Shown piece by piece: positions 1 through 64,000 of a stretch of 64,000 nt of DNA; within the stretch, counting starts at the first letter, position 1; each line of letters opens with the position of its first letter. The notes beneath the pieces are model-generated. The model was not told where the DNA came from. It ran no database searches and was given only the letters and a program-made list of their open reading frames with translations. The position numbers and the translations under genes were made by a program. This stretch comes from Chitinivibrionales bacterium. Its GTDB lineage: Bacteria; Fibrobacterota; Chitinivibrionia; Chitinivibrionales; WJKA01. The stretch covers positions 1 to 64,000 of the forward strand of contig WJLZ01000215.1 of assembly GCA_014728215.1 (NCBI GenBank), given 5' to 3'.

Positions 1-30
1 CGTTATACAATTATTTTGATTGTTGAACGC

Positions 31-134
31 CGATGACGCTAATTTGGCTGATTATCGCTGTATTTTTTTAATTTTTAGTTTTCTGACCAGCGAATATCAG
101 CATGATCAGCGTCATTAGCGTTCTATTTTGGACA
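31..134. repeat. Dispersed ATCAGCG-type imperfect palindromic repeat, copy A
   Basis: The stretch holds repeated GCTGATT and ATCAGCG words around a T-rich centre. Its ends CGCTAAT (37-43) and ATTAGCG (114-120) are complementary, and it closes with a TTTTGGAC tail. A related copy with the same order of words lies at 54835-54911, so this is a dispersed element and not part of a gene. Bases 135-269, up to the stop of the barrel gene, show no gene or clear signal. Function is unknown; a transcribed hairpin or a small non-autonomous element are possible. Confidence 0.5.
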
Positions 135-269
135 CGAGTGATTGGACGTTTCTATCGTATTACGTTCAAGGCATGCGATACAAACGGGATATTTATTTGT
201 CGGAATCCAATACTTATACGAGAACCGATTTTGTATAGAAGTGATTAATTAGACAAGACGGTAATATTT

Positions 270-1565
270 TTAAAAATAAATCCGGAACGAACTGTAATAC
301 ACATGGGCATAGGCGCCGAATTCGGAATTGAGTTCGAGAGGGGAATCCGGTTTTTCGCCCAGTCCCACGACTGCGCCAAGCTGGAGGTAGATGTCCTGTT
401 TGATGTTATATTCGAGCTGGGGATAGAGTGAAACAGAGAGGTCCCCTGCATTGAACAGGGCGAGCATGGAAAAGGGAAGCAGCGGATTGATCTGATAGGT
501 TGCGCCAAGGCCGATGTAGTGTCTTCCCAGTAGATAGACTCCACCTTCAGTGTAGGCCGGGCCCATATCGAACGAAAACATGTTTTCCAATGACGCCCCG
601 GGGCCGGTTGCGTTGATTGAGTAGGAGATGTAATCATCGGGATCACATTCACCGGCGGTACTGAAATGGTATTCGCCAAAGCCGTAGAGTTTATCGGTGA
701 AACTGTAATCCGCGCCGACCGAGAGACGGAAATAATCGTCATCCACCGAACGCTGCTCCTCTGATAACACATCGGCAAAGGCATACCCGGCTTCGCACCA
801 GGCGCCGGCCCCCCCGATTGCCCGGGCAAGGTCGATACCGATGAGGAGATTTTCCTGGAACCCGACTGCCAGAAGGGTGATATCGGTTTGAAGGTAATAA
901 TATTTACCTTTAAGAAACATCGCGCTCTCATTGACAGCGGCGTCATTGCCGAACACATACCCGGCATCGATTTCACTCAGCATGCCGATCGGGATTCGGA
1001 TGCGAACGGCATCCACACCGAACCGGTCCTCACTGTCAAGGGTGGTAAAATCGAAAGGCGCGATAATATCGATCGGATTGACAACTCGGGCACTTCCCCA
1101 GGCGATTGGCTGACGGCCGATAATGATATCGGCAACCTCGGGTTTGAATGTCACCATGAATCGGTCGAGATTATGAAACAGGGCAAAATTCCGGAGTTTG
1201 TCTTCATCCTCAGGATACAGGCGGTCATCAAAATCGACCAGTCGGTATGGAGATTCCTCGATACCCAGCATCACTCGCTCCATATCAAAGAGCGACCGGT
1301 CCTGTACGCGGGGAGAAAAATCATAGGAGAGTGCGCCATTGATCCAGTCGGCCGGGGTTGAGGTTACATTCAGGCGGATACGGTTATTGACAAGCCCGGT
1401 AAAAGCGGATCCCGATCCGGGGAGTTGCTCAAAGGAAGGCGAATCGATAACCGTAAAGAAATTCTTGTAGTACCCGCCAACGGAAATGTACTCGCTCCAC
1501 TCGGCGGAAGCTGTGTGAACACAAAGAAATAACAACAGAATAATTATTGGATGTTTTGCTTCCAT
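270..1565 (-). CDS. Outer-membrane beta-barrel protein (431 aa)
   Basis: Residues 1-21 form a signal peptide (Lys near the start, a Leu-rich core, cleavage likely after ASA). The rest has alternating amphipathic strands with many Tyr, Phe and Gly residues, and the protein ends in FRIYF, the aromatic C-terminus used by the BAM machinery. This indicates an outer-membrane barrel. It lies 157 bases downstream of an ABC ATPase on the same strand and so probably closes the TetR-LolA-permease-permease-ATPase operon, where it could be the outer-membrane partner of that transporter. The family is not recognised with certainty; porin-like or alginate-export-like barrels are possible. Confidence 0.7.
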   Translation of the reverse strand: MEAKHPIIILLLFLCVHTASAEWSEYISVGGYYKNFFTVIDSPSFEQLPGSGSAFTGLVNNRIRLNVTSTPADWINGALSYDFSPRVQDRSLFDMERVMLGIEESPYRLVDFDDRLYPEDEDKLRNFALFHNLDRFMVTFKPEVADIIIGRQPIAWGSARVVNPIDIIAPFDFTTLDSEDRFGVDAVRIRIPIGMLSEIDAGYVFGNDAAVNESAMFLKGKYYYLQTDITLLAVGFQENLLIGIDLARAIGGAGAWCEAGYAFADVLSEEQRSVDDDYFRLSVGADYSFTDKLYGFGEYHFSTAGECDPDDYISYSINATGPGASLENMFSFDMGPAYTEGGVYLLGRHYIGLGATYQINPLLPFSMLALFNAGDLSVSLYPQLEYNIKQDIYLQLGAVVGLGEKPDSPLELNSEFGAYAHVYYSSFRIYF

Positions 1566-1722
1566 AGATCAAACTATTTTTCCGGAGTATTTGAGTGATG
1601 GGCTCCAATCCCTCTTACAGGCAGCCCCGGCATGCTTTTCCTTGAGTTAACAATCAGTACGTGTTTCATATTTTTTTCGTATTTCGTACCTCGGATTTGT
1701 GATGTCATCCGCGGTCTATCAC

Positions 1723-2418
1723 TTACTGTCTTTTCTCATCCCTGTCGATCTGCCCATCTTTGAGCACGACTAAACGACGGGCCCGTTCCATGACAAGATT
1801 ATCATGGGTCGAAAAAAGGAATGTCATCCCGGTTTCGTCGTTAAGCCGGTGCATCATGTCGAGAAGATCGCCGCCGGTTTTTGAATCGAGATTTGCCGTT
1901 GGTTCATCGGCGAGAATGAGTTGGGGTCGCGATACCATGGCCCGGGCGATAGCCACCCGTTGTTGCTGTCCGCCGGAGAGTTTTGTCGGAAGACGGTCTC
2001 CCAGGCCCTCAAGGCCTACCTCGGCTAATATTTTCCCTACCCGCTCTTTCCGTTCCCCGGCAGTAATCCCCTGGAGGAGCATGACATACTCGACATTCTC
2101 TTCGACCGTAAGAACCGGAATAAGATTGTAGGCCTGAAAAATGAAGCCGATATTATCGCGGCGGAAATCCGAAAGCTCTTTGCCGTTCATTTCCGACAGC
2201 GGTCTTTTGTTCAACCATACACTTCCCTTTGTCGGCTTGTCGAGGCCCGAAATGACATTGAGAAAGGTGGTTTTTCCCGAACCCGACGGGCCCACGATTG
2301 CGGTAAACTCACCTTGGGTAATCATCAAATCGATACCCCGCACGGCATGCACTTCAATATCGTCCTCAAAATAGGTCTTTACAACTCCCTCGGTAACAAC
2401 GACACTGTTTTCATCCAT
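1723..2418 (-). CDS. ABC transporter ATP-binding protein, LolD/MacB type
   Basis: Cytoplasmic ATPase that should power the two FtsX-type permeases encoded just upstream. It shows Walker A GPSGSGKT near residue 45, the Q-loop region FIFQAYNLIP, the signature LSGGQQQRVAIARAM, Walker B LILADEPT and the switch His in STHD. Length (about 231 aa) is typical for LolD/MacB ATPases. The in-frame ATG at 2418 is chosen because it follows GGAGG by five bases. The ATG at 2430 abuts the stop of the upstream permease and has no ribosome site of its own. LolD/MacB proteins drive export of lipoproteins, lipids or drugs; the actual substrate here is unknown. Confidence 0.88.
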   Translation of the reverse strand: MDENSVVVTEGVVKTYFEDDIEVHAVRGIDLMITQGEFTAIVGPSGSGKTTFLNVISGLDKPTKGSVWLNKRPLSEMNGKELSDFRRDNIGFIFQAYNLIPVLTVEENVEYVMLLQGITAGERKERVGKILAEVGLEGLGDRLPTKLSGGQQQRVAIARAMVSRPQLILADEPTANLDSKTGGDLLDMMHRLNDETGMTFLFSTHDNLVMERARRLVVLKDGQIDRDEKRQ

Positions 2419-2430
2419 AGTAGCCTCCAT

Positions 2431-3654
2431 TTATAAACTTCTCCGCATCGCCTCCGCAGCATTCAGCCGGGCTGCATAGGTTGCCGGATACATTCCAACG
2501 ATTCCGGTAAATATCAGGACAAAAACCGGATAAATAATAAATTGACTCACTGTTAATTGCGGGTAGATAAGCTCCTGTATGGTGACACCGCTGAATTCGA
2601 TTCCCCGATAGTCGATTCCGGTTTTTGACACAATATAGGTAATACCAAATCCGAGGACGATTCCCAGAATACTGCTGAGCACCGCCAGCGAGCAAGCCTC
2701 ATAGACTACCATGCGCCAAAGTGCAAAGGGACGGGTACCCACGGCCCGCATAACACCGAATTCAAACATCCGTTCGTAAAGCGACATAAACAAGGTGTTG
2801 ATAATGCCGAGTGCAACTACACCGAACAGGATCACCGCAAGGATTATCAGGCTGAGGTCGGTCATCTGCAGGATCGCACTGAACTGGGGCAGCAGCTCGG
2901 GCCATCCTGCGGTCTCATTCCCATGGCGGGAGTATTTGTCCCAGAAGGGATGGTCTTTATTATGGACAATGTCGCCTTTCGCAAGATCGATCGCGATCTC
3001 ATGAACATCATCACCGATACCGAGCATGTCCTGCGCCTTATTCAGCGTGACAAAAGCCATCCCCTTATCAAATTCATCGATATTGAAATGATAAATCCCC
3101 CCAACCCGGAACAGCTCCTGGGACAATTCACCGGTTTTCGCCTTTGCCAGGGTGGCAACCACCCGGTCACCGGTCCCCACTTCGAGGCGCTCCGCCAGTT
3201 TTTTACCGATAAGTATTTGCCGCTTGTCGCCGGTATCGAGATATTCCCCCTCGACAATGGCATCATCGATTTTTGAAAGATACCGTTCCTTCTCCGGATC
3301 GATTCCCCATATCACCACCTGACCCAGATTTGCCGGCGAGGTTACCATGCCGATCCCCATAGCCCGGGGGGCCGAGTGATCTACCAGAGTGTCGTTTTCA
3401 AGCTCATGCAGTACCGATTGCGTATTGTTGATCGTATTCTCAACTTCCCTGGTCGCCCGAAAGCCTTCAGCATGAATCTGAGCCTCACCTAAAAAAGGCG
3501 CGGTCCCCGAACGGATCATGTTCTCCTGCATGCCGATAATCATTGCATCGGTAAATATCAGACTGGCGAGACCGATTCCGATAGCGCTCCCTGCAATAAA
3601 GGTCCGCCGCTTATTCCGGAACATATTTCGCCAGGCGAGTTTAAGGAAGATCAT
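2431..3654 (-). CDS. FtsX/LolC-type ABC transporter permease (first copy, 407 aa)
   Basis: Inner-membrane subunit of a LolCDE/MacB-like transporter. An N-terminal membrane helix follows the basic start (WRNMFRNKRR), then a periplasmic MacB_PCD-like domain at about residues 45-270, and three C-terminal helices (around 280-400) that form the FtsX domain. AGGAG lies seven bases before the ATG at 3654. The stop is directly adjacent to the first ATG of the ATPase gene, which suggests coupled expression. It is a paralogue of the next permease upstream, so the transporter is probably a heterodimer like LolC/LolE. It most likely moves lipoproteins or lipids, given the LolA-like partner. Confidence 0.85.
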   Translation of the reverse strand: MIFLKLAWRNMFRNKRRTFIAGSAIGIGLASLIFTDAMIIGMQENMIRSGTAPFLGEAQIHAEGFRATREVENTINNTQSVLHELENDTLVDHSAPRAMGIGMVTSPANLGQVVIWGIDPEKERYLSKIDDAIVEGEYLDTGDKRQILIGKKLAERLEVGTGDRVVATLAKAKTGELSQELFRVGGIYHFNIDEFDKGMAFVTLNKAQDMLGIGDDVHEIAIDLAKGDIVHNKDHPFWDKYSRHGNETAGWPELLPQFSAILQMTDLSLIILAVILFGVVALGIINTLFMSLYERMFEFGVMRAVGTRPFALWRMVVYEACSLAVLSSILGIVLGFGITYIVSKTGIDYRGIEFSGVTIQELIYPQLTVSQFIIYPVFVLIFTGIVGMYPATYAARLNAAEAMRRSL

Positions 3655-3746
3655 GGTCGGCTCCTGTTAAAAAGGTCCAAAGGGGCTTTTTGCCGCCTTT
3701 CAGCAGCAATTTCATTACTTGCATAACCGGTTTTTTGAACATGATT

Positions 3747-4964
3747 CTAATGCCTCCTCATCGACACCGCAGGATCGGTTTTGGCTGCTTTGAGTGCGGG
3801 AAAGAGGCCGACGATCGTTGCGGTCAGGAGCACGGTAAGGGCCGGGATATAATAGCTTCGAAAATTGATTTCCGAGTGCATCTCCTTAAATTCCATGCCG
3901 CCGTAGGAGATTGGTTCGGGAAGGCTGAAACCGTATATTGACAGGATATAGTTGGCGATAAGGCCTACGATTATACCGCCGGCAATACTCAGCAGAGCGA
4001 GGATATTGACTTCGTAAAGGATCAGGGCAAAAATCTGTTTCGGTTTATTGCCCAGGGCTTTGAGAAGGCCGTATTCGCGGCGCCGCTCCAGAACGGCCAT
4101 CAGTACCGTATTTAAAACACCCACAGCAACGATCAAGATGATAACAAACAGAAATATGTACATTCCCTGCTTATCGGCCTGCATTGCATCATAGAAAGAG
4201 CGGGCAAAAACCTGCCAGGGCTCCACCGAAAGTTCGGGTTTATCGATTGCTGCACTGATTTCCTCACTGAGGCTTCGGGCCATACCGCTTTTTTCGGCAA
4301 TGACAACGATTTCATGAACCTGGTCGCCCAGTGCAAACAGCTGCTGGGCATCGTGCAAATGAAGGTAACAGGACATCCGGTCACTGACTTCATCCCCGCT
4401 TTGGATAATCCCCACGATTGTATAAGCATCGTTTGCAATGGAGCCGTCGGCGGCCTGGGAAACAATCACCAGCTCTTCACCGGTATGCGCCCCCAGGACC
4501 TTCGCCAGTCCCCGGCCGATCATTGCCTGATGTGATGGTTTTTCGGAGAGAAGCGAGCCTTCGGCAACCTTTTTGTGAAAATTGACCGCGGTCGTCTCAT
4601 GTTGCGGAGCTATGCCGATAACCCGGGCGGCGGAACTTTCATCCCCAACCGAAAGCAGACCGGCTGAAAAGACACGGGGAGCCCAGGCTTCCACACCTCC
4701 AATGTTCCCGATAGTGGCGCCGATTTTAGTATAATTCTCGATAGTTTTATAGAGTGATGGATTTTCGAGATAGCCTTCCTTGTGGACCTGCACATGCCCC
4801 AGTCGATTGCGGGTAAACATATCGATAATGTCACCATAGGTGCCGTCGGCCCACCCGAAACTGATCGATGCCAGTGCAAAACCTCCCAGCATGGTCAGGG
4901 CGGTCAGGATCGAACGCCGTCTCTGACGGAATACATTACGAAAGGCCATTTTCAATAAAAGCAT
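3747..4964 (-). CDS. FtsX/LolC-type ABC transporter permease (second copy, 405 aa)
   Basis: Same architecture as its downstream paralogue: basic N-terminus (KMAFRNVFRQRRR), one helix, a large periplasmic domain (about residues 40-270) and three C-terminal helices near 280-400 with the phrase VAVGVLNTVLMAVLERRREYG typical of FtsX permeases split by its own hydrophobic core. The ATG at 4964 is preferred over upstream in-frame starts because it follows the stop codon of the LolA-like gene by one base (TGA C ATG) and gives the canonical permease N-terminus. A 92-base gap separates it from the next permease. Confidence 0.85.
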   Translation of the reverse strand: MLLLKMAFRNVFRQRRRSILTALTMLGGFALASISFGWADGTYGDIIDMFTRNRLGHVQVHKEGYLENPSLYKTIENYTKIGATIGNIGGVEAWAPRVFSAGLLSVGDESSAARVIGIAPQHETTAVNFHKKVAEGSLLSEKPSHQAMIGRGLAKVLGAHTGEELVIVSQAADGSIANDAYTIVGIIQSGDEVSDRMSCYLHLHDAQQLFALGDQVHEIVVIAEKSGMARSLSEEISAAIDKPELSVEPWQVFARSFYDAMQADKQGMYIFLFVIILIVAVGVLNTVLMAVLERRREYGLLKALGNKPKQIFALILYEVNILALLSIAGGIIVGLIANYILSIYGFSLPEPISYGGMEFKEMHSEINFRSYYIPALTVLLTATIVGLFPALKAAKTDPAVSMRRH

Positions 4965-4965
4965 G

Positions 4966-5736
4966 TCAGTCTCCCCGAACCGGTGCACGAAGTTTTCTGA
5001 GAGAAAAAATATCATCGTCCAACGAAACATTAAATTCCATCTCAAGGTATCGTACGATCGTTTTATGCCCCTCTTCATTTTGCGGAACGAGCTCCATCAC
5101 CGATGGTACGGTTCGATCATCAAAGGTTTGAGGATTCTTGAAATACATGATCCGTACCACCTCGCCTTTTTCATCATAATACTTCTGCCACACCGGAAGA
5201 AGACTCTCCTTCTCTACCGCCACGACAATCTTTGCCCAGATAATCGGAAGCCCCTCTTTGGGAACGCACTCCAGATAATGGTACTCATCCTTTGCATCGG
5301 GCGGTGTAATAAGACCGAAAGTGTAATCTCCGGCAAAGGTATACTCCCGCACGAGATCATCGTTGGTAAAGTCGGAACCCATCCAGGAACTCATCATCAT
5401 GGAAGGCGGGATTTTAATTACTTTATTTGTTTTGGGAAGATAGTTCCACATTTCATTCCCCAGCTTGAGTGTTCCGACTCCCCGTTCCTTTTTTGGTGAG
5501 AGAACCTTGACAAGCGACTTTTCCATCCCCTGGGACCAGAGTTTCATGACCAGCGTTCGCTCCCAGTGGGGCGTGATTATCTCCATTTCCATTTTGCCCT
5601 TGCTCGAATTGGCTTTATAGAGCTTATCGAGCTCTTTAACGATTTTTTTTACGTCCACTTCAGACTTTTCCTGCGAAAAAACCATCGAAGGAACCACTGC
5701 ACATGCCATTACAACAAACAACAACAGCTTTTTCAT
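4966..5736 (-). CDS. Outer membrane lipoprotein-sorting (LolA-like) periplasmic protein
   Basis: A Sec signal peptide (MKKLLLFVVMACAVVPSMVFS) precedes a domain of the uncharacterised LolA-like family (COG2834/TP_0789 type). Hallmarks include the MEMEIITP strand, KVLSPKKERGVGTLKLGNEMWNYLP split over two strands, and the MMMSSWMGSDFTNDDLV segment. These proteins are periplasmic carriers with an open half-barrel that holds acyl chains. The start overlaps the TetR gene by four bases (ATGA), and the stop is one base from the permease start, so the genes are translationally linked. It is inferred to carry the hydrophobic cargo released by the ABC transporter across the periplasm. Confidence 0.85.
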   Translation of the reverse strand: MKKLLLFVVMACAVVPSMVFSQEKSEVDVKKIVKELDKLYKANSSKGKMEMEIITPHWERTLVMKLWSQGMEKSLVKVLSPKKERGVGTLKLGNEMWNYLPKTNKVIKIPPSMMMSSWMGSDFTNDDLVREYTFAGDYTFGLITPPDAKDEYHYLECVPKEGLPIIWAKIVVAVEKESLLPVWQKYYDEKGEVVRIMYFKNPQTFDDRTVPSVMELVPQNEEGHKTIVRYLEMEFNVSLDDDIFSLRKLRAPVRGD

Positions 5737-6335
5737 TGCCCATCTCCTTCTTCCGATTGTTCAGGTGAATTAGCGGAATATTTTCCGATTAAATGCTTTT
5801 TAACTTCTTCAAAGGGATAATAATCGGGTGCGAAAACATGCATAATATTGATTGCATCCAGCATGGGAACCAGTATCCGTGCCTCGAGTTCTGGTTTTTC
5901 GACCCCATTCATCCGCAGAAGCATCTCAAACTGACCGATAAAGGCTCCATAACTGGCCATGACCTTGTTTTTTATTGTTTTTGGAAGGGCGGGATGGAGT
6001 ATCATAGACCAGTAAAACCGCCAGTATTCCGGCTCACTCCGAGCAATCTCAAGGCCGGTTTCAATAAACCGGCGCAGCATTTCCCCGGGATTCTTTGCCG
6101 GTATACCGGTCCGAAAGGATTCTTCGATTTCTTTCATTTTCTCGAAGATAACCGCTTCGAGGATATCTTCCTTGCTCGAAAAATAGTTATAAACAAGGCC
6201 CTTTGAAACCCCGGCATTTCCAGCGATCGTATCCACCGAGCTTGAATGATAGCCCTTTGTGCCAAAAAGCTTGAGCGCGGCATCTAAAATCTGCTGCCTG
6301 CTTTTCCCCCGCGGTATGTCATGCTGAGCACCCAT
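5733..6335 (-). CDS. TetR/AcrR family transcriptional regulator
   Basis: The N-terminal helix-turn-helix (about residues 12-57: RQQILDAALKLFGTKGYHSSS, then the recognition helix VSKGLVYNYFSSKEDIL) is classic TetR. The C-terminal ~130 residues are a helical ligand-binding domain of unknown specificity. It is the first gene of the export operon, and its promoter contains a near-palindrome just downstream of the -10 box, so it probably represses itself and the transporter genes until a hydrophobic ligand binds. Confidence 0.88.
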   Translation of the reverse strand: MGAQHDIPRGKSRQQILDAALKLFGTKGYHSSSVDTIAGNAGVSKGLVYNYFSSKEDILEAVIFEKMKEIEESFRTGIPAKNPGEMLRRFIETGLEIARSEPEYWRFYWSMILHPALPKTIKNKVMASYGAFIGQFEMLLRMNGVEKPELEARILVPMLDAINIMHVFAPDYYPFEEVKKHLIGKYSANSPEQSEEGDGQ

Positions 6336-6417
6336 TGATAATCCTTACAACGAACTGTCCGGTCATTAAATAATAACGTTTTTTTATGGTATAATTGCAT
6401 TAGCAGCCATAACAAAT

Positions 6418-6464
6418 ACTAACCAGTCAGTTAATAACATAATAATTACAGAAAAGGGTGTCAA
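6418..6464 (-). promoter_or_regulatory. Promoter and candidate TetR operator of the export operon
   Basis: On the minus strand, -35 TTGACA (6464-6459) and -10 TATGTT (6441-6436) are 17 bases apart. Immediately downstream lies ACTGACTGGTTAGT (6431-6418), whose arms ACTGAC and GTTAGT are complementary at five of six positions. It sits where RNA polymerase starts and resembles known TetR-family sites of the TGACTG/CAGTCA type. It is inferred to be the autoregulatory operator. Confidence 0.6.
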
Positions 6465-6520
6465 TACTTTTTTACTCGATTAAGGCTGTCTGCTGGGGAT
6501 AAAAATCGATAATAGAGAGT

Positions 6521-8320
6521 CTATTCCCACTCTATTGTGCCCGGAGGCTTATTCGTGACATCAAAAAACAGCGGGCCTATTCCGCGAATTTTGGCGGCGC
6601 CTTCGACAATGGCGGCAAGAGCCTTTTCGGAAAGCGGTGCAAACCGTGCGGTCATGGCCTCCTGGGACAACACCGGACGGAGCACTACACACTGTTCACC
6701 CGACTTGTTGACTAAAGGAAGTAAGACCACCGGCATCTGCCATATACGGTCGTATTCATTATGGTGCTTGAGTGTTTCGGTAACCAGATGATCGATCTCC
6801 CGCAGGAGGTCCAGACGTTCTCGTGTCAGAAATGCCTTTATCAAGGTATAAGGAGAATCTTCACTGCTGAGATTGTAGATTACCCGGTTGATTCCCGATA
6901 CCCGGTTTGTCAGCACGGTCGAGAGCTTCTCGAGAGCATCCCAGTTCTTTGGCCCCGTAAGCAGCGCGGGATGAGCATAGGAGCGGGAATCGCCCTGTAC
7001 GCCCACACTCCGTACCGGCAACACCCTGACCCGGTACCCCTGTGGTTTTGCAATTTTTTCGGCCTGCTGCACAACCGAAGGGTCGACATTTTCTTCGGTC
7101 CTGTCTGAGCAGAGCACCCGAACGCCGAGTCCCGGACCGGGGAACGGATGACGCCAGACCAGCGAATGGGGCAACGTGAGTTCTTCACCCAGCATGCGGA
7201 CCTCATCCTTGTAAAGTTGCGCCAAAGGCTCGATAACTGCTCCGCGCTTGATAAGCTCCAAGATTATGTCCACCCGGTTATGGTGTGTCTTAATTTTATC
7301 GGCATGCTGTGTGCCTGCACTCTCGATGGTATCGGGATAAATGGTCCCCTGCCCTAAAAGCCATTCGTCAATATTGAATTCCAGTTTTTGCTCGGCCTTT
7401 TCCTTTGTCTCAATGAACAGAGCGCCGATAATCTCCCGTTTCTTTTCAGGGTCGGCAATACCATCGAGACCACCAAGAAAATCATCGGTGGCATCTTCAA
7501 TTTTCAGGTTATTAAAACCGTGGGAATGGAGGTACTCCATAATAGTCTCGGACTCATCCTTGCGCATCAGACCGTTGTCCACATGGAGTCCCAGCACTCT
7601 GTGGGGACCGAGGACCTGGTTGAGGAGCGTAAAAGCAACGGTCGAATCCACCCCGCCGGACACGAGAAGAAACACTTTTTTGCCCTTACAGCGCGTGCGA
7701 ATATCCTTAGCTATCTCCTCTACAAAGGCCTTGGGATTCCACGATCGCTTGCATTTGCAAATCGATATGAAATTCGAAAGAATATCCATCCCTTTTGGCG
7801 TATGAGTTACTTCGGGATGAAATTGCAAACCATAGATTTGTCTGGAGTGATTGCCCACTGCCGTGGCCGCACAATCGGGTGTTGAGGCCAGGATTTCGAA
7901 TCCTTCCGGAAGCCGGTCAACCGAATCACCATGACTCATCCATATCTCCTGCTCATCATCAAGTCCTTCGAATAATGGCCCTTCGTTGAGGATTTTCATA
8001 TGGGCGATACCATATTCACGATAGGCCCCTTTTTTAACTGTTCCACCGAGTATCTTTGCAATAAGCTGGTGACCGTAACAGAGACCTAAAACAGGAATGC
8101 CAAGCTCAAGTATTTTCGGATCAATTGCGGGACTGTCGGGATCGATAACACTGTAGGGGCCGCCTGAGATGATAATCCCCTTAAAATCTTTTAACGCCTC
8201 CGGTGCGGAATCGGCAGGCAGAATCTCGGAATATACTTCCAGACGACGAATTCTGTTGGCGATAAGATGGGTATATTGTCCGCCAAAATCCAATATCGCT
8301 ATAGTGTCTCGGTTTTTCAT
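6521..8320 (-). CDS. guaA: GMP synthase (glutamine-hydrolysing), extended form
   Basis: Converts XMP, ATP and glutamine to GMP in purine synthesis. Residues 1-190 are a class I glutamine amidotransferase with the nucleophile in GLCYGHQL and the partner His/Glu in LQFHPEVTH. Residues 205-400 are the ATP-pyrophosphatase with P-loop SGGVDST. The C-terminal dimerisation domain follows, ending NKPPGTIEWE as usual. At 599 aa it is about 75 residues longer than the E. coli enzyme; the extra sequence lies in the dimerisation domain between SGINRVIY and that end motif, as in the long GuaA class known from eukaryotes and some bacteria. No riboswitch was recognised upstream. Confidence 0.97.
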   Translation of the reverse strand: MKNRDTIAILDFGGQYTHLIANRIRRLEVYSEILPADSAPEALKDFKGIIISGGPYSVIDPDSPAIDPKILELGIPVLGLCYGHQLIAKILGGTVKKGAYREYGIAHMKILNEGPLFEGLDDEQEIWMSHGDSVDRLPEGFEILASTPDCAATAVGNHSRQIYGLQFHPEVTHTPKGMDILSNFISICKCKRSWNPKAFVEEIAKDIRTRCKGKKVFLLVSGGVDSTVAFTLLNQVLGPHRVLGLHVDNGLMRKDESETIMEYLHSHGFNNLKIEDATDDFLGGLDGIADPEKKREIIGALFIETKEKAEQKLEFNIDEWLLGQGTIYPDTIESAGTQHADKIKTHHNRVDIILELIKRGAVIEPLAQLYKDEVRMLGEELTLPHSLVWRHPFPGPGLGVRVLCSDRTEENVDPSVVQQAEKIAKPQGYRVRVLPVRSVGVQGDSRSYAHPALLTGPKNWDALEKLSTVLTNRVSGINRVIYNLSSEDSPYTLIKAFLTRERLDLLREIDHLVTETLKHHNEYDRIWQMPVVLLPLVNKSGEQCVVLRPVLSQEAMTARFAPLSEKALAAIVEGAAKIRGIGPLFFDVTNKPPGTIEWE

Positions 8321-8538
8321 GAAGGTTTTAAAATAAATTATAACCCCCTTCCGGGGTAAGGGCCTTTCATGCAGGAATGTCAGGTTTACATTTTAGTTGG
8401 TGCGACGGGTATTTATTATTTGTATATTAATAGAAGGGACAATCGGCGCATAGTATTATTTTTATATATATACTTTAAATATTCTGATTCCACACCAAAG
8501 GGCGATTACAAGTTCACTTCCTGAGGGGGTACCATACA

Positions 8539-9099
8539 GTGAATGAAAAAAATGTTCGAAAACCTATATCCAATTTCTTTATCAAGAAATCGATTCAGCT
8601 CAGCGTTATCTACAAAATTCTTCTGGTAGTCTTTTTAACTGCATTTTTAACCACACTCTCCCTGGCGTATGTGTATAATACAAAATCACAAAAAGGGACT
8701 TTCTATTATATGAGCAACGATATCCGTCAGGATATCGAGTTGCAGAGCGTTTTAGGTATTATTCTTCCCAGCGTTGTTACGGCTCAGGTGATCAGTATTG
8801 CGCTCGGTCTGATAATCGGTCTCTTTTCTTCGAGGAAAGTGGCGGTCCCTATCTATAAATTCGAAAACTGGGTTACTCAGCTCAAAAAAGGCAAATTGAC
8901 CACCCATCTTGGATTCAGGGAACAGAACCAGATGCGGGACCTGACGGTCCAATGCAACGCTATGGTCGATTATTACCGTCAGACAGTCGCAGACCTGAAA
9001 GAAATTGTGAGGACGGTTGAACAGAATAAAGAAGACCCTGTTACTGTCGGCAAACAAGCCGAACGGGCCCTGCAGATACTGGAAAAATTCACCATTTGA
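8539..9099 (+). CDS. Small membrane protein with two helices and a HAMP-like domain
   Basis: The start is a GTG at 8539 with GAGGGGG at 8523-8529. The 186 aa chain has a helix at about 25-50, a short periplasmic segment, a second helix at about 72-95 (PSVVTAQVISIALGLIIGLF), then a HAMP-like region (VAVPIYKFENWVTQLKKGKLTT) and a helical tail to the end. HAMP domains usually relay signals from a sensor to a kinase, cyclase or chemotaxis domain, but no output domain is present here. It may be a stand-alone adaptor that pairs with another helical signalling protein. It converges on dnaJ and is transcribed divergently from guaA. Confidence 0.65.
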   Translation: MNEKNVRKPISNFFIKKSIQLSVIYKILLVVFLTAFLTTLSLAYVYNTKSQKGTFYYMSNDIRQDIELQSVLGIILPSVVTAQVISIALGLIIGLFSSRKVAVPIYKFENWVTQLKKGKLTTHLGFREQNQMRDLTVQCNAMVDYYRQTVADLKEIVRTVEQNKEDPVTVGKQAERALQILEKFTI

Positions 9100-9139
9100 A
9101 TTTCAGATCAGGGGCCGACAAAGAACCTCGTTAGAGGAC

Positions 9140-10303
9140 CTATTTAAAGAATTCTTTTGCCTTATTGAATATCCCACCCGATTTTTCTTCATAGGCAGCC
9201 AGCTCTTCGAAAAGCCTTTTTTCTTCTTTACCGAGTCCGGTAGGCGTTTTCACATGGACCTTCACCATCTGATCTCCCCGCTGGGAGCTGCGCAAAACCG
9301 GGAGTCCCTTGGCTTTGAGACGGAATATCTTTTCCGACTGAGTCCCGGCGGGAATTTTCAGATTAACCTTGCCATCAAGGGTCGGAACGGTTTCGGTGGT
9401 ACCCAGTGCGGCTTTTGAAAAGGGAATATCGATTTCACAGAAAAGATCGATTCCATGACGTTCGAAAAAGGGGTGATGTTCTTCCTGGATAAGAACGATC
9501 AAATCGCCGGAAGGTCCGCCCTTCATCCCTGCATCGCCTTTACCCGGGATAGCAATATAATTCCCTTCAGCAACACCGGCAGGAATATCGACTGAAACTT
9601 TTGTCTGCGCGGGCTGACGGCTGCTTCCGTTGCAGTCGGGACAGGGATCGGTAGTAATGGAACCTTCCCCGCGGCAGGCCGGGCAGATTGATTCCTGAAT
9701 AATCTGACCGAAAAAAGAACCGGTTACATGTTGAACTCTTCCGCTGCCATTACACTTGGTACAGCTTGTTTTCTTACCGCTTTTGGAGCCGGTTCCATTA
9801 CAGGTTGAACATTTTTCCTGTCGCTGTACCTTGAGTGTCTTGGAGGCTCCGGACAGTATCTCTTCCAATGATAATTTGAGCCTGACCTGAAGGTCATTGC
9901 CGCGGATTCCACCGCCCCGCCGTCGTGAACCCCGACGCGGCCCACCGAAGAAATCACCGAAAGCCGATTCACCGCCACCGAAATCGTTCATAAATGCGCG
10001 CAGGGCATCGGAAAGATCGAATCCACCGAAACCACCACCACCAAATCCGCTGAAACCTGCGCCACCACCACCTCCGGCTTCAAAGGCAGCATGACCAAAC
10101 TGATCGTACTGAGCACGTTTCTTCGAATCTTTTAATATCTCATAGGCCTCGGTTGCTTCCCTGAATTTTTCTTCGGCTTCCTTACTCCCCGGATTTTTGT
10201 CTGGATGATACTGGACCGCAAGCTTGCGATAGGCCCGCTTGATCGCATCATCCCCGGCATCTTTGGAAACACCCAGGACCTCATAATAATCGCGTTTTGC
10301 CAT
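9140..10303 (-). CDS. dnaJ: Chaperone DnaJ (Hsp40)
   Basis: Co-chaperone that delivers clients to DnaK and stimulates its ATPase. The J domain (residues 1-70) contains the HPD tripeptide in YHPDKNPG. A Gly/Phe-rich linker (about 74-125) and a four-motif zinc region (CSTC, CTKC, CPAC, CPDC near residues 155-220) follow, then the two-part substrate-binding C-terminal domain. The fourth zinc motif reads CPDCNGSS, with Ser in the last Gly position. It is the last gene of the chaperone cluster, 255 bases downstream of dnaK with a hairpin between. Confidence 0.97.
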
Positions 10304-10477
10304 ATAATAATCTCACCTTATTTTTGTATAAATATAAAATCTGTTCTGAGAATAATGCACCCCGTTTTATTAATTACGATTATACAGGCCGTTTCATGTA
10401 CCCCGTCGAATTTGCCTTTTTGATGCCGCTTTGTCTGTGCATTCGTGCCATTCAAACAATAATTATACCTATCGCAT

Positions 10478-10504
10478 GGGGTAATTATTTGTAATTAATA
10501 CCCC
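10478..10504. other. Hairpin in the dnaK-dnaJ gap
   Basis: GGGGTA and the following complementary ACCCC arm flank an AT-rich centre that can also pair, giving a stem-loop in the 255-base gap between dnaK (ending 10559) and dnaJ (starting 10303). No long T-run follows on the minus strand, so it looks more like an mRNA processing or stabilising hairpin, or a partial terminator, than a full terminator. The remaining gap sequence shows no gene; TATAAT-like words on the minus strand at about 10463 could form a weak internal promoter. Confidence 0.4.
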
Positions 10505-10558
10505 ACGTGATATTGCATATCATATCCTCGCAACAATGATCATTTGTTTCAACGATGA

Positions 10559-12529
10559 TTATTTGTCATCATCGACTTCTTCGAAATCGGCATCAACAGC
10601 GCCGTCGGATTTTTTGCCGCCCGATTCTGTGCCGCTTTCCTGCGAACCCTGCTGTTCACCGGTGGATGTGCCGCCGGGCTGGGCGCCTGCTTCGGGTCCT
10701 CCTGCACCGGCGCCGCCGGCAGCCTGCTGTGCCGCAGCCGCCTGCTGATATAATTCACCGCCGATCTTCGAAAGATTTTCCATCGATGCCTTAATCGCCT
10801 CAATATCGTCACCCTTGGCTTTCTTTTTCAGATCATCGAGAGCAGACTGAATTTTGCCCTTAAGTTCATCGCCAACCTTGTCACCGGATTCTTTGAGCAT
10901 CTTTTCAGTCTGGAAAATGATCTGATCAGCCTGATTTTTCACATCGACCTTTTCCCGTTCCTTTTTATCCTCCTCGGCATGCGACTCGGCATCCTTGACC
11001 ATCTTGTTGATCTCACCTTCGGACAGGCCGCTCGATGATTCGATACGAATCTGCTGTTCTTTACCGGTACCCATATCTTTTGCACTCACATTGAGAATAC
11101 CATTCGCATCGATATCAAAAGTCACTTCGATCTGAGGTACCCCGCGTGGTGCGGGAGGAATGCCGACAAGATCGAATTTGCCCAACAGACGGTTATGGGA
11201 GGCCATCTCCCGTTCTCCCTGGTATACCATAATGGAGACGGCAGTCTGACTGTCAGCCGCAGTGGAAAAGATCTGACTTTTCTTGGTCGGAATCGTTGTA
11301 TTCCGTTCGATCAACTTGGTCATCACACCACCCAGCGTTTCGATACCGAGCGATAACGGGGTAACATCGAGCAGAAGAACATCCTTGACCGATTCATCAC
11401 CACCCAGAATAGCTGCCTGAATGGCTGCACCCACGGCAACAACTTCATCGGGATTTACACTCTTGTTCGGGGCTTTACCGAATATTTCCTGAACCCGCTG
11501 CTGCACAGCCGGAATTCTGGTCGATCCGCCAACCAGAATCACTTCGCTGATATCCGATGCATTCATTTTTGCATCGGCAATCGCTTTTTTGCATGGCTCC
11601 ACTGTTCGTGTCACCAGATGCTCCACCAGTGATTCAAATTTTGCACGGGTTATTGTCAGGTCAAGATGTTTCGGTCCGCTTGCATCAGCGGTGATAAAAG
11701 GAAGGTTTACATTTGTCTGGACAGCCGACGACAACTCACATTTTGCTTTTTCGGCAGCCTCTTTCAGCCGCTGCAACGCCATCCGGTCGTTACGCAGATC
11801 TATTCCGTTTTCCTTCTTGAACTCATCGGCGATATGATCGATAAGCACCTGATCGAAATCATCACCACCAAGATGTGTATCGCCATTGGTCGACTTAACC
11901 TCAAAAACACCTTCACCGATTTCCAGAATGGAAATATCGAAGGTACCGCCACCGAGGTCGAAAACTGCAATTTTCTCATTCCCCTTTTTGTCGAGTCCGT
12001 ATGCCAGCGATGCGGCGGTCGGTTCATTGACAATCCGCTTAACATCAAGACCGGCAATTTTTCCGGCATCCTTGGTTGCCTGACGCTGGGAGTCATTAAA
12101 ATAGGCCGGTACCGTAATAACCGCTTCTTTAACTTCAGTGCCAAGATAATCTTCCGCCGCTTTTTTCAGATACTGGAGCATCATGGCCGATAATTCCGGC
12201 GGCGTATAATCTTTCCCACCGGCATTCACTTTAACAAGCTCTGATGAACCACCGACAACTTGATATGGCACAATCTTTTCTTCAGCTTCAACTTCACTGT
12301 GACGGCGTCCCATGAACCGTTTGATTGAAAAAACCGTATTTTCGGGATTCGTCACTGCCTGGCGTTTTGCTATGGCGCCAACAAGGCGCTGATTGTCTTT
12401 TGTAAAAGCAACCATCGAGGGCGTTGTCCGGCCGCCTTCAGGATTGGCGATCACCTGCGGCTTACCGCCCTCCATTACCGCCACACATGAATTGGTCGTA
12501 CCAAGATCGATGCCTATTATCTTGCCCAT
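10559..12529 (-). CDS. dnaK: Chaperone DnaK (Hsp70)
   Basis: ATP-dependent chaperone of 656 aa. The nucleotide-binding domain starts [16 protein letters not shown], with the phosphate loops [10 protein letters not shown] and GGSTRIP. The interdomain linker [16 protein letters not shown] is followed by the substrate-binding beta domain and the helical lid. The tail is rich in Gly, Ala and Gln and ends [11 protein letters not shown], close to the usual EEV-containing bacterial end. AAGGAG sits before the ATG. It lies between grpE and dnaJ in the standard order. Confidence 0.99.
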
Positions 12530-12591
12530 GGCAAACTCCTTCTCTCTAAAAGTTCTCTATTTCTATTTTTCTTTGTGTTCGTTAAATTTTC

Positions 12592-13251
12592 TCATTCACT
12601 CTTCTGTTCATTCGCTGACTCAGCACCGCCTTCATCCTCTGTGTCCGGCTTTCCTTCCGAGACAATCACCCTCGCATGCTTGATCACCTTTCCCTTGAGT
12701 TCATACCCCTTTTCGTAGATCTCGGCGATATGATCTTCGGGAATCGTTACATCATGACGTTTCATCAGTGCATCGTGAAGATTGGGATCGAACGGATCAC
12801 CAACTTCGGTAAAGGGTTTGAGTCCGTTTTTCGCAAGAATCTCATCGAGTTTCGAAAATATCATTTTCATCCCTTCCAGAAACTTCTGCAGATCCCCGCC
12901 ACTCTCTTCCGCCCGGAGGGCGCGCTCAAAATTTTCCCGCACCTCTGTAATTTCAAGCATCAGCCGCTCATTGGCATTTGCCACAATCCGCTCATACTCC
13001 TTGGCGGTTCGCCGTTTAAAATTATCGAACTCGGCAATAAGACGGACATAGGAATCTTTTTGCGCCTGAAGTTTTTCCTTGAGGCTCTCGACATTCTCTA
13101 CCAAAACCTCTTCACCGCCCTCTTCCGGCGTTCCCTCTTCAACTGAAGGTTCGGCGGTTTCTTCGGAAACCTCTTCATTCACCGTTTCATTTTCACCCTG
13201 ATCCTGCTTCTTGTCAATTTTTTCTTCTTCTGTGAGCTTGTTCTTTTTCAT
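12592..13251 (-). CDS. grpE: Nucleotide exchange factor GrpE
   Basis: Releases ADP from DnaK. The first ~65 residues are acidic and disordered, followed by a long coiled coil (about 65-120, LKEKLQAQKDSYVRLIAEFDN with FKRRTAKE immediately after), the four-helix part and the C-terminal beta domain (HDVTIPEDHIAEIYEKGY, GKVIKHARVIVSEG). At 219 aa it is slightly longer than E. coli GrpE because of the acidic N-terminus. It lies 48 bases after hrcA and 62 before dnaK. Confidence 0.95.
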   Translation of the reverse strand: MKKNKLTEEEKIDKKQDQGENETVNEEVSEETAEPSVEEGTPEEGGEEVLVENVESLKEKLQAQKDSYVRLIAEFDNFKRRTAKEYERIVANANERLMLEITEVRENFERALRAEESGGDLQKFLEGMKMIFSKLDEILAKNGLKPFTEVGDPFDPNLHDALMKRHDVTIPEDHIAEIYEKGYELKGKVIKHARVIVSEGKPDTEDEGGAESANEQKSE

Positions 13252-13299
13252 ATGTCAATCTCCAGGGATTGGTGAAAAAATCAATTACTTTGTACGTAT

Positions 13300-14346
13300 C
13301 TATTTATACAGGTTCTCAAGGACGTTTGCAGTATAATCTACCGCCGAAACCAGATAACCGTAAGGCATCCGCTTCGGCCCGATAATACCCAGCGTCCCTT
13401 CCATGTTTCCGATATGATATGATGTTTTGACAACACTGAATGAGAGCAGCTTCCCGTCTTCATTTTCTCCTCCGATACTGATCGCTACTCTCTTTTTGCT
13501 GTCGGATGGTTCTTTGTTCATTGCTCCGAACAGATGAACCAGCAGTTTTTTCTCTTCGAGTATTTCGATGATTGTGCTCATTTGTTTCCGGTCGAAAAAC
13601 TCCGGCTGCAACAGAATATTTGTTTCTCCTTCGGCAAAGATCTCTTCGTTTCTTCGCTGCTTGATCATCTTGCGAAGGGATGGAACAAACAGCCGTATGA
13701 CATCGGGATCGGTTGTTTGGAGTTCCGAATAGAGTTCTCTGTTGTTGGAGCACATTTCTCTTAGTTCCATACCGTTAAACCGGTTATTCATGATTGTGCA
13801 TGCGAGCTCCAATTTTTCGGAACTGATATCGGCTTCAAATTCGAGCACCATGGTTTTTATAAAGCCCGAATCGATAGCCAGATTCATCAGATAGCGCCGC
13901 TCCCCTATTTTGTGGATATGCACATGGCGAAAAACACCTTCATGGAGCTTTGGCGCCAGGACCACTCCCAATTGACGGGTTGCTTTGCTCAACGCTTTGG
14001 ATGTGGCTTCCAGAAGCATATGCATATCAGAGGGATTACTCTGGACAATGAAATTTTTGATCTGTTTTTTTATTTCCCGCGGAAGCTCGATTAATTTCAT
14101 CAGCCGGTCGACATATATCCGGTATCCCTTGTCGGTGGGGATTCTTCCGGCAGATGTATGGGGATGGGTAATCAATCCCATCTCTTCGAGGTCGCCCATT
14201 ACATTGCGAACAGTCGCGGGTGAGACATTGATATTTTTCTGTTTGGATAAAAACCGCGACCCTGTAGGCGTCCCATTGAGGATATAGTTCCGAACAATGG
14301 CCTCAAAAACCGATAATTCTCGTTCGTTTAGCGACTGGTCGAACAT
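13300..14346 (-). CDS. hrcA: Heat-inducible transcription repressor HrcA
   Basis: Represses class I heat-shock genes by binding CIRCE and depends on GroEL for activity. An N-terminal winged helix (about residues 1-85, with ILNGTPTGSRFLSKQ and VSPATVRNVMGDLEEMGLI) precedes the GAF-like effector and dimerisation region to residue 348. It lies between groEL and grpE and has no CIRCE of its own, so it may be read from the groES promoter through groEL. That would give a feedback loop in which heat relieves repression of the whole set. Confidence 0.97.
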   Translation of the reverse strand: MFDQSLNERELSVFEAIVRNYILNGTPTGSRFLSKQKNINVSPATVRNVMGDLEEMGLITHPHTSAGRIPTDKGYRIYVDRLMKLIELPREIKKQIKNFIVQSNPSDMHMLLEATSKALSKATRQLGVVLAPKLHEGVFRHVHIHKIGERRYLMNLAIDSGFIKTMVLEFEADISSEKLELACTIMNNRFNGMELREMCSNNRELYSELQTTDPDVIRLFVPSLRKMIKQRRNEEIFAEGETNILLQPEFFDRKQMSTIIEILEEKKLLVHLFGAMNKEPSDSKKRVAISIGGENEDGKLLSFSVVKTSYHIGNMEGTLGIIGPKRMPYGYLVSAVDYTANVLENLYK

Positions 14347-14374
14347 ATGCCCGAACTTTCTGCGAAAAGACGCC

Positions 14375-14401
14375 CCGGACCGCGCACTGCGCGCAGTCCG
14401 G
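14375..14401 (-). terminator. GC-rich hairpin between groEL and hrcA
   Basis: CCGGAC (14375-14380) pairs with GTCCGG (14396-14401), and GCGC words inside extend the stem with one mismatch. On the minus strand it is followed by GGCGTCTTTT, a short T-run. It looks like a weak intrinsic terminator or attenuator that would lower, but not stop, read-through from groEL into hrcA-grpE-dnaK-dnaJ. Confidence 0.55.
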
Positions 14402-14432
14402 AACGTTTATATTGACATGGCTTACTGACGGT

Positions 14433-16088
14433 TTACATCATGCCGCCCATACCACCCATGCCGCCCATGCCACCCATACCAGGAGCACCACCGGCACCAC
14501 CGGCAGGTTCTTCTTCTTTGGGCAGCTCCGAAACAATACACTCTGTTGTGAGGATCAATCCTGCAATACTTGCAGAATTTTCGAGTGCTGTACGTGAAAC
14601 CTTTTTCGGATCCGGAACGGTCTTCATAAGGTCTTCGTACTCAAGTGTCTGAGCATTGAATCCGTAACCATCCTTACCCTTCTTAACCTCGTTGCATATG
14701 ACCGATGCTTCGAGGCCGGCATTGGAAATGATCATGCGAAGAGGTTCTTCAATAGCACGCTTGATAATGGAAACACCAACGGCTTCATCACTTTCGAGCT
14801 TCAAACCGTCAAGTGCTTTGCTCGCTCTGATAAGCGCAACGCCGCCACCGGCAACAATGCCTTCATCAACCGCAGCACGGGTAGCATGAAGAGCATCTTC
14901 GACGCGTGCTTTCTTTTCTTTCATTTCGGTTTCTGTGGCAGCACCGATATTGAGCACTGCGACACCACCGGCAAGTTTTGCCAGACGTTCCTGGAGTTTT
15001 TCTTTGTCGTAGTCGGAAGTCGTCTCTTCGATCTGCTTGCGGATCAGATTGACCCGGCCTTTGATATCGTCTGTTTTGCCGGAACCTTCGATAACTGTGG
15101 TGTTTTCTTTATCGATAGAAACACGCTTACAGGTACCAAGAGAATCGACAGTTGTATTCTCGAGTTTGAAACCGGCATCCTCAGAAATCACGATACCACC
15201 GGTAAGAACGGCAATATCCTCGAGCATGGCTTTCCGACGGTCACCGAAACCAGGTGCCTTAACAGCAGAAATCTTCAATGTTCCGCGGAGCTTGTTGACA
15301 ACCAGTGTAGCAAGGGCTTCACCATCAACATCCTCGGAGATAATCAGCAATGATTTACCCATCTGTGCGACTTTTTCGAGGATCGGCAGAAGGTCTTTCA
15401 TGGCCGAAATCTTTTTGTCATAGATGAGAATCATCGGTTCATCGAGAACACACTCCATTGTTTCGGAATTGGTAACAAAGTAGGGTGAAAGGTAGCCGCG
15501 ATCAAACTGCATACCTTCAACAACTTCAAGATTAGTCTCGATACCTTTGGCTTCCTCAACGGTAATAACACCGTCTTTACCGACTTTATCCATTGCTTCG
15601 GCAATCAGATCACCAATTTCCTGATCGTTATTTGCTGAAATGGCACCAACCTGAGCAATCTCTTTTTTGCCCGAAATAGGTTTTGCATCTTTTTCGAGCT
15701 GATCGACAATAGCACGTACAGCCTTATCGATTCCCCGTTTGATCGACATCGGGTTCGCACCGGCGGTCACGTTTTTAATGCCAAGATGAGCGATAATCTG
15801 AGCCAGAACGGTTGCAGTAGTGGTACCGTCTCCAACGATATCGGAAGTCTTCGAAGCAACTTCCTTGACCATCTGTGCACCCATGTTCTCGAACTTGTCT
15901 TCAAGCTCGATCTCTTTTGCAACGGTTACACCGTCTTTGGTTACCGTAGGTGAACCAAAGCTCTTGTCCAGAACAACATTCCGTCCGCGTGGACCAAGCG
16001 TTACCCGTACAGCATTTGCCAGAAGGTCCACACCTTTGAGCAACTTGTCACGGGCTTTGATATCAAATGCCAATTGTTTTCCTGCCAT
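14433..16088 (-). CDS. groL: Chaperonin GroEL (Hsp60)
   Basis: Subunit of the double-ring folding chamber. Family signatures run through the 551 aa: [14 protein letters not shown], the ATP-binding [13 protein letters not shown] with the catalytic Asp, the apical domain, and [15 protein letters not shown]. The C-terminal tail carries the GGM repeats (five GGM units) typical of GroEL. It lies 75 bases after groES in the standard operon. Confidence 0.99.
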
Positions 16089-16163
16089 AATTATATCTCC
16101 TCGTTAAATATGATAAAAGTTCATCTTATTAATTACCAGATTACTTGTACACTATCATCCTAA

Positions 16164-16448
16164 TCAGATTATCGCCAGTACATCGCTCTCTTTCATAATA
16201 AGATAGTCGGAACCCTCGATATTTACTTCGGTTCCGGAATATTTGCCGTACAGGACCTTTTCGCCCTTCTTGAGGGTCATGTCGATTTTCTGACCACTGT
16301 CGGAAAATTTGCCTGGTCCAACAGCGACAACTTCACCCTTCTGCGGCTTTTCCTTGGCATTATCAGGAATGATAATTCCGCCGGCAGTCTTTTCTTCCGC
16401 TTCCAAAGGCTGCACCAGAATTCGATCGGCCAGAGGTTTAATGTTCAT
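16164..16448 (-). CDS. groS: Co-chaperonin GroES (Hsp10)
   Basis: Lid of the GroEL chamber; 94 aa, the usual length. It starts [21 protein letters not shown] with the mobile-loop phrase [13 protein letters not shown], and ends in [14 protein letters not shown] strong AGGGAGG ribosome site precedes the ATG. It is the first gene of the chaperone cluster, directly behind the CIRCE operator. Confidence 0.99.
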
Positions 16449-16519
16449 AAAGTCCTCCCTTCAAAGGATTAGTAAAAACAACTAAAAACACACAAAATCG
16501 GTATAATTTCAAAGGATTG

Positions 16520-16546
16520 TTAGCACTCTTTTAAATTGAGTGCCAA
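16520..16546 (-). promoter_or_regulatory. CIRCE operator (HrcA binding site)
   Basis: TTAGCACTC (16520-16528), nine spacer bases, and GAGTGCCAA (16538-16546) match the CIRCE consensus TTAGCACTC-N9-GAGTGCTAA with one mismatch. It covers the predicted start of transcription of groES-groEL. No second copy was found in front of hrcA or dnaK, so this may be the only HrcA site of the cluster. Confidence 0.95.
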
Positions 16547-16548
16547 TA

Positions 16549-16577
16549 AATATATAAAAATCGCAGGTCCAAGTCAA
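16549..16577 (-). promoter_or_regulatory. Sigma70-like promoter of groES-groEL
   Basis: On the minus strand, -35 TTGACT (16577-16572) and -10 TATATT (16554-16549) are 17 bases apart, directly upstream of CIRCE. The arrangement is the standard HrcA-controlled housekeeping promoter, so no dedicated heat-shock sigma factor needs to be assumed. Confidence 0.8.
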
Positions 16578-16653
16578 GTTTTTTTTTGCAAAACCGATAT
16601 AATGTTTGTAAGATATAGAATGAAGGTTGTACTATTTTGCCCTTGAGCTTCAT

Positions 16654-17862
16654 ATGATTTTTTTAAAGAATTTGTTAAAGAAACTCAATCTCACCGATAA
16701 AGAGATAAAAATCCTCACCCGGGTGCTGATATTCTCTTCGTCGGGATGCATTCTCTTTGTAGCAGCGGCATGGCTTCTTCAGTTTATCGCGATTAAATCA
16801 TCAGGCCCTGAACCGGTCGGAACAGCCCGGACACGGGAGCTTCTGACACTCTATACCGAACGAAGTGGCGATCTCATGGAGGTCGATATCAGCGCTCACA
16901 AACAGGCGGCTGACAATTATCTCAAAACAAACCGCCCCCATAAAGCAATACCTCATCTCCTGCGAATCCTTCCTGCAACGAAAAACGACCGGAACATCAG
17001 ATACGATCTTGCAACCGCCTATCTTCATTCGGGCAAACACCCGGATGCACAGATGCAATTCAAGGAGCTGCTCGAGGATGATATTCGGGATTCTCTTCAA
17101 CCGGCCATTGCCGCACGGCTGGGCCTCGTCCTCTTCTACCAGGATCAAATCAAAGAAAGCATCCGGCAACTTGAAGAGACCTATTCACACTATCCCCACT
17201 GTGCCGAAGCCGCGTGTTATCTTGCGCAAATCGAAGCCTCACTCAAGAGTCCGTCGGATAAAGCGGAACGCCTCTTTTTGGAAGCTATCGATATCGATTC
17301 CGATTATGTTGAAGCCCGCTATCAGCAGGCACGATATTTCATGAATTTGAACCAGTATCTTCGGTGCCGGGATTCTCTTATAAAAATACTCCGCATCGAA
17401 CCGCTTCATGCCAAAACCCATTCCCGCCTTGGTATGGCATACTATTATCTCGAACAGGCCGAGGCGGCCGAAAAATCATATCAGACAGCTCTGGCCCTCA
17501 ATCCTCACGATTTCAACACCCTTTATAATCTGGGAGAATTGTATTATACTTTTTATAATGACCGACAGCGCGCGGCAGAACGTTTCAAAAAAGCACTTGC
17601 CATTGTCCCGGACCATGCGGAAGCTAATTTCAAACTCGGCTTGATCTGTCTTGAAAATGAACAAAACAAGGAAGCAGCATTTTTTCTTAAACGGGCAAAA
17701 GATGCGGAACCGTCAAATATAAGAATCCTGCTGCAACTGGCAGTGGCATACGAAAAACTGGATATGAATGATAAGGCTCTTTCCGCATATCGTTCAATCG
17801 CAGGCATCGATGCGCTCAATCACATTGCACAGCAGAAAATTAAACTTCTTTCTAGTAGCTAA
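16654..17862 (+). CDS. Membrane-anchored tetratricopeptide-repeat protein
   Basis: A short cytoplasmic basic stretch and one membrane helix (about residues 21-43, VLIFSSSGCILFVAAAWLLQ) are followed by about eight TPR units with the usual A..Y pattern, for example ARLGLVLFYQDQIKESIRQLE, SRLGMAYYYLEQAEAAEKSYQ and NLGELYYTFYNDRQRAAERFK. TPR arrays hold protein partners; no enzymatic domain is seen. The ATG at 16654 is preferred; an in-frame TTG at 16627 would add nine residues but its GAAGG is too close. It is transcribed divergently from groES. Confidence 0.75.
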   Translation: MIFLKNLLKKLNLTDKEIKILTRVLIFSSSGCILFVAAAWLLQFIAIKSSGPEPVGTARTRELLTLYTERSGDLMEVDISAHKQAADNYLKTNRPHKAIPHLLRILPATKNDRNIRYDLATAYLHSGKHPDAQMQFKELLEDDIRDSLQPAIAARLGLVLFYQDQIKESIRQLEETYSHYPHCAEAACYLAQIEASLKSPSDKAERLFLEAIDIDSDYVEARYQQARYFMNLNQYLRCRDSLIKILRIEPLHAKTHSRLGMAYYYLEQAEAAEKSYQTALALNPHDFNTLYNLGELYYTFYNDRQRAAERFKKALAIVPDHAEANFKLGLICLENEQNKEAAFFLKRAKDAEPSNIRILLQLAVAYEKLDMNDKALSAYRSIAGIDALNHIAQQKIKLLSSS

Positions 17863-17947
17863 TTTTTCAAAATAACACAATATATTGTAGAAAAAGTAAA
17901 CACTTCAATTATCATAACTTATTTTTATATATGAAGTTAAAAACTAC

Positions 17948-17977
17948 TTGATTTTTCCGGGTAAACCAATGTATTCT
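17948..17977 (+). promoter_or_regulatory. Candidate promoter of the HU-like gene
   Basis: TTGATT (17948-17953) and TATTCT (17972-17977) are 18 bases apart, about 97 bases upstream of the HU start. The 211-base gap around it is AT-rich and holds no other gene. Confidence 0.4.
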
Positions 17978-18073
17978 AATCAGTGTGTGCCTTGGTGCAG
18001 CAACAATATATTGAGTTACGTTAGACTAACTATGCAGGCTTAACTTGTTTTCTTATCACGGAGTAGCAGAATA

Positions 18074-18442
18074 ATGGGAAACATCACAAAAAGAGATCTG
18101 GTAGAGAAGATATCCGAAAAAACCGGACTCACGCAGGTGGATACCAAGATTGTTGTTGAAAGCTTTCTGGAAACTGTATCGAATACTCTTCAGAGTGGGA
18201 AAAATATTGAAATTCGCGGATTCGGCCGTTTTAAAATCAAAAGGAAAAACGCCCGTACCGCACGCAACCCGCGAACCGGAGAACAGATACAGGTTGATGC
18301 AGGATTCAAGCCGATTTTTGAAGCATCCAATGAATTGAGAAAGCGGGTAAATGACGGTCACATGCTGGAAGTGCCGCAACAGCCACAGGTACAGCCACAG
18401 CCGGACCAACAATTCGGGCGGCCGGCTTTCGGAGCTCTTTAG
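18074..18442 (+). CDS. HU/IHF family DNA-binding protein with a Gln/Pro tail
   Basis: Nucleoid protein that bends DNA as a dimer. Residues 1-95 are a full HU/IHF fold: TKRDLVEKISEKTGLTQVDTK, the IEIRGFGRFKIKRKNAR strand region, the arm RNPRTGEQIQV and the VDAGFKPIFEAS end. The last ~27 residues (PQQPQVQPQPDQQFG and following) are an extra Gln/Pro-rich tail absent from standard HU (about 90 aa). The gene is monocistronic and converges on the thioredoxin-like gene with 15 bases between them. Confidence 0.93.
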   Translation: MGNITKRDLVEKISEKTGLTQVDTKIVVESFLETVSNTLQSGKNIEIRGFGRFKIKRKNARTARNPRTGEQIQVDAGFKPIFEASNELRKRVNDGHMLEVPQQPQVQPQPDQQFGRPAFGAL

Positions 18443-18457
18443 CCGTTTTTTCGGGGC

Positions 18458-19261
18458 CTACTTGTTCTTTTTGTTGCTCCATACCGACAGTGCAGCATTC
18501 TTTAATTCCTGATACCAGATCTTAAGCTCTTCCACCCCAACTCCAAGTTCTGCGGCTATCTCTTCGGGGTCATCACCGCATTCTTTCCGGGCAACGGCAT
18601 TCCACTTGTCCCGGGGTAAAATCGCAGTATCAGCACTTTCATCATCGCCAACCGGAACCGATTCACCTTCATTGGCAACGGTCTCCTTTTCCACTTCTTT
18701 GCCTTCCCTGATCCGGGTAACAACATCTTCCATTTTGTCGATCAGCGATTGATCATCATCATACCCTGTCGAGGAATACCTGATTTTGCCCTCCGGACCG
18801 ATTACGAATAATGCGGGAAGCGATTTTACGCCATATCGTTCGGATGTCCGCTTGTAGGGATCGAGAAGGACCGGGAGGGTATATTTTTGTTCTTTAACAA
18901 AAGGTCCTGCGTTGGCAGCACCTTCCTTATCAATATTAATCAGAAAGATCTTGACTGACTCGCCGGCATGGTTCTTCGCAAATTTCATCAATTCCGGAAT
19001 CTCTTTCCGGCATGGCTTGCACCAAGTTGCCCAAAAGCTGAGAATAACGATATGAGGTTTGTTGTTAATGTAGGGTTTGGACATTCTTCCGCACCAGACA
19101 CTGAGTACTTCCCGCTTTCCACCAAGCGAAGGAAGAGAAAAGGAAGGCGCCTGGGTGCCGGCCTCTAAAAGCTTCGTGTCTTCGCCAAAGGAAATTGATG
19201 CAACCAAAGGGAGTATAAAGATCCAGCTCTGCATAATTATCCGATTTATTTTACCGCACAC
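18458..19261 (-). CDS. Exported TlpA/ResA-type thioredoxin-like protein with a C-terminal extension
   Basis: A signal peptide at about residues 1-26 leads to a TlpA-like thioredoxin fold (about 33-175) with the redox motif WCKPC in FWATWCKPCRKE and the cis-Pro region VKSLPALFVIGPEGKI. Such proteins reduce cytochrome or periplasmic disulfides. Residues after about 185 form an acidic linker and then a short helical piece (DPEEIAAELGVGVEELKIWYQ) unusual for the family. The start is a GTG at 19261 behind an AAGGATAGG-like site; the ATG at 19234 is an alternative. Confidence 0.8.
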   Translation of the reverse strand: MCGKINRIIMQSWIFILPLVASISFGEDTKLLEAGTQAPSFSLPSLGGKREVLSVWCGRMSKPYINNKPHIVILSFWATWCKPCRKEIPELMKFAKNHAGESVKIFLINIDKEGAANAGPFVKEQKYTLPVLLDPYKRTSERYGVKSLPALFVIGPEGKIRYSSTGYDDDQSLIDKMEDVVTRIREGKEVEKETVANEGESVPVGDDESADTAILPRDKWNAVARKECGDDPEEIAAELGVGVEELKIWYQELKNAALSVWSNKKNK

Positions 19262-19298
19262 AATGGACCTATCCTTTCCTGGAAGTGGAGGGGATGGC

Positions 19299-20111
19299 TT
19301 ACTGTTTTCCTAATTCGACAGAACGGGCAGTCGCCTTTTTCACGGCTTCGGCAACAGCGAATTTAAATCTGTTTTCCTCTAAAGCCATCAAACCGGCAAT
19401 TGTCGTTCCACCGGGGGAGGTTACTTTCGATTTCAAATCTGAGGGACTTTCATCCGACCGCTCAACCATCGCTGCAGCACCAAGGACTGTCTGGACCGCG
19501 CATTTCTTTGCAACAGCATAGGGAAGACCAGCAGCTACACCACCTTCAATAAGCGATTCGATAAACAAATAAACATAGGCAGGTCCGCTGCCGGAAAGAC
19601 CGGTAACAACATCCATATGCTTTTCGGGAACCTGGATACACTTCCCGAAGGATGAGAGAATAATTTCTGCAGTTTTACTGTCTCTCTCTTTGCAGTTTTT
19701 GTTCATGGTATAGGCAGACATGCCCTCACCAATCTGGGCCGGGGTATTCGGCATTACCCTGCAGAGACGTGCTCCGGAACCGAGAAGCTTTTCTAGTGAT
19801 TTGATATTTACTCCGGCAGCAATTGAGATCCAGAGAGGATTGAATGAGCGACGCTGACGACTCTGACCGGCCATCTGAGAAAGGGTCTCGCCCATATCCT
19901 GAGGTTTTACCGCAATAATAACGACATCAGGCCAGATCTTCTTTTTAAACCAGGCTTGCGGTGCAATAACAGGGACCTGTTTGGGAATATTTTTTAAGAC
20001 GGTATTATTTTTATCCCAGGCAAATAAGGAGATCCCTTTGCTTTTCATTTTCAGAATTGCCCGTATAATCGCGCTCCCCATGTTTCCCGTGCCTATTACC
20101 GCAATTTTCAT
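19299..20111 (-). CDS. proC: Pyrroline-5-carboxylate reductase
   Basis: Last step of proline synthesis: NAD(P)H-dependent reduction of pyrroline-5-carboxylate. The Rossmann start MKIAVIGTGNMGSAI, the central VMPNTPAQIGEGM and the signature GLSGSGPAYVYLFIESLIEGGV with the conserved TSPGGTTIAGL are all present. The ATG at 20111 is chosen because AGGTGAG, overlapping the rho stop codon, is correctly spaced from it. It follows rho by nine bases and is probably cotranscribed. Confidence 0.96.
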   Translation of the reverse strand: MKIAVIGTGNMGSAIIRAILKMKSKGISLFAWDKNNTVLKNIPKQVPVIAPQAWFKKKIWPDVVIIAVKPQDMGETLSQMAGQSRQRRSFNPLWISIAAGVNIKSLEKLLGSGARLCRVMPNTPAQIGEGMSAYTMNKNCKERDSKTAEIILSSFGKCIQVPEKHMDVVTGLSGSGPAYVYLFIESLIEGGVAAGLPYAVAKKCAVQTVLGAAAMVERSDESPSDLKSKVTSPGGTTIAGLMALEENRFKFAVAEAVKKATARSVELGKQ

Positions 20112-20120
20112 ACTTCTCAC

Positions 20121-21371
20121 CTAGCTTTTCATGGATTCCAGAAATTGACGATTTGTTTTGGTTGCCAGAACTTTTTCACGCATAAATTCCATCATTTCAA
20201 TCGGAGTCATCGTGGCAAGAAATTTCCTGAGAACCCACATCCGGTTCAGCTCTTCCTTAGTTAACAGAAGCTCTTCTTTCCGCGTACCGGATTTCATCAG
20301 GTCCATAGCGGGGAATATGCGGCGTTCCTGGACTTTTCTGTCGAGAACAAGCTCCATGTTGCCGGTACCCTTGAACTCCTCGAAAATAACTTCATCCATC
20401 CTGCTGCCGGTTTCGATAAGGGCAGTCGCGATAATCGTAAGACTTCCCCCATCTTCGATATTCCGGGCCGCGCCAAAGAACCGTTTGGGTTTGTACAGGG
20501 CCTGAGAATCGACACCACCGGATAGAATTCGCCCTGAATGGGGGGCCACCGTATTATGAGCACGGGCAAGACGGGTGATACTGTCGAGAAGAATGACCAC
20601 ATCCCGCTGATGCTCAACAAGACGCTTGGCACGTTCAATGACCATTTCGGCAACAACTACATGACGCTCTGCGGGTTCATCAAAGGTAGAACTGATTATC
20701 TCTGCATTTTTTACCGATCGCGCCATATCGGTAACTTCCTCAGGACGTTCATCGATCAGGAGCACAATAACAAAAACATCAGGCTGATTATGCAAAATGG
20801 CATTGGCGATGTTTTTGAGCAGGATTGTTTTTCCTGCACGAGGTGGTGCAACAATCAGACCACGCTGCCCTGCACCGATCGGTGTCAACAGATTCATGAT
20901 CCGGGTTGAAACATCTTTGGGATCGTGCTCGAGATCGAATCGACGGTCGGGAAACTGAGGCGTAAGGTTGTCGAAATTGATTTTCTTCTTGCATTCTTCG
21001 GGATCTTCGTAGTTGATCTGCTCGACCCGAAGCAAGGCAAAATAACGTTCGGAATCTTTAGGCGGACGAACCTGTCCGGAAACAGTATCGCCGGTTCTCA
21101 GGTGAAATCGCTTTATCTGTGACGGCGATACATAGATGTCATCGGGACCGCTGAGATAGCTGTTTGACGGCGAACGGAGAAAACCAAATCCATCAGGCAT
21201 AATTTCCAGCACGCCTTCGGCAAACATCTGACCGTTCTGGGAGGCCTGCGCCTGTGAAATTTTAAATATTAGCTCCTGTTTATCCATTTCCCGATGATCT
21301 TCGATACCAAGACTCTCGGCTATTTCATTGAGTTCGACAATGGATTTCTGTTTGGCTTCAGTCACATTCAT
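20121..21371 (-). CDS. rho: Transcription termination factor Rho
   Basis: Hexameric RNA helicase that ends transcription. Residues 1-45 are the Rho N-domain ([21 protein letters not shown]), 50-125 the cold-shock-like RNA-binding domain ([16 protein letters not shown]), and 165-416 the motor with Walker A PPRAGKT, Walker [16 protein letters not shown], and the Q/R-loop region [21 protein letters not shown] split over the secondary channel. At 416 aa it lacks the large insertions seen in some phyla. The ATG at 21371 follows GAGGTG by about seven bases. Confidence 0.98.
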
Positions 21372-21703
21372 TAACACACCTCTGTTTGATTTGGGTAAGG
21401 AGGGACTTTCTGTTTTCTTTTAAGTTGTAAATTGTTCATATATAAAAAGGTAAGAATATGAACCTATATATTCAGGTTTTAATTAAACTCTATTGATTTT
21501 TCTGATTTATTTAGAGGAATTAAAACTAACCACAGTTATATGATTATCTGCAACCTCGGGAGAGAAGAGAAAAATCTCTACTCAAAAAATATTTTTCGTT
21601 CACTGAACCTAAGTAAGATTGGATTAATTTCAAGTGAATTGAAACGCTGTGAGGCTGCGGGCATGATAGCCCGAGAACATGCATTTGCCCATTCTCAGTA
21701 TAT

Positions 21704-21733
21704 AATATGCTGTTGCGCGCTTGGTAATGTCAA
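21704..21733 (-). promoter_or_regulatory. Candidate rho promoter with a ~320-base leader
   Basis: On the minus strand TTGACA (21733-21728) and CATATT (21709-21704) are 18 bases apart. The transcript would carry about 320 untranslated bases before rho, including a hairpin CGGGC/GCCCG near 21658-21673. No gene was seen in the 389-base gap 21372-21760. Long rho leaders are known to serve Rho-dependent autoregulation in other bacteria; that role here is inference. Confidence 0.5.
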
Positions 21734-21760
21734 GTCTTTTTGCACAAACAACCGTTTTTT

Positions 21761-22363
21761 TTACTGCCGTGTTTCCGCAGATTCAATCTCTTTGATCGTT
21801 AATTCCCGGATCGGACGGCATGGATTTCCTACCGCAACCACTCTGGGGGGTATATTTTTTGCCACTACACTTCCCGATCCGATAATACTGTATTCCCCTA
21901 TTGTCACGCCGGGATTAATAATGACTCCACCGCCCATCCAGACATACTTGCCAATAATCACCGGTTTCCCCATACTCATGCCCTTCCCCCGTTCGATAGG
22001 ATCATCCAACGGATGGTGGGCCGTGTAAATATGAAGATTGGGACCGATCGCAACGCTGTGGCCGATCCTGACTTCACCTTCATCGAGAATAACCAGCCCC
22101 ATGTTGCAATAAAAGTTCTTGTCGATAAAAATGTTATAACCAAAATCGCACCTGAACGGCGGGACAATAACCGTATCATCATGAGATTCACCAAGCAACT
22201 GCTTTAGTATCTCACTTCTCTTTTCGTTTTCCCCCCGGGTAGTATTGTTGTATTCGGTAGCTAAATCGTAGGCCCTGATTCTGTCACTATCAAGCTCGGG
22301 ATCATTGGCGCAAAACCACTCCCCTGCCATCATTTTTTGTTTTTCGCTCTTCTCACTCACCAT
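21761..22363 (-). CDS. Hexapeptide-repeat sugar O-acetyltransferase (Maa/LacA type)
   Basis: Acetyl-CoA-dependent O-acetyltransferase of the maltose/galactoside acetyltransferase group. The N-terminal Mac domain begins at KMMAGEWFCANDPEL, and the left-handed helix is built from hexapeptide turns (VWMGGGVIINPGVTIGEYSII, GSGSVVAKNI). The likely catalytic His lies in YTAHHPLD. Its 200 aa match the family. The sugar acceptor is unknown. It is divergent from the large phosphorylase-like gene. Confidence 0.9.
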   Translation of the reverse strand: MVSEKSEKQKMMAGEWFCANDPELDSDRIRAYDLATEYNNTTRGENEKRSEILKQLLGESHDDTVIVPPFRCDFGYNIFIDKNFYCNMGLVILDEGEVRIGHSVAIGPNLHIYTAHHPLDDPIERGKGMSMGKPVIIGKYVWMGGGVIINPGVTIGEYSIIGSGSVVAKNIPPRVVAVGNPCRPIRELTIKEIESAETRQ

Positions 22364-22498
22364 TTTCTCCTTCAGACTACAATTGTATTATTTATTTGCC
22401 CTGACCCATTTTCTGTAACTCCAGTAAAATGCTATATTCTTTAAATCATCGTCAATAATCAGCATCATCTTTTTTCACTTTAGCAGAAAGTTGGTATC

Positions 22499-25400
22499 AT
22501 GAGCCGATCTGAAAAAATATTGCTTGGACCAAGCACAACTGCGCACTGTTCAACCGCAGAACCTTCCGGCACACTGCTGCAAATTGACGGAAGTGATTTT
22601 TATGCAATCGAACATTTCGACCGTCTCAAGCCTTTTTTTATCAGCCTTATGAGCCACACAAACTTGTGGATGTTTATCAGCAGCAACGGCTCACTGGTTT
22701 GCGGACGGGTTGGACCCGACATCTCACTTTTCCCCTACGAAACGGTGGATAAAATCCATCAAAGCGCATCGCATACAGGACCGGCAAATCTCCTCCTCGT
22801 TACAAAAGACGGCGCCACAAACCTCTGGGAACCCTTCACCGAACTTTCACAACTCTGCTATTCGATTAATCGTACGATTTATAAGAGCGCCCAGGGAAAC
22901 AGCATCATTTTCGAAGAAGAAAACACCGATCTGAAATGCACCTTTCGCTATGCTTGGAAAATGAGCGACCGGTACGGCTTTATCTACGAACCTTCGGTGA
23001 TCAACAATGACACATCATCAGGTATTTCGGTTCGCCTGCTTACCGGATTTCAGAATGTCATGCCCTATGGCGTTCCTTTGATTGTCAGTGAAGGAAAAAG
23101 CTCACTTGCCGACGCCTATAAACGGACCGAACTCGATGAAGAAACCGGGATAGGCATCTTTGGTCTGGCATCCAACATTGTCGACCGCGCCGAACCCAGC
23201 GAAGCATTGAGAGCATCGATTGTATGGCACCAGGGAACAACACCGAAAGCAACGCTTCTCAGTCCCGATCAGATCGAGCGTTTCCGCTGCGGCGACGCCC
23301 TTACCACCGAAAAAGAACTGCGGGGACAAAAAGGAGCTTACCTGATCGAAACCGAATCAAAAATTAAACCGGGCGACACAAACCGTATCCGTCTTGTTGC
23401 CGACGTTGCAGTCAGCCAGGCCGATGTTGTCGCTCTTAAGAAAGAAATCACCACAAGCGGCAACCTTACCAAATCGATTGACCTAACTGTCAAGGAAGGC
23501 AATGAAGAACTATCCAAACTGGTAGGCATTGCCGATGGGCTGCAATGCAGCAGCGAACAGATCACCCAGATACATCACTTCGCAAATGTACTGTTCAATA
23601 TCGGGCGGGGCGGGTTGTTCGCCGACCGCTATGATATTTCCAAAAGCGACCTGATCGATTTTATCATGGTCCGGAACAAAACCGTTGTGCCGGCGCACAA
23701 AGAGTTTTTCGACTCCCTTGGCGAATCGGTCAAACAGCCGGAACTTCTCGCTAAAGCAGGAGCGCAGAATGATCCTTCGTTGGCACGGCTGATATACGAA
23801 TACCTTCCCATTTCATTCAGTCGACGACACGGTGACCCTTCTCGACCATGGAATAAATTTTCGATACACCTGAAAAATCCCGACGGCTCCAGATGTCTCA
23901 ATTTCGAAGGAAACTGGCGGGATATTTTTCAGAACTGGGAAGCACTCTGCCTGAGTTTCCCCTCCTATATCCCGAGCTTTATCGCCACCTTTGTGGATGC
24001 GTCCACAATCGACGGGTTCAATCCCTACCGAATCACCCGGCAGGGTATCGACTGGGAAATTCTCAATCCCGAAGACCCCTGGAGCTCGATCGGCTACTGG
24101 GGAGATCATCAGCTGATCTACCTCCTGAAATTTCTGGAATGGTCCGAACGGTTTTATCCCGAGTTGCTGCACACGATGCTTACCAAAGAACAGTTCAGCT
24201 ACGCCAATGTGCCCTACGATCTCAAACCCTACGAGGATATTGTTGCCGATCCGCAGGATACGATCGCCTTCAACGACGAGCGTGCTGCAAAAATCGACCA
24301 ACAGGTCGAACGCCTGGGTGCGGATGGAAAAATGGTGCTCTCCTCCGATGGATCGGTGTACCATGTATCGCTCCTCGAAAAAATGCTGGTCTCCATTCTA
24401 TCGAAATGTTCCAATCTCGTGCTTGACGGCGGCATATGGATGAATACGTTGCGGCCGGAATGGAACGATGCCAATAATGCGCTGGTTGGTAATGGTATTT
24501 CCATGGTGACACTCTACAGCCTTCGCCGGTATCTCGCCTTTCTGAAAAGCATTCTCGAAGAAATCGATATCAAAGAGTGTACAATATCCAGGGAAGTCGC
24601 CACATGGTTTGCAGCAATCAATGAAACATATAAGGCCACAGCCGCAGCACTGGGCAAATCCGAAGTCTCCCCACAAAAAAGGCGGGAACACCTCGATGCA
24701 TGTGGTAAAGCATTTACCGATTACCGTTTTTCGGTTTATAACAATGGCTTTTCGGGCAAAACAACCATCGCACTTGCCGATATCCATTCCTTTTTAAAAA
24801 ACACGCTTACCTGCACCGACCATGCAGTCAGGGTTAACAAGCGGGATGACGGACTCTATCATGCCTATAACATTCTTCACCTGCAGCCGGGAACCGCCGA
24901 AGTCGAGCATCTCTACCTCATGCTTGAAGGCCAGGTGGGTGTCATTGGTTCGGGCGCCCTTACCCCCGGTGAAGTTGTCGATATTCTGAAAGCGATGGAA
25001 AATAGTCCGATCTATCGGGAAGATCAACACAGCTACATGCTCTACCCCGACAGAAATCTTCCGGGATTTCTGGAGAAGAACACTATCCCCAAAAAACTCA
25101 TAGAATCATCAGACTATCTCAGCAAACAGATAAATGAGAGCTTTACCGCCCTTGTACATGTGGATGCAAAAGGGAACTACCGTTTCAATCCCGATTTTAA
25201 GAATGCCAACGATGTAAAAAAAGCCATGAACACTCTACCGGCTTCCTATGCACCCGACAACAAACAGAGAGATGAAGTACTTGCGATATACGAAAAGGTT
25301 TTTAATCATAAGGCCTTTACCGGACGCTCGGGAAGCATGTTCTGTTTCGAGGGGCTCGGATGCATCTACTGGCACCAGGTGACCAAGTTGTTGCTTGCAG

Positions 25401-25969
25401 TCGAGGAACAGTTTCAGAATGCCTGCGATACTAATGCAGACCAGTCGCTTTTAAAGGAAATCAAAAATACCTATTATCGTGTGCGGCGGGGACTGAGTTC
25501 CAATAAGGATGTCAAGGAATACGGCTCATTCCCTGCTGATCCCTATTCCCATACCCCGAGCTTTGCCGGTGCACAGCAGCCCGGTATGACCGGTCAGGTA
25601 AAAGAAGAGATTATCGCCCGATGGGGCGAATTGGGAATCGTAGTCCGCAACGGTACTCTTCAGTTCAGACCAAAACTTCTCAACAAAGGGGAATTCCTCG
25701 AAGATAAAGCTACCTTCCGCTATGTTAATAATACCGGTTCATTCCAGACACTTCAGCTGGCACCAAAAACCTTTGGATTTACCTACTGCGGAGTACCAAT
25801 CATCTACTCGCTGGGCGCAAATGAACATGTGACGGTAATCGATTCAAAGGGCAAATCCGAAACGACTCACACACTGGAACTGCCCCATGAGATCAGTACA
25901 AAGGTTTTCTCCCGCAGTCCTTCGGTGGAAAGAATTGAAGTGACGGTGAATGAGGGTATGATCGTTTAA
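22499..25969 (+). CDS. Large glycoside phosphorylase/hydrolase-like protein (1156 aa)
   Basis: The family was not recognised with certainty. The architecture suggests a beta-sandwich N-terminal domain (about 1-330), a long helical ((alpha/alpha)6-like) middle (about 360-1060) and a beta-rich C-terminal region. The phrase RPEWNDANNALVG at about residue 653 resembles the catalytic-acid WND region of GH94-type phosphorylases, and the tail phrase QQPGMTGQVKEEI suggests a member of that broad clan. No signal peptide is seen, so it should act in the cytoplasm, where phosphorolysis of imported oligosaccharides would fit. The stated role is inference. It is monocistronic, ending at a strong bidirectional terminator. 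The 135-base gap before it holds no other gene. Confidence 0.6.
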   Translation: MSRSEKILLGPSTTAHCSTAEPSGTLLQIDGSDFYAIEHFDRLKPFFISLMSHTNLWMFISSNGSLVCGRVGPDISLFPYETVDKIHQSASHTGPANLLLVTKDGATNLWEPFTELSQLCYSINRTIYKSAQGNSIIFEEENTDLKCTFRYAWKMSDRYGFIYEPSVINNDTSSGISVRLLTGFQNVMPYGVPLIVSEGKSSLADAYKRTELDEETGIGIFGLASNIVDRAEPSEALRASIVWHQGTTPKATLLSPDQIERFRCGDALTTEKELRGQKGAYLIETESKIKPGDTNRIRLVADVAVSQADVVALKKEITTSGNLTKSIDLTVKEGNEELSKLVGIADGLQCSSEQITQIHHFANVLFNIGRGGLFADRYDISKSDLIDFIMVRNKTVVPAHKEFFDSLGESVKQPELLAKAGAQNDPSLARLIYEYLPISFSRRHGDPSRPWNKFSIHLKNPDGSRCLNFEGNWRDIFQNWEALCLSFPSYIPSFIATFVDASTIDGFNPYRITRQGIDWEILNPEDPWSSIGYWGDHQLIYLLKFLEWSERFYPELLHTMLTKEQFSYANVPYDLKPYEDIVADPQDTIAFNDERAAKIDQQVERLGADGKMVLSSDGSVYHVSLLEKMLVSILSKCSNLVLDGGIWMNTLRPEWNDANNALVGNGISMVTLYSLRRYLAFLKSILEEIDIKECTISREVATWFAAINETYKATAAALGKSEVSPQKRREHLDACGKAFTDYRFSVYNNGFSGKTTIALADIHSFLKNTLTCTDHAVRVNKRDDGLYHAYNILHLQPGTAEVEHLYLMLEGQVGVIGSGALTPGEVVDILKAMENSPIYREDQHSYMLYPDRNLPGFLEKNTIPKKLIESSDYLSKQINESFTALVHVDAKGNYRFNPDFKNANDVKKAMNTLPASYAPDNKQRDEVLAIYEKVFNHKAFTGRSGSMFCFEGLGCIYWHQVTKLLLAVEEQFQNACDTNADQSLLKEIKNTYYRVRRGLSSNKDVKEYGSFPADPYSHTPSFAGAQQPGMTGQVKEEIIARWGELGIVVRNGTLQFRPKLLNKGEFLEDKATFRYVNNTGSFQTLQLAPKTFGFTYCGVPIIYSLGANEHVTVIDSKGKSETTHTLELPHEISTKVFSRSPSVERIEVTVNEGMIV

Positions 25970-26125
25970 GCGCGCCAAAAGCAAACGAAAACGATTACGA
26001 CAAATAAGAAAAAACTCAATACCCTGAGCATCCTCATAAACCACTGCTGGAGCGGCTTGTGCTGAGCTGCGGCGAAGTAAGCGGAAGTCTCCCGCTTTGC
26101 GGGAAACCCTCGGACAGAGACCACA

Positions 26126-26153
26126 AAAGGCGGAGTCGCACGACTCCGCCTTT
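26126..26153. terminator. Bidirectional intrinsic terminator
   Basis: AAAGGCGGAGTCG and its exact complement CGACTCCGCCTTT form a stem in the gap between two convergent genes. A-rich and T-rich ends on both sides fit termination in both directions, serving the phosphorylase-like gene (plus) and the 2-oxoacid dehydrogenase operon (minus). A further small hairpin CCCGC/GCGGG lies at about 26090-26102. Confidence 0.85.
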
Positions 26154-26169
26154 GTATTTGGATGCTCTT

Positions 26170-28638
26170 TTATACTCCCTGTTTGCTCAGACGGATTCTT
26201 TCCAGATCGGTATAGTTATTAGCGATCTGGTGACCTTTGAGCGGGAGGATTCTCTGATGAACGGCATCGACAATCCAGTCGGGCTGGGGGAAGAAGGCTT
26301 TCTCGAGTTCGTAGGCGGGAGTAATCCAATTTTTCGATCCTACAACAACCGGCGGCGCATCGAGATAATCGAATGCCAATTCGGAGATATTCCGTGCGAC
26401 ATCATTGAGGTATGAACCCCGTTCACAGGCATCGCTGGACAAAAGGACCTTCCCGGTCTTTTTGACCGATTTGAGAATGAGGTCATAATTCAACGGATTG
26501 AGTGAGCGAAGATCCATAACTTCGGCTTCAACACCGTATTTGTCTTTGAGCGTATCAGCCGCTTCTAATGCAGTGTAGAGCGTTGCGCCGATTGTGATGA
26601 TTGTCAGGTCCTTCCCGGTACGTTTGATATCGGGTTCACCAATCGGAATTTCATAAAAGCCTTCGGGAACCCCTTCGGGGTTGAACAGTTCACCGATATC
26701 ATAAATCCGCTGTGACTCAAAGAATATAACCGGATCGGTTCCGGTCAACGCGGAGTTCATCAAACCCTTGGCATCGTAGGGTGTTGCCGGAAAGACGACT
26801 TTCAGTCCGGGTATATGGGTGCAGAGACTTGTCCAGTCCTGCGAATGCTGGGCACCGTATTTTGATCCGACACTGACCCGGATTATAACCGGCATTTTCA
26901 GAATGCCGGCGCTCATGGCCTGCCATTTGGAAAGCTGGTTGAAAATTTCATCACCGGCCCGTCCGAGAAAATCGCAGTACATCAGTTCGGCAATGACCCG
27001 TCCACCGCAGAGTCCGTAGCCCACCGCAGAACCGACAATGGCACCTTCGGAAATAGGGCTGTTAAACAGACGATGATAGGGAAGTGCTTCGGTAAGGCCG
27101 CGATAGACCGCAAAGGCACCGCCCCAGTCACGGTTTTCTTCACCATAAGCAATGAGGGTCGGATCGGTATAAAAGCCGCGAATAACCGCCTCAAACATCG
27201 CATCACGGAATTGAACGGCTTTGCCCTTTGCAAGCGGCTTACCCTGATCATCAACACCTTTCCTGCTCCGTCGGGAAATCTGTTTGACCCGTGGATTCTC
27301 TTCCAGGGGCATAAGCGTTTCGGGAACACGGTCTTCCATCTTTTCGACCCGGGTATTAGAGAACATTGTTCGGGCGATTACATCGGGATCCCTGCTTACA
27401 TCCATGCGAGGAGAGAGTGAATCGTCGGTGGCAAGTCGAATCGCCTTGGCAATAAGCTCTTCTACACTCGAGCGTATCTGCTTGAGTTCTCCCTCCGAAC
27501 AGACTTTATTGTCGACCAGTGTCTGGCCAAAGGAAATAATGGAATCCTCTTTTTCCCATAGAATTATTTCATCACGTTCACGGTACGAAGATGCATCCGA
27601 CGGCGAATGTCCGGAGATACGGTAGGTACAGGTATCGAGAAGTACCGGACCTTTTTTATCCTTGATTATATTCTTTTTCCTTTCAAAGGCATCGATAACG
27701 GCGAGAGGATTGTAGCCGTCGATACGTTCAGCATGCATCTGGGCTTCGGTGATTCCGGCTCCCAGGCGGGCCGCCATGTCAAACCCCATGGTTTCACCAT
27801 CCGGCTGACCGCCCATGCCGTAATGGTTGTTCATGATATTGATAATAAGGGGTAATCCACCCTTGAAATCACCTTCCCACAACTCAGTGTACTGGTCCAT
27901 AGTGGCAATACAGAGCGCTTCCCATACAGGACCGCAACCCAATGAAGCATCACCGATATTACAGACCACCAGGCCGGGTTTCATATTGCATTTTTTATAG
28001 AGCGCAGCACCCACACTGATATCCGCCGAACCTCCGACAATGGCGTTGTTCGGGTAGATACCGAAAGCAGGAAAAAATGCATGCATAGAACCGCCGAGGC
28101 CTTTATTGAATCCGGTCTCCCGTGCAAAAATTTCCGCCAGCGCCCCGTAAACCAGATAATCCGTCGCAAGGTCTTCAACAGAGCCCTTGTGCTCTTTTTC
28201 TACAATTTTCAGGATTATACCGTCAAGATAGGATTCCATGATTTTCATGAGATCGGTGTCGCCCAGACGGCGTATGGCGCTGAGACCCTTTGCCAGAATT
28301 TCACCGTGACTCCGGTGAGAACCGAAAATATAATCATCAACATCAAGCGTATAGGCCATACCAACCGCAGCCGCTTCCTGCCCTATCGACAGATGAGCAG
28401 GGCCTGGATGATTATACTTGACTCCCGCATACTCACCGGTCGTCTTGATCGTATTCAGCATTGTTTCGAATTCGCGGACAACACACATGTCGCGGTATAT
28501 CCGAATAAAATCTTCTTTGGAACGCCGTTTCGACTCTTCAGCAAAACCGTTCTTATACTGATTTACCGGGATCGGATCCAGAACGATTTTTCCGCTCCGA
28601 CGCACTACTTTCGGGTCAATAATCAGCTTCTTGGGCAT
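26170..28638 (-). CDS. 2-oxoacid dehydrogenase E1, alpha and beta subunits fused
   Basis: Thiamine-diphosphate enzyme that decarboxylates a 2-oxoacid and acylates the lipoyl group of E2. Residues ~45-400 match the alpha subunit, with the TPP motif beginning GDASLGCG and ending NIMNNHYG. Residues ~480-815 match the beta subunit (GEENRDWGGAFAVYRGL, FNSPISEGAIVGSAVGYGLCG, MDLRSLNPLNYD). The subunits are usually separate proteins in branched-chain and pyruvate complexes, so this is a natural fusion (822 aa). The substrate (pyruvate or a branched-chain 2-oxoacid) cannot be told from sequence alone. It is the last gene of the E2-E3-E1 operon. Confidence 0.93.
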   Translation of the reverse strand: MPKKLIIDPKVVRRSGKIVLDPIPVNQYKNGFAEESKRRSKEDFIRIYRDMCVVREFETMLNTIKTTGEYAGVKYNHPGPAHLSIGQEAAAVGMAYTLDVDDYIFGSHRSHGEILAKGLSAIRRLGDTDLMKIMESYLDGIILKIVEKEHKGSVEDLATDYLVYGALAEIFARETGFNKGLGGSMHAFFPAFGIYPNNAIVGGSADISVGAALYKKCNMKPGLVVCNIGDASLGCGPVWEALCIATMDQYTELWEGDFKGGLPLIINIMNNHYGMGGQPDGETMGFDMAARLGAGITEAQMHAERIDGYNPLAVIDAFERKKNIIKDKKGPVLLDTCTYRISGHSPSDASSYRERDEIILWEKEDSIISFGQTLVDNKVCSEGELKQIRSSVEELIAKAIRLATDDSLSPRMDVSRDPDVIARTMFSNTRVEKMEDRVPETLMPLEENPRVKQISRRSRKGVDDQGKPLAKGKAVQFRDAMFEAVIRGFYTDPTLIAYGEENRDWGGAFAVYRGLTEALPYHRLFNSPISEGAIVGSAVGYGLCGGRVIAELMYCDFLGRAGDEIFNQLSKWQAMSAGILKMPVIIRVSVGSKYGAQHSQDWTSLCTHIPGLKVVFPATPYDAKGLMNSALTGTDPVIFFESQRIYDIGELFNPEGVPEGFYEIPIGEPDIKRTGKDLTIITIGATLYTALEAADTLKDKYGVEAEVMDLRSLNPLNYDLILKSVKKTGKVLLSSDACERGSYLNDVARNISELAFDYLDAPPVVVGSKNWITPAYELEKAFFPQPDWIVDAVHQRILPLKGHQIANNYTDLERIRLSKQGV

Positions 28639-28718
28639 TACTTACTCCATTTGTTAAAATGTATAAATTGGAATTGTTTTGTTCATTGTGAATATCCGTG
28701 ATACTCCGTGGTTTCCTC

Positions 28719-30071
28719 TTACTTCGCATGCTTGACCGTGTCGCGTATTATTTCACTCACCGTGGGATGAGGAAATACCAGTTCTGCGATATCCTCTACC
28801 CGGAGTTCGTTTTCGATCATCGGGGCAACACCGAAAATCATCTCCGAACAGACCGACCCGATCATGTGCACACCCAGAAGGGCACGGGTTTCCTTGTTAA
28901 CAACAACCTTGCAAAAGCCTTTACCCGCTTCGTTTTCGGCAAGATATCGCCCGCTGTAGGACATGGGAAGCTTTGCAGTTGTCACTTCGATACCCTCGTG
29001 TGCAGCTTCCTTTTCGGTCAAGCCGATGGTCGCAACTTCCGGGTGGGTATAAATAACGCCGGGAACTGCATGATAACGCATCCGGTCATTTTTTCCGAGA
29101 ATATCGTTGATACACACCTCACCTTCACGGTAGGCGGTATGGGCAAGCATGGAAACGCCGTTGACATCACCGGCAGCCCAGACATCGGGTACATTGGTCC
29201 GTCCGCGTTCATCGACTCTGATCGCACCTTTATCAATAAAAAGGTTGATATTTTCGAATCCGAGCCCTTTGGTGACCGGACGGCGTCCGACACTCATCAA
29301 CACGATATCGGCATCGACAGATTCCTTGTTGCCTCCGGCTTCGTAGACGACCGATTTTTCACCGATCTCAACCACCTTTGACTGGAGTTTGAATACAATA
29401 CCTTTCTTTTCCATTTCCTTTTTAAGGGCCGCGCTGATATCCGAATCGATCGGTCCGCCGATAAAGGGCAGAAGTTCGACTACCGTCACCTTGCTTCCCA
29501 CTTCGGCAAAAAAGTTTGCGATCTCAAGACCGATTACGCCGCCACCGATAACAACGAAATTTTCGGGGATATGATCGATCGAAAGAATTTCGCGGTTAGT
29601 ATAAACAAAATCGCGGTCGGCGCCGGGAATCGGAATGCGGATAGCCTCCGAACCGGTACAGATTAAAAGCTTTTTTCCTTCCACGATCGTATCACCGGCC
29701 TTGACTCTGAAGGCATTGTTTTCTTTGGGAAGAACCGTGCCCTCACCATTGACAACAGTCACCTTGTTTTTCTTCATGGTAGCGGCGATACCCTTCCTGA
29801 GGGCACCGATCACCTTTTCTTTCCGGGTCATGACTTTTTTCAGATCGAATGCAGCATCACCAACAGTAACACCGAACCCCTGCGAGTGTTTTGCCTGGGA
29901 GAAAAGCTTGGAGCTGTAAAGAATTGTTTTTGAAGGCACGCAACCTTCGTTGAGGCACACACCACCCAGATGGCATTTTTCGATAAGCACGGTATTCAAA
30001 CCGGCCTCCCCTGCCCGTTCGGCCGAGAGGTAACCGGCGGGGCCGCCGCCGAGTATGACTAAATCGTACAT
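28719..30071 (-). CDS. lpdA: Dihydrolipoamide dehydrogenase (E3)
   Basis: FAD enzyme that re-oxidises the lipoyl group of E2 and reduces NAD. It shows the FAD motif GGGPAGYLSAERAGEAG, the redox disulfide in GGVCLNEGCVPSKT, the NAD motif GGGVIGLEIANFFAEVGS, and the catalytic His-Glu pair in FPHPTVSE. The ATG at 30071 follows AAAGGAAA and matches the usual MYDLVILGGG start; earlier in-frame codons would overlap E2. It lies 34 bases after E2 and 80 before E1. Confidence 0.97.
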   Translation of the reverse strand: MYDLVILGGGPAGYLSAERAGEAGLNTVLIEKCHLGGVCLNEGCVPSKTILYSSKLFSQAKHSQGFGVTVGDAAFDLKKVMTRKEKVIGALRKGIAATMKKNKVTVVNGEGTVLPKENNAFRVKAGDTIVEGKKLLICTGSEAIRIPIPGADRDFVYTNREILSIDHIPENFVVIGGGVIGLEIANFFAEVGSKVTVVELLPFIGGPIDSDISAALKKEMEKKGIVFKLQSKVVEIGEKSVVYEAGGNKESVDADIVLMSVGRRPVTKGLGFENINLFIDKGAIRVDERGRTNVPDVWAAGDVNGVSMLAHTAYREGEVCINDILGKNDRMRYHAVPGVIYTHPEVATIGLTEKEAAHEGIEVTTAKLPMSYSGRYLAENEAGKGFCKVVVNKETRALLGVHMIGSVCSEMIFGVAPMIENELRVEDIAELVFPHPTVSEIIRDTVKHAK

Positions 30072-30105
30072 TGCATTTCCTTTCATTGCTTGATAAAGGG
30101 ACTGG

Positions 30106-31500
30106 TTATGCGTTTGCAAGCGTGAGGTCAATATTTTCGATAGCCGTGCAGAGACCTTTCATAAACCGTGCCGCCGGTGCGCCATCAACTACCCGATGAT
30201 CGATGGTTAATGAAAAACCGATATGAGGCGCCATGGAATATTCACCATTGTCACCACTTATCACCGGTTTGGGAGTAATGGTATTGACTCCTAAAATCGC
30301 TACTTGTGGCCGGTTAAGGATCGGGGTAAAATATTCTATACCAAAGGAACCCAGATTGGTAATGGTAATTGTTCCTCCGCTCAGAAGGTCGGGATTTACC
30401 GCTCCTTCCCGCGCCTGACCGGCAAGCCCTTTGATCGAAAGCGAAAGGTCGTTGAGCGACAATTGATTGGCAAAACGGATTACCGGGACAAGAAGCCCTC
30501 TGGGTGTATCAACCGCCATGGCGAGGTGAACATTTTTATATTGGAGCAGGCGATTGTTCTCGTAATGACAGTTAAGCTCGGGATACTGCGGCAGTATCCG
30601 GGAGACGGCAAAGGAGATCAGGTCGGTGATATTGATATCGGCCAGCCCCAGATCCTTGCCTTTCTGTTTGATCTTTTTCCGATAGGCCATGAGCGCCCGG
30701 GCATCGGCTGATGAATGCATGGTCAGCTGAGCGGATTGCTGCAGGGAATCCATCATGCGCGAGCCGATGATTTTCCGCATATTGCTGATTTTAACTTCAA
30801 CGATATCATCCTGCACCGATGAAGGAGCTGTTCCTGCTGCTGCAGGCTGGGGTTCGGCAACCATATCTGCCGTACTCACCCGTCCGCCGAAAGCCGTTCC
30901 GGCCTCCGGTGTTGCAGCGCCGGTTGCAGCCTGGACCGCCGCAGCGGCTCTGGTCGGTTGCGGATGAGTTACAAGAAATGCATCGATATCGCTTTCGATG
31001 ATTCGCCCTCCAGGACCGGTGCCTTTTACTTTGCCGATATCAACACCTTTCTCCTGTGCCCGCATCCGCGCGCGGGGTGATATTTTTGCCCTTCCATTGG
31101 ACGGCACCGCTTCTTCAACCGCAGTCTCCGGAACAGCTTCTGCAGCAGACGGTTTTTCCTCCGTGGTTGCAGTAGCAGCCGGTACCGGTGACGGTTCTGC
31201 TGATTGAGCAGGTTCATCCGACGATGTACCGCCGGAAGGGCTGAATTCACTGACATCCTCATCGGAATTTCCCACCACCGCAACATTGGTAAGCACGGGA
31301 ATATCCTCGTCCGGCTCAAAAAATGTTTCGAGCATGGTTCCTGCGACCGGCGATTCGAATTCAAATGAAGCCTTATCGGTTTCATAGGTAAAAAGAATAT
31401 CTCCTTCTTTGACGTCATCGCCCTTATTCTTGTGCCACTCCAATATGACACATGTTTCTACTGATTGTCCCTGTTTTGGCATTGCAATGGGTGTAGCCAT
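30106..31500 (-). CDS. 2-oxoacid dehydrogenase E2, dihydrolipoyl acyltransferase
   Basis: Core of the complex. One lipoyl domain (residues 1-78) carries the modified Lys in ETDKASF. A long Pro/Ala/Glu linker (about 85-140) leads to a peripheral subunit-binding domain (about 143-180, ISPRARMRAQEKGVDIGKVKG). The catalytic acyltransferase domain (about 235-464) contains the DHRVVDGAPA active site with its His. Domain order is as in pyruvate and branched-chain E2. AGAGGAG precedes the ATG. It is the first gene of the operon. Confidence 0.95.
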   Translation of the reverse strand: MATPIAMPKQGQSVETCVILEWHKNKGDDVKEGDILFTYETDKASFEFESPVAGTMLETFFEPDEDIPVLTNVAVVGNSDEDVSEFSPSGGTSSDEPAQSAEPSPVPAATATTEEKPSAAEAVPETAVEEAVPSNGRAKISPRARMRAQEKGVDIGKVKGTGPGGRIIESDIDAFLVTHPQPTRAAAAVQAATGAATPEAGTAFGGRVSTADMVAEPQPAAAGTAPSSVQDDIVEVKISNMRKIIGSRMMDSLQQSAQLTMHSSADARALMAYRKKIKQKGKDLGLADINITDLISFAVSRILPQYPELNCHYENNRLLQYKNVHLAMAVDTPRGLLVPVIRFANQLSLNDLSLSIKGLAGQAREGAVNPDLLSGGTITITNLGSFGIEYFTPILNRPQVAILGVNTITPKPVISGDNGEYSMAPHIGFSLTIDHRVVDGAPAARFMKGLCTAIENIDLTLANA

Positions 31501-31559
31501 TTAATTTCTCCTCTTTAGCTAAAGAGACCGGTTATATTATTGTATACATACTCTCTTTT

Positions 31560-31589
31560 ATTATAATTTATGATATTGTGCACAGGCAA
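31560..31589 (-). promoter_or_regulatory. Promoter of the 2-oxoacid dehydrogenase operon
   Basis: On the minus strand TTGCCT (31589-31584) and TATAAT (31565-31560) are 18 bases apart, about 60 bases before the E2 start. A TTGTGCA word (31576-31582) lies inside the spacer, and two similar words lie just upstream (31594-31600, 31606-31612). Confidence 0.6.
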
Positions 31590-31735
31590 GAAGTTGTGCA
31601 TATTTTTGCGCATTCTCGCACGCTTATGTGTTTGGTTTTGCATTATTCCCCCATTTACCCCCAAGAGTACTCACAAATACTCATAATGATGCATAAAAAT
31701 TCGTTATTGCACAGCATTCTGCATTGCATGCATAA
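31576..31735. promoter_or_regulatory. Cluster of TTGTGCA/TGCAT motifs in the E2-DeoR intergenic region
   Basis: The 338-base gap contains TTGTGCA at 31576 and 31594, TTGCGCA at 31606, TTGCA at 31638, TTGCACA at 31707 and the palindrome TGCATGCA at 31725-31732. The first three overlap or adjoin the promoter of the dehydrogenase operon; the last ones lie nearer the DeoR gene. Their repetition suggests operators of one regulator, possibly the neighbouring DeoR protein or an unlinked PdhR-like factor. The regulator is not identified. Nothing else was seen in the gap. Confidence 0.4.
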
Positions 31736-31838
31736 TTTATGAATAGAATGAACCCATCCGGAACCGGCAGGGGCGAAAAAATCATTTTAAAACCTTCATT
31801 TTCACTTTTCCACGCTAAAAATGTATATTTTGAGGATT

Positions 31839-32621
31839 ATGGGACACGGATTTGAAATACGGAAAAAAATCATTCTCGACAAGCTCGATACAGAAGGATC
31901 GATTCTTGTCAAGGAGCTTGCCGATGAGCTTGCGATTTCCGAAACCACAATCCGCCGTGATCTCAACGAATTAAACGCAGCGGGTTTGCTCAAGCAGGTA
32001 TACGGAGGAGCGGTCCGGACCGAACAGGAATCACCGCTCATAAATTTTTCCATCTCCAATCGCAGTACCCATAATATCGAAGCTAAAAAATTGATCGGCA
32101 AGTGTGCAGCATCGCTTGTACACGATAACGACATTGTCTATATTGATCCCGGAACAACGAGTTGGGAAATGATTCCCTATCTCAGGGACAAAAAGAATCT
32201 GACGATCATCAGCAATTCGGTCCGGCTGCTTCAGTGTTTAGAGTATATCGGTCATCACAATATTATTCAGCTTGGCGGTACGCTTCGCCCCGACCGTCTC
32301 GACACTGTCGGTACGGTTGCCCAGATGGGTATCGAACAGCTCCGGGGATATAAAGCTTTTCAGGGTGGTGACGGTCTTGATATTAATTTCGGCCTTTCTG
32401 CAGTGGACCACGAAAGTGCAATGATCGCCAAAGTGATCCTTGCCGGTGCCCGGGAAACGATTATCCTTGCCGATCACTCGAAATTCGAACAACCGAGCCT
32501 TCTTTACAAAATAGTCGACATCGACAAAATTGACATACTCGTGACCGACGAACATCCCCCTGCTTCCTGGGAAGAAAAATGCCGTGAATCATCCATACAA
32601 TTAATTATAGCACAGGATTGA
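31839..32621 (+). CDS. DeoR family transcriptional regulator
   Basis: N-terminal winged helix (about residues 3-58: FEIRKKIILDKLDTEGSILVK, then SETTIRRDLNELNAAGLL and the hallmark VYGGAVR) followed by a DeoR sensor domain (about 70-255, IYIDPGTTSWEM, IIQLGGTLRP, ILADHSKF) that normally binds a phosphorylated sugar. It is the first gene of the fucose-isomerase operon, which it presumably controls. The ATG at 31839 (behind TGAGGA) gives the usual family start; an ATG at 31821 lacks a ribosome site. Confidence 0.92.
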   Translation: MGHGFEIRKKIILDKLDTEGSILVKELADELAISETTIRRDLNELNAAGLLKQVYGGAVRTEQESPLINFSISNRSTHNIEAKKLIGKCAASLVHDNDIVYIDPGTTSWEMIPYLRDKKNLTIISNSVRLLQCLEYIGHHNIIQLGGTLRPDRLDTVGTVAQMGIEQLRGYKAFQGGDGLDINFGLSAVDHESAMIAKVILAGARETIILADHSKFEQPSLLYKIVDIDKIDILVTDEHPPASWEEKCRESSIQLIIAQD

Positions 32622-32627
32622 GGCTTT

Positions 32628-33893
32628 ATGAAAACTCTGGCCCTTCGGCTCTACCAAAAAAACGACCTTCGACTGGAACATTTCGATTTGCCCTCCATGG
32701 CGGAAAACGAGATTTTAGCCGATATTACCTCCAACAGCATCTGCATGTCTTCCCATAAAGCGGCCGAACAGGGAGCCGATCATAAGCGGGTCCCTTCAGA
32801 TATTGCCGACAATCCGATCATTATCGGGCATGAGTTTTGCGGCACGATTTTGGAAGTGGGCGAAAAATATAAAGGAAAGTATACGCCCGGTTCCAAATAC
32901 AGCATACAGCCTGCTCTCAACTACCCGGACCGTCTTCTGGATGCGCCGGGATATTCATTTCGTTATATCGGCGGGCAGGCCACCAAGATTATCATTCCCA
33001 AAGAGGTCCTGGAAATGGACTGTCTTCTCCCCTACGACGGCGAGGGATTCTTCAAGGCCTCGCTCTCCGAACCTGCATCATGTATCATCGGTTCTTTTCA
33101 TGCACAGTATCATTTCAAGCAGGGAGAATATGTTCATCAGATGGGAATTAAAGCGGGTGGCTCGATGGCAATCATTGCCGGAGCGGGCCCCATGGGGCTG
33201 GGCGCTATCGACTATGCGCTCCACGGTCCGATGCGCCCGCGGCTTCTGGTTATCACCGATATCGATCAGGCCCGGCTCAACCGTGCAAAAGAAATTTTCG
33301 ACCCCGCCCATGCACGTCAATGCGGCGTCGACCTTCGGTATGTCAATACAGGAGCCGGTAATCCGGTCGAAGATCTCCGGGCAATAAACAACAACCAGGG
33401 CTTTGATGATGTCTTTGTTTTTGCCCCGGTTGCACCCCTTATCGAACAGGCAAGCAGAATCCTGGGCTTCAACGGCTGTCTCAATTTCTTTGCCGGGCCT
33501 ACCCGCACCGATTTCATGGCCTCGATAAATTTTTACGATGTCCACTACAGCGGCCATCATCTGGTGGGAACATCGGGCGGCAATACAAAGGATATGAACG
33601 AAGCCCTCGAGCTTATGGCAAAGAATACAATCAATCCGGCGGTTATGGTCACCCATATCGGCGGAATCGACAGCGCGGCACAGACAATCCTCGATCTGCC
33701 GTCAATACCGGGAGGGAAAAAGCTTATATACACCCGGAAATCGATGCCGCTTTTTGCTATCGATGACCTCGAGGATATGGGCAAAGAAAATCCGTTTTAT
33801 AAAGGTCTTGCCGAAATTACGGGTAATCATAAGGGACTCTGGTCAACCGAAGCCGAAGAGTATGTGCTGAAAAATGCCAAAAATATAGAATAA
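32628..33893 (+). CDS. Zinc-type alcohol dehydrogenase, L-sorbose-1-phosphate reductase-like
   Basis: Medium-chain dehydrogenase of 421 aa. The zinc region includes IIIGHEFCGTILEVGEKY, and the nucleotide fold shows GAGPMGLGAIDYAL. Length and phrases such as MKTLALRLYQKNDLRLE and QPALNYP match the group named after L-sorbose-1-phosphate reductase more closely than ordinary sorbitol dehydrogenases. It would oxidise or reduce a ketose/polyol or its phosphate in the cytoplasm. It starts six bases after the regulator and is followed after ten bases by the PHP gene, so it belongs to the operon. The true substrate is inferred only. Confidence 0.8.
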   Translation: MKTLALRLYQKNDLRLEHFDLPSMAENEILADITSNSICMSSHKAAEQGADHKRVPSDIADNPIIIGHEFCGTILEVGEKYKGKYTPGSKYSIQPALNYPDRLLDAPGYSFRYIGGQATKIIIPKEVLEMDCLLPYDGEGFFKASLSEPASCIIGSFHAQYHFKQGEYVHQMGIKAGGSMAIIAGAGPMGLGAIDYALHGPMRPRLLVITDIDQARLNRAKEIFDPAHARQCGVDLRYVNTGAGNPVEDLRAINNNQGFDDVFVFAPVAPLIEQASRILGFNGCLNFFAGPTRTDFMASINFYDVHYSGHHLVGTSGGNTKDMNEALELMAKNTINPAVMVTHIGGIDSAAQTILDLPSIPGGKKLIYTRKSMPLFAIDDLEDMGKENPFYKGLAEITGNHKGLWSTEAEEYVLKNAKNIE

Positions 33894-33903
33894 AGGGGGC
33901 TGA

Positions 33904-35073
33904 ATGAACACTATCCCTGTATCAAATTCACATATTCACACGCCCTACTCCTTCTCTTGTTTTGAATCAATCGAACAGGCTGTTTCCCTTGCAAAAAAGG
34001 AGGAGGTCGATGTTCTGGGTATCAGCGATTTCAATACCATCGAAGGCTACGAAGAATTTACCCGCCAGTGCGAAAAACAACGGGTTTATCCCCTTTACAA
34101 TATTGAATTCATCGCCTTTTCCCCCGAAGATAAAGAAAAGGGCTACCGTTGGAACGACCCCAAAAATCCCGGCGCTATCTATTTCTCCGGAAAAGCCCTC
34201 AATTACCCTCCATCAATTTCAAGCGATTCAAAAAACATCCTCTCTTCTCTCTGGAAAGCATCTCAGGACCACATCTGGCAGGTAATTGAGAAGGTAAACG
34301 AATATTTTGAAGAGGTTAAAATTCCGCTCTCGCTTGATTACAGTACTATCCGGAGTGTGTATGCAAAAAATACCGTACGTGAACGCCATGTCGCAAAAGC
34401 GATTTTTCATGCCTTTAACAAGCAGTGGCCCGATCCGGACACACAGCTGCGACAGTACCAGATTCTTTTTAAAGATCCGTCATTTACCACCGATCTGAAC
34501 AATTCGGCCACGCTGCAGAATGAAATCAGAAGCCGTCTTTTGAAAGCGGGAAGACCGGCATTTGTAGAAGAGAAAAAAGAGGCCTTTCTTCCTCTCAATG
34601 ATATTAAAAGAATTATTCTCGACGGCGGGGGAATCCCCTGTTATCCGGTTCTTACCGATGACAGCATAGGCCTGAACGAGTACGAACAGGATATTCCGAA
34701 ACTGATCGAGTTGTTCAACTGCCTGAAAATATATGCGGTCGAATTTATTCCATCCCGAAACACGTTCGACCACCTGAAAAAGGTAGTAAAATCTTTTTAC
34801 GAAGAAGGCTTCTGCGTTACCTTTGGCACCGAGCACAATACGCCGAAAATGATGTCGCTGGTTCCCTCGGCACGAAACGGCGTGCCCCTTGATGAAGAAC
34901 TCATGAGGATCGGCTATGAAGGCGCCTGTATTCTGGCAGCACACCAGGAACAGCGCAAAAACCGGAATACCGGTTTTATCGACAGCAAGGGGAAAAAGAT
35001 TGTCGACAAAAAAGAAATGAAAGAGCTTATCAAAATCGGCGATAAAGCTATCAGTGATTATGCAGGAAAATAG
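33904..35073 (+). CDS. PHP-domain metal-dependent phosphoesterase-like protein
   Basis: The N-terminal NSHIHTPYSFS with the HxH motif, the GISDFNTIEGYEEF strand and a later FGTEHNTP motif are metal-ligand regions of the PHP superfamily, which includes histidinol phosphatase and the PHP domain of DNA polymerase III. The 389 aa contain no polymerase part. It has GGGGG before the ATG and lies inside the fucose-isomerase operon, where it could remove phosphate from a sugar intermediate. That role is inference; no close characterised relative is recognised. Confidence 0.75.
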   Translation: MNTIPVSNSHIHTPYSFSCFESIEQAVSLAKKEEVDVLGISDFNTIEGYEEFTRQCEKQRVYPLYNIEFIAFSPEDKEKGYRWNDPKNPGAIYFSGKALNYPPSISSDSKNILSSLWKASQDHIWQVIEKVNEYFEEVKIPLSLDYSTIRSVYAKNTVRERHVAKAIFHAFNKQWPDPDTQLRQYQILFKDPSFTTDLNNSATLQNEIRSRLLKAGRPAFVEEKKEAFLPLNDIKRIILDGGGIPCYPVLTDDSIGLNEYEQDIPKLIELFNCLKIYAVEFIPSRNTFDHLKKVVKSFYEEGFCVTFGTEHNTPKMMSLVPSARNGVPLDEELMRIGYEGACILAAHQEQRKNRNTGFIDSKGKKIVDKKEMKELIKIGDKAISDYAGK

Positions 35074-35149
35074 GCGGAACAGAATATTTCGCAGGTAAAA
35101 AATATAATTTGCTTTCACTAAAAAACCTTAACCTCTGGGAATATTCAAA

Positions 35150-36352
35150 ATGAACGATACGATTATCAGAACGGCAGCAGCAATTCGCATGGCATTCGCC
35201 CGCACAGGAAAAAATCTTCCGGTGGTTGTGTATGATAATTCCGACAAGGCGCTTGGCTTATCGGAAAATAAAAAGCACTTTACCGAGACACTCGAAAAAC
35301 TGAATATACCTTCACACCATTTCTTCGACTCCACGGTATCTTCCGGCGACCTTGTACCGTCAATCGAAGCACTGGCGGAACAATCCTCTCCCCTGCCGGC
35401 TTGTGTTGCACGCGAAAAAACGGGTCTTTATGCCGTGGCTCATACAAAGCAGGATGCAGACCGGCTCATCGAATGTATCCGCACCGATACCCCCTGCACG
35501 CATACGGAGAGCGGTTCGTTCAGAGAAGGAAGGCTTGGCGGCTGTATCGCCGCAATCACCGGTGGCGCCCAGGGATTCGGCAAGGGGATCGCCGAAGAAC
35601 TTGCCCGGGAAGGCGCCTATGTCGTTATCGGTGATATAAAAGATGAAATCGGCAACGAAACCGTTGGAGAGATCACCTCCCGGTTTGGAGAGGGCTCTGC
35701 TGCTTTCTGCCATGTGGATGTTACCGACTTGGCGTCCCTTGAGGAATTTGCAGCCTGCGCTGCAAAGTTGTATGGCGGTCTCGACCTGTTTGTTTCCAAC
35801 GCCGGCGTTCTGAAAGCAGGACCGGTCGATGAAATGGATGAACGCTCCTTTGATCTGGTAACATCGGTGAACTACAAAGCCTATTTTCTCGGCACCAAAG
35901 CGGTGGCGCCGATCATGAAGATCCAAAACAGTTTCCATGCCGGCCATTTCATGGATATCATTCAGATAAGTTCGAAATCCGGTCTGGTGGGGAGTAACAA
36001 GAACTTTGCCTATGCCGGAAGTAAATTCGGCGGGATCGGTCTGACCCAGTCCTTTGCCCTGGAACTTATCGACTCTAATATCCGTGTCAACTCCATTTGT
36101 CCGGGTAATTACTATGAAGGCCCGCTCTGGTCAGACCCCGAAAGGGGGCTTTTTGTTCAGTACCTGAACGCTGGAAAAGTCCCAGGTGCCAAAACTATTG
36201 ATGATGTTAAACAATTCTACATGAGCAAAGTTCCTATGGGCCGTGGATGCACTCCTCTTGATGTTGCGCGGGCAATTTTTTATGTCCACGAGCAGGAATA
36301 TGAGACCGGACAGGCGATCCCGGTAACCGGCGGCCAGGTAATGTTGAGTTGA
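35150..36352 (+). CDS. Short-chain dehydrogenase, SrlD-like, with an unusual N-terminal domain
   Basis: Residues ~128-400 form a full SDR: cofactor loop GGAQGFGKG, SNAG, and the catalytic Tyr/Lys in YAGSK. The end (NSICPGN, AGKVPGAKTIDDV, GQAIPVTGGQ) closely resembles sorbitol-6-phosphate dehydrogenase SrlD. The first ~127 residues are extra; they look like a small alpha/beta domain that is not recognised. In related operons an aldolase is fused to an SDR, but this N-terminal part is too short for that. It likely interconverts a polyol phosphate and a ketose phosphate, NAD-dependent. Confidence 0.8.
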   Translation: MNDTIIRTAAAIRMAFARTGKNLPVVVYDNSDKALGLSENKKHFTETLEKLNIPSHHFFDSTVSSGDLVPSIEALAEQSSPLPACVAREKTGLYAVAHTKQDADRLIECIRTDTPCTHTESGSFREGRLGGCIAAITGGAQGFGKGIAEELAREGAYVVIGDIKDEIGNETVGEITSRFGEGSAAFCHVDVTDLASLEEFAACAAKLYGGLDLFVSNAGVLKAGPVDEMDERSFDLVTSVNYKAYFLGTKAVAPIMKIQNSFHAGHFMDIIQISSKSGLVGSNKNFAYAGSKFGGIGLTQSFALELIDSNIRVNSICPGNYYEGPLWSDPERGLFVQYLNAGKVPGAKTIDDVKQFYMSKVPMGRGCTPLDVARAIFYVHEQEYETGQAIPVTGGQVMLS

Positions 36353-36442
36353 AACCGCTTTCCTCCCGATTATATATTCTTGAACTCTATATTAATGGAA
36401 TTCTAATACACTCATACATAATCTCTTTCAAAAGGAGCAGCA

Positions 36443-38296
36443 ATGGCTCATATAGACTTCAAGAAACTCGCATCCTCGCAGCGCAAATTTACTGAAGGCA
36501 ACAGACGAATTGTCGGACATGTGCCTACGATTGCTATTACTCCTGTTGCCGACGGCAGGGCCGGAGCCTATGAAAGCAATATTGCCGGTACCTGGGTCAT
36601 GGCGGAAAAAGTGTATAACCTGATCACCAGTAAGGTCCGTCTTTCGGATGGTATTCCCCCACGGGTGGTCGTAGCTCCTGAAATCGTCTACGGTGCCCGT
36701 ACCGGAGCTTTAGCTCAGGAATATTACACAAAAGAAGGTGTGAGTGCAAATATCTGGGTAAGCCGCTCCTGGGCCTACAGCGATGAACTCATGTCGGCAT
36801 GCATGGGAATCGGTTCATCGGAATGGCAGCAGGCGGCCTATGGTCTCAACCAGACCGACCGTCCGGGCGCAGTATGGCTCAAAGCATTCTGTGCCGCCAT
36901 GGATGAAAAAAAGCGGCCAATCTTCTCCATTTACAATCCCGATCTTGAAAGCGAAGAGGGTGATTTAGCTCCCTTTGTTGCAGAACGGCTTCTCCGCTTT
37001 GCCCGGGCAGCCTGCGCTGTTGCAGAAATGAGAGGGAAAAACTATCTCTCAGTGGGAAGCGTCTCCATGGGAATAATCGGCTCGGATGTGCGCAGAAATC
37101 TGTTCCATCATTTCTTCGGCATGGGATCGGCATCGGTAGATATGGTTGCCGTCAAAGGCCGTATCGAAAAGGGGCTCTACGATCATGAAGAATTCGATCG
37201 TGCATTCAAATTCATGAAAAGCAAATTCAAATACAATTTTCATACCGGTGAAAAACCCTACAGCGATGATGATCTTTTAAGTGAGTGTGTCAAAATGACG
37301 CTCATTGTCCGCGACCTGATGATTGGTAATCCCCGTCTTGCCGATGAGAGTGTTGGTAAAAAACAGGGATTTAAAGCGGATGTCGAACATGCTCAAGGTT
37401 ACAACGCGATTGCTGCCGGTACTCAGGGACAGCGTCAGTGGACAGACCTCTATCCCAATTTCGATATGACCGAATCGCTTCTCTGCAGCACCTTCGACTG
37501 GGACGGTTTCCGGCAGCCCTATGTGGTCGCCACCGAAAACGACTCGAAGAATGCCATTGGAATGCTGGTGGCTCATCTGCTCACCGGTATGCCGCAGCTT
37601 TTCGCCGACATCAGAACAAACTGGACAGCGGAAAGTATCAAAGCCGCAACCGGCAAAGATATCGGCTCAGTTGCACCCCAGGGACTCATCGATAAACGAA
37701 ACTCCGGCGCCGGAGCCCTCGATTATGCCTGTGATGTTTTCAAAATTATCTCCGGCGGCAAAGATGTCGATATCTATGAAGTTGCCGAGAAAATCCGGAC
37801 CGACAAAAAATATCAACAGGCGCTTATCGATGCTGCTATCGAAGGCACTACCTACGAGGCCGCAAATCTCGAATATTTTCTGGGTGATGGTCTCTCGAGT
37901 TCATACCGGACCCCCGGCGGCCTGCCCATGACCACTTACCGCTACAATGTTGTAGGTGATATGCCGACCTGTTCTATTGTTGAAGGAGAAACCGTAGAAC
38001 TTCCGAGTGACGTTGCGGATCATATCAGCAAGGTAACCGACGCCACCTGGCCTGAAAGCTACTGGGCTCCCCGCGGCATGAGTTCTTTCGAGTACATGTC
38101 CAAAATCGGACCTAACCACGATGCCAACTCCTTCGGCCTTATCGGTGCCGACATGATCACCGTGAATGCCATGCTCCGAATCCCGGTCGATTTTCATAAT
38201 ATCTCTTCCGAACAGATTTTCCGCCCCACCATGTGGGACCGGTTCGGTGGTGATGATTTCCGGGTATGTGAGAAACTGGGACCGCTGTATATTTAA
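36443..38296 (+). CDS. fucI: L-fucose isomerase
   Basis: Converts L-fucose to L-fuculose (and D-arabinose to D-ribulose) using a divalent metal. The 617 aa match the family length (about 590). Family phrases are GSVSMGIIGSDVRR, CSTFDWDGFRQPYVVATENDS split by the metal-site Asp, MLVAHLLTG and the C-terminal MWDRFGGDDFRVCEKLGPLY. AAAGGAG lies six bases before the ATG. It is the last gene of the DeoR operon, which makes a deoxy- or pentose sugar the likely inducer. Confidence 0.9.
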   Translation: MAHIDFKKLASSQRKFTEGNRRIVGHVPTIAITPVADGRAGAYESNIAGTWVMAEKVYNLITSKVRLSDGIPPRVVVAPEIVYGARTGALAQEYYTKEGVSANIWVSRSWAYSDELMSACMGIGSSEWQQAAYGLNQTDRPGAVWLKAFCAAMDEKKRPIFSIYNPDLESEEGDLAPFVAERLLRFARAACAVAEMRGKNYLSVGSVSMGIIGSDVRRNLFHHFFGMGSASVDMVAVKGRIEKGLYDHEEFDRAFKFMKSKFKYNFHTGEKPYSDDDLLSECVKMTLIVRDLMIGNPRLADESVGKKQGFKADVEHAQGYNAIAAGTQGQRQWTDLYPNFDMTESLLCSTFDWDGFRQPYVVATENDSKNAIGMLVAHLLTGMPQLFADIRTNWTAESIKAATGKDIGSVAPQGLIDKRNSGAGALDYACDVFKIISGGKDVDIYEVAEKIRTDKKYQQALIDAAIEGTTYEAANLEYFLGDGLSSSYRTPGGLPMTTYRYNVVGDMPTCSIVEGETVELPSDVADHISKVTDATWPESYWAPRGMSSFEYMSKIGPNHDANSFGLIGADMITVNAMLRIPVDFHNISSEQIFRPTMWDRFGGDDFRVCEKLGPLYI

Positions 38297-38341
38297 GAAG
38301 TTGAGTACTCCCCATACACCCGGGACACGTGGAGTGGTGAA

Positions 38342-38382
38342 GTGTCGGGGTGATGAATCATTGATCCATCACCCCGCGACAC
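38342..38382. terminator. Strong hairpin after the fucose operon
   Basis: GTGTC plus GGGGTGATG (38342-38355) pair with CATCACCCC and GACAC (38367-38382) around an 11-base loop with a two-base bulge. No T-run follows, so it may be a terminator that relies on the stem, or a dispersed palindromic element. The rest of the 176-base gap between fucI and the convergent kinase gene shows no coding sequence. Confidence 0.5.
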
Positions 38383-38472
38383 GATCTTATCTTACTGAAC
38401 CCTCGATCAGGTACAACGATGTGAGAAGTTGAGGCTAAGCAAAAGTACTAACTTTTGTCTTTTGATGTTCAA

Positions 38473-40794
38473 CTACTTATCAAGAATCCCCCTGACCTTC
38501 TTCAGCAGTACATCAGGAGTAAAGGGCTTCTGGAGGAAATAGGTTCCGGGAGTCATTACACCGCGCTGGATTGCGACGGTATCGCTGCTGGTGTATCCTG
38601 AAATAAAGAGTACTTTCATTTCAGGATATTTGCCTGCAATAGCTTGGACCAGCTCGTGACCGCTCATCCCGGGCATTACAACATCGGTGATAATCAAATC
38701 GGGAGAACCATCGAACGTGTTACAAACTTCGATAGCCTCCTTCGGCGTTGAAGCGGAGAGAATTTTGTAATTTAGCTTCGTAAAGCTGCTGCATATCAGA
38801 TTTTTAACCGGCTCATTATCTTCAACAATAAGAATTGTCTCATCACCACTGAGGTTCTCCATCTTTTCAGCGGCAATTTCTTTGTGGTTTACCTCCCTCC
38901 TGTGTTGGGGGAGATAGATGCGGAACATGGTTCCATGGTCGGGTTTGCTCTCCACAATAATATGGCCGTTGTGCTGCTTGACAATACCATACACCGTTGC
39001 AAGACCGAGTCCGGTTCCTTTTCCCACTTTTTTTGTTGTAAAGAAGGGTTCGAAAAGATGGGATTTCACGTAATCGCTCATCCCGACGCCGGTATCTGAT
39101 ATGGAAAGCAAAACATAATCACCCGGAGTGATATCGCTTCCCTTTTTAACCTTCTCCGGACTGATTACCACATTCCGGGTTGAGAGCCGGAGGGTCCCTC
39201 CCTGCGTCATTGCATCCCGGGCATTGACTGCAAGATTCATCAGAATCTGCTCGAGCTGCACCGGATCTGCTTTTATCGGCATGAGGTCGGGAATCAACTT
39301 TGTTTCAACCCGAATATCATCGCTGAGAAGGCGGCCGAGCATATTCTCCATCGATCTGAGCAATTCATTGAGATCGAGCTGCTGAGGATTAACCACCTGC
39401 TTGCGGCTGAATGCAAGAAGCTGGTAGATAAGCGTTGCCGCGCGATTGCCCGCCTTTTTTATCTCCTCAACTTCATCCTGGAGGGTTTTATCCGGTCCGA
39501 TATTCTTCGCCAGCAATTCTGAATACCCCATAATTGCCGTTAAGATATTATTAAAATCATGGGCGATACCTCCCGCCAGTCTTCCAACAGCTTCCATTTT
39601 CTGGGAGTGAAAAAACTGATCTTCAAGGTTTTTCCGCAAAAGAGCATTGGCGATTATCTGAGATATAATTCGATATACCGCAATATCATCTTCATGCCAA
39701 TGGCTGCTGCTTCCTGCATTATCGCACCCGATAAACCCCGCAAGCTCCTGTTGGATGAAAAGGGGTAAAAGCAGAATCGATTTGAGTTTGGGTTTTTTAA
39801 TTTTTTTCAGTTCTGCCTGGGAAATATCCGGAATGGCTGCAATATCGGTAAAGAAGAGACACTCGCCCCGCTTAAGTTGCCTTACGGCAAAGGAAAGAAT
39901 ATCGACTATGGAATAAAAATCTTCTTTTTGTGGGGCTCCCTGCCCATCAGCATATTCCTCGAAATACTTTTCGATTGTGCCCGAATTCGAACCGAGCAAA
40001 ACAAGGTAGGTTCGATTGGCATTGCTGAGATTTGCTATATCCTGGAGGGTGGCCCTGACTGCAATATCGAGGTCGGTGGATGCGCCGATGAAGCGTGAAG
40101 AGACGGTTGATACGGCTTTTTCCAACTGGAGCCTGGTGCTCATTGCCTGCTCCACTTTCCTTTTTTCTTCAAGCTCGCGCTTGAGAAGCGTATTTGTATG
40201 AGCAAGCTCCCGGCCCATTTCACGGTCCCGTTTTGAGAGCCTGGTTATCTGCCTGTTATAGAGCCATAGAACAATCCCGATCCCACTGAGCCCTACAATA
40301 ATTACGGTGGATTCGGGGACAAGAGAGGCTTTTGCAAAACTGACTTGCGGCACTGTTCCCATAGTGCGGGCAAGGGTAACAAGAAGATAGGTGCCGATAC
40401 TCACAAGACCGAAAAAGAGTGCGGCAAGCGTATCGATAAGGATACCCGCCAAAATAGCAACCATCGCATACCCGACCAGCATTGAATGACTAATCCCAAA
40501 GTAACAATTACCGCCGTACATGGCAAGATACAAAGATAGAACGATAAGATACGAAGCGGTGGATATTTTATTTCGAAAGCAGAATAAAAAAGAAATAGCG
40601 CAGAGGAGTTGAACACCGATCCCGATTAAACCGGCCATCAGGGGAACTTTACCCATCAGCCACAGAATCGTGATAAAAAGACCATAGGTAAAACCGGAAC
40701 CGATAAGCAGCCATGCTACCGGACGGACTACGGCATAACGGTGTTCTGTGTCTGGTGACTCGATAAATTTTTGAAATAAGGGCTGTTCGGACAT
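38473..40794 (-). CDS. Membrane hybrid histidine kinase (GAF-HisKA-HATPase-REC)
   Basis: About six membrane helices (residues ~28-185) are followed by a coiled linker, a GAF-like domain (about 220-385), a dimerisation/phosphoacceptor domain with the His in GGIAHDFNNILTA at about residue 410, an ATPase domain (DTGVGMS, GTGLGLATVYGIV), and a C-terminal receiver (about 655-773) with the acceptor Asp in LIITDVVMPGMSG. It should sense a membrane or cytosolic signal and pass phosphate internally. No DNA-binding partner gene lies next to it. The ATG at 40794 is used rather than the TTG three bases before it. Confidence 0.92.
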   Translation of the reverse strand: MSEQPLFQKFIESPDTEHRYAVVRPVAWLLIGSGFTYGLFITILWLMGKVPLMAGLIGIGVQLLCAISFLFCFRNKISTASYLIVLSLYLAMYGGNCYFGISHSMLVGYAMVAILAGILIDTLAALFFGLVSIGTYLLVTLARTMGTVPQVSFAKASLVPESTVIIVGLSGIGIVLWLYNRQITRLSKRDREMGRELAHTNTLLKRELEEKRKVEQAMSTRLQLEKAVSTVSSRFIGASTDLDIAVRATLQDIANLSNANRTYLVLLGSNSGTIEKYFEEYADGQGAPQKEDFYSIVDILSFAVRQLKRGECLFFTDIAAIPDISQAELKKIKKPKLKSILLLPLFIQQELAGFIGCDNAGSSSHWHEDDIAVYRIISQIIANALLRKNLEDQFFHSQKMEAVGRLAGGIAHDFNNILTAIMGYSELLAKNIGPDKTLQDEVEEIKKAGNRAATLIYQLLAFSRKQVVNPQQLDLNELLRSMENMLGRLLSDDIRVETKLIPDLMPIKADPVQLEQILMNLAVNARDAMTQGGTLRLSTRNVVISPEKVKKGSDITPGDYVLLSISDTGVGMSDYVKSHLFEPFFTTKKVGKGTGLGLATVYGIVKQHNGHIIVESKPDHGTMFRIYLPQHRREVNHKEIAAEKMENLSGDETILIVEDNEPVKNLICSSFTKLNYKILSASTPKEAIEVCNTFDGSPDLIITDVVMPGMSGHELVQAIAGKYPEMKVLFISGYTSSDTVAIQRGVMTPGTYFLQKPFTPDVLLKKVRGILDK

Positions 40795-40855
40795 CAATTA
40801 TATAATAACACTACCCGATCTTCTTATCAAGAATAATGGAACGATATCTTTCATC

Positions 40856-43000
40856 TCAAATTTCGGTCGTTGCTGCAATAATTTGCTCAATTGTTGTTTC
40901 ACCTCTGAGTGCAAGCTCAATTCCTGCCTGGCGAAGCGTTTTCATTCCTTCTTTTTCAGCCTGTTGCTGAATTTCCATTGTCGGTGTATTCCGTAAGATC
41001 AGGGTACGAAGGTTTTTCGAAATGCTGATCATTTCAAATATTCCGGTTCGTCCCATATAGCCGGTACCGTTGCAATTAACACACCCCTCTCCCTTGAAAA
41101 ATGTGAGATTCGCGCTTTTTGCAAGGTTCAGCTGTTCAAGCAGCTCGGCGGAGGGTTTAATTTCAATTCTGCATTTTGTGCATATTCGCCGCACCAGACG
41201 TTGCGCCACGATGAGATTCAGCGCCGATCCGATCAGGAGCGGCGGTACGCCGATATCGGTAAATCGAGCAATAGCACCGGCCGCATCGTTGGTATGAAGG
41301 GTCGAAAAGACAAGGTGACCGGTAAGCGCCATCTTGATAGCGATATCTGCGGTTTCGGCATCCCGGATTTCACCGATCAATACAATATCGGGGTCCTGAC
41401 GGAGAATCGAGCGAAGGGCACTTGAAAAATTCAATTCGATTTTGTTATTTACCTGGACCTGCGTTATTCCTTCCATATGGAATTCAACCGGGTCTTCAAC
41501 TGTGACAATATTACGGGCAACCGATTTTACGGTCTGCATTGCCGAATAAAGCGTAGTAGATTTTCCGCTTCCCGTAGGGCCAGTGACAATAATCATCCCG
41601 TAGGGCTTTGTAATATTCTGTTTAAATATTGCAAAGTCGTGGGCGGTAAATCCCAGATTAGCCGTGCTTCGCTCAAATGCTTCTTTATCGAGTATCCGGA
41701 GCACCGCTTTCTCTCCCCATACCGAGGGCAATATTGACACACGAATATCGATCTCTTTACGACCGATTTTCACCACCATACGCCCGTCCTGCGGCAACCG
41801 CCGTTCGGCGATATCGAGATCGGAGAGAATTTTTATCCGGGTGATTATCGCCTGATGAGAACGCTTGGGAGGAGAAATGACTTTCCGCAACTCGCCATCG
41901 ATACGATACCGGATCGTGAGTTCTTTTTCCATAGGTTCGATATGAATATCGCTTGCCCTGTCACGAACAGCATTGGCGATCATCATGTTCACCAGCTTGA
42001 TAATTCCCAGTTCCGCACCTGCCGCAGCAGCCTCTTCCACACTGAGATCATCGGCCTCCTGCTGTAAATATTCGACATCCTCCCCCAGGTCGGCCATGAG
42101 GTCCGAAGCATCTCTCTGGGATGAAATATCGGTATAGTAGCGCTCGATACTGGTGTTGATATCTTCAATTGTACCCAGTGCCGGCACAATAACCATGTCG
42201 GTAATATCGCGTAATGTGTCAAGTTGTCGTAAATTCAATACATCGGCCATGGCAACGATAAGCCGGTTTCCTTCTTCCTTCTCGAGTGCAAGGCAGGTAA
42301 ACCGTTTTGCCACCGACTCGGGGATAAGCGCCACGACATTGAGATCCGCCGATGCATACTGCCTTGGTGTGGCAAGGGGGGCACCCAATTGACTTGAGAG
42401 AAAATGCAACTTCTGTTCTTCGGTAATATACCCCAGCATGACAAGGGCATCACCCAACCGGCAGTCGGAGCCTTTCTGATATTCGAGGGCCTTGCGGAGC
42501 TGAAGAGGAGTAATAACCGAATTTTCGACCAGGATCTGACCAAGTGAATGCTGTGCCTTCCCGAAATCGACCACAGGACTCTTATTTTCCTTCTCGATTT
42601 TCAGAGAAACGACATGGGTCATGATCTTGCTGCCGAATTCCTGTGGTGATACCGGCAGCAGAACGATATCATCAGTGGAAATATCGCTAATTCTCTGCCG
42701 GATATCAGCCCGTACCCCTTCGGATAAAACAGCAAATACGGCAGGGACTTTCCTGACAATTTTAAGAAAAGTCACATCCTCGATATATTTATTGATGTCA
42801 TCGTTGATATCAAATACTGCTACTGCAATATCACACTTAAGACCGTTTTTCCGTGTCAGGGAAGCATGAGAAACATTCACCACATCCCCGAGACCGCCAT
42901 TGAATATCAGTCCCTGAATTTTGTTATAACATTCCGAATTATCGTAGGTACAGACAGCAAGCTGATGCTTTTTTGCAATATCTTCCGTTGTGCGGTTCAT
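40856..43000 (-). CDS. GspE/PilB-type secretion ATPase with an N-terminal receiver-like domain
   Basis: Hexameric ATPase of the type II secretion/type IV pilus class. Residues ~150-290 are a GspE N-terminal (MshEN) domain (LGQILVENSVITPLQLRKALE), and ~330-700 the motor: Walker A GPTGSGKST near residue 475, Walker B DIVLIGEIRDAETA, and the zinc motif with CTKC and CVNC pairs (about 608-645). The first ~135 residues look like a response-regulator fold (AVAVFDIN, ending PVSPQEFGSKIMTHV) without a clear phosphoacceptor set. No pilin or secretin genes are adjacent, so it may serve a system encoded elsewhere or work as a signalling ATPase with its neighbours. Confidence 0.87.
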   Translation of the reverse strand: MNRTTEDIAKKHQLAVCTYDNSECYNKIQGLIFNGGLGDVVNVSHASLTRKNGLKCDIAVAVFDINDDINKYIEDVTFLKIVRKVPAVFAVLSEGVRADIRQRISDISTDDIVLLPVSPQEFGSKIMTHVVSLKIEKENKSPVVDFGKAQHSLGQILVENSVITPLQLRKALEYQKGSDCRLGDALVMLGYITEEQKLHFLSSQLGAPLATPRQYASADLNVVALIPESVAKRFTCLALEKEEGNRLIVAMADVLNLRQLDTLRDITDMVIVPALGTIEDINTSIERYYTDISSQRDASDLMADLGEDVEYLQQEADDLSVEEAAAAGAELGIIKLVNMMIANAVRDRASDIHIEPMEKELTIRYRIDGELRKVISPPKRSHQAIITRIKILSDLDIAERRLPQDGRMVVKIGRKEIDIRVSILPSVWGEKAVLRILDKEAFERSTANLGFTAHDFAIFKQNITKPYGMIIVTGPTGSGKSTTLYSAMQTVKSVARNIVTVEDPVEFHMEGITQVQVNNKIELNFSSALRSILRQDPDIVLIGEIRDAETADIAIKMALTGHLVFSTLHTNDAAGAIARFTDIGVPPLLIGSALNLIVAQRLVRRICTKCRIEIKPSAELLEQLNLAKSANLTFFKGEGCVNCNGTGYMGRTGIFEMISISKNLRTLILRNTPTMEIQQQAEKEGMKTLRQAGIELALRGETTIEQIIAATTEI

Positions 43001-43009
43001 CGGTCTCTC

Positions 43010-46000
43010 CTACGCCCTCTTCTCGAGCATTTTTTTATGCACCGCCTTTGTTTTTCGTATAAAAGCGGTTAATGTCGGTTCTTTTGCGGTGTCATATGCA
43101 GTGATCGAATAGTGTATATCAGGGTGAAGCACCTGATCGTCTGTCGGGACCTGCATAGTATTAAATATATCTGATAACCGTTTCATAACAACTTCGGCTC
43201 CAGCCATATCGGTCATGGAAAGCAGAATAACAATTAAATTACTTCCCAGCGAGCCCAGAGAGCCAATGCAATCGAGGTCCCGCAGCATTTTTGATAATAT
43301 ACTCTGGACTTCATCATAAACACGATATAAATCATCCTGCTCCGGTGCATGTCGATCCTCACCTGTTACAATACTCTCCACCGAAAGTGAAAGGACCGCA
43401 AATGGAGCCTTATACCGGCGGTATCTACTGATTTCCCGCTGTATCTGCGTCTTGAACTCTTTCTGCCGCATGATTCCTTTGGGCAGGGAATATCTTTTTT
43501 TCTTTTTGCTTTCAGACTTTTCTTTTTTACCCTTGTCGGTATACTGGGTTTGTCCGGCTCCTTCACCGGCATCCTGTTTCGCCAGATACCCCAGCGCACG
43601 AGCGCCGTCTATGGGAGCAGCGTCGGGCAGGACATCTTTTTCATCACCGAGCATCTGTTCGTTTTCGAGTTTCAGAACAACCTTCTCCAGTTGCTCTGCG
43701 ACTTTATTACCGATTCCCTGAACCACGGTTTCATTATAGCCGGAACTGCTTAAACGGGCAACAAACTCTTTATTCATTTGATTGAGTGCGTCGAGCCTCT
43801 GAGGTGCCGGCGTTCCTTTCATATTAAAGGCAACCTGTTCACCGATTCGTTCTATATAATTTTGTACAACAGACTGCAACTCCTGCTCATCCGTTTCCAG
43901 CATGGAACCGATATCAGCAGCCAGAGCAACATATTGACGGATATGTTCTTCGGGGTATCCCTTTTGAAGCAGTGTCTGGGTAAGCGGCTGCAAAAAGGCA
44001 TGCGTTTTCTGATCATACTCAGCGATATGGGCAAGTATCTGCAGGTTTTCACTTTCGGTGAGCATTTTCCCCTCAGGGGCATTATCCAGAACACCTTCAT
44101 CAACAAGCCGTCCGATAATTTCTCCCAGGCTATCAGAAAGGCGTGTACACACCTTCCCAACGGCATCGTCATCAATCTTCCGTTCTTTCAGAAAGCGTTT
44201 AAACTGCTGCTCCATACCCCCGAGAGTCTGTTTAACTGCGGAGGAGACAAGGGAGGCGTCCCCGGTAATTGCTTTTTGGGATGATAATTCTGCAACACGG
44301 TCTGCATAATCGAGCAAGACGATTCGAATATCATGTCCTTTTTCGGCACCGATAACAGATTCGATTTCTGAAGCAAGGGAGACAAAATCTTTGACATTCT
44401 GTTCTGAAAGTCCCTTGGTCTCGAGCATTTTTACAAAAGTGCTCGTATCAGGCAGACGATCTGCTTCTTGACGGGCAATATGGGCCAGCGCCTGTTTTTG
44501 CAGCATTTCGGAAATCGGCCGGTCCGGCGATGACTTGCTCAACATGCCCTCGGAATCGAGTTCAACAATGATCGACGCCATACGCTCCGCCAGACGGTTC
44601 CCGATCTCGGAAATAACCGCGGGGTCAATCGAACACCTGCTCAGCTGTTCAAGAAGTCTGTTTTCCAGATCGGCAATGATCTTTGACGTTTGCCCCCTGT
44701 CGGCACCCGATTTTCCGGCATCCAGTGCAACTTCACCGATATTCATAATACTATTGTTGACAATTGCCCGTATTTCGTCATCGTTTGAGCCAACCATCGA
44801 CTGAATGTCTGCTGCCAGTTCGGCAAATTCCCCTATTTGCCCTTGAGTAAAACCGTGTTCTTTCAGTTTTTCCGAAAAGGAGGCGAACTGCAACGGCTCT
44901 CTGCTATCCCCGCCGGCGGCACCGGTATCGGGAACGGGGATAGCATGCATTTGTGTTTGAGCAAGATCATCATGGGTTTGATCATCCGATTCCTGCCCGG
45001 AAAGTTTATCCAGTTCGGTAACGATGTCCGAAACAGCTATCCTGTCGAGTCCGTAATTTTCGAGCTGTCGTATAAATTCGGTTTCGAGCCGGGAGATTTC
45101 ATGTTCCCGGGATGTCATGTTTTCTCCGGTTTCTCCCCGGCCGGCATCTTGCACCAGCCTGGAACAGACCTTCTCGATATAATCGGTCATAAGGTTCCGG
45201 AACTGATCGCTGTCGGAGCCCATCAACGAACCGATCTCCGCCGAGAGAAGGATCAATCGAACAGCTGACTGGGGATTATTCTTGACATCATCAATTATCT
45301 CATCAACCGATACCCCGACCTCCTCGGCAGCCTCTGACAGCGCACGCACCAGTCCTTCTTCCTCAAGCTCTTTTGCAAGTTCCCGAACCAGACTCAGGTA
45401 TTCCTCAAGCGACATCCCTTCTTCAATAAGCGTCTTTTTTAATTGCGGAAGCAGGCGTTTCAAGTCGCGGATTTCGGGAAGTAAACGGCGGATTATCTCA
45501 CCCAGCCGCTTTACTGTAATCTTACCGGCGCGGTATTCTTCCCTTACAACCCGGATAATGACTTCAAAAGTCAGCCGTTCAAGTTCGGTAATAACATCTT
45601 CATTAACTTCATCGATCTTCCCTTTTTCCGCTTCAGCCTGCATCCTGTCGAGGATGCTTTTTTTCAGCGACGACAGCGTGGTAAGCATATCTTCAGTTGA
45701 AATATCGGGCTGGTTTTCAGCCGATGCCCCGATATGTTCACGCATTGTTTTCAGGCGGAATGCAATCGATGATGCTGCCTGTTCACCCACATGGGAAGGG
45801 GTTGTCAGAAGTTCATCCGCAACAACATCTCCGGCCGAAGGAATATCGCCCACCGAAAATACCTCGGCCAGTTTACGAAGGTCATTGCGCACGATACTCT
45901 CTTCAATGGTGATTCTCTCATAGGTGACATAATTGAAACGGAGTCCTTTTACCTTATTTTCGTGAAGCCGGTCGGCCATACTTTCGACCGTAGGACATCC

Positions 46001-46363
46001 CTTGTTATCACTCATTACCCGAATCAACTCAAGGAGATCTTCTTCTTCGATCCCTGTGTGAAAGGTAATGGATTGCACCCGGGCATCTTTCAAACGGGTT
46101 ACCAGCCGCCCGCCAAAGGAGCGTTCGGAAACTTTCCACTCCTCACAGACAAGAGTGTCATGTTCAAGATGGATCGTTACGGGTGTTATATTTGCCAGTA
46201 TTTTACTCAGATGGGTATAGAAATTTTCTCCAGCCTTTCGGGTAAGAGGATGATTTTCTCCATAGAGTACAAAATTATTGAAAGCCACCCACAGGTTTCT
46301 GACAATAAGATCGGCTTCTTTCTGATCAAGATGCCATTCTGTTGGTGGTTTTTGCATGTCCAT
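43010..46363 (-). CDS. Large repeat protein with degenerate GGDEF tail (1117 aa)
   Basis: No known family was recognised for most of it. Residues 1-150 form an N-terminal domain beginning with LWVAFNNFVLYGENHPLT. Residues ~170-350 are helical and charged. Four copies of a ~147-residue helical repeat follow, with hallmarks LLSAEIGSLMG (373), ELAADIQSMVG (515), SLASEIESVIG (662) and ALAADIGSMLE (813), each followed by a GLVxxGVL-like second half. Residues ~960-1117 resemble a GGDEF domain (RYRRYKAPFAVLSLSVE), but the catalytic loop reads LGSLGSNLIVIL, so cyclase activity is unlikely. Its stop is nine bases before the GspE-like gene. Confidence 0.7.
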   Translation of the reverse strand: MDMQKPPTEWHLDQKEADLIVRNLWVAFNNFVLYGENHPLTRKAGENFYTHLSKILANITPVTIHLEHDTLVCEEWKVSERSFGGRLVTRLKDARVQSITFHTGIEEEDLLELIRVMSDNKGCPTVESMADRLHENKVKGLRFNYVTYERITIEESIVRNDLRKLAEVFSVGDIPSAGDVVADELLTTPSHVGEQAASSIAFRLKTMREHIGASAENQPDISTEDMLTTLSSLKKSILDRMQAEAEKGKIDEVNEDVITELERLTFEVIIRVVREEYRAGKITVKRLGEIIRRLLPEIRDLKRLLPQLKKTLIEEGMSLEEYLSLVRELAKELEEEGLVRALSEAAEEVGVSVDEIIDDVKNNPQSAVRLILLSAEIGSLMGSDSDQFRNLMTDYIEKVCSRLVQDAGRGETGENMTSREHEISRLETEFIRQLENYGLDRIAVSDIVTELDKLSGQESDDQTHDDLAQTQMHAIPVPDTGAAGGDSREPLQFASFSEKLKEHGFTQGQIGEFAELAADIQSMVGSNDDEIRAIVNNSIMNIGEVALDAGKSGADRGQTSKIIADLENRLLEQLSRCSIDPAVISEIGNRLAERMASIIVELDSEGMLSKSSPDRPISEMLQKQALAHIARQEADRLPDTSTFVKMLETKGLSEQNVKDFVSLASEIESVIGAEKGHDIRIVLLDYADRVAELSSQKAITGDASLVSSAVKQTLGGMEQQFKRFLKERKIDDDAVGKVCTRLSDSLGEIIGRLVDEGVLDNAPEGKMLTESENLQILAHIAEYDQKTHAFLQPLTQTLLQKGYPEEHIRQYVALAADIGSMLETDEQELQSVVQNYIERIGEQVAFNMKGTPAPQRLDALNQMNKEFVARLSSSGYNETVVQGIGNKVAEQLEKVVLKLENEQMLGDEKDVLPDAAPIDGARALGYLAKQDAGEGAGQTQYTDKGKKEKSESKKKKRYSLPKGIMRQKEFKTQIQREISRYRRYKAPFAVLSLSVESIVTGEDRHAPEQDDLYRVYDEVQSILSKMLRDLDCIGSLGSLGSNLIVILLSMTDMAGAEVVMKRLSDIFNTMQVPTDDQVLHPDIHYSITAYDTAKEPTLTAFIRKTKAVHKKMLEKRA

Positions 46364-46501
46364 AAAAGTTACCCGGGAATTAAAAGATCGGTTACAAGTG
46401 CGATCCTCTGGTTAAAAATGCTGATTACGGTCTTCTGATAAAAAAATGCCTTTGTCCATTGTACTGATTTGGATTCCGGTACTCGGGTACATGAGGGAAT
46501 A

Positions 46502-47392
46502 TTATAAAAATGCGCGTTTATAGCTCTCCACATCTTCCCTGAATTCTTCACAGCTTTGATAGCGATCGTCCGGTGATGGCGCGATTGCTTTGAGTATGAT
46601 ATTTTCCAAATGATGATTGATTGTTTGAGAAACCTCAGATGGTTTCTGAGTAAAAACTTTTTCGGGGGCTTCAATTTTCTTTATCAACAGCTCCATAGGG
46701 TTTTTGTCGGCCAGAGGAAGCTTTCCGGCAATAGTCTGAAAAAGCACAATGCCCATAGAATATATATCGGCCCGCTGATCGGTATCTTTTCTTTCCACCT
46801 GCTCGGGGGCCATAAAAAGCGGACTTCCAACAATAACCCCCTCTTGCTTGACTTCCGACTGGCGGGTCCGGGCAATACCGAAATCCGCGATCAATGGACG
46901 TTTGGTGCGTTCTTCGATCAGGATATTCGCCGGCTTGATATCCTGATGAACAACGCCTTCCGCGTGGGCATAAGCCAAGCCGTCAAGGGCCTGCATGAAC
47001 AAAGGTATCGAATCATCCAGGGGAATGGTGCGTTTGGTGGGAATAGGGTTTTTCAGGCGGTTCTTGATCATACTGTCAAGATCCTGTCCTTTGATAACCT
47101 GGATCACCTGATAATAGCAGTCATCCGCCTCCCCCATTTCGAAGATGGGAATAATATTGGGATGGCTGAGTACCGCTACCATTTCGGCTTCCTGGCGAAA
47201 CAGCTCACGGGAAGCCTCGGTGGTTTTATCGGATTTGGGCATGATTTTAACCGCAACCTGACGTTTCAGGGTGCGCTGGAATCCCAGAAAAACGCCCCCG
47301 GACGCCCCTTTGCCGATAAGTTTCAGCAACGTAACCGTTCCAAGGTCCCGGCCGATAAAATTCTCCGGTTTGATTTCAAGATTGCCTGCCAT
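46502..47392 (-). CDS. Serine/threonine protein kinase (Hanks type)
   Basis: A complete kinase domain of 296 aa with no membrane anchor: Gly-rich loop IGKGASGGVF, catalytic Lys in VAVKIMP, the HQDIKPANIL loop (Gln where most kinases have Arg), DFGIAR, and APE within GSPLFMAPEQVE. Replacing Arg in HRD is common in bacterial kinases. It heads a minus-strand series with the repeat protein and the GspE-like ATPase, which are possible substrates. Its own promoter candidate (TTGCTT/TATAAA) lies at 47459-47486. Confidence 0.93.
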   Translation of the reverse strand: MAGNLEIKPENFIGRDLGTVTLLKLIGKGASGGVFLGFQRTLKRQVAVKIMPKSDKTTEASRELFRQEAEMVAVLSHPNIIPIFEMGEADDCYYQVIQVIKGQDLDSMIKNRLKNPIPTKRTIPLDDSIPLFMQALDGLAYAHAEGVVHQDIKPANILIEERTKRPLIADFGIARTRQSEVKQEGVIVGSPLFMAPEQVERKDTDQRADIYSMGIVLFQTIAGKLPLADKNPMELLIKKIEAPEKVFTQKPSEVSQTINHHLENIILKAIAPSPDDRYQSCEEFREDVESYKRAFL

Positions 47393-48000
47393 TAGTGCAC
47401 TGTCCTGCCGGCATAATAGAAAAAAATTAAAAAGTAATCCCTAGCCTTTTATTTCGCCTTTATATGCTGGAATATTATAAAAGCAATGTCTTTTTTAAAA
47501 TCTATAGATGCTAAATATAATTAACTTCCGGCCACATTTCCACTTGTAACAGCCGATTTGCCGGCTGCGGAAACTAAAAATAAATGATTCGTATGATAGA
47601 AAGAAACAGAAAGAAAAGGACTGAAAACCTTTTTGGCGATTATTCTGATGGGGACGAGAGTGGTGATGTTTTCCCCCTTATAAGTGTACAATTTGCTGTT
47701 TCACTATCAGGCAGCGAGGAGTGGATAAGCATTTTCCCGCCTTTTCTGCAGAAACCAGAAGAACTCCGGTATCATGCAGCTCGGTGAGGAGTATCGATAA
47801 TCGAGAAAGGTGGTTTTTCGCAGTTCTTTTCCGGTGGGGTTGGATAACGATCAGCCTGCAGGTGCAGCGCTGAATTTTCCGAAATTTCACCACTGAAAAG
47901 AGGCCGTGTCTATGGGAGTTGAATGCGATATGCTGAGTTGGTTCACTGCAAATGCAAGTTCTTTATGCCATCACCTTTGGCACGGCGTCTGATTTTATAA
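47393..48000. other. Gene-poor stretch between kinase and receiver genes
   Basis: No convincing gene in about 600 bases. It holds the candidate kinase promoter on the minus strand (TTGCTT 47486-47481, TATAAA 47464-47459, 16 apart) and a perfect small hairpin CAGCCG/CGGCTG at 47550-47567 without a T-run. Short open frames at 47584-47787 (plus) and 47678-47893 (minus) have no ribosome site or recognisable product and are not counted as genes. The stretch could hide a small RNA or decayed gene. Confidence 0.4.
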
Positions 48001-48029
48001 TTGACAGAATTACTTAATTTTTATATACT
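48001..48029 (+). promoter_or_regulatory. Near-consensus sigma70 promoter of the receiver gene
   Basis: TTGACA (48001-48006) and TATACT (48024-48029) are exactly 17 bases apart, about 120 bases before the receiver start. Confidence 0.75.
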
Positions 48030-48150
48030 TTAGAAATCGGAAACATTGAAAAGATATCGGATACCCGGCTTTGAGATGCATACAGGACAACATGACATCG
48101 GTAATGATCCGAACATTTTTCTATACCATAAAAGTTATAAAGGAAAAATT

Positions 48151-48546
48151 ATGAAAACCTTAATTGTCGAAGATGATTTTACTTCCCGGCTCCTGATACA
48201 GGAGATTCTCCGTAATTATGGTCAATCCCATGTAGCGATCAACGGAAAAGAGGCCGTGGAAGCGGTGCAAAGGGCATTGACTGAAAAGGAGCCCTACGAC
48301 CTTATCTGCCTTGATATCATGATGCCCGAAATGGACGGTCATGAAGCGCTCAAAAAAATCAGGGCCGCCGAGGAATCACGGGGAATTGCATCTTCCGACG
48401 GTGCCAAAATAGTGATGACCACGGCGCTGGGAGATATTAAAAACGTAAGTGCAGCCTACAACAGCCTGTGCGACGGGTACCTGACCAAGCCTTTTGATAC
48501 CACAAAAATGATCGAAGCACTCAAGAAGCTTGATCTTCCATTGTAA
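48151..48546 (+). CDS. Single-domain response regulator (CheY-like)
   Basis: A 131 aa receiver with the acidic pocket MKTLIVEDDF, the acceptor Asp in LICLDIMMPEMDG, Thr in VMTTAL and Lys in YLTKPFD. It has no output domain, so it acts through protein contact. The ATG at 48151 with AAAGGAA in front matches the receiver start; an upstream TTG would add 35 unrelated residues. It converges on the large hybrid kinase (28 bases between stops), a probable phosphodonor. Confidence 0.92.
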   Translation: MKTLIVEDDFTSRLLIQEILRNYGQSHVAINGKEAVEAVQRALTEKEPYDLICLDIMMPEMDGHEALKKIRAAEESRGIASSDGAKIVMTTALGDIKNVSAAYNSLCDGYLTKPFDTTKMIEALKKLDLPL

Positions 48547-48574
48547 TACCGAAGTTCTGCACCTTTTTTCGAGC

Positions 48575-51500
48575 TTACATATATAAAACCGGTTTCAACC
48601 GGGCAAATTCATTTTCCAGCACAGGAAATCCGGATTGCAACGCTTCTATGTTCTTCTCATTGCCGGCTTTCTCTAGTCCCCACGCTGCCTTTTGTAGCGA
48701 TTCGGCGCTGATATTCGATGCTGCCCCTTTTATTCCGTGAGCGAGACGTTCCGCATCTTTGATATCCCCCTTATCGACAGCCAGTCTCAAATTCCTGATC
48801 TGCTTTGGTATATCATCAAGAAATCCCGCAATAATTGTGCGCGCCAGATCCTTATCACCGGCCAGTCTTTTAAGCATAATTTCTTTGTCCCAAAACGGAG
48901 GCTTGTTGTGATCCCGTCTGTTATCATTTCCGGTTTTCGATTTTTCATCACCCTTTTCTTTAGTTTCCCAGCCCCTTTCCAGCCATTTTTCAAGCACTTT
49001 TTCAAGCGCGTTCGGCTCGATGGGCTTGGCGATATAATCATTCATACCCGCCGCCAGGCATTCTTCACGGTCACCCTGCATGGCATGGGCGGTCATGGCG
49101 ATAATAGGAAGGTCATAGTTGGGGATTTCGAATTTCAGATTCCTGATCTCCCTGGTGGCAGTGTGCCCATCCATTTCCGGCATCTGGACATCCATGAGAA
49201 CCAGATCGTAGTGTTTGGATTTCAGCGCCTCTACTGCCTGGATTCCATTTGTCACCGCTTCTGCGGGAATGCCCAACTTTTTAAGCATAGCCATCGCTAC
49301 CTGCTGATTGGTAAAATTGTCTTCGACAAGAAGGATTCGATTTGTATTCCACGAGTTTTCCTTCAGAGAATGACAGGTAACCATGGAACCTTCAGTGGCG
49401 CTACTCTTATCGGCCAGAATAGTTCTCAGGGTGTTAAAAAGCTCAGAACGTCGCACCGGCTTTGTAAGGGAAGCGGCAAACCCATTCGTGACAAATCGCT
49501 TTTTGCCACCCCGGTGCCCCATTGAGGTCATGAGCACCATGAGTGTTTCGGGAAGAGAAGTGTCGGCTTTTATGGCATTTCCAAGCTCTTCGCCATCTAT
49601 ACCGGGCATCTGAAAATCGAGCAGGACCAGACGAAAAGGGTCGCCTGCATCAACCGCTTTGTGCATAACATTCAGCGCATCTTTCCAGCCGGAAGCTTCA
49701 TCAGTTCGCATTTGCCATGAAGAAAGCTGTCTCTGAAGGACCTCCCTGTTGGTTTCGTTGTCATCAACAATAAGAACGTGAATACCGGAAATATCTGCAG
49801 GCACAATTATATCTTTCTTTTGCACCGGCTGTTTGTCGAAACGGGCGGTAAACCAGAACTCAGAGCCGGTCCCTTTCTCACTCTCCACACCGATCTCTCC
49901 CCCCATCATGCCGGCAAGCTGCCTGGAGATTGCCAGCCCCAGTCCTGTACCACCGTATTTGCGGGTGGTTGACGTATCAATCTGAGAGAATTGCTGAAAC
50001 AGAAGGCTCTGCTTCTCTGCAGGAATACCGATTCCGGTATCTTTTACCGAAAATTTTATTGTTACGCTCGATTTCGATTCCTCGACTGGTAAGGCATGAA
50101 CAGATACTTCGCCTGTATCGGTAAATTTCACCGCATTGCCTGCAAGATTGATTAAAATCTGACGAAGTCGTCCGGGGTCTCCCCGAAGGTAAAGCGGTGT
50201 TTCCGGTGACAGTGCGCAGATAAATTCCAACCCCTTTTTGGTTGCCTTGTAAGCACTAATCTCTGTAAAATCATCAAGCACCGCAGCTAAATCAAAATCG
50301 ATTATTTCGAGATCCATCTTACCGGCTTCGATTTTGGAATAATCCAGAATGTCATTTATCAATCCCAGCAGGGAATCGGCGCTCGCCTGGACAGTTTCTG
50401 TAAAACGACGCTGCTCATCGGTCAAATCAGATTCGAGTAAGAGTCCGGTCATACCGATTACGCCGTTAAGAGGAGTGCGAATTTCGTGCGACATATTGGC
50501 TAAAAACCGGCTCTTCGCCTGATTGGCCATTTCTGCCTGGGCGGCCATACTGTTGGCCAGCGCGGTCTGCTGTTCCAGATACTGATTGGCCCGAACCAGC
50601 TCTTCTTCAGCCCGCTTTCGTTCGCTGATATCCCGGACTATGCCCTGGATAATCCCCTGCTTCTCATCCACCATGCGTGCGCTGATCTCGACATCGATAA
50701 CAGTACCATAACCGGTTGTAATTTTACTTTCGAATCGCTTGAATCCCCTTGTTGCCGTTTCGGAGAATGCATCATCCGCATTACTCCGTTCCGATTCGGA
50801 ATGAAATTCCTGCATTGGGGTAGCAAAAATATGCTCTCGCGAAAATCCAAGCAGCTCCTCCGCCTTTTTATTTACATCGATCGCTCTTCCCTTGAGATCA
50901 TGAATAAAAATCGCATCATTTGAATATTCAAAAAGCGCTCTGAATTTCTGTTCACTCTCTCTAAGCCGGGTATTGCTTTTCTCCCGGTGAATATAGCTGC
51001 CGAACATATTGGCCAGCGTGGAAAGCAGCGAAATATCTTCCTTTTTCCAGACCCGCCTTTCCTCCGTATCATCGAAACCGATGAATCCATACCATTCACT
51101 TCCTGCAAATATCGGAATTACCAGAATAGATTTGATACCCTGATCGGCCAGGATGTCGTGTTCGGTCTCTGGAAAATCTTCAATAAGCCCCAGGATGGGA
51201 TTTCCTTTCTGCAGCACCCTTCGCCACCGCTGAAAACCGTCATTATAAGGAATATGCTGCAGGACCGGATTATCGATCTGTATCGAAGCACGGGATACGA
51301 ATTCAAAGGTCTGCCGCATACAGAGACCGTCATTGGGATCATAAATATTTTCGAATATGTATACCCTGTTTGCATCCGTGGCTTCGCAAATGATTTTCAA
51401 TGAATCCTGAAAGACTTTTCGGTCGCTGTCGTGAGTAAGCAGTATCGATGATATTTCTGCGACGGCTTCCTCATATCGCAACCGCAATTCAATCTGGTCC

Positions 51501-51598
51501 CGCCCTTTTTTCACTTCAGCCAGGTCGATTTCGGAAATAATCCGGAATTTTTCATTTTCCATAGGAAAATGATTATCCTTTTGAGGCTTGTTTGTCAT
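48575..51598 (-). CDS. BarA/EvgS-type hybrid histidine kinase (GAF-PAS-HisKA-HATPase-REC-REC-HPt)
   Basis: 1007 aa, no clear membrane helix. Domains in order: GAF (about 45-205), PAS (about 215-335, ALFEYSNDAIFIHDLKGRAID), HisKA (about 365-430) with the His in FLANMSHEIRTPLNGV, HATPase (about 475-590, DTGIGIP, GGTGLGLAISRQL), REC1 (acceptor Asp in LVLLDFQMPG), REC2 (Asp in LVLMDVQMPEMDG) and HPt (His in AHGIKGAASNIS). It is a full phosphorelay in one chain, sensing a soluble ligand or redox state. The convergent CheY-like protein is a plausible receiver. Confidence 0.95.
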   Translation of the reverse strand: MTNKPQKDNHFPMENEKFRIISEIDLAEVKKGRDQIELRLRYEEAVAEISSILLTHDSDRKVFQDSLKIICEATDANRVYIFENIYDPNDGLCMRQTFEFVSRASIQIDNPVLQHIPYNDGFQRWRRVLQKGNPILGLIEDFPETEHDILADQGIKSILVIPIFAGSEWYGFIGFDDTEERRVWKKEDISLLSTLANMFGSYIHREKSNTRLRESEQKFRALFEYSNDAIFIHDLKGRAIDVNKKAEELLGFSREHIFATPMQEFHSESERSNADDAFSETATRGFKRFESKITTGYGTVIDVEISARMVDEKQGIIQGIVRDISERKRAEEELVRANQYLEQQTALANSMAAQAEMANQAKSRFLANMSHEIRTPLNGVIGMTGLLLESDLTDEQRRFTETVQASADSLLGLINDILDYSKIEAGKMDLEIIDFDLAAVLDDFTEISAYKATKKGLEFICALSPETPLYLRGDPGRLRQILINLAGNAVKFTDTGEVSVHALPVEESKSSVTIKFSVKDTGIGIPAEKQSLLFQQFSQIDTSTTRKYGGTGLGLAISRQLAGMMGGEIGVESEKGTGSEFWFTARFDKQPVQKKDIIVPADISGIHVLIVDDNETNREVLQRQLSSWQMRTDEASGWKDALNVMHKAVDAGDPFRLVLLDFQMPGIDGEELGNAIKADTSLPETLMVLMTSMGHRGGKKRFVTNGFAASLTKPVRRSELFNTLRTILADKSSATEGSMVTCHSLKENSWNTNRILLVEDNFTNQQVAMAMLKKLGIPAEAVTNGIQAVEALKSKHYDLVLMDVQMPEMDGHTATREIRNLKFEIPNYDLPIIAMTAHAMQGDREECLAAGMNDYIAKPIEPNALEKVLEKWLERGWETKEKGDEKSKTGNDNRRDHNKPPFWDKEIMLKRLAGDKDLARTIIAGFLDDIPKQIRNLRLAVDKGDIKDAERLAHGIKGAASNISAESLQKAAWGLEKAGNEKNIEALQSGFPVLENEFARLKPVLYM

Positions 51599-51633
51599 AA
51601 CAAATATATTTGCTCCCGATGTTTTAAAAGCAA

Positions 51634-51662
51634 ACTATACCAAACTTTAGGAATTTTGTCAA
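51634..51662 (-). promoter_or_regulatory. Near-consensus promoter of the hybrid kinase
   Basis: On the minus strand TTGACA (51662-51657) and TATAGT (51639-51634) are exactly 17 bases apart, about 36 bases before the kinase start. The rest of the 399-base gap 51599-51997 up to the cupin gene holds no gene that can be supported. Confidence 0.75.
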
Positions 51663-51997
51663 CTGAAAATTACTATCTTTCAATGATAATTGCCCCAGGA
51701 CGGTTACCGCAATCCATTTCGGACATCAAAATATGAAATCACCGGAAGATTAGATCCGAAAGGTAAGCACAGAAGCTAATTTTTGCCAGGAAGCGATAAA
51801 TCGGGTGAAATAAAGAGGTGTTTGCCGGACCGTGACATTTCAGCCTGTATTCCTGTTGAAATAGCCATAGTAAGTTACTTACGTAGCGCATGCTATACCG
51901 ATAAAAATCAACTATATCCTCTACCCAGAGCCATCCAGTATATTAATGCCGGCATATCAGATACCCCGTTGTATCGAAAAAACATAAGGACATCCCC

Positions 51998-52363
51998 ATG
52001 GGAATCAACAAAGTCACTATCAAAGAAAAGGCAGCCCTGATACAGGAGCTTCATTCCTATAAGGTTATCGCCCGGATGAACGATTATTATTTCAAGCTGG
52101 TAAAAGCCAGACGGGAATTTGTCTGGCACCGTCACCCGGAAACCGATGAGGTTTTTATTGCCGTCGAAGGCAGCTTCAAACTCGCCTTGCGAGATAAAAT
52201 AATCGACATGAACGAAGGCGATATGATCGTGGTCCCCAAAGGAGTCGAGCACAAACCAATCTGTGATAAAGAATGCTGTGTCATGCTGATCGAGCCCAAG
52301 GAGACAGTGAACACCGGTGATTCCGGGGGTCCCATGACCTATACGAAACTTGAATGGATATAA
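51998..52363 (+). CDS. Small cupin-domain protein
   Basis: A 121 aa single cupin: the first motif contains HRHPETDEVFIAVEGSF with two His and a Glu as likely metal ligands, and the second reads GDMIVVPKGVEHKP with the last His. TAAGGA lies eight bases before the ATG. Small cupins of this kind include sugar-phosphate isomerases, dioxygenases and simple binding proteins; the function cannot be assigned from sequence. Confidence 0.85.
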   Translation: MGINKVTIKEKAALIQELHSYKVIARMNDYYFKLVKARREFVWHRHPETDEVFIAVEGSFKLALRDKIIDMNEGDMIVVPKGVEHKPICDKECCVMLIEPKETVNTGDSGGPMTYTKLEWI

Positions 52364-52374
52364 AAATTAAAAGT

Positions 52375-52447
52375 TGGAGTAGTGGAGCGATGGGGCAATG
52401 CCGGGAGTACCCAGCACGCCAGTACTCCATCATTCCACCACGCCACC
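52375..52447. repeat. Interrupted long inverted repeat (TGGAGTAGTGGAG type)
   Basis: The left arm TGGAGTAGTGGAGCGATGG (52375 onward) and the right arm ending CCATCATTCCACCACGCCA (to 52445) are largely complementary, and inside them GGAGTAC and GTACTCC form a seven-base stem. The element fills the gap between cupin and the next gene. It looks like a dispersed palindromic (REP-like) unit; only one full copy is seen in this window. Confidence 0.5.
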
Positions 52448-52474
52448 TCGTCCCCTAACCTAAAGGAGCTTCCA

Positions 52475-52981
52475 ATGATTTTCGCACGAACAACCATGCT
52501 CATCGTTCTGTCACTCTCATGCATCCTTTCCGCCCAGTCCGACAGCGGTTCCCCTTCCGGTCCCCAAAAAGTCCTGCTTGTCTACGATGACAACGACACC
52601 ACCTCCGCGGTTTATATCAAGACCATGGAAAAGGAACTGGATTCAAAAGGATTCTCGGTCACCAAGGCTCCCCTCGATCAATCATCGCCCAACAATCTGT
52701 CTTCCTATGAGTATATCCTTGTCCACAGCAGAGTCATGGCTTTCAACATGATGTCCTCGGTCAGAAAATGGCTCAAACAGCAGAAAGATCTGAATAATCA
52801 GAAAATTCTGATTTTTACTACCGCCGCGAAATGGTTTCAGAAAAAGAATATGACCGAGGCGGTAAAAATTATCAGGAAACGGGGCGGTGATGTGGTCGAT
52901 GCGGTCTCCATGGCCACCGGCGACTGGAGCAAAGAACAGAAAGTCGAGAGTGTGGAAAAGTTTATCGGGGGATTGAAATAA
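52475..52981 (+). CDS. Exported protein with a flavodoxin-like fold
   Basis: A signal peptide (residues 1-20, IFARTTMLIVLSLSCILSAQ) precedes a ~140 aa alpha/beta domain starting KVLLVYDDNDTTSAVYIKTM and containing SSYEYILVHSRVM, IFTTAAKWFQKK and GDVVDAVSMATG, in a strand-helix order like flavodoxins, though the FMN-binding residues cannot be confirmed. AAAGGAG is ten bases before the ATG at 52475; longer in-frame versions run into the palindromic repeat and are rejected. The role is unknown. Confidence 0.65.
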   Translation: MIFARTTMLIVLSLSCILSAQSDSGSPSGPQKVLLVYDDNDTTSAVYIKTMEKELDSKGFSVTKAPLDQSSPNNLSSYEYILVHSRVMAFNMMSSVRKWLKQQKDLNNQKILIFTTAAKWFQKKNMTEAVKIIRKRGGDVVDAVSMATGDWSKEQKVESVEKFIGGLK

Positions 52982-53071
52982 CAAGCCTAACCATTTGCTG
53001 CTGTATGCATCTTCAAAGGGCCTTCTCCTTCGCATGCCTCTTGCCATTTTGTAGTTTACAGGAGAGAGCTC

Positions 53072-53171
53072 ACCGCAAAGGCGCAAAGGGCGCGAAGGAA
53101 TAAAAAAATGGGGAATTAAAATTTATTTTTGATCTTAGTATTTTCCGATCTCTTCTTTGCGCCTTTGCGGT
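53072..53171. repeat. 17-base inverted repeat of the GCAAAGGCGCAAAG family
   Basis: ACCGCAAAGGCGCAAAG (53072-53088) and its exact complement (53155-53171) flank a 66-base AT-rich piece. The family recurs at 53577-53608 at the other side of the GxxExxY gene, so the repeats surround that gene. Such GCAAAGGCGCAAAG repeats are commonly seen near GxxExxY genes in environmental genomes. Confidence 0.65.
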
Positions 53172-53178
53172 TAATCTA

Positions 53179-53571
53179 TCATAAACCGTTGACAATCCTC
53201 TTTATTCCGTTTCGCATATACGGAACGTTGAAGTTGAGTAGCAATCCGAGCTTCAAATCCGAGAGTTTAAGATAGGTAAGTAATTGCGCATCGTGAATCG
53301 GCGCCAATGATTCCACGGCTTTCAATTCTAAAATTATCGAATCTTCCACAACAATATCGAGTCTGTATCCGCAGTCGAGTGTAACCTGTCGATACGACAC
53401 AGGGAGCGCAACTTGTCTGGCATATTCTATACCTTGGAACTGCAACTCACTGCACAAACATTGTTCGTACGCAGATTCAAGCAAGCCCGGGCCTAGTGAC
53501 TTATGCACTTCAATAGCAGCCCCTATGATTCTGTTTGATAAACCATCTATTTCTACTTTTGCTTTAACCAT
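53179..53571 (-). CDS. GxxExxY family protein
   Basis: About 130 aa. The diagnostic motif lies in SLGPGLLESAYEQCL (GPGLLESAY), followed by the domain-typical RQVALPVSYRQVTLDCGYRLDIVVEDSIILELKAVE with its ELK segment split over two strands and DAQLLTYLKLSDLKLGLLLNFN. The fold is PD-(D/E)XK nuclease-like, with Asp and ExK residues in place, but no activity has been established. The start at 53571 (MVKAKVEIDG) is preferred; a TTG at 53610 would translate the repeat itself (RKGAKNAK). The gene is bounded by GCAAAGGCG repeats on both sides. Confidence 0.85.
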   Translation of the reverse strand: MVKAKVEIDGLSNRIIGAAIEVHKSLGPGLLESAYEQCLCSELQFQGIEYARQVALPVSYRQVTLDCGYRLDIVVEDSIILELKAVESLAPIHDAQLLTYLKLSDLKLGLLLNFNVPYMRNGIKRIVNGL

Positions 53572-53576
53572 TCTTA

Positions 53577-53608
53577 TCTTTGCGTTTTTTGCGCCTTTGC
53601 GATGAATC
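53577..53608. repeat. GCAAAGGCGCAAAAAACGCAAAGA repeat at the GxxExxY start
   Basis: On the plus strand it reads TCTTTGCG, six T, GCGCCTTTGCG, then ATGAATC. It is a third copy of the family at 53072-53171 and lies immediately upstream of the GxxExxY ATG, in the same orientation as the copy at 53155-53171 behind the gene. Confidence 0.6.
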
Positions 53609-53624
53609 AATTAATGCGATCTCA

Positions 53625-54557
53625 TCATATCCACAACAACGAAATATACCCGATATAAAGGATCAATAATGTCGCTCCCTCCCAGCGGTTCAGCCGGAAA
53701 CCTGTGCTAAGGAAGGGAAGAAGCACTAGGCTGAAGAGCACCATGCATGCCAGATCGATGTATCGCAACTCCGGTACTGAAAAGGGGGAAATTATTCCCG
53801 CGCTTCCGAGAACAAGTCCCAGGTTGAACACGTTGGACCCGATAACATTCCCTATAGCGATATCGGTCTCCTTTTTGATGACAGCCATGATTGACGCAGC
53901 CAGTTCCGGAAGGCTGGTGCCTATCGCGGTCACCGAAATACCGATAATCGTTTCGCTTATGTTAAGCTGCCGGGCCAGGCGAACAGCAGCATCGACCATC
54001 AGATGAGAACCATACACCAGACCGGCAATACCGCCCACAATGAGAAGGCCTAAGACAATTCCCTTTTTGCCGGGAGCGGCACTGTCGGGAGTTGAATTTG
54101 CATTTTTTTCTCTCCGTGCCATCACGACGGTAAAGGCCAGATAAACAATAAAGACAATAAAAAGAACAAGCGAGTCTACCCGTGACAACTCGCGATCAAA
54201 AAGCAAAAAAAAGCAGAGCGCGGAAATGAAAAGCATATAGGGCAGGTCACGTTTAATAATCTGACGATGGACCGTGAGGGGAGTCAGCACCGCACCGACT
54301 CCAAGTATCAATGCGCCATTGGCGATATTCGAGCCCAGAACATTACCGACAGTAATGCCCGGAAAACCGGAAAGAGCAGATTTGACACTGACGAATAATT
54401 CAGGGGAACTGGTGCCGAAAGCGACAATAGTAAATCCCACAACCAGCGGACTCAGCCCGAATTTTATGGCAATTGAAGCACTTCCGCGAACAAAGGCCTC
54501 GGCCCCTGCGGTCAGAAGAATAAGTCCGGCAAAAAATAACAATAACAAAAGTATCAT
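53625..54557 (-). CDS. Calcium/sodium antiporter, CaCA family (YrbG type)
   Basis: Inner-membrane exchanger of 310 aa with about ten helices. Both alpha repeats are visible: VVGFTIVAFGTSSPELFVSV near residue 40 and IIGISVTAIGTSLPELAASI near residue 200, each with the GTSxPE ion-binding motif and followed by GNVLGSNIAN or GNVIGSNVFN. It lies on the minus strand next to the GxxExxY gene, with no functional link visible. The gap 54558-54905 upstream holds a dispersed repeat but no other gene. Confidence 0.95.
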   Translation of the reverse strand: MILLLLLFFAGLILLTAGAEAFVRGSASIAIKFGLSPLVVGFTIVAFGTSSPELFVSVKSALSGFPGITVGNVLGSNIANGALILGVGAVLTPLTVHRQIIKRDLPYMLFISALCFFLLFDRELSRVDSLVLFIVFIVYLAFTVVMARREKNANSTPDSAAPGKKGIVLGLLIVGGIAGLVYGSHLMVDAAVRLARQLNISETIIGISVTAIGTSLPELAASIMAVIKKETDIAIGNVIGSNVFNLGLVLGSAGIISPFSVPELRYIDLACMVLFSLVLLPFLSTGFRLNRWEGATLLILYIGYISLLWI

Positions 54558-54834
54558 GATTAGAAAAAGAAAAGCAGTGCCCTACTAAACAGGCACAGGA
54601 TACCAGTTAATACAAACAATCATACACAGAGAAATCCGGTTCCGCACACCTTAGTCTGCACGGTTTCTAAAAATAGACTACGACACCCCGCCAGGGAAAT
54701 AATACTTACAGCCTGTCTCATAAAACCTCTGGGTATCAACCGGTTACAGAGCCGACCGGCTTCGTTGTGCTGTAGCGGAATGATAAAAAATTAAAGCTAT
54801 TATGCCATAATGTAATTGCCGGAGTAATACTTTT

Positions 54835-54911
54835 GCTGATTAACGCTGATTTTTTTTATAGGTTGTATCCCTGATCAGCGACAGATCGGCTTTATCAGCG
54901 TTTTTTTGGAC
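54835..54911. repeat. Dispersed ATCAGCG-type repeat, copy B
   Basis: GCTGATT-AACGCTGATTTTTTT, then CTGATCAGCG, TTATCAGCG and a final TTTTTTTGGAC follow the same order of words as the copy at 31-134. It lies in the 348-base gap between the divergent exchanger and lipoprotein genes and may contribute promoter elements. An in-frame TTG at its end is not the likely start of the downstream gene. Confidence 0.5.
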
Positions 54912-55052
54912 AAGGCGGTTATTATTGCAGAAAAACTAATATTTCCGATCAGCTCAATATTATATTCCATGTCTGATTATCGTATAGTATATCATTACTC
55001 TACCGATATTTTACAATTGACAAGGCATTGCCCCCCAAAGAAGAAACCTGAC

Positions 55053-57740
55053 ATGTTAAAAAAGTTGTGCGACAGCAAAAAAGAAAAATCCGGAACAGTT
55101 TCCCATCCTGGAATGTCGGACCACTGGTTTATCTATGCAATTATTGTCTTGCTCTTGTCCTGTTCCACTCCCGAGAACCCCGTCGACAATGAATCGCTCG
55201 TATCGGTGAGCTTTTCGGTCCCGGAGCCGGCCAATGCACAGGACTCAACCCTGTGGGAATTGTCCGATTCTGTACGAGTCACCCTCACGGCTGCTCTGCC
55301 CCACTTCATCGATTCGATCATTGTGGATTTCGGCGACGGGCACAGCAGAACATTCGATCTCCGTGGAGAATCCAGAACCGGATCCAGGAGCTTTTCTCTG
55401 ACCTATCTATACGCAGAACCGGGCGCCATAACAATCAAAGCGACCGGCTTTCCCAACGGAAAATCGACAACGATCGGCGCCTCGCTCCCGCTTGAGCTTG
55501 GCCTCTGTCCGAAGGTCATGCAGGAGCTTAAAACTCACGGCTCGTCGATTCTGGGTGCTTCCTATGCGCTCTCGGTTGAGTACACAGGCTCAGAGACATG
55601 CTCCTTTACATGGATGAAAAACGGCATGCCCCTGAGTTATATCGATTCTTCAGCCCTGAACTTTTCTTCTCTGGAAATATCCGACAGCGGTTCATACCGT
55701 TGCGCTGTCTCCAACAAATGGGGATCCGACTCGAGTACGTCATTAATGGTCATCCCGAAAAACGACAGCTCCGCCCCCGTGGTTCGACTCCTTGACGAAA
55801 CGATGGACAGTTCGAGCTGTACCGACGACTCGATCAGAATAGGGGTAATTGCCACCGACGATGGCGGGATTGACCGGGTGCGGGCACAACTCGGCATCGA
55901 TTTTTTCGAAGCCGCCCATGCCGGGGATTCGCTGTACTATGTGACAGTTTACGAATTAAAAGCTTCACAATGGAATGACATACAGATAATCGCATACGAT
56001 AACGCGGGCAAGACATCGACCATGGCAGTGCATGTGCGGTATTCACCCCTGATTGTCACGGTTACGCAGCCGACCCTGCATAGCGATTCCGCTGTTGCCG
56101 ATACGAACGTCGTTGCTCTCCATGGACGCGCGCGGTCGGGTGACACAACCATAGCATCGGTGGATATCCGGATCAATAGCACACCGGCGCCCTCTTCCGG
56201 GACCTCCACCTGGTCACTCATGGCTCCACTTACCCCGGGGATCTGGAACAGGATTGAAGTTGCTGCAGTCGACCATAAAGACCGCGATACAACCTGCACT
56301 TTTTACATTTTTGTACTCCACCATCTCCAGAAGCCCTTGCCGCCGGAGCGCGACTCGGCCTGGCAAACCGGCATGCGAATCCGATGGAACCAGGTGCCGC
56401 ACTGTACCCATTACCGTGCTGCACGAATTAACCCCGGAAGCGGGGATACAACCTGGCTGGAGCCGACCGCCGACACCACGACCATCGACAACAACCTGAT
56501 TGTCAACACCACCTATACCTATATAGTCAGAGGTCTGCAGGATATCGGGGGAAGTTTCGGGATTGTCGATTCGACTCCCCTGTCCGATACGGCTATTCTT
56601 TCCACCGCTCCCTACGCTTCGTTCCAGAAAGTCTACGGAGGGATCGGTAGCGACGCGGCCACGGGTGTGTTTCAGTGCGATGACGGCGGCTATTTCATCT
56701 GTGGATACACCGAATCATACGGTATCGGCGGGAGGGATGTTTACCTCGTGCGTACGAACCAGTCAGGCGAGACCATGTGGACCCGGACGTACGGCGGGAT
56801 CGGTGATGATATCGCCACCGCCTGCAGCCACACTCCTGATGGGTATTTCGTAATTTGCGGATACAGCTGTTCTTTTAGTGATTCGGGACAAAAAGAAATG
56901 TACCTGCTCAAAGTGGATGCCGTCGGGGATACGCTATGGACAGCAACCTGTGGGACGGGCAAAGAAGATGCAGCCAACGATGTATGCGTGACCGCCGATG
57001 GCGGCTATGCCCTGTGCGGATATACCTTCCAGGACACCGCTTCCGGAAACAAGAATGTTGCTCTTGTCAAATTCTCCTCCAATGGTACCAGGGAGTGGAC
57101 AGGAATGTACGGTGATATAAACCACGAAATCGGATTCAGAGTAAAACAGATTGCGGGTGGGGGCTTTATTCTTGCCGGTCAATCGCGGACCTATACTTCT
57201 CCCGGCAATATTCCCCTTGTCGGCTCCGGACCGGCACCCTTTGTCACGCGGACAGGACCCGGCGGTGAAGAGGTGTGGAGCACCGAGATAGACCGATCGG
57301 CGATCGGGACCCTGAAAAATATCCAGCCGCTGCCGGATGGCGGGTTTATCATTGCCGGTGAAACCGCAGCGGTCGTACCGACATCAGTGCTTTATCTGTC
57401 AAAAACAGATCAGAACGGGGCGGTTCTGTGGACCAAAACACACGGTGCGGCCGATTCGTACATTGCGCCGATTGTTGTGAATATTGCCGCTAACGGGGAT
57501 TTTGTTGTGGCTGGCAGCCGTGACGGCGACGCCTATGCGATCAGGACCACCTCGTCGGGCGACAGCCTCTGGGCCAACTCCTTCGGAGGAAACGAATTCG
57601 ACCAGGCCGAAGATATTTCCGAAACCGCGGATGGCGGATATGTGCTGGTCGGGAGCACACTCTCCTTCGGCGCCGGAAATGCCGACATCTACCTGATTAA
57701 AACCGACCCGCTTGGGAATTCCCCGTCCGGTCCGCAGTAA
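55053..57740 (+). CDS. Surface lipoprotein with PKD/Ig/Fn3-like domains and a repeat propeller
   Basis: A lipobox (VLLLSCS) after a hydrophobic stretch anchors the protein by an acylated Cys. Beta-sandwich domains follow: PKD-like (about 60-145, IVDFGDGHSRTF), Ig-like (about 165-230, DSGSYRCAVSN), further bacterial Ig modules, and an Fn3-like domain around 440-515. The last ~370 residues hold about seven repeats of ~50 aa with the pattern DGGYFxCGY..YLVRTNQSGETMWTRTYGG, probably a beta-propeller. ATG 55053 is chosen over 54969 and 55113 because it leaves Lys residues before the signal core; no start has a strong ribosome site. Likely a surface adhesion or binding protein. Confidence 0.7.
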   Translation: MLKKLCDSKKEKSGTVSHPGMSDHWFIYAIIVLLLSCSTPENPVDNESLVSVSFSVPEPANAQDSTLWELSDSVRVTLTAALPHFIDSIIVDFGDGHSRTFDLRGESRTGSRSFSLTYLYAEPGAITIKATGFPNGKSTTIGASLPLELGLCPKVMQELKTHGSSILGASYALSVEYTGSETCSFTWMKNGMPLSYIDSSALNFSSLEISDSGSYRCAVSNKWGSDSSTSLMVIPKNDSSAPVVRLLDETMDSSSCTDDSIRIGVIATDDGGIDRVRAQLGIDFFEAAHAGDSLYYVTVYELKASQWNDIQIIAYDNAGKTSTMAVHVRYSPLIVTVTQPTLHSDSAVADTNVVALHGRARSGDTTIASVDIRINSTPAPSSGTSTWSLMAPLTPGIWNRIEVAAVDHKDRDTTCTFYIFVLHHLQKPLPPERDSAWQTGMRIRWNQVPHCTHYRAARINPGSGDTTWLEPTADTTTIDNNLIVNTTYTYIVRGLQDIGGSFGIVDSTPLSDTAILSTAPYASFQKVYGGIGSDAATGVFQCDDGGYFICGYTESYGIGGRDVYLVRTNQSGETMWTRTYGGIGDDIATACSHTPDGYFVICGYSCSFSDSGQKEMYLLKVDAVGDTLWTATCGTGKEDAANDVCVTADGGYALCGYTFQDTASGNKNVALVKFSSNGTREWTGMYGDINHEIGFRVKQIAGGGFILAGQSRTYTSPGNIPLVGSGPAPFVTRTGPGGEEVWSTEIDRSAIGTLKNIQPLPDGGFIIAGETAAVVPTSVLYLSKTDQNGAVLWTKTHGAADSYIAPIVVNIAANGDFVVAGSRDGDAYAIRTTSSGDSLWANSFGGNEFDQAEDISETADGGYVLVGSTLSFGAGNADIYLIKTDPLGNSPSGPQ

Positions 57741-58016
57741 GCATCACCGTATTGCCCCGGATGCAGGGAAGCATGGCAGTGAAATCAACACCACCGCTCT
57801 CCCTCATACAACCAGAGACGGCCCACATCGCAGCACATCGAAAGGCCCCACCGTTTCACCAGATCCCGGTGGAAACGCCAGGGGTATCCCAGATTTTCTA
57901 CCGCCGGGGTAGCCGAATCATCGACAGCCGCCATGATTCGTTCGATGCTTTCGCTGCATCTTTGGAGCCGGCTGGCGACAGCCCCTTCGCATCTCTAACT
58001 TTTTCACCGCCAGGGT

Positions 58017-59165
58017 TTATCTGGAAAGAGTCAGAAGAGCAAGGGAATTGGGCGGCAATGCGCCGACGTCAATCGGACCGGCGACGGTGCTGTTATCCGA
58101 CGGATCAATGACTATCACACCGGGAGCGGTTGCACTGCGATCGCCTACATAAAGATATGTTCCGTCATAGGCAATCCCTCCAAAAGCATCGTCAATGCCG
58201 GCAACGGCATTCCCGACGGTTCCGGCAGTAAGATTGCATTCGACCAGTGATGTTGAAAAATTGAAGTTCTCGTCGGTTGTCCCGTTACACACATAAGCCT
58301 TCTCCTGGCTGATAATTTTAAGTGTGGTAATATCGCCGGTGAACAGTGATTCGGAAACAACAATACCCTCATTGGTGTTGGTACTCAGGTTGATTTTTTC
58401 GATTCCGCCGTCGGCCTGGTCCATCCACGAACCGGTTGATGATACGTAGAGATACCCCCCGCAGGTGTCAAGTGAAGCCGGATTCCCTTTGCTGAGTTTT
58501 ATCGATGCGACAATCTGGTCGGTCGAGGTCGAAACGACCACAACCATTCCGGTGGAATCAACAAAATCGGGATAGGGCCCATAGGCCCCCTGCACGGTTT
58601 TCAACCGTTGAATGAGGAGATATGCATTGCCGCCAGCAACCATTATTTCGCTCATATAGGGCACGGTTTCTCCCTCACTGAGATATAACGGATCATTGAT
58701 CGCAATAGCCCCGACGACATCACCGGTGGTCGGATTAATAATCGCACAATTGGGAGAGCCATACTGGGTAACATAAGCTTTTGTGTCTTTCACAACGGCA
58801 ATATTCTGAATATTGACCGCAGCCCCGAGACTCTTCTGATAAGTTAAGCTTTCCGAGGAAATATTTTCATCATCGATACGAATGAGGTTATCGGCCCCCA
58901 GGCGTTCCAGGACGTAAACGGAACCACCTCCTGCTGTAACGGTGTTGTCGCCATTGATAGTGAGCAGGTCGGTGGCGGCGGTATAATCGGCCGTAGATAT
59001 TACCGATACATTGCCGCTGGAATAATCCGATGCTGCCGTGGATGCAATGATATAGGTCGTTGACTGTGTCACCGGGCCATTATCAGTCTTGACATCATTA
59101 TCCAGAATGCAGCCACCAATCAAAAAACTAATCGTTGGCGTCACGAAAACAAGTAAGCGTCTCAT
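58017..59165 (-). CDS. Beta-propeller surface lipoprotein, BtuG-like candidate
   Basis: Signal peptide with lipobox IGGCIL (Cys at residue 19), then about seven repeats of a YVTN/YncE-type propeller, for example GNVSVISTADYTAATDLL, AGGGSVYVLER, VVVVSTSTDQIVASIKLSKG and GVIVIDPSDNSTVAGPI. AAGGAG precedes the ATG. It starts 33 bases behind the TonB receptor, itself under a cobalamin riboswitch. In Bacteroidetes, BtuG is a propeller lipoprotein encoded beside BtuB that captures B12 on the cell surface; position and architecture match here. Sequence identity to BtuG was not tested, so the role is inference. Confidence 0.7.
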   Translation of the reverse strand: MRRLLVFVTPTISFLIGGCILDNDVKTDNGPVTQSTTYIIASTAASDYSSGNVSVISTADYTAATDLLTINGDNTVTAGGGSVYVLERLGADNLIRIDDENISSESLTYQKSLGAAVNIQNIAVVKDTKAYVTQYGSPNCAIINPTTGDVVGAIAINDPLYLSEGETVPYMSEIMVAGGNAYLLIQRLKTVQGAYGPYPDFVDSTGMVVVVSTSTDQIVASIKLSKGNPASLDTCGGYLYVSSTGSWMDQADGGIEKINLSTNTNEGIVVSESLFTGDITTLKIISQEKAYVCNGTTDENFNFSTSLVECNLTAGTVGNAVAGIDDAFGGIAYDGTYLYVGDRSATAPGVIVIDPSDNSTVAGPIDVGALPPNSLALLTLSR

Positions 59166-59197
59166 GAAATCTCCTTTTGGGGTTAAGAAAAGTTAAT

Positions 59198-61201
59198 TCA
59201 AAAAAGTATCCTGGTACTGAAAAAGTGCATTCGCCCCGGTAACGGCGCATAATTGCCCATGGGAACATATATTTCATCAAGGTAATTTTCCATTCGGTAG
59301 GTCAGGTGTATCATTTCTTTGATCGTAAGCGTTGCATAGGCGCTCATCACCGGAAAGGGAACCACGATATCATCCGGGATTGTATGGCCTTTCAAATAGG
59401 GGCTCCGGTAATGGATAGAGTGGCTGGCGCGTATTGGACCGAAAATGGTGGTTATGCGAAAGTCATTTTCAATCGGTGAGTAATAGAGAAGCGTTTGTGC
59501 CGAATCCCGGCTCTGCCCGCTGTCTCGCATTGATTTGTAAATAAAGGTGAACCGGTTATCGAGAAGCAGCCATTGCAGAAGCCGAAGACGGGTATCCCAT
59601 TCCATACCGGCAAACCGCATATCGCCAGTGTTCTGAGCCATGATTATCCGCTGTGACTGGGCGCGGATTTCGATCATGTCGTGTGTATAGCCGATAAAAC
59701 CGGCCAGTGCTGATTCGCTGTTTTTTGTCGTCAGCGTTGCGCCGAAACAGGCTTCCGAGCTTTTTTCCGGCCGGAGACGGGGATTACCGTGGTAATTATT
59801 GCCCCATCCATAGCGATCGGAGAGAGTCACCGGCAGGTGCTCGTATCGTGCGGCAGCGTCAAGTACAAGCCGGCGCGTTACATGAAACAGGATATCAAGG
59901 TTTGCATTCGGGTAATGGGTGCTGAATTGTTGCGGCAACGGCGCACCGTTTCCGTGATTCGGCGTGAAATTCGCCGAGTCGACTGAATAGATATGGTTGT
60001 ACCGAAATGAAACCGTCAGCGAATCCCAGGATGCTTCAAGCTCTGCAGCGCCGGTCCCGCTGACCCGGTGAGCCCTTGGCGGCTCCACCCGGGAAGGGGC
60101 CAGAAGGTTTTCGGAATTATAGCCTTCGTACGATCCACCGATACGCCCTCGCACCGAAAAAATATCGCTGAGCAAAAGGAGACCGTCGGTATGCAGCGAC
60201 AGGTATGGAAGATTCTCTTTCTCTTTTCGTTGACCGGAGAGATAATAGTTACCCAGAGGATCGTGGAACAAACGATGTTCAAAGCGTCCCTCCAGCCGGA
60301 CTCCCCAATATCCAAGCTCTGCAAACTCATTCTCCCAACTGAGAAAGCCCCTGACATTTTCCGATGTTCTCTCTGTTTGCTGGATCGAATCTGCAAGAAA
60401 TTTATGGAAATATTCCTTGCGGTCCCGCATGAATACGACCTGCGACAAAAACCGGTTCCCCGGTGCAATTTCTAAAATACCGGAATAGGAGGCATTAAAC
60501 AACATGTAGGCATTGTTGTCTTTTTCCCGACGGGAATCATCATCGGGATTATGCTTGGTATTATTATCGTAATCGAATTCATAATTGTTTTGCGCGGCCG
60601 AATAATCGATCGCAAAATGGTTGATAAGCCGTTCGTTTTTTTTCCGGGCGAGCATACCGCCTTTACAGTATCCATAGCTGCCGTATTCGGCGACGCCGCT
60701 TACCATATCGGAATCCGCCACACTGCTGAGAGAGATAACCCCGCCGGCGGTATTCCCCATCAAATCCATCGGGGCCGAACCTTTATAAACGGTTATCGAT
60801 CGAAGAGCGTTCAGCGATATCTTGCTCAGATCGACAGCCCCCCCGGCCGCGGAGTTGAGTGGGATACCATCGAGGTACACCTGGACCTGTTTCGGGGACC
60901 TTCCGCGAATGGAGGCGTCCGAATATTCACCAATTCCGCCTGTTCGGCGGACAATCACGCCGGAGACCTGTTCGAGTACTGCCGACAAATCGGCAAATTT
61001 GCCCTGAAATTCGTCGGCCTTTATTTCGGTAACCGCGCTGCGCTCCCGCGATGCACGGCGCGCAGAGACCACGATCGTTTCAAGCTCCCGCACTGCAGTA
61101 TCGGCAGTATCAACCGCCGGAATCGCTGCTGTAACTATTCGGGATACCAGAAAAATGACCGCCCAGGCATACCAGGGGGGTGCAAAACCGGAATTATTCA
61201 C
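59198..61201 (-). CDS. btuB: TonB-dependent outer-membrane receptor, BtuB-like
   Basis: Imports cobalamin or a related corrinoid across the outer membrane with energy from TonB. A TonB-box-like RELETIVVSA lies after the signal peptide, the plug domain shows VLEQVSGVIVRRTGG, RGRSPKQVQVYLDGIPLN and ITVYKGSAP, and the barrel ends in FFSTRILF with a terminal Phe. GTG 61201 is chosen because AGGAGG lies ten bases before it; TTG 61207 and ATG 61231 are alternatives. Longer in-frame readings run into the riboswitch and are rejected. The riboswitch is the main evidence for B12. Confidence 0.9.
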   Translation of the reverse strand: MNNSGFAPPWYAWAVIFLVSRIVTAAIPAVDTADTAVRELETIVVSARRASRERSAVTEIKADEFQGKFADLSAVLEQVSGVIVRRTGGIGEYSDASIRGRSPKQVQVYLDGIPLNSAAGGAVDLSKISLNALRSITVYKGSAPMDLMGNTAGGVISLSSVADSDMVSGVAEYGSYGYCKGGMLARKKNERLINHFAIDYSAAQNNYEFDYDNNTKHNPDDDSRREKDNNAYMLFNASYSGILEIAPGNRFLSQVVFMRDRKEYFHKFLADSIQQTERTSENVRGFLSWENEFAELGYWGVRLEGRFEHRLFHDPLGNYYLSGQRKEKENLPYLSLHTDGLLLLSDIFSVRGRIGGSYEGYNSENLLAPSRVEPPRAHRVSGTGAAELEASWDSLTVSFRYNHIYSVDSANFTPNHGNGAPLPQQFSTHYPNANLDILFHVTRRLVLDAAARYEHLPVTLSDRYGWGNNYHGNPRLRPEKSSEACFGATLTTKNSESALAGFIGYTHDMIEIRAQSQRIIMAQNTGDMRFAGMEWDTRLRLLQWLLLDNRFTFIYKSMRDSGQSRDSAQTLLYYSPIENDFRITTIFGPIRASHSIHYRSPYLKGHTIPDDIVVPFPVMSAYATLTIKEMIHLTYRMENYLDEIYVPMGNYAPLPGRMHFFSTRILF

Positions 61202-61256
61202 ACACAAAAAACCTCCTGAGCCCCTTTCCATGAAGGCCCAAAAAGAACGATACGCA

Positions 61257-61443
61257 TTCAGGCAGGTCTCCTGGCTTTCCCGGTACTGTCGGCCTTCCCA
61301 TCCCGCACGGCGGGACAGTGACCTGGAATGACAGCCCCCGCTCATCCACTCACTGAGATAACTCGAAGCAAATGAAAGAACAGTAATGGGATTACAGTGG
61401 CAGGTCCGCTCCGGATTTTCACCGGAATTCCCTGACGCCTGAA
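61257..61443 (-). promoter_or_regulatory. Cobalamin riboswitch
   Basis: On the minus strand, the P1 arms TTCAGGC (61443-61437) and GCCTGAA (61263-61257) enclose the conserved parts: GGAATTCCGGTGAAAATCCGG, GCGGACCTGCCACTGTAA, and the B12 box AAGCCAGGAGACCTGCC (61277-61261). All are diagnostic of the cobalamin riboswitch. It lies 40-56 bases before the start of the TonB receptor, and no terminator hairpin is obvious, so it probably works by controlling translation. High B12 would turn the receptor and propeller lipoprotein down. Confidence 0.95.
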
Positions 61444-61462
61444 TTACCAAATAACGACAAAA

Positions 61463-61492
61463 AATATAATCTGCTGTTCATGGTGGAAGCAA
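61463..61492 (-). promoter_or_regulatory. Promoter of the cobalamin-riboswitch transcript
   Basis: On the minus strand TTGCTT (61492-61487) and TATATT (61468-61463) are 18 bases apart, so transcription would begin about ten bases before the riboswitch P1 stem. Confidence 0.5.
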
Positions 61493-61641
61493 GAGGGAAG
61501 AAGAATGTGGAAAATTTCGCTCCTCTGAAGTTATCCGTGTTCTATTTTTGATACAACTGAAATAATATGACCAATTAAACCAGGGGCCAATCCTGAACCC
61601 CCGGGTCGCACCGGGCCCGAACCAAAGGGTCACTCCCCGGA

Positions 61642-61690
61642 CGGCGAAGCAGGCATATCCTCGGCGATATACCGATGCGGCCTGACGCCG
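61642..61690 (+). ncRNA. Candidate structured leader before the ZnuA-like gene
   Basis: Three nested stems fit the sequence: CGGCG (61642-61646) with CGCCG (61686-61690), CAGGC (61650-61654) with GCCTG (61680-61684), and TCGG (61661-61664) with CCGA (61672-61675). ATATC (61655-61659) can instead pair with GATAT (61666-61670), giving an alternative inner stem. A further GGGGGG/CCCCC hairpin lies at 61694-61708. It sits about 65 bases upstream of the start of a metal-binding lipoprotein. No known riboswitch class was recognised, and conservation cannot be judged here. The rest of the 311-base gap 61444-61754 shows no gene. Confidence 0.4.
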
Positions 61691-61754
61691 GCAGGGGGGC
61701 TTGCCCCCGGGCGAGTGCAGCAGAAATTTTATGAGAGGCTCGAAAGGAAGTTGT

Positions 61755-62681
61755 ATGAAAACGTTCTACCGGCTATTGTTGCTTGCTCTTATCAATACCG
61801 GACTCATGGTACTTCATTCCGGCTGTTCGCCACAAGAGGAGACAGGTACCCGCCATGCCTTTGTCAGTATCCTTCCCCATCGATCCATCGCCCAACGGGT
61901 AGCGGGAGACCGGTTCGCAATTCATGTTTTAGTCGGTCCCGGCCAGAGCCCCCACAGCTATACGCCAACCCCCGGGCAGATTGTAAAATTGTCCGAGTCA
62001 CGGTTGTTTTTCCGGGCCGGCGTCGAATTTGAAGAAGGAATCCTTCCAAAAATCAACAAGACCATGCCCGATCTGACTGTTGTCGATTTACGTAAGGATA
62101 TACCGTTACGGGAGATGGAATGCGACCATGGCCGGCACCACCACGATCATGATGAGCACGGGCACAACGATTCGGAAGTACATCACCACAACGGCGGAAC
62201 CGATCCCCATATCTGGCTCTCACCGGTACTGATGAAAACACAGGCGGCAACGATCAAGGATGTGTTTGTCGAAGCCGATCCTGAAGGCAAAGGGGTATAC
62301 GAAACCAATCTCAAAGCCCTTCATGCCGACCTGGATTCACTCAACAGTTTTCTTCATGAAACCCTCGATCCCATAAGCGGTACCGAGCTGTTCGTGTTCC
62401 ACCCCTCCTTCGGGTATTTTGCCGATGAATACGGATTTCATCAGCAAGCCATTGAAATCGCAGGAAAAGAGCCGAGTGCAAAAACGCTGGCCCATCTTAT
62501 CGACCAAGCCCGGGAGCATCAGCCCAAAGTTATCTTTGTCCAGCCTCAGTTTTCGCAGAAAAGCGCACGGGCAATCGCCGAGCAGGTGGAATGCGCGGTC
62601 GTGCCGATCAATCCTCTGCCGGAGGATTATCTCAAAGAAATGCGGGAGATGGGTGAGAAAATAAACGCGGCGCTGGAATGA
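61755..62681 (+). CDS. ZnuA-like metal ABC transporter substrate-binding lipoprotein
   Basis: Cluster A-I binding protein for Zn or Mn. Lipobox SGCS follows a hydrophobic leader; the first metal His lies in GPGQSPHSYTPTP, a His/Asp-rich loop (HGRHHHDHDEHGHNDSEVHHHN, counted in two blocks around residues 117-138) precedes the second His in GTDPHIWLSP, with further ligands near FHPSFGYFADEYG and the C-terminal VVPINPLPEDY. The His-rich loop is typical of zinc-specific ZnuA. AAAGGAAG precedes the ATG at 61755. No permease or ATPase follows in this window. Confidence 0.9.
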   Translation: MKTFYRLLLLALINTGLMVLHSGCSPQEETGTRHAFVSILPHRSIAQRVAGDRFAIHVLVGPGQSPHSYTPTPGQIVKLSESRLFFRAGVEFEEGILPKINKTMPDLTVVDLRKDIPLREMECDHGRHHHDHDEHGHNDSEVHHHNGGTDPHIWLSPVLMKTQAATIKDVFVEADPEGKGVYETNLKALHADLDSLNSFLHETLDPISGTELFVFHPSFGYFADEYGFHQQAIEIAGKEPSAKTLAHLIDQAREHQPKVIFVQPQFSQKSARAIAEQVECAVVPINPLPEDYLKEMREMGEKINAALE

Positions 62682-62695
62682 GGGATAGCGAAAAA

Positions 62696-62719
62696 GGCAT
62701 GGCCCCGAAAAGCCATGCC
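62696..62719 (-). terminator. Intrinsic terminator
   Basis: GGCATGGC (62696-62703) and GCCATGCC (62712-62719) form a perfect stem around an eight-base loop. On the minus strand five T follow, so it terminates the lipoprotein gene that ends at 62780; it may also slow transcription from the ZnuA-like gene. Confidence 0.8.
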
Positions 62720-62779
62720 ACTCATCAATCAGACATGCAACCGTTTTATCAGAGATTCTTATTGTATCGGTGCCATCGA

Positions 62780-63517
62780 TTACTGATAATTCACATTGAT
62801 CGAAACCTGCGTAACCCGGTCTCTCCGTTTATTGGTTATATAGGCCATTGCTGTATTGTCACCCTGGTACTCGATTTTATAGGCACGATAAGGAAAATCG
62901 GCCTCGACTGTTCCCGACACGGGAAAGAGCCAGTGATCGCCGGTATAGGTGCGGGCCACATTATCGATTGTCCCGGTGGCAACCTGTTCATTATCATAGG
63001 TTCCGGTGATAGTACCGTTCCAGACACCGATCGTATCGGTTCCTTTACTCAGCTCCATGGTGGTATTGACCCTGATATCGGCCTGAGTACCTCCCTTTGT
63101 ATGAACGATCCGCCGGGCATGTTCTATAGTGCTCAGCGTTGCGAGCGTGGGAGACTGTAATGAAGCTCCCGAAGCATCCTTGAAAACAACCGTATCACGG
63201 CGGGAACGTTCATAGCCCTCCGATGTCGTAAACACAGCCTCGCGGACATAGCCGCCTACAGCACCGTTATAGACATAGGGCGCCACGGTCCAATCAGCTT
63301 TGATTGTATCGGCAAGCACTGCTTTACTTTTCGAAAGACCGGCTCCCAGGATTTCATCAGATGCCGCACTCGCACCGGCAACTTCCTCGGCAAAAAATTT
63401 TGCCGCATCAGTCGACACAGGGCTACGTGGAGATAAAATGCATCCGGTCAAAGAAACCAGTGCAACACTTCCCGCTACCGCCAGTATCTGTTTTGGTGTT
63501 TGCCCAAAAAAATTCAT
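62780..63517 (-). CDS. Putative lipoprotein of unknown function (245 aa)
   Basis: Not recognised. A signal peptide with lipobox SLTGCIL (Cys near residue 26) leads to a ~215 aa exported domain. From about residue 75 on it is rich in beta-strand (VAPYVYNGAVGGYVREAVFTTS, VWNGTITGTYDNEQVATGTIDN, FPVSGTVEADFPYRAYKIEY), suggesting a beta-sandwich or half-barrel. AGGAGG lies four bases before the ATG. It has its own terminator and is convergent with the ZnuA-like gene. No enzymatic motif is visible. Confidence 0.75.
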   Translation of the reverse strand: MNFFGQTPKQILAVAGSVALVSLTGCILSPRSPVSTDAAKFFAEEVAGASAASDEILGAGLSKSKAVLADTIKADWTVAPYVYNGAVGGYVREAVFTTSEGYERSRRDTVVFKDASGASLQSPTLATLSTIEHARRIVHTKGGTQADIRVNTTMELSKGTDTIGVWNGTITGTYDNEQVATGTIDNVARTYTGDHWLFPVSGTVEADFPYRAYKIEYQGDNTAMAYITNKRRDRVTQVSINVNYQ

Positions 63518-63764
63518 ATCGCCTCCTTTGTGAAATGTTCTGTTGTGCCATACACTAATTCAAATGCCATGCCAGCGCCAGAAATGCCCCAAAAAGCGAT
63601 TTTAGGTCGATTTTTGCTGAATAGCGCCCACCCCGGTATCAAAAGTGATACGCTGCAGGAGACGGTTATGATCACAGATGATACGCACTATTCACGGGGA
63701 TTACATTTACTATTTTGTTATTAAACAGCATAATGTATAATTCCACTATCGGAGCATGCTATCA

Positions 63765-64000
63765 ATGCAGGAAAATCTGGAACTATTCACCGCTCAATCG
63801 GGGCAGTTGTCTGCAAAAGTCAAAACGGATGAAACGTCCTATCGTCACCTCCATTCTCTGGTAAAACCCGAGGATGAGCATGTGCATTTTGGTGATATAG
63901 AATTCTGGGGTGATATCATTATCTTTGCAGGGATCGGCCTGGGATACCATATTACCGATAAAATCGATCGTCTGCCATCATCTACAAAAATCATTATCAT
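63765..64000 (+). CDS. N-terminal part of a DUF115/Maf-like glycosyltransferase (runs off the window)
   Basis: The open frame continues past the window end (78 codons seen). A GGAG ribosome site lies ten bases before the ATG at 63765; an ATG nine bases earlier is too close to it. After a short helical lead, the phrase IIIFAGIGLGYHI is the nucleotide-fold start found in DUF115/motility-associated glycosyltransferase proteins, and SSTKIIII would be the next strand. These proteins modify flagellin or other surface proteins with nonulosonic acids. With only 78 residues the call is tentative. Confidence 0.55.
   Translation, partial: MQENLELFTAQSGQLSAKVKTDETSYRHLHSLVKPEDEHVHFGDIEFWGDIIIFAGIGLGYHITDKIDRLPSSTKIII

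Follow-up and report, generated by a model that had tools for sequence, protein, structure and literature searches.

The 1117 aa protein encoded at 43010..46363 on the minus strand of the window (the whole stretch of 64,000 nucleotides of DNA that was analysed) is, judged from its sequence, on balance best explained as a non-enzymatic c-di-GMP receptor of the PelD/PopA type, which would use an I-site, would be carried on a helical scaffold and would have a Hanks-type Ser/Thr kinase as its dedicated partner. Sequence comparisons and structure models established the fold, the loss of the catalytic motifs, the retention of the I-site residues, the linkage to the kinase, and the clade-specific repeat expansion and ATPase. 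Due to its inheritance with a Ser/Thr kinase in two phyla and its conserved c-di-GMP site, the protein probably connects two kinds of signalling for which separate study is the rule. More tentatively, kinase and dead GGDEF protein may constitute an undescribed module that merges Ser/Thr phosphorylation with c-di-GMP in both phyla, and in which the duplicated units of one clade (from one to three or four) command a pilus/secretion ATPase. Among the papers searched, none linked Hanks-type kinases with GGDEF, I-site and c-di-GMP, and none linked Fibrobacterota with type IV pili and c-di-GMP. Ser/Thr kinase and c-di-GMP signalling have mostly been studied apart, and a conserved kinase/receptor pair in two phyla would be a compact test system for how they meet, with named residues for mutation and with hosts that include chromosome-scale Wenzhouxiangellaceae genomes. 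Moreover, the N-terminal domain and the helical unit are without a curated family, and the natural series of 1, 3 and 4 units lends itself to the question of scaffold length.

The open reading frame given in the initial annotation was exact, and its neighbours, a Ser/Thr kinase on one side and a PilB/GspE-like ATPase on the other, were confirmed, with all three genes on one strand. The order of transcription is kinase (47392..46502), receptor gene, ATPase (43000..40856) and a histidine kinase with receiver (40797..38473). The following features were assigned:

46502..47392, minus strand: Hanks-type Ser/Thr kinase, 296 aa, conserved upstream partner (catalytic motifs)
43010..46363, minus strand: whole gene of the receptor/scaffold protein, with the ATG at 46363
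45929..46327, minus strand: N-terminal alpha/beta domain, residues 13-145, family-conserved (structure prediction)
45341..45691, minus strand: conserved helical core, residues 225-341 (family conservation)
44888..45340, minus strand: repeat unit 1, residues 342-492 (profile of four units)
44441..44878, minus strand: repeat unit 2, residues 496-641 (same profile)
43988..44437, minus strand: repeat unit 3, residues 643-792 (same profile)
43544..43984, minus strand: repeat unit 4, residues 794-940 (same profile)
43013..43489, minus strand: degenerate GGDEF-fold tail, residues 959-1117 (structure prediction and alignment)
43415..43417, minus strand: R983, I-site position equivalent to PleD R313 (alignment)
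43271..43282, minus strand: R1028-x-x-D1031, I-site RxxD equivalent to PleD R359/D362 (alignment)
43178..43180, minus strand: R1062, I-site position equivalent to PleD R390 (alignment)
40856..43000, minus strand: PilB/GspE-like ATPase with MshEN-type motif, adjoining only in the multi-repeat clade
42389..42547, minus strand: MshEN c-di-GMP motif of 53 residues, ATPase residues 152-204 (motif model)

The tail was predicted confidently as a GGDEF fold, most blocks from residue 961 onwards having a pLDDT of 86-96. Its best solved match, at Z 18.5 and an rmsd of 2.0 over 148 residues, was 3ign, a GGDEF domain in complex with c-di-GMP; PleD (2v0n) was matched with Z 17.7, and the GGDEF domain of FimX was also among the fold matches. 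Together with the fold match, the absence of a GG[D/E]EF motif from 40/40 family tails confirms the earlier description of a GGDEF-like tail without its catalytic loop. For a column-wise comparison, 30 family tails were set against 28 ordinary GGDEF domains from their own and neighbouring genomes. The two Asp columns of the DxD metal site were occupied in 0/30 and 1/30 family tails and in 28/28 controls, the second Gly of GGDEF was found in none of the 30 family tails, and other substrate columns were lost too.

The I-site of PleD comprises the RxxD residues R359 and D362 together with R390, to which the neighbouring subunit contributes R313 (PMC12943098, PMC7288161). In the alignment with 3ign, an Arg or Asp stands opposite each of the equivalent residues R983, R1028, D1031 and R1062. 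Across family members of both phyla, R983 and D1031 are kept in 47/47 and R1028 in 46/47, while the position of R1062 holds Arg in 42/47 and Arg or Lys in 46/47 (four Lys); a divergent paralogue (L080) is without R1028. Equivalents are likewise kept in the ordinary GGDEF domains (n=28), namely R983 in 26, R1028 in 26, D1031 in 27 and R1062 in 15. Judging from these alignments, the presence of an I-site is in itself not special, and its selective retention with the enzyme lost is what counts. Since ordinary GGDEF domains keep the same residues, they could be retained for the fold, and the tail could be a dimerisation or docking module that binds no nucleotide, the protein serving as scaffold and substrate of the kinase. 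The pairing with the kinase, being independent of a ligand, would suit such a module. However, the domain has very few invariant columns, those of the I-site among them, whereas other columns typical of the GGDEF fold have not been conserved, and we consider a purely structural tail rather unlikely. Binding of c-di-GMP by the tail at its I-site is, from this pattern of conservation, likely, and c-di-GMP should be present, as the window genome encodes many ordinary GGDEF proteins. The earlier proposal of a scaffold or c-di-GMP-sensing protein fits these data, its c-di-GMP side being stronger than could be known when it was made, with the I-site positions kept and the catalytic ones lost.

The proposed receptor resembles PelD, a regulator of Pel polysaccharide and degenerate GGDEF protein with RxxD and a downstream Arg, which binds c-di-GMP by the corresponding residues without catalysis (PMC7112168). 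The spacing in PelD is +3 from Arg to Asp, and from Arg to Arg it is +32 in B. cereus and +35 in P. aeruginosa, compared with +3 and +34 in the window protein. The PelD_GGDEF model PF16963 matched 4/30 family members weakly (best E 0.0015) and the window protein not at E 1. Pfam gave no GAF match for the window protein, and the fold matches of its N-terminal domain to chains with a GAF domain were not significant. Unlike PelD, it has no Pel genes alongside, and it differs in its N-terminal domain, helical core, repeats and kinase partner. PopA of Caulobacter, a PleD paralogue, also has a dead catalytic site and binds c-di-GMP through a conserved RxxD (PMC12564702). It belongs to the response regulators, whereas no receiver domain or two-component linkage was found for the window protein.

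The kinase has intact motifs (VAVKIM, HQDIKPAN, ADFGIA and APEQ; PF00069 at E 2.7e-49) and is the sole neighbour kept across lineages, the flanks otherwise changing entirely, for instance to cytochrome/MtrB, sugar-processing or purine-synthesis genes. In 40 genomes of the order, both genes were present in 28, the protein only in 5, the kinase only in 0 and neither in 7 (one-sided p = 4e-5, with genomes counted as independent despite shared ancestry); the five protein-only genomes are mostly incomplete or carry truncated copies. In one genus (g5) the two genes lie mostly on separate contigs, yet both are retained, and in Wenzhouxiangellaceae the kinase precedes the receptor in 8/8 loci inspected. 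The orthologue is specific, as only one of the 28 first-look kinase candidates of the window genome matched at E 1e-55 or better. It is therefore the kinase that is the conserved partner, and the initial annotation, in which kinase and ATPase were both named as neighbours, has to be revised, the ATPase being a local addition. From this co-inheritance, it is quite probable that the kinase binds or phosphorylates the receptor. Second copies such as L078, which have no adjacent kinase, count against the pairing. L078, the second copy of the window genome (722 aa), is preceded by a 244-aa gene without Pfam match, in a stretch at 8572-12459.

Open frames of ~1044 aa in Wenzhouxiangellaceae were considered as kinase-receptor fusions and rejected, the kinase lying in a separate frame that the long frame overruns. 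A second close kinase copy with 66 % identity to the window kinase was found on a separate contig of another genome (G002, C49:37435-38295). Downstream of L078, on the opposite strand, lies an FHA-domain protein, the second half of which resembles, by eye, a class III nucleotide cyclase. Phospho-threonine is what FHA domains usually recognise, and kinase signalling is thus hinted at again beside L078.

The four helical units of ~147 residues reported initially were recovered with a profile of the units and with shuffled sequences: unit pairs gave local scores of z = 9 to 24 above 300 shuffles at pairwise identities of 18-27 %. No Pfam or NCBIfam model scored above cut-off across the repeat region (residues 342-940), and Pfam contains no repeat family for the units, in line with their earlier description as an undescribed repeat. 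The hallmark motif does recur, at residues 373, 516, 663 and 814 and not at 375, 518, 665 and 816 as first given, and its spacing, described as constant, is near-constant only (143, 147 and 151). Structure prediction with AlphaFold2, a check that had been suggested, gave five helices in a common order in all units, with local pLDDT mostly 75-88 for units 2-4 and lower for unit 1. The alignment over units 2-4 was shallow, and due to a full-length pTM of 0.30 the model gives no reliable domain arrangement. Two conserved parts of the family, the N-terminal domain and the core, are not mentioned in the initial annotation and were found here. The N-terminal domain was predicted with pLDDT 91 and pTM 0.84; it is without a Pfam model, and its comparison with the PDB gave no confident fold match (best Foldseek E 0.54, VIA Z 4.5). 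Such weak matches of a predicted domain neither exclude a known fold nor prove a new one. The helical core is the most invariant part of the family protein (e.g. ELKRLLPxLK).

The unnamed receptor family occurs in Chitinivibrionales (Fibrobacterota) and Wenzhouxiangellaceae (Gammaproteobacteria). The nearest named records belong to Chitinivibrionales and Chitinispirillaceae MAGs of the Fibrobacterota, and a search of 60 relatives gave matches in 35 genomes. A first genome-wide scan with a single protein as query and a search of plasmids gave no match, and in a phylum-wide profile search most weak matches were restricted to the tail and probably represent GGDEF domains of the ordinary kind. The usual family form has ~720 aa and comprises N-terminal domain, core, a single repeat unit and dead GGDEF tail. 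More than one full unit was found in three proteins only, i.e. the window protein (4), L005 (3) and L004 (3), while L016 has a partial second match. The three form one clade (support 93/87), to which L006, with one unit, is the sister (joint support 100/99), and the ATPase lies directly downstream in the same three. A unit common to the whole family has thus been expanded to the four-fold repeat within a single clade, and this expansion coincides with the linkage to the ATPase. The repeat is not the defining part of the protein, since most relatives have one unit and the four-fold state is late. In a genome of the same genus (G001), the assembly breaks inside the receptor gene, with the kinase beside the gene start and the ATPase at the edge of another contig, as expected if its operon were the same as that of the window.

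In the family tree, the Wenzhouxiangellaceae pair (L067, L070, L072, L073 and L146-L153) is nested within Fibrobacterota, which suggests a transfer of the kinase/receptor pair between phyla. Binning errors behind the 'Wenzhouxiangella' MAG labels were considered and set aside, since their RpoB is just 48 % identical to that of the window genome and looks gammaproteobacterial, the receptor gene lies on contigs of 3.5 and 3.7 Mb and the core is present in 19/43 Wenzhouxiangellaceae genomes.

The ATPase begins 13 bp downstream of the receptor gene and matched T2SSE with E 1.2e-134 and the model of the MshE-type c-di-GMP motif (NF053729) above cut-off. As in the published MshEN layout (PMC5013675) of MshE and PilB, it has two motifs of 24 residues each, set 5 residues apart, and the final Gln in both. 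In contrast to MshEN ATPases, Ser replaces the first Arg and the first turn Gly of the first motif, so that c-di-GMP binding may be weakened, and ~150 further N-terminal residues are without Pfam assignment. The first ~140 residues (42580-43000, minus strand), for which Pfam gave no match at E 1, resemble, by eye, a receiver domain that lacks the usual motifs. Many genomes of the order encode similar ATPases (55-85 % identity) that are not linked to the receptor. The ATPase was rejected as the conserved partner of the family because it adjoins the receptor only in the multi-repeat clade, to which any control of it by the receptor is limited. Within this clade, the extra repeats could serve the ATPase or the receptor could control it, a possibility that we regard as doubtful on present sequence comparisons. 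A comparable case is FimX, which likewise has a degenerate GGDEF domain and acts together with the ATPase of a type IV pilus (PMC11656802). FimX binds c-di-GMP via an EAL domain, whereas the window protein ends with the GGDEF fold, and neither Pfam nor NCBIfam gave an EAL match for it. If the whole protein were a FimX-like, dedicated regulator of the neighbouring ATPase and the kinase incidental, the 13 bp distance, the coincidence of multi-repeat forms with the ATPase and its MshE-type motif would be explained, but most relatives have the kinase and not the ATPase adjoining, and the ATPase subtype also occurs without the receptor, which makes this reading improbable.

For the preferred reading, a kinase-paired I-site receptor, the following mechanism is proposed. 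The tail would no longer synthesise c-di-GMP and would be expected to bind it at R983, R1028, D1031 and R1062, which probably alters the association between tails. N-terminal domain, core and repeats would hold the partners, i.e. the kinase throughout the family and probably the ATPase in the lineage of the window only, with the extra repeats lengthening the docking surface. The signal could run either way, the kinase setting the state of the receptor or the c-di-GMP-bound receptor directing the kinase.

The possibility that the tail is a diguanylate cyclase still active through an atypical catalytic site, to which weak GGDEF profile matches below the curated cut-offs might point, was rejected as highly implausible, since the catalytic columns are lost. 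As a further peculiarity of the tail, H1109 (43037-43039, minus strand) was present in 30/30 sequences of the first alignment and in 40/47 overall, at a position where ordinary GGDEF domains have Leu/Met.

Follow-up and report, generated by a model that had tools for sequence, protein, structure and literature searches.

Lid-assisted capture of vitamin B12 by a BtuB receptor and the lipoprotein BtuG has been described in Bacteroides, where lipoprotein-assisted uptake of small molecules was proposed to be a general feature (PMC10404256). BtuG was reported to be exclusive to the Bacteroidetes on the basis of BLAST searches of 313 human-gut strains (PMC6143338), and Xus was described as a siderophore analogue of the BtuBG lid (PMC13142918). 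Another B12-binding family, DUF4465, was found across several phyla in a paper of 2026 (PMC13398666), and proteins that capture B12 therefore have a precedent beyond Bacteroides. In the open-access literature, no paper joining BtuG and Fibrobacter was found, an absence that is no proof of novelty. Here, a locus is described from a window of 64,000 nucleotides, the whole stretch of DNA that was analysed (contig WJLZ01000215.1, assembly GCA_014728215.1). The original prediction held that the genome did not look like Bacteroides, and it indeed belongs to the Chitinivibrionales of the phylum Fibrobacterota, which lies within the FCB group. The locus is very probably an operon of the BtuBG type, which takes up corrinoids across the outer membrane under riboswitch control.

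The operon is read from the reverse strand and is headed by a cobalamin riboswitch with the following parts.

61244..61457, reverse strand: cobalamin riboswitch aptamer (RF00174), matched by cmscan with 63.1 bits over model positions 1-189 of 189
61411..61425, reverse strand: P5-L5 hairpin CCGGUGAAAAUCCGG of the aptamer, a unique match
61212..61245, reverse strand: expression-platform hairpin, with a 13-pair stem in the terminator scan and in the MFE fold

The whole aptamer is covered, with a score above the Rfam gathering cut-off of 31.5 bits (E 3.1e-13), and RF00174 occurs as a single copy in the whole 5.0 Mb genome. The Shine-Dalgarno AGGAGG (61212-61217) sits in the 3' arm of the platform hairpin, with U6 next to it. 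The L5 loop GUGAA can pair with the loop UUCAU (61230-61234) of this downstream hairpin, which suggests a kissing loop; pairing of L5 with a leader hairpin is the classical layout of cobalamin riboswitches. A like hairpin, with the loop UUCAUGG or UCACGG, is present in the leaders of other loci (L058, L061, L024, L034, L029 and L023). The folding statistics of the platform hairpin, folded alone by MFE, are unremarkable (z only -0.73), and an automated scan recognised a Shine-Dalgarno motif in only 20 of 59 leaders, paired in 17 of those 20. The riboswitch may be expected to act on translation rather than by termination.

The receptor gene follows.

59198..61201, reverse strand: BtuB-like TonB-dependent receptor (longest ORF 59198-61450), recognised by its Plug and barrel domains, profile and AlphaFold model

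The listed TTG start of the longest ORF (61450) falls within the riboswitch and an ATG at 61231 is located in the hairpin loop of the leader; the GTG at 61201, 10 nt past AGGAGG, is likely the receptor start, and translation from it gives a predicted signal peptide. The domains Plug (2.8e-17) and TonB_dep_Rec (4e-10) were detected, and together with the full-length aptamer they confirm that a cobalamin riboswitch stands ahead of a TonB receptor, as had been claimed. When a profile of 56 receptors was searched against PDB sequences, the ten best were all BtuB (9e-49 to 9.3e-45; 8p97 9e-49, 3rgm 2.1e-48, 1nqe 4.4e-48, 8bmx 7.7e-48, 8blw 9.3e-45), among them the B. thetaiotaomicron BtuB proteins solved with BtuG, and XusA came behind BtuB at 2.9e-39. 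BtuB structures also dominate the leading fold matches of the AlphaFold model (pLDDT 86.1), the highest TM-scores being those to BtuB1 of the BtuB1G1 complex (0.78/0.84, 3.9 A). The receptor scored below the cut-off of the NCBIfam TonB-B12 equivalog TIGR01779 (62.8 vs 599.7 bits), a model that we take to be tuned to proteobacterial BtuB.

The second gene of the pair encodes the candidate lid.

58017..59165, reverse strand: BtuG-like seven-bladed beta-propeller lipoprotein, 382 aa, with Cys19, recognised by AlphaFold, Foldseek, profile and operon linkage
59109..59111, reverse strand: codon of the predicted lipidated Cys19 (after LIGG), from the translation

Its ORF begins 32 nt past the receptor stop, and the terminator scan found no terminator-like site in the gap. 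A Cys behind a signal peptide is present in most intact propeller homologues; the residues at the lipidation site of the window propeller are acid-rich after the Cys (CILDND), and we know of no surface-export signal rule for Fibrobacterota lipoproteins. The AlphaFold model (pLDDT 91.1, pTM 0.90) has seven blades of four strands each, the fourth blade with an inserted loop, and the seven-bladed propeller lipoprotein that had been proposed downstream of the receptor was thus recovered. As a single sequence the window propeller matched nothing in Pfam, NCBIfam or PDB, so profiles and structure were needed. In the Foldseek comparison with the PDB, BtuG accounted for 14 of the 15 best matches, most of them with bound cobalamin, and the five best were all BtuG (8.3e-15 to 4.2e-13). 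A search of a viral structure library with the same model returned generic propellers only, at about 1e-10 (down to 6e-11); because generic propellers reach such values, the fold alone is weak evidence and the preference for BtuG is not proof. Searches for relatives in viral contigs with a BtuG fragment and in plasmids by tblastn of the window propeller found none, and a scan of named genomes with the window propeller returned only a relative in a Chitinivibrionales MAG, its closest homologue there.

At the level of families the resemblance is weaker. The propeller profile matched BtuG chains in the PDB at 1.3e-8 to 2.6e-8 and the lactonase Drp35 slightly better, at 4.9e-10. Pfam DUF5074 (cut-off 27.2 bits) includes the Bacteroidota BtuG proteins, namely BtuG2 and two Persicobacter proteins linked to riboswitches. 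Its cut-off was passed by two Fibrobacterota orthologues (L032 and L061, 36.7 and 35.0 bits), and 17 of 54 propeller members matched the family at E up to 1; other orthologues were below the cut-off or unscored, and the window propeller had no match. Comparison with BtuG by HMM and structure, as originally suggested, supported the fold and gave a mixed outcome on DUF5074, and strict BtuG membership of the window propeller is not established. DUF4374 was absent from the 25 most frequent families of the 54 members and was not matched by the window propeller. Some members show weak matches to PQQ_2/BamB and YncE, as would fit a lipoprotein that shares the operon and binds no corrinoid, for example one with a part in the assembly or structure of the receptor, or a YncE/BamB-like protein of the periplasm. 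This explanation is improbable, since BtuG provides the best folds, mostly in structures that contain B12, the mature propeller shares the acidic character of BtuG (pI 4.05, with 4.55 for BtuG2 and 8.79 for YncE), and the protein is kept beside the receptor in all resolvable loci, as are the BtuBG and XusAB lids (PMC10404256, PMC13142918). The propeller probably acts as the B12-catching lid of the receptor.

The putative binding site was compared with that of BtuG2, for which a sequence from a Bacteroides record, identical to that of structure 8bmx, served as the reference. Trp194, Tyr239, Trp272, Tyr316 and Tyr335 have been named as corrinoid-contact residues of BtuG2 (PMC10404256). Tyr239 corresponds to Trp247 of the window propeller and the position is aromatic in 37 of 49 sequences, whereas Trp194, Trp272, Tyr316 and Tyr335 are not kept in the alignment of Fibrobacterota propellers, in which the loops are aligned with uncertainty; the corrinoid-facing residues sought in the original prediction are thus retained, as an aromatic, at Tyr239 and not conserved at the other four positions. 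Gln186, Asn228, Gly245 and Glu256 are near-invariant in the Fibrobacterota propellers, with Arg187 close behind.

58605..58610, reverse strand: codons of Gln186 (98% conserved) and Arg187 (84%) at the start of the blade-4 A-B loop, from weighted conservation in alignment A1 placed on the model

Among the loop positions, the strongly conserved polar ones lie mostly in the A-B and C-D loops, on the side of the propeller that bears the BtuG2 contacts. Conservation on this putative ligand face was not significantly enriched over that on the other face (p 0.27).

The recurrence of the arrangement was surveyed in a sample of 61 Fibrobacterota genomes, in which matches to the propeller, riboswitch and receptor queries were found in 53, 57 and 58 genomes, respectively. 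Gene neighbourhoods were read with iterated profiles around 56 propellers from 55 genomes. A receptor lies directly upstream on the same strand for 55 of the 56, a riboswitch is ahead in 52 of these 55, and the four exceptions to the order riboswitch, receptor, propeller are all at contig ends. Every resolvable riboswitch-receptor locus keeps a lipoprotein propeller adjacent to the receptor; an orphan propeller paralogue without a receptor neighbour in genome G007, outside the surveyed loci, is the one clear exception. A chance arrangement or a reading artefact is ruled out by the cmscan match and by the operon linkage across Fibrobacterota. The homologues of the propeller therefore stand beside B12 receptors, and the closest solved folds of the window propeller are BtuG; the order riboswitch, TonB receptor, propeller, proposed for a survey of the phylum, was found complete in 52 loci. 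The suggestion that surface B12 capture reaches beyond the Bacteroidetes gains support from linkage in nearly every Fibrobacterota genome sampled, with binding by the propeller itself putative. The best reading is a lid-assisted surface B12-capture system of the BtuBG type, with a divergent lid, which is the norm in a second phylum.

Genes near these pairs point to the same ligand. BtuF-like, BtuD-like and BtuC-like proteins are encoded in 18, 18 and 16 loci, respectively, mostly directly downstream, and CobA/BtuR, CobQ, CobU, CobT, CobS or CbiR occur in several clusters; the supposed co-regulation of the pair is accordingly seen as one riboswitch-led operon, often with BtuFCD and cobamide genes. 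In the genome of the window these functions are encoded on other contigs, with a BtuC-BtuD-CobA cluster on C105 and one BtuF-like protein on C190. Seven B12-binding domains exceeded the cut-off in this genome (96% complete), and CbiC, the sole corrin-ring gene family searched for, was not found; the genome therefore fits a B12 scavenger. It might be argued that the pair imports another ligand, for example a siderophore, and that the riboswitch merely reports a metabolic link, considering the sequence affinity of the pair to XusAB and the difficulty of assigning receptor families of this size from sequence alone. Such a substrate is highly improbable in view of the riboswitch in 52 loci, the BtuFCD, CobA, CobQ, CobU, CobT, CobS and CbiR genes in the same clusters, and the rank of BtuB above XusA in the receptor profile search.

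Receptor and propeller types vary in step. Their distances are correlated (Mantel r 0.83, part of which is explained by shared descent), and with the exception of L063 receptor clusters match propeller clusters, at thresholds that were set once the data were known. In genus g20 the window-type pair is present in one genome and the other type in another, and because these are two different matched pairs, the two genes appear to have been replaced together.

The origin of the pair is a separate question. The alignment to the propeller profile is better for one XusB sequence than for BtuG2 (1.8e-15 vs 2.6e-9), and that to the receptor profile is better for XusA than for BtuB2 (1.4e-36 vs 3.1e-30). 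The receptor tree places the Xus rows between two clades of Fibrobacterota (91/84). It is possible, though rather unlikely, that the lid was recruited independently, the pair being derived from a XusAB-like siderophore pair or from another propeller family, having been placed under B12 control separately from Bacteroides BtuG and having its own corrinoid pocket, with the uptake function unchanged. The mostly unconserved BtuG2 contact residues fit such a recruitment, and so does the gene order: the receptor precedes the propeller, as in Xus, and the Bacteroides locus has them the other way round. However, the deep branches of the receptor tree are weakly placed, and topology tests rejected neither a clade of Fibrobacterota and Bacteroidota BtuB (p 0.30) nor a single Fibrobacterota clade (p 0.35); the propeller tree is without resolution at depth. 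The curated family matched by the orthologues is also DUF5074, not DUF4374, and Persicobacter shares the order riboswitch, BtuB, BtuG. A more specific version, in which Fibrobacterota evolved their own lid apart from BtuG, with a pocket around Gln186-Arg187, Asn228 and Arg343 and a converged mechanism, is a tentative and somewhat doubtful proposal. Because the trees and the Xus alignments do not place the pair, its function was assigned from operon and fold, and ancestry was left aside.

Under the BtuBG-type reading, low intracellular cobalamin would cause the riboswitch to free the ribosome-binding site of the receptor, and the receptor and the lipoprotein would then be made together. The propeller lipoprotein would be exported to the cell surface and cover the BtuB-type receptor as a hinged lid, where it could capture corrinoids and pass them to the receptor; TonB would power import, and BtuF-BtuCD would finish the uptake. 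Surface exposure, lid movement and corrinoid binding are attributed to the propeller here by analogy with BtuG. With such an operon throughout the phylum, B12 capture by a lid seems to extend beyond the human gut and the Bacteroidota; it may go back to an FCB ancestor, or there may have been more than one origin. The operon provides specific predictions for Fibrobacterota, probably including rumen Fibrobacter, and the divergent propellers may be used to ask what a lid requires for corrinoid binding.

Among the known systems, BtuB2-BtuG2 (BT1954 family) of Bacteroides thetaiotaomicron shares the cobalamin riboswitch, a BtuB-type receptor beside a seven-bladed propeller lipoprotein, and the closest fold, and many Fibrobacterota relatives also carry BtuFCD genes in the operon. 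It differs in phylum, in the order of the two genes, which in the Bacteroides locus (L084) is reversed, in having three loci per genome instead of mostly one, and in the propeller, which in Fibrobacterota does not conserve four of the five named B12-contact residues and in the window has no DUF5074 match. The BtuB-BtuG operons of Persicobacter (Bacteroidota, Cytophagales) have the same gene order, whereas there an extra lipoprotein-like gene stands between riboswitch and BtuB and the propeller is clearly DUF5074. XusA-XusB (DUF4374) of Bacteroides is also a receptor whose lid is a seven-bladed propeller lipoprotein (PMC13142918). Its genes stand in the order receptor, propeller, and of the single sequences its own align best to the Fibrobacterota profiles; unlike the Fibrobacterota loci, the Xus-type locus (L085) showed no cobalamin riboswitch on scan, and the Xus ligand is a siderophore. 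In E. coli, the receptor gene of PqqU (YncD) likewise adjoins the propeller gene of YncE, but these genes are divergent and PQQ-related, and YncE is basic.

The B12 operon of the window is oriented divergently from a gene for a predicted metal-binding lipoprotein, which contains a His-rich loop, and the product of a further gene in the window carries repeated GGIGSD-type segments:

61722-62681, + strand, predicted ZnuA/MntC-like metal-binding lipoprotein (PF01297, 7.9e-68)
54906-57740, + strand, lipoprotein-like long protein with Ig-like domains

In the Chitinivibrionales genome G007, a second propeller homologue (locus L094) was found among neighbours that include neither a receptor nor a riboswitch. 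In the Fibrobacterota genome G037, which holds five riboswitches and two receptor-propeller pairs, two of the riboswitches (locus L058) are divergent and spaced by about 450 nt:

4904-6067, - strand, contig C9 of G007, second propeller homologue
4072-4256, - strand, contig C156 of G037, cobalamin riboswitch
4704-4914, + strand, contig C156 of G037, cobalamin riboswitch

Propellers at L070, L081, L062, L074 and further loci of family f8 have long serine-rich linkers with SSSS repeats, extending from the predicted lipid-anchor cysteine to the propeller. In Persicobacter (Bacteroidota), riboswitch-BtuB-BtuG operons are located on plasmids (loci L087 and L088), and in both the first gene is an additional one for a secreted protein.
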